Of a stretch of DNA of 12,605 bases, positions 1-12,605 are shown in pieces (within the stretch, counting starts at the first letter, position 1; every line of letters begins with the position of its first letter). The position numbers and the translations under genes are program-made. The notes below the pieces were generated by a model. The model made no database searches and was not told the DNA's origin. It saw only the letters and a program-made list of their open reading frames with translations. The DNA is taken from assembly GCA_947303825.1 (NCBI GenBank), contig CAMYZK010000038.1, positions 1 to 12,605 on the forward strand, given 5' to 3'. The DNA is from an uncultured Prevotella sp. (GTDB taxonomy: Bacteria; Bacteroidota; Bacteroidia; Bacteroidales; Bacteroidaceae).

Positions 1-1024
1 CCAGCCACGCAGACTCTGCCGATCCGCTGCTAGGAGCTGTATACTCCACCTTTCTTTTAGACAGCACTACTGCCGTTTTTGCCTGAGAGTTGACAGAAAT
101 AACATAGTATCCGTCATAGAACTGCTGTGCCACAGGTGTCTCTGCGTATGCATTGTTGTCGTCGAAGTTGAATGTGATAGACCTGTCTTCACCCCAGCTG
201 GCAGTTGTGAGCAGTCCGGTGATGCTCACTCCCTGTGCCGCCATATATGTTCCGCTGATAGAGAAGTGGTGGTTTGCCGGCAGCTCCTCGGATGCTGTGT
301 ACGAGTATCCCTGTGTTCCCTCGCTGGTGGTAAGCATTATCTTTATCGTCGGTGTTCCTGCCGATGGGAACAGCATCTGTTCAGGCTCTGCCAGCCATGT
401 AGTACCATCAGACTGCTTGGTGAGTGCTATCTTATAGCTCTCAACAGGAGTGTCGGGGTAAGTGCCGCTAAGAGTAACCGAGCCATAGAGTGGAGAAATG
501 GATACCTCCACCTTTGTTACATTGGCAGGTACCTTCTTTATCGAGATATCGTTGATGCACAGCACCTTGTGTTCAAGGGCTATTGTCTGGTTCAGCGTCT
601 CGCCGTCTTCAAGAGTCACGTCAGCCTTTTTCAGCAGCAGGTCTCCCATTGTCTTTCCTTCTGCCAGTGTTATGATGCTCGTTGGCGTGGCATTGCTCTG
701 TGTCGGCAGGTTGAATCGAGTAAGGTCGTCGCTACCCACAGCATAGAGTGAATAGCTCCCTGCGGCAAGCATTACTGTTGCAGAGTTGCTTCCTGTGGTG
801 GTAGACATGAGCTGAACGCACTTTCCTGCACTATTGAAGACATATATGCACCCCTGGGCCACTGTGTTATTGGCATCGTCGGCCCTGGTGATGACTGTCA
901 GCTTCGCAGTCCTCTCTCCCAGCTCTTCCGAAGGCTCTTCAGTATCAATAAGAATAGCCTTTTCGCACGACGGCAACAAAAGACATGCTGCAACGGTTAA
1001 AATAGAAAGAATGTTAGCTTTCAT
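1..1024 (-). CDS. Fimbrillin/FimB-Mfa2-like lipoprotein, 3' end outside the window
   Basis: An open frame runs from an ATG at 1024 to the left edge (341 codons plus one base, no stop), so the C-terminus is missing. The protein starts with a lipoprotein signal: a short hydrophobic stretch ending in the lipobox LLPSC, with Cys20 as the likely acylated residue. An acidic stretch (residues 27-36) follows, then Ser/Thr-rich beta-type sequence such as AKLTVITR, CIYVFNSAGK and MLAAGSYSLYAVGSDD. This pattern resembles the transthyretin-like beta-sandwich proteins of Bacteroidales fimbriae (FimA/FimB/Mfa2-type), which are exported as lipoproteins and assembled on the outer membrane. The family assignment is by resemblance; it could be another surface lipoprotein. 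The start is fixed by the signal peptide. The gene lies 75 bp downstream of aroK on the same strand. No TAnnTTTG element is visible in between, so read-through from topA-aroK is possible. Confidence 0.7.
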   Translation of the reverse strand, partial: MKANILSILTVAACLLLPSCEKAILIDTEEPSEELGERTAKLTVITRADDANNTVAQGCIYVFNSAGKCVQLMSTTTGSNSATVMLAAGSYSLYAVGSDDLTRFNLPTQSNATPTSIITLAEGKTMGDLLLKKADVTLEDGETLNQTIALEHKVLCINDISIKKVPANVTKVEVSISPLYGSVTLSGTYPDTPVESYKIALTKQSDGTTWLAEPEQMLFPSAGTPTIKIMLTTSEGTQGYSYTASEELPANHHFSISGTYMAAQGVSITGLLTTASWGEDRSITFNFDDNNAYAETPVAQQFYDGYYVISVNSQAKTAVVLSKRKVEYTAPSSGSAESAWL

Positions 1025-1026
1025 AG

Positions 1027-1088
1027 GTTATTAGTTTTTGAGTTATTGAGTTTATAGTTATTCAGTTATTGAGGTTTTGAGTTTTTGA
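1027..1088. repeat. Octamer-type tandem repeat (consensus GTTATTGA)
   Basis: Eight degenerate units of 7-8 bp stand head to tail: GTTATTA, GTTTTTGA, GTTATTGA, GTTTATA, GTTATTCA, GTTATTGA, GGTTTTGA, GTTTTTGA. On the transcribed minus strand they read as TCAATAAC-like units that begin 11 bp after the aroK stop codon and fill almost the whole gap to the next gene. I see no coding capacity or promoter element here. Confidence 0.8.
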
Positions 1089-1099
1089 GAATTTGGGAA

Positions 1100-1627
1100 T
1101 CAGCTTTCCAGCAGGTTCTTGAGCCTGTCTACCGAAATCTTTATCTTATCATAGTTGTCCATCAGCGAGACATCGAGCTGGTATCGCGCCTTGCTGTAAA
1201 AAGGCTCCCTGACAGTAAGCTGCTGGCGTATAAACGCTATCAGCTCCTCGGGTGTCTTCCCTTTGAGCAGCGGTCTCTCTACCTTTCCCATAAGCAAGTG
1301 CCCATGCAGCACCTCTGGCTGACATCTGAGATAGACCACCTGCCCCTGCTGGTTCATATAGTCCATATTGTCGAAGAAGCATGGCGTGCCGCCTCCGCAG
1401 CTTATCACCACATCTTCAAACTCAGCCACCTCATGGAGCATGTTGCGTTCTATCAGCCTGAACCCTTCCTCACCCTGCTCCTCGAAGATCTGTGCCACTT
1501 TCTTGCGACGGCGGTTTTCTATATACCAGTCCAAGTCATAGAACTGCAGCCCCAGCTCCTTGGCAAGGGCTCTCCCCATGGTGGTCTTTCCTGCCCCCAT
1601 GTAGCCTATAAGGATTATCCTTCTCAC
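1100..1627 (-). CDS. aroK: Shikimate kinase
   Basis: This 175-residue cytoplasmic enzyme should phosphorylate shikimate at the 3-OH with ATP, the fifth step of the chorismate pathway. The Walker A P-loop GYMGAGKTT is at residues 8-16. Asp33 and Arg57 match the shikimate-binding Asp and Arg. The SCGGGTP loop (76-82) gives the shikimate-binding glycines, ERPLL (117-121) supplies the LID arginine, and RxxxY (Arg140, Tyr144) matches the C-terminal substrate arginine. Length is normal for the family. The start is a GTG whose first bases form a GTGA overlap with the TGA of topA, so translation is probably coupled to topA. The alternative internal starts would remove the P-loop. The gene ends in TGA just before a tandem-repeat tract. 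Confidence 0.95.
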   Translation of the reverse strand: MRRIILIGYMGAGKTTMGRALAKELGLQFYDLDWYIENRRRKKVAQIFEEQGEEGFRLIERNMLHEVAEFEDVVISCGGGTPCFFDNMDYMNQQGQVVYLRCQPEVLHGHLLMGKVERPLLKGKTPEELIAFIRQQLTVREPFYSKARYQLDVSLMDNYDKIKISVDRLKNLLES

Positions 1628-3930
1628 TTCTCGCTCTTGTTGACTACAGCCATTGCATCCTCATAGCTCATGTTGCGTGCATTCTCGTGCATGCTCTTGG
1701 GCAGACGGTAGTTCTTCCCCTTATAGCACAGATAAGGCCCATAGCGGCCGTCAAGCACTTCCAGGTCCATGTCTTCGGTAAAGACTCTGAGGTGCTTCTT
1801 CTCGTCCTTCTGCCTCTTCTCGGTGATGAGCTTCACGGCATCGCCAATGGTAATGGTAAGGGGGTTCATGTCTTTTGTCATTGAGGCATACATCTTTTTG
1901 TGAAGCACGTATGGACCGAAACGCCCTGTGTTGACTGTAATGGGTTCCCCCTCGTATTCTCCTAGCATGCGCGGCAGCTTGAACAATTCAAGAGCCTGCT
2001 CCAGGGTAATGTTCTCCATGCTCAGCTCTTTTGGCATGTGTGCAAAGACAGGTTTTTCCTTCTCACCAGGCACGCCAATCTGTATCACTGGTCCAAACCT
2101 TCCAATCTTTGCATATACAGGCTTGTTTGTCTTCGGGTCTTGTCCCAGGAGTCTCTCTCCTGCCTTATGCTCAGAGCGCTGGTTGATGGCCTTGTCTACA
2201 GTGGGTTCAAAATCCTTGTCAAAGTTTTTCATCATCTTGTCCCACTGCATCTTTCCCTCTGCAATCTTGTCGAAGTCCTGCTCCACCTTGGCAGTGAAGT
2301 TGTAGTCCATGATGATGGGGAAATGCTCCATGAGGTAGTCGTTTACCACAAGTCCGATGTCAGTGGGCAGCAGCTTTCCTTTCTCCGATGCCGATGTCTC
2401 GTGGCGTTTCTTCGATGTTATCTGCTTTCCCTTCAATACTAACACATCGTAGAGCTTGTCTTCTCCCTTTTTGTCGCCTTTCACCACATATTCCCTCTGC
2501 TGAATGGTAGAGATGGTGGGGGCGTAGGTGGAAGGACGGCCTATGCCCAGCTCTTCAAGCTTATGCACCAGCATTGCCTCGCTGAAGCGCTGCGGTCCCT
2601 GTGTATATCGCTCGCTGGCACTTATCTCCCTCCTCACCAGACGGTCGCCTTTCTTTATCGGGGGCAGCGTATAGGCATAGTCGTCGTTGTTTTCGTCATC
2701 TTCGTCGGTAGACTCGCGATAAGCCTTCAGGAATCCGTCGAACTTGATAACCTCACCCTGAGCAATAAACGATAATGTAATGCTTGGTGACGATATTTCC
2801 ACCGTTGTCTTCTCTATCTCTGCGTCGGCCATCTGGCTTGCTGCCGTTCGTTTCCAGATGAGGTCGTACAGTCGTCGCTCCTGGACGGTTCCTTCAATGG
2901 TTGGCTGGTCCATGTAGGTAGGACGAATAGCCTCGTGCGCTTCCTGTGCCCCTTTCGAGCTGGTGCGATACTGTCTCACCTTAGAGTATTCTTCGCCATA
3001 CTGCTTCTTTATCTCCTCCTTGGAGGTGTTGATGGCAAGACTCGACAGGTTTACCGAGTCGGTACGCATATACGTTATGCGTCCGCTCTCATAGAGACGC
3101 TGTGCCACCATCATCGTCTGGTTTACTGAGAAGCCCAGCTTTCTGGCAGCCTCCTGCTGTAGTGTAGAGGTGGTGAAAGGGGGTGCCGGTGAACGCTTCA
3201 AAGGTTTTTTCTGTACCGACGACACTGTCCATTCAGCATCCTTGCAGCTTTGTAGGAACTGTTCCACCTCTTCCTTCGACTTCAGCTTCTGGCTCAGCGT
3301 AGCTTTTACCTCCGATGCCGAGCCGTCTCCGTTGGTAATGGCAAAGATGGCATTTACTATGTAGTAAGATTCGCTCTTGAAGTTCTGTATCTCCCTTTCC
3401 CTCTCAACAATAAGCCTTACCGCAACACTCTGCACACGTCCTGCCGAAAGAGCCGGCTTCACCTTGCGCCACAACACTGGCGACAGTTTGAAGCCCACAA
3501 TGCGGTCTAGCACTCGTCGTGCCTGCTGTGCGTCAACCAGGTTCATGTCAATCCTTCTTGGATTGTCGATAGCATCAATGATGGCCGACTTGGTAATCTC
3601 GTGAAACACTATTCGCTTCGTCTTCTTCTCGTCAAGTCCCAGCACCTCACACAGATGCCACGATATTGCTTCTCCCTCACGGTCTTCATCACTTGCGAGC
3701 CACACCTGCGATGCCTTCTTTGCCTGGGTCTTCAGCTCACCCACCAGCTTGCGTTTCTCCTCCGGCACCTCATAGACGGGCTGCAGGGTCTGCTCGTCGA
3801 TGCTCAGCTCGTGCTTTTTCAAATCACGTATATGGCCGTAGCTCGACATCACTTTGTATCCGTCACCCAAGAACTTCTCTATCGTCTTTGCCTTTGCAGG
3901 CGACTCAACTATTACCAGGTTCTTCTTCAT
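1624..3930 (-). CDS. topA: DNA topoisomerase I (type IA)
   Basis: The product relaxes negatively supercoiled DNA by single-strand passage through a 5'-phosphotyrosine intermediate. With the ATG at 3930 it has 768 residues. It begins MKKNLVIVESPAKAKTI, the typical TOPRIM opening with Glu9. The acidic triad DEDREG (Asp81, Asp83, Glu85) binds Mg2+. The catalytic tyrosine is Tyr287 in GRITYMRTDS, and GRPSTYAPTI marks the next conserved core motif. The C-terminus carries repeats of the type GRFGPxx/GRYGPYL instead of the zinc-binding cysteine clusters of E. coli TopA, as seen in other lineages that use Toprim-associated C-terminal repeats. The frame stays open upstream to a TTG at 3975, but that codon lies before the probable -7 element (3963-3970) and would add a non-conserved extension, so I chose 3930. 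The gene overlaps aroK by four bases. Confidence 0.96.
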   Translation of the reverse strand: MKKNLVIVESPAKAKTIEKFLGDGYKVMSSYGHIRDLKKHELSIDEQTLQPVYEVPEEKRKLVGELKTQAKKASQVWLASDEDREGEAISWHLCEVLGLDEKKTKRIVFHEITKSAIIDAIDNPRRIDMNLVDAQQARRVLDRIVGFKLSPVLWRKVKPALSAGRVQSVAVRLIVEREREIQNFKSESYYIVNAIFAITNGDGSASEVKATLSQKLKSKEEVEQFLQSCKDAEWTVSSVQKKPLKRSPAPPFTTSTLQQEAARKLGFSVNQTMMVAQRLYESGRITYMRTDSVNLSSLAINTSKEEIKKQYGEEYSKVRQYRTSSKGAQEAHEAIRPTYMDQPTIEGTVQERRLYDLIWKRTAASQMADAEIEKTTVEISSPSITLSFIAQGEVIKFDGFLKAYRESTDEDDENNDDYAYTLPPIKKGDRLVRREISASERYTQGPQRFSEAMLVHKLEELGIGRPSTYAPTISTIQQREYVVKGDKKGEDKLYDVLVLKGKQITSKKRHETSASEKGKLLPTDIGLVVNDYLMEHFPIIMDYNFTAKVEQDFDKIAEGKMQWDKMMKNFDKDFEPTVDKAINQRSEHKAGERLLGQDPKTNKPVYAKIGRFGPVIQIGVPGEKEKPVFAHMPKELSMENITLEQALELFKLPRMLGEYEGEPITVNTGRFGPYVLHKKMYASMTKDMNPLTITIGDAVKLITEKRQKDEKKHLRVFTEDMDLEVLDGRYGPYLCYKGKNYRLPKSMHENARNMSYEDAMAVVNKSEK

Positions 3931-3962
3931 CGTTGTCTCGTATGTTTTTGTTTTTCGGGCTG

Positions 3963-3970
3963 CAAAAGTA
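3963..3970 (-). promoter_or_regulatory. Probable topA promoter, -7 element
   Basis: On the minus strand this reads TACTTTTG, matching the Bacteroidetes -7 consensus TAnnTTTG, 32 bp before the topA ATG. No TTG is visible about 19 bp upstream, so the -33 half is weak or absent. Its position makes a start at 3975 unlikely. Confidence 0.5.
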
Positions 3971-4038
3971 CTCAAAAAGTTTTCTTATACCTTAATAATA
4001 AAGGAGAATTTTTGTTTTCTTAACTTTTTGCCCCCGTC

Positions 4039-5202
4039 TCACAATGCCTTCTTGTAGCATCGGCGGCGCTTGTGCTGCTCATGCTCGAGATATGTCCACT
4101 GGCTCTGCACCTTTCCGTTGGTTTCCATCTCTACGTGGGTCTCTCCCCAGAGGAACCCGTGCTTCTGGTAGATGGGTATCAAGTCGTAGAACAGCAGGGC
4201 GTTGGCTCCCTTGGAACGGTACTCAGGCAGCACGCCGATGAGCAGGCAGTCCACCACGTCGGTCTTATGGAACTTCAGTGCCCGCATGATATGCCACCAG
4301 CCGAAGGGCCACAGACGTCCGTTGCGGCACTTCTGCAGGGCCCGCGTCAGTGACGGCAGTGTGATGGCAACAGCCACCACGGGATGCTCCTCCAGTGAGT
4401 GATCCTCAACCAGCGTGAGCATGTTCAGGTCTACCACCTTGAAGTACATCCTGATGTACTGGTCTATCTGTTTCTGCGACATCGTGGAGTATCCATAGAG
4501 GTGTCCGAAGGTGCGGTTGATGACGTCGAAAACCTTCTGTCCGTATTGGGCCGGACCGAAGATGTCCTCCTTTGTCAGTTTCTTTATCTGCAGGTTATAG
4601 CGTTTCATCACCATCTCCGAGATCTTCAGGAACTTCTCGGGCATTCCCTCCTTGGGCACAAAGAGCTTATACTCCACGTAGTCGTTGTCCTTCTCGTAAC
4701 CCTCCATCTGCTTCATCAGCTCCGGATAGTAGGGGTGGTTATACTCGGTAGCCATGGTGCCCAGCTCCTCAAAGCCACGGGTCAGCATTCCCTCGGGGTC
4801 CATGTCGGTAAATCCCAGCGGACCAATTATTTCCTTCATCTGGTGCTTCCTGCCGAAGTCTTCGACGGCCGTGAGCAGAGCCCGCATCACCTCTATGTCG
4901 TCAATAAGGTCAAGCCATCCGAATCTTACGGCCGGCCGCTGCCACTGCTCGTTGTAGCGGTAGTTGATGATGGCAGCCACACGCCCCACCACCTTACCCT
5001 CTTTCAGAGCCAGGTAATACTCCACGTCACAGAACTCAAAAGCCGCATTGGGGTCTTTCACCCAAGGCGACAGTGTCTGCCTCTCGTCGCTATACAGGTT
5101 TGGTGCGTCATACTTGTTGCCCCGATAAAGGTCATAATGCAGCTGTATGAATTTGTCAAGGTCACGTTTGTTCTCTACCTTCTTTATTACAATTTCTGCC
5201 AT
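4039..5202 (-). CDS. GNAT-like acyltransferase, YghO-type, function unknown
   Basis: This is a 387-residue cytoplasmic protein with no signal peptide. The C-terminal half contains a GNAT-like acyl-CoA binding motif, IGVLPEYRSKGANALLFYDL (about residues 322-341), where the R-S-K-G-A stretch corresponds to the pyrophosphate-binding loop that follows beta-strand 4. The N-terminal half (VIKKVENKRDLDKFI..., then YYLALKEGKVVGRVAAIIN around 62-80) looks like a second, divergent GNAT fold. The protein is about twice the length of a single-domain GNAT enzyme. The overall pattern resembles the family that includes E. coli YghO, whose substrate is not established to my knowledge. It stands alone upstream of topA, 108 bp away, with its own candidate promoter in the divergent spacer shared with the OmpA gene. 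The ATG at 5202 is the first plausible start. Confidence 0.75.
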   Translation of the reverse strand: MAEIVIKKVENKRDLDKFIQLHYDLYRGNKYDAPNLYSDERQTLSPWVKDPNAAFEFCDVEYYLALKEGKVVGRVAAIINYRYNEQWQRPAVRFGWLDLIDDIEVMRALLTAVEDFGRKHQMKEIIGPLGFTDMDPEGMLTRGFEELGTMATEYNHPYYPELMKQMEGYEKDNDYVEYKLFVPKEGMPEKFLKISEMVMKRYNLQIKKLTKEDIFGPAQYGQKVFDVINRTFGHLYGYSTMSQKQIDQYIRMYFKVVDLNMLTLVEDHSLEEHPVVAVAITLPSLTRALQKCRNGRLWPFGWWHIMRALKFHKTDVVDCLLIGVLPEYRSKGANALLFYDLIPIYQKHGFLWGETHVEMETNGKVQSQWTYLEHEQHKRRRCYKKAL

Positions 5203-5233
5203 GTTTTTTCGCTTTTTTTATACATTCAGCGCA

Positions 5234-5241
5234 CAAAGGTA
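5234..5241 (-). promoter_or_regulatory. Candidate promoter of the GNAT-like gene, -7 element
   Basis: The minus strand reads TACCTTTG, a match to TAnnTTTG, 31 bp before the start codon. A TTG lies at 5266-5264, 22 bp upstream, slightly longer than the usual 19-21 bp spacing. Confidence 0.45.
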
Positions 5242-5292
5242 AATATTTTTTAGCATTAAACGACAAAAAGTAAGATTTTTTTGAAACTTTTC

Positions 5293-5322
5293 TTGTCAAT
5301 TCGGGAAAAAGTGTTATCTTTG
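5293..5322 (+). promoter_or_regulatory. Promoter of the OmpA-family gene
   Basis: TTG at 5293-5295 and TATCTTTG at 5315-5322 are separated by 19 bp, a full match to the Bacteroidetes -33/-7 promoter pattern, with the -7 box ending 28 bp before the ATG at 5351. It is divergent from the promoter of the GNAT-like gene. Confidence 0.75.
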
Positions 5323-5350
5323 CAGGCAGATTTTTAAATATGTATACTGT

Positions 5351-6550
5351 ATGAAAAGCAAAAGATTGATGACACTGGCAGCGTCGATGCTGCTGATGGG
5401 CGGAGTCGCCATGGCTCAGTCTAACAACTGGAAGTCTTTCTCGTATGTTGAAGCACAAGGTGGTTTGCAGCTCACTTCTACCAACGCACCTATGGATAAG
5501 CTCTTCACGCCAACGGCAGCCTTGAGCTTCGGCCATTACTTCACTCCCGTGGTTGGAGCCCGCCTCCATGTCAACGCATGGCAGTCGAAGAGCGGATTCA
5601 AAGACCTTGACTTGTACTACAAGTGGAAGTATATCACTCCCGACTTAGACCTGATGCTCAACCTGTCGAATATCTTCGGTAAGAATCAGGACCGCCTGCT
5701 CAACGTCATACTGCTGGGCGGCGTTGGCCTTAACTATGCGTGGGACAACGACGAGCTGAAAGGCCTTGGGCTATCGCCGAAGCTCGTACCACTGGCATGG
5801 GACGACAACCGTCTGAGCCACAACCTGAGGGCAGGCCTGCGCCTGGAGACCAACCAGTCGAAGCCTCTCGGACTGTCGCTGGAGGTAAATGCCAACTCTC
5901 TCGACGACCGTTTCAACTCTAAGACCAACGACATGGACGACTGGCAGTTCACTGCCATGATAGGCCTCAGCTACCGTTTCGGCTACAAGGCAGCCAAGTG
6001 CTGCGGCAAGTGTGAGAAGACTGTCACCAAGCCCGTAACGCCTGTTACCCACGAGGTGGAGGAGACCGTATGGGAAGAGGTGCCCGTGAAGAAGATGGTC
6101 AAGGAGAAGCGCCCCGTAGAGAAGGTAGAGCCCGTGAAGCTTCATAAGGAGGTGTTCTATGCTATTTGCATCAGCGACAATGAGAACCCCAGCAAGGTGC
6201 AGCAAGAAGTTGCCAAGTTCATGAAGGAGAACCCACAGGCCAAGGTCTATATCGTAGGCTATGCTGACAAGGGCACCGGCAACGCCAAGGTCAACAAGAT
6301 GTATGCCATGAAGCGTGCCAACACCTTCAAGAAAGACTTGGTGGAGAAGCACGGCTGCAACGCCGACAATATCATCACCGACTCAAAGGGCGACACCGTG
6401 CAGCCCTTCCCCAACGACAACGACAAGAACCGTTGCGTCATCATCGATGCCGAGGGACAGCACAAGGTGACCACCTACGAGGAGTACGAAGTCGAGAAGA
6501 CCGTCATGGAGAAGGTCGAGAAGAAAGTGAAGCGCATCGTCACCGAGTAA
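5351..6550 (+). CDS. OmpA-family outer membrane protein
   Basis: The product has 399 residues. A signal peptide (MKSKRLMTLAASMLLMGGVA, then MA|QSN) is followed by an aromatic-rich beta-barrel region (about 24-212) with alternating strands such as ALSFGHYFTPVVGARLHVNAW. A CCGKC cluster (217-221) and a Pro/Val/Glu/Lys hinge (about 224-263) lead to an OmpA-like peptidoglycan-binding domain (about 265-366). In that domain YIVGYADKGTGNAKVN...MKRAN and NDNDKNRCVII correspond to the diaminopimelate-binding Asp and Arg segments. The C-terminus (373-399) is another EVEKTVMEKVEKKVK-type charged stretch resembling the hinge. The role is probably to anchor the outer membrane to peptidoglycan. A four-codon upstream ORF (5340-5354) overlaps the start codon but is probably incidental. 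Confidence 0.9.
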   Translation: MKSKRLMTLAASMLLMGGVAMAQSNNWKSFSYVEAQGGLQLTSTNAPMDKLFTPTAALSFGHYFTPVVGARLHVNAWQSKSGFKDLDLYYKWKYITPDLDLMLNLSNIFGKNQDRLLNVILLGGVGLNYAWDNDELKGLGLSPKLVPLAWDDNRLSHNLRAGLRLETNQSKPLGLSLEVNANSLDDRFNSKTNDMDDWQFTAMIGLSYRFGYKAAKCCGKCEKTVTKPVTPVTHEVEETVWEEVPVKKMVKEKRPVEKVEPVKLHKEVFYAICISDNENPSKVQQEVAKFMKENPQAKVYIVGYADKGTGNAKVNKMYAMKRANTFKKDLVEKHGCNADNIITDSKGDTVQPFPNDNDKNRCVIIDAEGQHKVTTYEEYEVEKTVMEKVEKKVKRIVTE

Positions 6551-6560
6551 GATGCCGACG

Positions 6561-6577
6561 AAGGTCGCAGAGACCTT
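6561..6577. other. Small hairpin after the OmpA-family gene
   Basis: AAGGTC and GACCTT form a perfect 6-bp stem around the 5-nt loop GCAGA, starting 10 bp after the stop codon. No U-tract follows, so it may protect the mRNA 3' end or be incidental. Confidence 0.35.
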
Positions 6578-6595
6578 GTGAGACAACCGTTAAAG

Positions 6596-6625
6596 CAGGG
6601 GGAAAATCTTTTTCCTCCTGTTTTC
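6596..6625 (+). terminator. Probable intrinsic terminator of the OmpA-family gene
   Basis: CAGGGGGAAAA (6596-6606) pairs with TTTTCCTCCTG (6610-6620) with one mismatch, and TTTTC follows. It lies 46 bp after the stop codon and before the promoter of the next gene. Confidence 0.6.
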
Positions 6626-6707
6626 TATTTGTTACGACCAAGCCACTGCACCTAACGTTTGGGCAGTACAGAAATGAAAACAGAAATAAATGAAACAAAT
6701 AGTATAG

Positions 6708-6736
6708 TTGACTGCACTCTTTTTTTCGTACTTTTG
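6708..6736 (+). promoter_or_regulatory. Promoter of the CE1-like esterase gene
   Basis: TTG at 6708-6710 and TACTTTTG at 6729-6736 are separated by 18 bp. The -7 box lies 35 bp before the ATG at 6772, so transcription should begin near 6743. The upstream in-frame TTG at 6745 would sit at the very 5' end of the message, which favours the ATG. Confidence 0.7.
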
Positions 6737-6771
6737 TAGGCAAATTGCTAAATAACAAAAACACGTCAGGT

Positions 6772-8541
6772 ATGAGAAGTACTTTTTTTTCTGTCGTTCT
6801 TATCTTTCTCTCAGCCTTGCAAGCTTCTGCTTACAAGAAACAGTCGATAGACATCAACGTTAACGGCCAGCAGAGGAACATGGTGGTCTTCACTCCCAAT
6901 TCCCTGCCAGACAACTCGCCACTCTTCATCGTAACCCACGGAATGAACCAATCACCGGAATACCAGTATGATGCTGACAAGATGTACGAGATGGTCGACA
7001 CTGCCAAGTTCGTCGTCACCTACCTGCGCAGCGACGGAAGCACATGGGATGTCGGGGGCACCAAAGACCAGAACTTCGTCATCAAGACTATTGACGAGAT
7101 GGCCAACCGCTTTAACATCGACAGAGACCGTGTGTACTGGTCGGGATTCTCCATGGGCTCCATGCTCATCCACCATTGCATTCCCAACATGCAGAACAAG
7201 ATTGCAGCCTTTGCCCCCACGAGTGGCATACAGTTCTCCGAGCAGCCTTGGAACAATTGCAAAAAGCCCGTCAACTTGCTCGAAGTCATTGCCTACGGCG
7301 ACGATGTCTTCGGTTATGAACAATATGGCATACATGCCTACATCGAGAACTATGCCAAACACGACAAGCACACCCACTACACTAAGACGGCTAGCTACAA
7401 GCCTATCAGCAGCAGCTGGTTCAGCGGAGACCTTGAGAAATGGACGGGTGGTGCCAACGGGGGCGAGGTATGGCTTTACTCCTATAACAACGGCGGGCAC
7501 TGGCCCATGGACCTTAACCGTCACCTCATCTGGAACTTCTGCAAGCGATTCTCTCTAAACATGCCCTTGGCACGAATCACAGAGCCTGCCGGCGAGACAA
7601 CCCATCTCTGCATGGCTCCGAAAGGAGAGGCCACTTTTCCCGACATCACAGTGACGGCTACAGCCAAGGCCAGTGGCGGCAATGTGGAGAAACTCGAGTT
7701 CTATGACGGCAAAACCCTTATCGACACACAAACAGAGGCACCCTACACAACAACGCTGACGGCTCCTGCCTCCGGCAAGCACAACCTGAGTGTAGTGGTA
7801 ACAGACAACAATGGCAAGACCATGCAGACCACATGCCTGGTCAACTATGCCGCTTCCACATCGGCCTACAGCCTGTACCAGACTTTCAAGACCGAGGGCA
7901 TAGTGCCACAGAATTGGTATGTGAGCAACGGCTCGTCGAAGCGTGTGGGCGGCGGACTGTCATTCACCAGCGGCCCTCGCATACTGCGCTTTACCAATGC
8001 TACCAAGGCCTTTGAATATGGGTTGCTGGTGCAAAACGCCACAACGAAAGAGAGGGCAGCATGGGCAAAGTTCGGCGACAAGACTGCGCGTTCCTGCCTT
8101 ACCCTGCACCCGGGTCATTATGCAGTCAAGTATAAAGTATGCAACTGGAACCAACCCCAGTTCACGCCGGTGATCCTCTCCATAGAGAATGTCAGCGGCC
8201 AGGAGGTGGCTTCCGACACCTATACGCCAACCGTCAACATTGGTGGAAACACAGGCAACAAGTTCACCGGTGTCACTCAGAAGGTATTCGAGTTTGATAT
8301 CGCCGAGAAAGGCGACTATACCATCTCCTTCTATACCGATGCGCAACGCAATGCCGACTTCGTGCTGGGACTGGTTACCATTCAAGCCATGTCGTTCCTT
8401 CCATCAGGCATCTCCAATATTTGCGAGGACAAGGCTGCGCCCTCATCACACGTCTATGACCTCAGCGGGCGGAAACTGTCCAAAGAAAACCTGCCCCCCG
8501 GCCTCTACATCGTCAATGGCCTTGTGGTCGTGATAAAGTGA
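6772..8541 (+). CDS. Secreted CE1-like esterase with Ig-like domain and sorting-type C-terminus
   Basis: With the ATG at 6772 the product has 589 residues. It begins with a signal peptide (MRSTFFSVVLIFLSALQASA). The alpha/beta hydrolase domain (about 24-265) resembles CE1 feruloyl/acetyl-xylan esterases and PHB depolymerases: an oxyanion HGMNQ (56-60), nucleophile Ser127 in GFSMG, a probable acid at Asp177 or Asp178 in AYGDDVF, and His243 in GGHWP. An Ig-like domain (about 268-360; VEKLEFYDGKTLIDTQTEAPY) resembles Big_7. The next ~180 residues are beta-rich and could be a jelly-roll carbohydrate-binding module. The tail VYDLSGRKLSKENLPPGLYI is the Prevotella form of a type IX-like C-terminal signal. 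It probably removes acyl groups from plant polysaccharide outside the cell or at the surface; the substrate is inferred. The gene has its own promoter and converges with mtnN. Confidence 0.88.
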   Translation: MRSTFFSVVLIFLSALQASAYKKQSIDINVNGQQRNMVVFTPNSLPDNSPLFIVTHGMNQSPEYQYDADKMYEMVDTAKFVVTYLRSDGSTWDVGGTKDQNFVIKTIDEMANRFNIDRDRVYWSGFSMGSMLIHHCIPNMQNKIAAFAPTSGIQFSEQPWNNCKKPVNLLEVIAYGDDVFGYEQYGIHAYIENYAKHDKHTHYTKTASYKPISSSWFSGDLEKWTGGANGGEVWLYSYNNGGHWPMDLNRHLIWNFCKRFSLNMPLARITEPAGETTHLCMAPKGEATFPDITVTATAKASGGNVEKLEFYDGKTLIDTQTEAPYTTTLTAPASGKHNLSVVVTDNNGKTMQTTCLVNYAASTSAYSLYQTFKTEGIVPQNWYVSNGSSKRVGGGLSFTSGPRILRFTNATKAFEYGLLVQNATTKERAAWAKFGDKTARSCLTLHPGHYAVKYKVCNWNQPQFTPVILSIENVSGQEVASDTYTPTVNIGGNTGNKFTGVTQKVFEFDIAEKGDYTISFYTDAQRNADFVLGLVTIQAMSFLPSGISNICEDKAAPSSHVYDLSGRKLSKENLPPGLYIVNGLVVVIK

Positions 8542-8545
8542 GAAA

Positions 8546-9202
8546 CTACAACATCTCCACAAAGGTGCGTGTCAGCATGAAGCTCTGAGCAGCCACCTGC
8601 GCCCAGAAGTCATGGTACTGCTGGGCATGGTTGTCGCTCAAGGGCACATCGCTTATCACCCTGAACGAGATAAACGGCACCTGGCTTAGGTAGCACGTGT
8701 GGGCAATGGCAGCACTCTCCATGTCTACTGCACGGGCATCGGGAAACTTGCTGATGATCTCGGCCATCTTCTCGCGTGTGTCGACAAACCAGTCGCCGGT
8801 GACTATCAGTCCGGGCTTTATCATCCGTGTCATCTCCTGACTGCTCTCCCTCAGCTCAATGGCCTTTGACAGCAAGCTCTCATCGGCAGGGAAGCGCGCT
8901 GGCAGCCCCTGCACCTGTCCGTACTGAGTACTGTTGTCTATTGCCGTTCCGCAGTACACGTCGTGATAGGCCAAGGCGGTGCTCACCACCATGGAGCGCA
9001 CCTCAATGTCGTCGCCGTTGCCACCTGCACACCCGCTGGAGATGATACAGTCGGGCTTGAATTCATTAATCATGCGCTGGGCACCCAGTGCGGCGTTTAC
9101 CTTGCCTATGCCGCATTTCTCTACACGCACCTGGCTACCCTCGAACACCTGGCGGAGCTGCTCCAGCTCCTTGTCCATTGCTACAATTATTCCTATTTTC
9201 AT
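8546..9202 (-). CDS. mtnN: 5'-methylthioadenosine/S-adenosylhomocysteine nucleosidase
   Basis: This 218-residue cytoplasmic enzyme should cleave adenine from methylthioadenosine and S-adenosylhomocysteine, detoxifying and recycling SAM by-products. It begins MKIGIIVAMDKELEQL, with Glu12 at the catalytic position known from E. coli MTAN. SSGCAGG (55-61) and the segment ARAVDMESAAIAHTC (156-170) with Glu162 match the phosphorylase-superfamily purine and ribose site. RVISDVP (181-187) contains Asp185, the residue that protonates adenine N7. Length fits the family. The stop lies 4 bp from the convergent esterase stop. A clear TAnnTTTG promoter is not visible in the 135-bp upstream gap, so expression may depend on read-through from 9338-10570. 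Confidence 0.95.
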   Translation of the reverse strand: MKIGIIVAMDKELEQLRQVFEGSQVRVEKCGIGKVNAALGAQRMINEFKPDCIISSGCAGGNGDDIEVRSMVVSTALAYHDVYCGTAIDNSTQYGQVQGLPARFPADESLLSKAIELRESSQEMTRMIKPGLIVTGDWFVDTREKMAEIISKFPDARAVDMESAAIAHTCYLSQVPFISFRVISDVPLSDNHAQQYHDFWAQVAAQSFMLTRTFVEML

Positions 9203-9278
9203 TGTGAGTTTGTGAGATTTATTTAAGTGAAGAGTAAAGAAGGTTTAGCTCGACGGCCTGAGGGGGAAAAGTCAATTT

Positions 9279-9306
9279 GCTACCGCGCAGAAACCGTTGC
9301 GCTAGC
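9279..9306. other. Hairpin between the 410-residue protein gene and mtnN
   Basis: GCTA-CC-GCGCA (9279-9289) pairs with TGCGC-TAGC (9298-9306), giving nine base pairs with a 2-nt bulge and an 8-nt loop. On the minus strand it is followed by AAATTGACTTTT, not a clean U-tract, so it may be a weak terminator or a processing or stability element. Confidence 0.4.
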
Positions 9307-9307
9307 C

Positions 9308-9349
9308 GTTCTATTTTCAATGTTCAATGTTCACTGTTCAACGGTCAAC
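9308..9349. repeat. Heptamer tandem repeat (consensus GTTCAAT)
   Basis: Six 7-bp units run without gaps: GTTCTAT, TTTCAAT, GTTCAAT, GTTCACT, GTTCAAC, GGTCAAC. In the sense of the minus-strand gene they read as ATTGAAC-like units that overlap its last codons and stop (GTT GAC CGT TGA) and continue into the 3' untranslated region. Confidence 0.8.
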
Positions 9350-10570
9350 GTATTCCTCCAGGCTGCTCTTGCCAAAGTCCTTCCACTTCTCGTCTGATAT
9401 TCTGTTTACAGCCTTCTCCATCATGCCGTGCACTTTATTGTAATTGGCGGTGTCGCCATTACCCTTATATTCCAGCATGAGCTGCCAGAAGCACTGTGTC
9501 ATGGCCGACGACATGCGCGTGTCAGCGATCCAGGCATCTTTCCTGATAGGCTTGCCAAGGTATCTCAGGTCGCACTTCTCCAGCAGTCGTTTCTGCTCCT
9601 CTATGATGTCCACGGGGGCATCGGGCGAGCAGACGTATAATAGTCCTATGTCATAGAGGGCATCCTGCTTGTCCCATGTCAGGTAGCAGTTGCTGGCATT
9701 GAACTTCGACATATAGAGCTTTCTGCCTGTGCGCACCGCCACCTCGTTTATCACCTTCTGGATATAAATATCATAGTCCTCATAGTACTCCAGCTCAGGC
9801 ATTGGCGGCACCTCGCCTATCCCCAGCTCGTCGTAGAGCTGCTGGCAGTAGCCGTCGTTGAAGAAGAAGCTGTAGGTAAGCACCAGCTTGTCGCGGTGCT
9901 TACCCAAGCCATCCTGTATCAGCCATTTCGGTATCACCGTCACGTCGCCGTTCCCCACGTAGATGCCTCCCTCTTCCATGCAGTCCAGCTCGTTCATGCT
10001 GAAGGTTATCAACTCTTTCGAGTAGATGCCGCTTTTCACATATTCCTTGGCAAAGGCAGGATAGTGTTGCTTGTCGCCCACTAGCTTGAGGAAGCAGAGC
10101 CATGTGTCATAGTCGTAGAACGTCTTCTTCTTCGGCATCAGCCTGAAGGCGTTCCATCCTGCATCGTAGCTCTCCTGCTGTCCCATGCCCGGCCCCATGT
10201 ACGAGCAGGCGTAGTAGGTGTACGTGCCGGGTATGCACCGCTTCATCTCCTCTAACAGGACACTCTTCACCGAGTCGGCCGAGGGATAGTCTGGGGTATA
10301 CATTATCTCATATCCCTTTGCGCGGTAGCAGTTCATCCATGCCAGCTCATCCTTAGGGTCTTGCAGGGTCTGCTTTCTCCATCCCTCATACTGCTGGTGA
10401 TACCATTCAGCCTCGTGCTCCTCCACCACGATGCCCACTATCTGGCTCAGGTCGGCTGGGTATGTCTTCTTCTTGCCACTGCCGTCGCCAGGGGCAGCCA
10501 TCACTGCCGAGCCCGTCATCACCAGCATCATCACGACGATGCCTAGTGCCCTTATCATTCTCTTTTCCAT
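9338..10570 (-). CDS. Secreted protein of unknown function
   Basis: I do not recognise this 410-residue protein with certainty. It opens with a charged start (MEKR), a hydrophobic segment (5-20) and an AVMAA signal-peptidase site, so it is exported; Met5 is an alternative start. The mature part is rich in Tyr, Trp and acidic residues and looks mostly helical, with no transmembrane segment. Residues 202-245 (GIYVGNGDVTVIPKWLIQDGLG, then HRDKLVLTYSFF and DGYCQQL) recall the 'GDNDTFPLWYxQEVEGxRxDVRVxNLSLLxTDWY' segment of Bacteroidetes DUF2723 proteins, here without a membrane domain; this is a resemblance only. The C-terminal VDR and stop lie inside a tandem repeat. It has its own canonical promoter and is upstream of mtnN on the same strand. 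Gene reality is supported by the signal peptide, length and promoter. Confidence 0.82.
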   Translation of the reverse strand: MEKRMIRALGIVVMMLVMTGSAVMAAPGDGSGKKKTYPADLSQIVGIVVEEHEAEWYHQQYEGWRKQTLQDPKDELAWMNCYRAKGYEIMYTPDYPSADSVKSVLLEEMKRCIPGTYTYYACSYMGPGMGQQESYDAGWNAFRLMPKKKTFYDYDTWLCFLKLVGDKQHYPAFAKEYVKSGIYSKELITFSMNELDCMEEGGIYVGNGDVTVIPKWLIQDGLGKHRDKLVLTYSFFFNDGYCQQLYDELGIGEVPPMPELEYYEDYDIYIQKVINEVAVRTGRKLYMSKFNASNCYLTWDKQDALYDIGLLYVCSPDAPVDIIEEQKRLLEKCDLRYLGKPIRKDAWIADTRMSSAMTQCFWQLMLEYKGNGDTANYNKVHGMMEKAVNRISDEKWKDFGKSSLEEYVDR

Positions 10571-10615
10571 TGTAATATCTGCTCTTTGGGGTTAGTAGAA
10601 AGAGATAAGTGACTG

Positions 10616-10645
10616 CAAAAATACACAAAAAAAAGGAATGCACAA
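10616..10645 (-). promoter_or_regulatory. Promoter of the 410-residue secreted protein gene
   Basis: On the minus strand TTG (10645-10643) and TATTTTTG (10623-10616) are separated by 19 bp, a canonical Bacteroidetes promoter. The -7 box ends 45 bp before the ATG at 10570. Confidence 0.7.
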
Positions 10646-10674
10646 AACTTTCGCAGGAAATTTTACCCCGTAGT

Positions 10675-10724
10675 GTGTATACCCGACGACGATACACGAC
10701 ACGACAATGGGATTCACGACAATG
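10675..10724. repeat. CACGAC repeats with a small inverted repeat
   Basis: CACGACAATG occurs at 10700-10709 and 10715-10724 (15-bp period), with a further CACGAC at 10695-10700. Just to the left GTGTAT (10675-10680) and ATACAC (10692-10697) form a 6-bp stem. The cluster lies upstream of the -33 box of the 410-residue protein gene and could be a regulatory site; no regulator is known to me. Confidence 0.45.
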
Positions 10725-10799
10725 ATATTATCACTGAAGATAAAAATTGGAAAGTGTCACTTTTATAGGTAACTAGGTGATATACTTTCTGTTACAGAG

Positions 10800-10824
10800 G
10801 TGACACTTCTTAAAAAAGTGTCAC
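10800..10824. repeat. Left inner hairpin of the foldback element
   Basis: GTGACACTT (10800-10808) and AAGTGTCAC (10816-10824) form a perfect 9-bp stem with a 7-nt loop. The second copy extends to a full AAGTGTCACTT palindrome at 10816-10826. Confidence 0.85.
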
Positions 10825-10837
10825 TTACCATCACCTA

Positions 10838-10858
10838 AGTAAAACAACTTGTTTTACT
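10838..10858. repeat. 21-bp palindrome, copy 1
   Basis: The half-site AGTAAAACAA is followed by a central C (10848) and the exact complement TTGTTTTACT. Perfect symmetry around one base suggests a dimeric DNA-binding protein site. Confidence 0.85.
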
Positions 10859-10900
10859 GTGTACGAAGCCCCTTATTGAACAATAGAAGGCCCCTGGGTC

Positions 10901-10921
10901 AGTAAAACAAGTTGTTTTACT
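10901..10921. repeat. 21-bp palindrome, copy 2
   Basis: The same half-sites as copy 1 flank a central G (10911), making it the exact reverse complement of copy 1. The centres are 63 bp apart, about six helical turns, so bound dimers would face the same side of the DNA. Confidence 0.85.
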
Positions 10922-11040
10922 TTTGGTTTTGCACTTTTACAGCCCTCAGGAAGTCACTGCCTTTATACGGCCGATGGTTTATGCTTTGTTGGCTATGCAG
11001 TGCTGCTATAACATTGTTCCTTCTCTTTCAACACTTTTAA

Positions 11041-11065
11041 GTGACACTTTTTTACAAAGTGTCAC
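11041..11065. repeat. Right inner hairpin of the foldback element
   Basis: GTGACACTTT (11041-11050) and AAAGTGTCAC (11056-11065) form a perfect 10-bp stem around the loop TTTAC. It is the inverted counterpart of the hairpin at 10800-10824. Confidence 0.85.
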
Positions 11066-11176
11066 CGATGTAACTTCTTAATATATAGCAAAATAACTAC
11101 AAAAGTGACACTTTTTGAATTTTTTGAATAAAAAAAATATTTAATGATTGAATGAAAAGAAAAAATGTGTTTTTCC

Positions 11177-11224
11177 TTTGGCTTTTCCTTCGTTTTTTCG
11201 TAACATTGGCTTCGCCGAAGTTAC
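11177..11224 (+). promoter_or_regulatory. Promoter-hairpin module, copy 1
   Basis: A 28-bp block (11177-11204) begins with TTTGGCTTTTCC and ends TTCGTAAC. It holds a -33 TTG (11178-11180) and, 20 bp on, TAACATTG (11201-11208), one mismatch from TAnnTTTG. The -7 box lies inside an imperfect hairpin: GTAACATTGGC (11200-11210), loop TTC, GCCGAAGTTAC (11214-11224). Confidence 0.5.
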
Positions 11225-11249
11225 TAGCACTCAGAAAAGTTCAAATAAA

Positions 11250-11304
11250 TTTGGCTTTTCCTTCGTTTATTCGTAACTTTGCCGTCTGCGACGGCGAAAT
11301 TACT
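11250..11304 (+). promoter_or_regulatory. Promoter-hairpin module, copy 2
   Basis: The 28-bp block recurs at 11250-11277 with one mismatch, 73 bp downstream. TTG (11251-11253) and TAACTTTG (11274-11281) are 20 bp apart, a full promoter match. The -7 box again lies inside a hairpin: the arm 11273-11286 (GTAACTTTGCCGTC) pairs with 11290-11303 (GACGGCGAAATTAC) around TGC, with one mismatch and one G-T pair. Confidence 0.6.
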
Positions 11305-11334
11305 CCGTCTCGGCAAAAAAAGGAACGAGTTCTT

Positions 11335-11364
11335 TTGTTTTGCTCTCGACTTTTAGTAACTTTG
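11335..11364 (+). promoter_or_regulatory. Proximal promoter of the nitroreductase gene
   Basis: TTG at 11335-11337 and TAACTTTG at 11357-11364 are 19 bp apart, and the -7 box ends 35 bp before the ATG at 11400. Transcription should start near 11371, excluding the in-frame TTG at 11340 as a start. Confidence 0.7.
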
Positions 11365-11399
11365 CACACAACATATTATTATTAACAAACATCAGAGTT

Positions 11400-12062
11400 A
11401 TGAAAAAACAAATTGTGACCATGGCTTTTTCCCTGTTCATAGGGATTGGCACCGCTTGTGCCCAGAGCTGCTGCAAGCATGAGGGCAACACTGCTTGCAA
11501 GGAAGGAGAGAAGAAAGAGTGCTGCCAGAAGGCTGCCATAGACAACATCATGACGCGTACCTCTATACGCAAGTACAAACAGCAGCCTGTAGAGCAGGAA
11601 AAGATAGAGACCATGCTGCGTGCAGCGATGGCAGCACCTACGGCAGTGAACAGGCAGCCGTGGCACTTTGTGGTGGTCACCGACAAAAAGGTGCTCGACC
11701 AGCTGGCAGGCCAAGGCCGCAGAGGTGACATGCTGCGCAACGCTCCGCTAGCCATAGTGGTATGCGGCAACATGGAGAAGGCCCTCGACGGCGACGGCCG
11801 TGACTTCTGGGTGCAGGATGCTTCGGCAGCTACCGAGAACCTGCTGCTTGCTGCCCATGCCCTGGGACTAGGTGCTGTGTGGACGGGCCTCTACCCCATC
11901 ACCGAACTTGCTGGTCAGGTGAAGAACGTGTTGGGCATGCCCGAGACACTCATCCCGCTATGCACTGTTGTCATTGGCTATCCCGACGAGCAGCCCACAC
12001 CAAAGGACAAGTGGAAACCCGAGAATGTGTCGTATAACAAATACGGTGGCCAGAAGAATTGA
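11400..12062 (+). CDS. Exported nitroreductase-family protein with Cys-rich N-terminal linker
   Basis: With the ATG at 11400 the product has 220 residues. An N-terminal export signal (MKKQIVTMAFSLFIGIGTAC) is followed by a short linker with six cysteines in all (20, 24, 25, 33, 41, 42). Cleavage may be after the ACA motif; Cys20 as a lipoprotein cysteine is possible but the lipobox is poor. From residue 46 the nitroreductase fold follows: TRTSIRKY (52-59) with the FMN-phosphate arginines, the substrate/FMN segment APTAVNRQPWHF (79-90), and GLGAVWTGLYP (156-166), ending in the VIGYPDEQP strand. Family members are FMN-dependent NAD(P)H oxidoreductases of nitro compounds, quinones or flavins. 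Most are cytoplasmic, so an exported one needs another electron donor; the substrate is unknown. Three promoter-like elements precede it and GH43 follows after 19 bp. Confidence 0.9.
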   Translation: MKKQIVTMAFSLFIGIGTACAQSCCKHEGNTACKEGEKKECCQKAAIDNIMTRTSIRKYKQQPVEQEKIETMLRAAMAAPTAVNRQPWHFVVVTDKKVLDQLAGQGRRGDMLRNAPLAIVVCGNMEKALDGDGRDFWVQDASAATENLLLAAHALGLGAVWTGLYPITELAGQVKNVLGMPETLIPLCTVVIGYPDEQPTPKDKWKPENVSYNKYGGQKN

Positions 12063-12064
12063 AA

Positions 12065-12088
12065 AATGGAAGAATGGAAAAATGGAAG
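12065..12088. repeat. Three tandem 8-bp repeats (AATGGAAR)
   Basis: AATGGAAG, AATGGAAA and AATGGAAG stand head to tail, starting 2 bp after the nitroreductase stop. Each contains an ATG (12066, 12074, 12082), and the three lie in three different frames; only the last opens the GH43 frame. Confidence 0.85.
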
Positions 12089-12605
12089 TGACAAGAACCA
12101 TCGTTTCGTGGTGCGCCAGTCTGCTGGCTTGCATCTCACTCAGTGCCCAGGCACAGCCCAAGTCGTGGACTGCCGATAACGGCAACGGCACGTTTACCAA
12201 TCCTCTGTTCTATGACGAGTTCAGCGACCCCGACGTCATCCGCGTTGGCGACGACTACTACCTAGCCGGCACGACGATGCACTCGGTGCCCGGCTTGGTC
12301 ATCCTCCACTCCAAGGACTTGGTCAACTGGGAGAACATCAGCTACTGCTTCGACCGTTTCGACTTCCCTGAAGACAGGTTCGCACTGAAGAACCATCAGG
12401 AGATCTACGGTCAGGGCATCTGGGCACCCTGCATACGCTATGCCAACGGACAGTTCTACATCTTTTCCAACATCAATGGCAAGGGTCTGCAGTGCTACAC
12501 AGCGAAAGACATACACGGCCCTTGGACGCACCATAACATGCAGGGCAACATCTACGACCTCAGCGTGCTCTTCGATGACGACGGCAAGATCTATGCCATC
12601 CACAA
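12082..12605 (+). CDS. Glycoside hydrolase family 43 enzyme, 3' end outside the window
   Basis: The frame from the ATG at 12082 is open to the right edge (174 codons plus two bases). A signal peptide (SLLACISLSAQA, cleavage near Ala24) is followed by the five-bladed beta-propeller start typical of GH43: FSDPDVIRVGDDYYLAGT (47-64) with Asp49 as the expected general base, a WAPCIRY segment (114-120), and YDLSVLFDDDGKIYAI (158-173), in which Asp159 fits the pKa-modulating residue. The catalytic Glu lies beyond the window. GH43 members act as beta-xylosidases or alpha-L-arabinofuranosidases on plant polysaccharide; the subfamily cannot be set from the fragment. The gene is 19 bp downstream of the nitroreductase and could be co-transcribed with it; no separate promoter is visible. 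Confidence 0.9.
   Translation, partial: MEVTRTIVSWCASLLACISLSAQAQPKSWTADNGNGTFTNPLFYDEFSDPDVIRVGDDYYLAGTTMHSVPGLVILHSKDLVNWENISYCFDRFDFPEDRFALKNHQEIYGQGIWAPCIRYANGQFYIFSNINGKGLQCYTAKDIHGPWTHHNMQGNIYDLSVLFDDDGKIYAIH

Follow-up and report, generated by a model that had tools for sequence, protein, structure and literature searches.

A short dispersed Prevotella repeat shares its mirrored arms with a VapE-HU gene module

Introduction

The pairing of a replication initiator with iterons is known. According to one report (PMC7581432), the C-terminal domain of SaPI Rep reads iterons located directly downstream of rep, while the SCCmec helicase Cch2, a relative of SaPI Rep, needs an AAGTG iteron. 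VirE-family (PF05272) ATPase domains fused to primases have been predicted, in general terms in a second report (PMC5862659), to be helicases of mobile elements.

The Prevotella module described below resembles SaPI Rep and PriRep1 (7pds) in its homologous helicase core, its primase-type N-terminus and the short repeats directly downstream of the gene, but differs in having two genes, mirrored site clusters on both sides of the gene and neither integrase nor packaging gene, and in leaving many chromosomal deletion derivatives. Like SCCmec Cch2 it exhibits three iterons beside the helicase gene, and the AAGTG of the former (PMC7581432) resembles the AAAGTG part of many Prevotella words. Cch2, however, belongs to another phylum and to a cassette with its own recombinase, and the AAGTG resemblance may be chance.

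Results

Layout of the window element

The window analyzed here, a stretch of 12,605 nucleotides from an uncultured Prevotella sp., represents contig C38 of a 2.63 Mb draft genome that is 71% complete (G000). The features of the element are collected in Table 1.

Table 1. Features of the short element in the window
Feature	Position	Strand	Basis
Whole non-autonomous element	10742..11124	-	VapE sense is the minus strand; 76% identity to G000:C45:260-676 over nearly full length, partial matches on C224, C15 and C277; four-copy alignment
Arm adjoining the palindrome pair	10751..10827	-	corresponds to the arm that separates VapE from HU in full-length copies; zero mismatches to the geometry of word, inverse word (+18) and word (+64)
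Outer site AAGTGTCACTT	10752..10762	.	exact AAGTGWCACTT
Middle site AGGTGACACTT, imperfect	10798..10808	.	sequence
Inner site AAGTGTCACTT	10816..10826	.	exact AAGTGWCACTT
Palindrome 1 of the conserved pair	10838..10858	.	kept in other genomes whatever the arm word
Palindrome 2 of the conserved pair	10901..10921	.	kept in other genomes whatever the arm word
Likely remnant of the VapE 3' coding end	10931..10978	-	73% over 48 bp against the C224 copy in blastn (E 8e-4); 45% over 22 aa in tblastn (E 0.03)
Opposite arm	11038..11113	-	corresponds to the arm that lies upstream of vapE where the copy is full-length
Inner site AAGTGACACTT	11039..11049	.	exact AAGTGWCACTT
Middle site AAGTGTCACCG, imperfect	11057..11067	.	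sequence
Outer site AAGTGACACTT	11103..11113	.	exact AAGTGWCACTT

A sequence-only reading of this DNA had described a 364-bp non-coding element with mirrored arms and six AAGTGWCACTT sites. The arms and their 18/46-bp spacing were upheld, and no ORF of at least 60 aa is present between the arms. Of the six sites, four are perfect and two are imperfect. The inverted arms are complementary in one register (89% over 37 bp and 80% over 30 bp) and share an identical spacing of word, inverse word at +18 and word at +64. Searched for in positions 10701-11160, this geometry was matched with 0 mismatches on both strands, whereas none of 200 dinucleotide shuffles scored lower than 7. Closer examination of the stretch between the arms revealed two features that the sequence-only reading did not contain, namely two perfect 21-bp palindromes, AGTAAAACAA[C/G]TTGTTTTACT, located 63 bp apart, and the minus-strand similarity to the 3' end of vapE. 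At gathering scores, an Rfam search of the window assigned no family.

Two other repeats lie nearby. A tandem pair (CACGACAATGGGATT / CACGACAATGATATT) adjoins the element at 10700-10729, and a promoter-side repeat upstream of the nitroreductase gene (11151-11377), with two 42-bp units at 11177 and 11250 that are 86% alike, accounts for a sizeable fraction of the matches listed from other genomes.

Copies in the source genome

With a 385-bp query, the element was found to recur in G000 on C45 over nearly its whole length and in part on C224, C15 and C277, which amounts to five copies in the draft with the window copy included. All 14 exact AAGTGWCACTT sites of G000 fall inside these five copies, and the reversed control pattern had none. 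Because the window and C45 copies are similar in the stretch between the arms as well, an already shortened form seems to have multiplied. The suggestion that the element is MITE-like was thus borne out as to copy number and mobility by the five copies in its own draft genome and by the dispersed short, ORF-less copies in relatives, multiple copies of this kind being a mark of MITEs.

By eye, ten further contigs of G000 (C12, C40, C42, C47, C75, C92, C93, C147, C216 and C321) carry another family of dispersed repeats, which has GTAGCAC/GTGCTAC-like words, a CTGATAATCAG-like centre and a single 21-bp palindrome or near match.

The full-length relative encodes a VapE protein

The C224 copy is full-length, with one recognisable gene between the arms (706 aa, or 728 aa from an upstream TTG) and an HU-HIG gene (PF18291) directly after the right arm. 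The product of the former combines a BT4734-like N-terminus (PF08800) with a VapE domain (PF05272), while a C-terminal DUF3874 match stayed below the cut-off. Its N-terminus matched the PADLOC PrimPol profile (E 1.6e-22), its core matched phage helicase and primase families, and no HUH endonuclease domain was among its Pfam matches. The profile search recovered a single solved chain, 7pds (E 1e-16), which carries the deposition title 'Similar to D. nodosus vapE'. The same entry, PriRep1 with dsDNA, ranked first in the fold comparison with the predicted VapE model (mean pLDDT 76, pTM 0.50), at E 8e-14 and a TM of 0.36 normalised to the query. PriRep1 is a protein of a staphylococcal island (SaPI), and profile and fold both point to a Rep/PriRep-type helicase such as a SaPI-type replicon would have.

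Because a stretch similar to the vapE 3' end remains in it, albeit a short one, the window copy looks like a full-length element of the C224 type that has lost its interior. Among the arm-bounded relatives found, none was an autonomous element encoding a transposase; the full-length relative with these arms encodes a PrimPol-VapE primase-helicase, and the others encode VapE too. The earlier proposal of a transposase supplied from elsewhere thus gained no support. Plasmid records searched with the full-length C224 copy yielded only short weak matches in four Phocaeicola records, phage records searched by blastn with the window element yielded none, and a scan of IMG/VR for the palindrome pair gave 0 matches.

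Contig C74 of G000 (locus L184) carries a distant second VapE (34% identity) followed by an HU-like gene. On either side of this locus, at about 6259-6345 and 8644-8730, lie the inverted copies of a repeat of some 87 bp composed of GTTGACAC/GTGTCAAC words.

Site words at VapE loci across the genus

VapE relatives at E<=1e-30 were present in 100 of 150 genomes of the genus. The closest of them exhibit the order vapE, palindrome pair, arm and HU, with a site word that varies by genome. A scan of named genomes provided 80 loci, some identical to contigs of the genomes with G handles, and 63 of these (L217-L279) were examined. At 39 of the 63 the palindrome pair follows the VapE match by 9-28 bp; among the 24 loci lacking it, 4 end at vapE, 15 encode VapEs of <=57% identity and the others, at 60-70% identity, are either decayed or of another form. 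A right arm scoring <=6 was found in the 8-26 bp searched past the pair at 35 of the 39 pair-bearing loci, compared with 0 of 780 shuffles, and a repeat cluster directly downstream of the gene, as in a SaPI-type replicon, was therefore present at these 35 loci. Left arms, which were sought in the 700 bp upstream blind to the right arm, scored <=6 at 29 of 38 loci, compared with 3 of 220 shuffles derived from 22 of these loci.

The words of the 25 loci with two arms include GTGATGCT, GTGGAACT, ATGACACT, GTGATAGA, GTGTAAGA, GTGACACT, GTGAAGGC and GTGACATT. Of five variable positions, 0.83 mismatched between the left and right words of one locus and 2.99 between those of different loci (18 distinct pairs), an agreement that was equalled in 0 of 200,000 permutations; the exceptions L232 and L239 differ between left and right at 4 of 5 positions. 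Co-variation of the arms in homologues was the test by which the sequence-only reading would have its symmetric sites judged, and they withstood it, since left and right words co-vary. The palindrome pair, on the other hand, is nearly constant whatever the arm word. Word distance correlated weakly with VapE segments (best rho 0.25, for residues 600-660) and with HU (0.23). As the word tracks no single VapE segment strongly, HU is a possible reader of the word.

For the VapE relatives at L260-L262, L266 and L267, the match begins no earlier than about residue 205, so that they perhaps lack the PrimPol part, and several lie beside repeated words of other sequence, e.g. GTGGAGGT at L261 and L262. 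Loci L190-L193 of genome G024 form a group of four islands related to one another, with about 91-97% similarity in most of the stretches they have in common, whose genes, named from reading of the sequence, include DUF4373-like, DnaB-like, VapE and HU; their VapE-HU inserts differ.

A unit of VapE and HU in unrelated surroundings

Loci L218 (Prevotella sp. RGIG6979) and L219 (Prevotellaceae RUG13967) are 98.4% identical over 2,848 bp, while both flanks are unrelated. The stretch in common reaches from a few bases outside the left arm to 20 bp past the HU stop, and VapE and HU are its only recognisable genes; a transposase was absent among these, as were the integrase and phage-packaging genes of a SaPI-type replicon. 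As the two copies are near-identical in unrelated flanks, the unit of VapE and HU is, by sequence comparison, one that moves. Among 18 full-length loci compared for their ends, homology stops -1 to +20 bp from the HU stop in 15 of the 16 pairs with at least 82% identity and continues for 1,094 bp in the remaining one, L226/L251. Outside the elements, the flanks of 31 loci gave seven separate matches, one of which (L225/L239) lies upstream at about the same distance; L228 and L230 occupy a single site (97% over 8.5 kb), and one flank is common to L226 and L251. Of the two arms of the autonomous unit, only one is therefore terminal. The other is internal, because the unit ends only after HU, and this arrangement argues against plain transposon ends.

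The L219 copy lies beside parA. In 12 of 12 other genomes with the parA-side flank, that of L218 included, no VapE was found in the fetched 1.5 kb, a comparison of presence and absence rather than a base-exact one, in which the locus of L219 itself did yield VapE. Lack of the palindromes at these 12 loci is uninformative, since the positive L219 locus was cut before the pair. The other flank of L219 is not conserved, and the reciprocal test with the L218 flanks, outside its own genome, met only a repeat within the left flank. A base-exact empty site for the L218/L219 unit was thus found neither in the 12 genomes with the parA-side flank nor with the L218 flanks. For the window copy, 15 relatives with a nitroreductase homologue offered no orthologous empty site, as neither upstream neighbour gene of the window was in the fetched loci; the 410-aa gene was met in one other genome only. 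In a comparison of own against foreign downstream flanks at 30 VapE loci from the genus, the former ranked highest at 3 only. No target-site duplication was found at any of the 12 G006 copies that have both ends, where the longest word shared next to the ends was 3 bp, and none was obvious by eye at L218/L219.

Short copies in other genomes

The palindrome-pair pattern gave 69 matches in 13 of 13 genomes, which had been chosen for earlier hits, and 35 matches in four of four named carriers, with 0 matches of the reversed control in either set. In a word-blind scan of right arms adjoining the pair, a single word family stood beside 5/5 pairs in G000 (GTGACACT), 7/7 in G006 (GTGACATT), 12/16 in G034 (GTGACAG), 10/12 in G107 (GTG[AT][CT]ATT), 3/3 in G128, 3/6 in G155 (GTGATAGA) and 0/8 in G098, the remaining pairs having no clear arm or another arm. 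The word of the short copies was that of the VapE copy, itself one of the counted pairs, in G000, G006, G107, G128 and G155, with only two of five short copies carrying it in G155. G032 contains two words, one being that of its VapE, and most short copies of G098 have, by eye, a word other than that of its VapE. Short copies were also present in G033 and G034 (83% and 93% complete), where a close VapE was not found.

Within a genome, the copies have the pair and the right arm in common up to about 0-30 bp beyond the outer site, with some pairs of copies alike over a longer distance. Their left limit is widely variable. Many lack the left arm, the window copy having both, and some retain, by eye, the vapE 3' end or the start of HU. 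Several vapE-less copies occur per genome, with 6 in the compared G006 set and 15 pair sites in G034.

Pairs were also observed in other settings. In khp7 (G174), the VapE copy was the one among 20 pair loci that scored for arms, and several of the others share a different flanking repeat; by eye, the pairs at L312, L317, L321, L322, L326, L327, L329 and L330 of this genome lie inside another repeat family with GTTTGTCGTAA-like words and no GTG words. In three genomes, the pair lies inside the coding sequence near the end of a gene that we take, from reading of the sequence, to be birA-like (biotin ligase), at L316 (1491-1573), L145 (1996-2078) and L177. The palindromes there replace ordinary codons, and the relatives L217 and L213 are nearly the same length without them.

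Discussion

The window element probably derives by internal deletion from a small mobile module of Prevotella-type genomes and is itself non-autonomous, with arms that would act as VapE iterons and copies that would be replicated in trans and reinserted. The order of this module is left arm, vapE (PrimPol and SF3/AAA+ helicase), palindrome pair, right arm and HU-HIG gene. Each arm would be a cluster of three iterons bound by VapE, with the C-terminal domain as the probable reader, as in SaPI Rep with its origin, and VapE may load itself on these clusters as SaPI initiators do. Helicases loaded on mirrored clusters to either side of the gene would face each other and could melt and copy the segment between them, while HU may bend the arms or bridge them together. 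The palindrome pair, being insensitive to the word, may be used by another, conserved factor. A resident VapE could then replicate in trans those deleted copies in which arms and palindromes are retained, and these would reinsert by a step that leaves no duplication.

The arms are accordingly best read, in our analysis, as origin-like sites and not as transposase ends. A classical MITE, the ends of which are bound by a DDE transposase encoded elsewhere, would share with the window element its short, non-coding and dispersed nature, the inverted ends, the many copies and the derivation from a longer element by internal deletion. We nevertheless regard this reading as highly improbable, given that the longer partner with the same ends encodes the replication initiator VapE and no transposase, that one arm is internal to the mobile unit, that no target duplication was found at the 12 G006 copies with both ends and that the site words vary between genomes. 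One-ended transposition of the IS91/Helitron kind likewise leaves one constant and one variable side among copies, but the Pfam matches of VapE include no HUH endonuclease domain. REPIN/RAYT systems have in common with the element the many copies of paired palindromes at a fixed distance, whereas the Prevotella arms are much longer and their words variable. If the palindrome pair of roughly 83 bp were the true mobile unit, moved by an unlinked enzyme with the arms as passengers, one would understand why the pair is kept across words, in birA and without these arms (19 of the 20 khp7 loci did not score for them), and why copies differ at their left ends but retain pair and right arm. Such hitch-hiking has a slim chance of being correct, however, as GTG-word arms, where present, keep a fixed distance from the pair, the birA pair replaces codons in place with no insertion, and the 2,848-bp unit is shared as a whole.

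The arms could also be operators at which VapE or HU represses or coordinates the vapE-HU unit, with the short copies being passive debris spread by recombination or other elements. Their position upstream of vapE and just upstream of HU and the protein-site geometry would suit this reading, and co-variation would suit any DNA-binding protein of the module. It appears unlikely to us, since vapE-less short copies retain arm geometry and pair and occur several per genome, which is not expected of debris. From the earlier alternative of a two-sided operator or architectural array between divergent genes we retain protein binding of the arms, whereas the dispersed copies are not explained by an operator.

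Beyond the reading of the arms as VapE iterons, the module may represent a class of mobile element that has no recombinase, in which an initiator and HU spread via replication at their own mirrored, rapidly diverging iterons, reinsertion is left to the host or to replication restart, and vapE-less derivatives are served in trans. We propose this class tentatively and with rather less than even confidence. In the literature considered at the level of titles and abstract beginnings, with most subscription journals and preprints outside, no VapE/BT4734/HU cluster, Prevotella repeat or primase-helicase element of this kind was described; at the same level, two-gene modules, mirrored clusters, a word of the lineage's own and many deletion derivatives were not found described for initiators with iterons.

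Movement without a recombinase, if true, would be new in kind and a route of gene movement outside those known to us. Each lineage would then have a private code of initiator and word, and VapE with its words would constitute a natural library of orthogonal replication starters. To our knowledge, VapE relatives are mostly unexplained, and in this genus one clade of them is accompanied by a DNA code that can be read and that varies from lineage to lineage. A family of short repeats in Prevotella genomes gains an origin as well. Should VapE be the reader of the arms, its numerous natural pairings with a word would make the recognition of an origin by its initiator directly testable.
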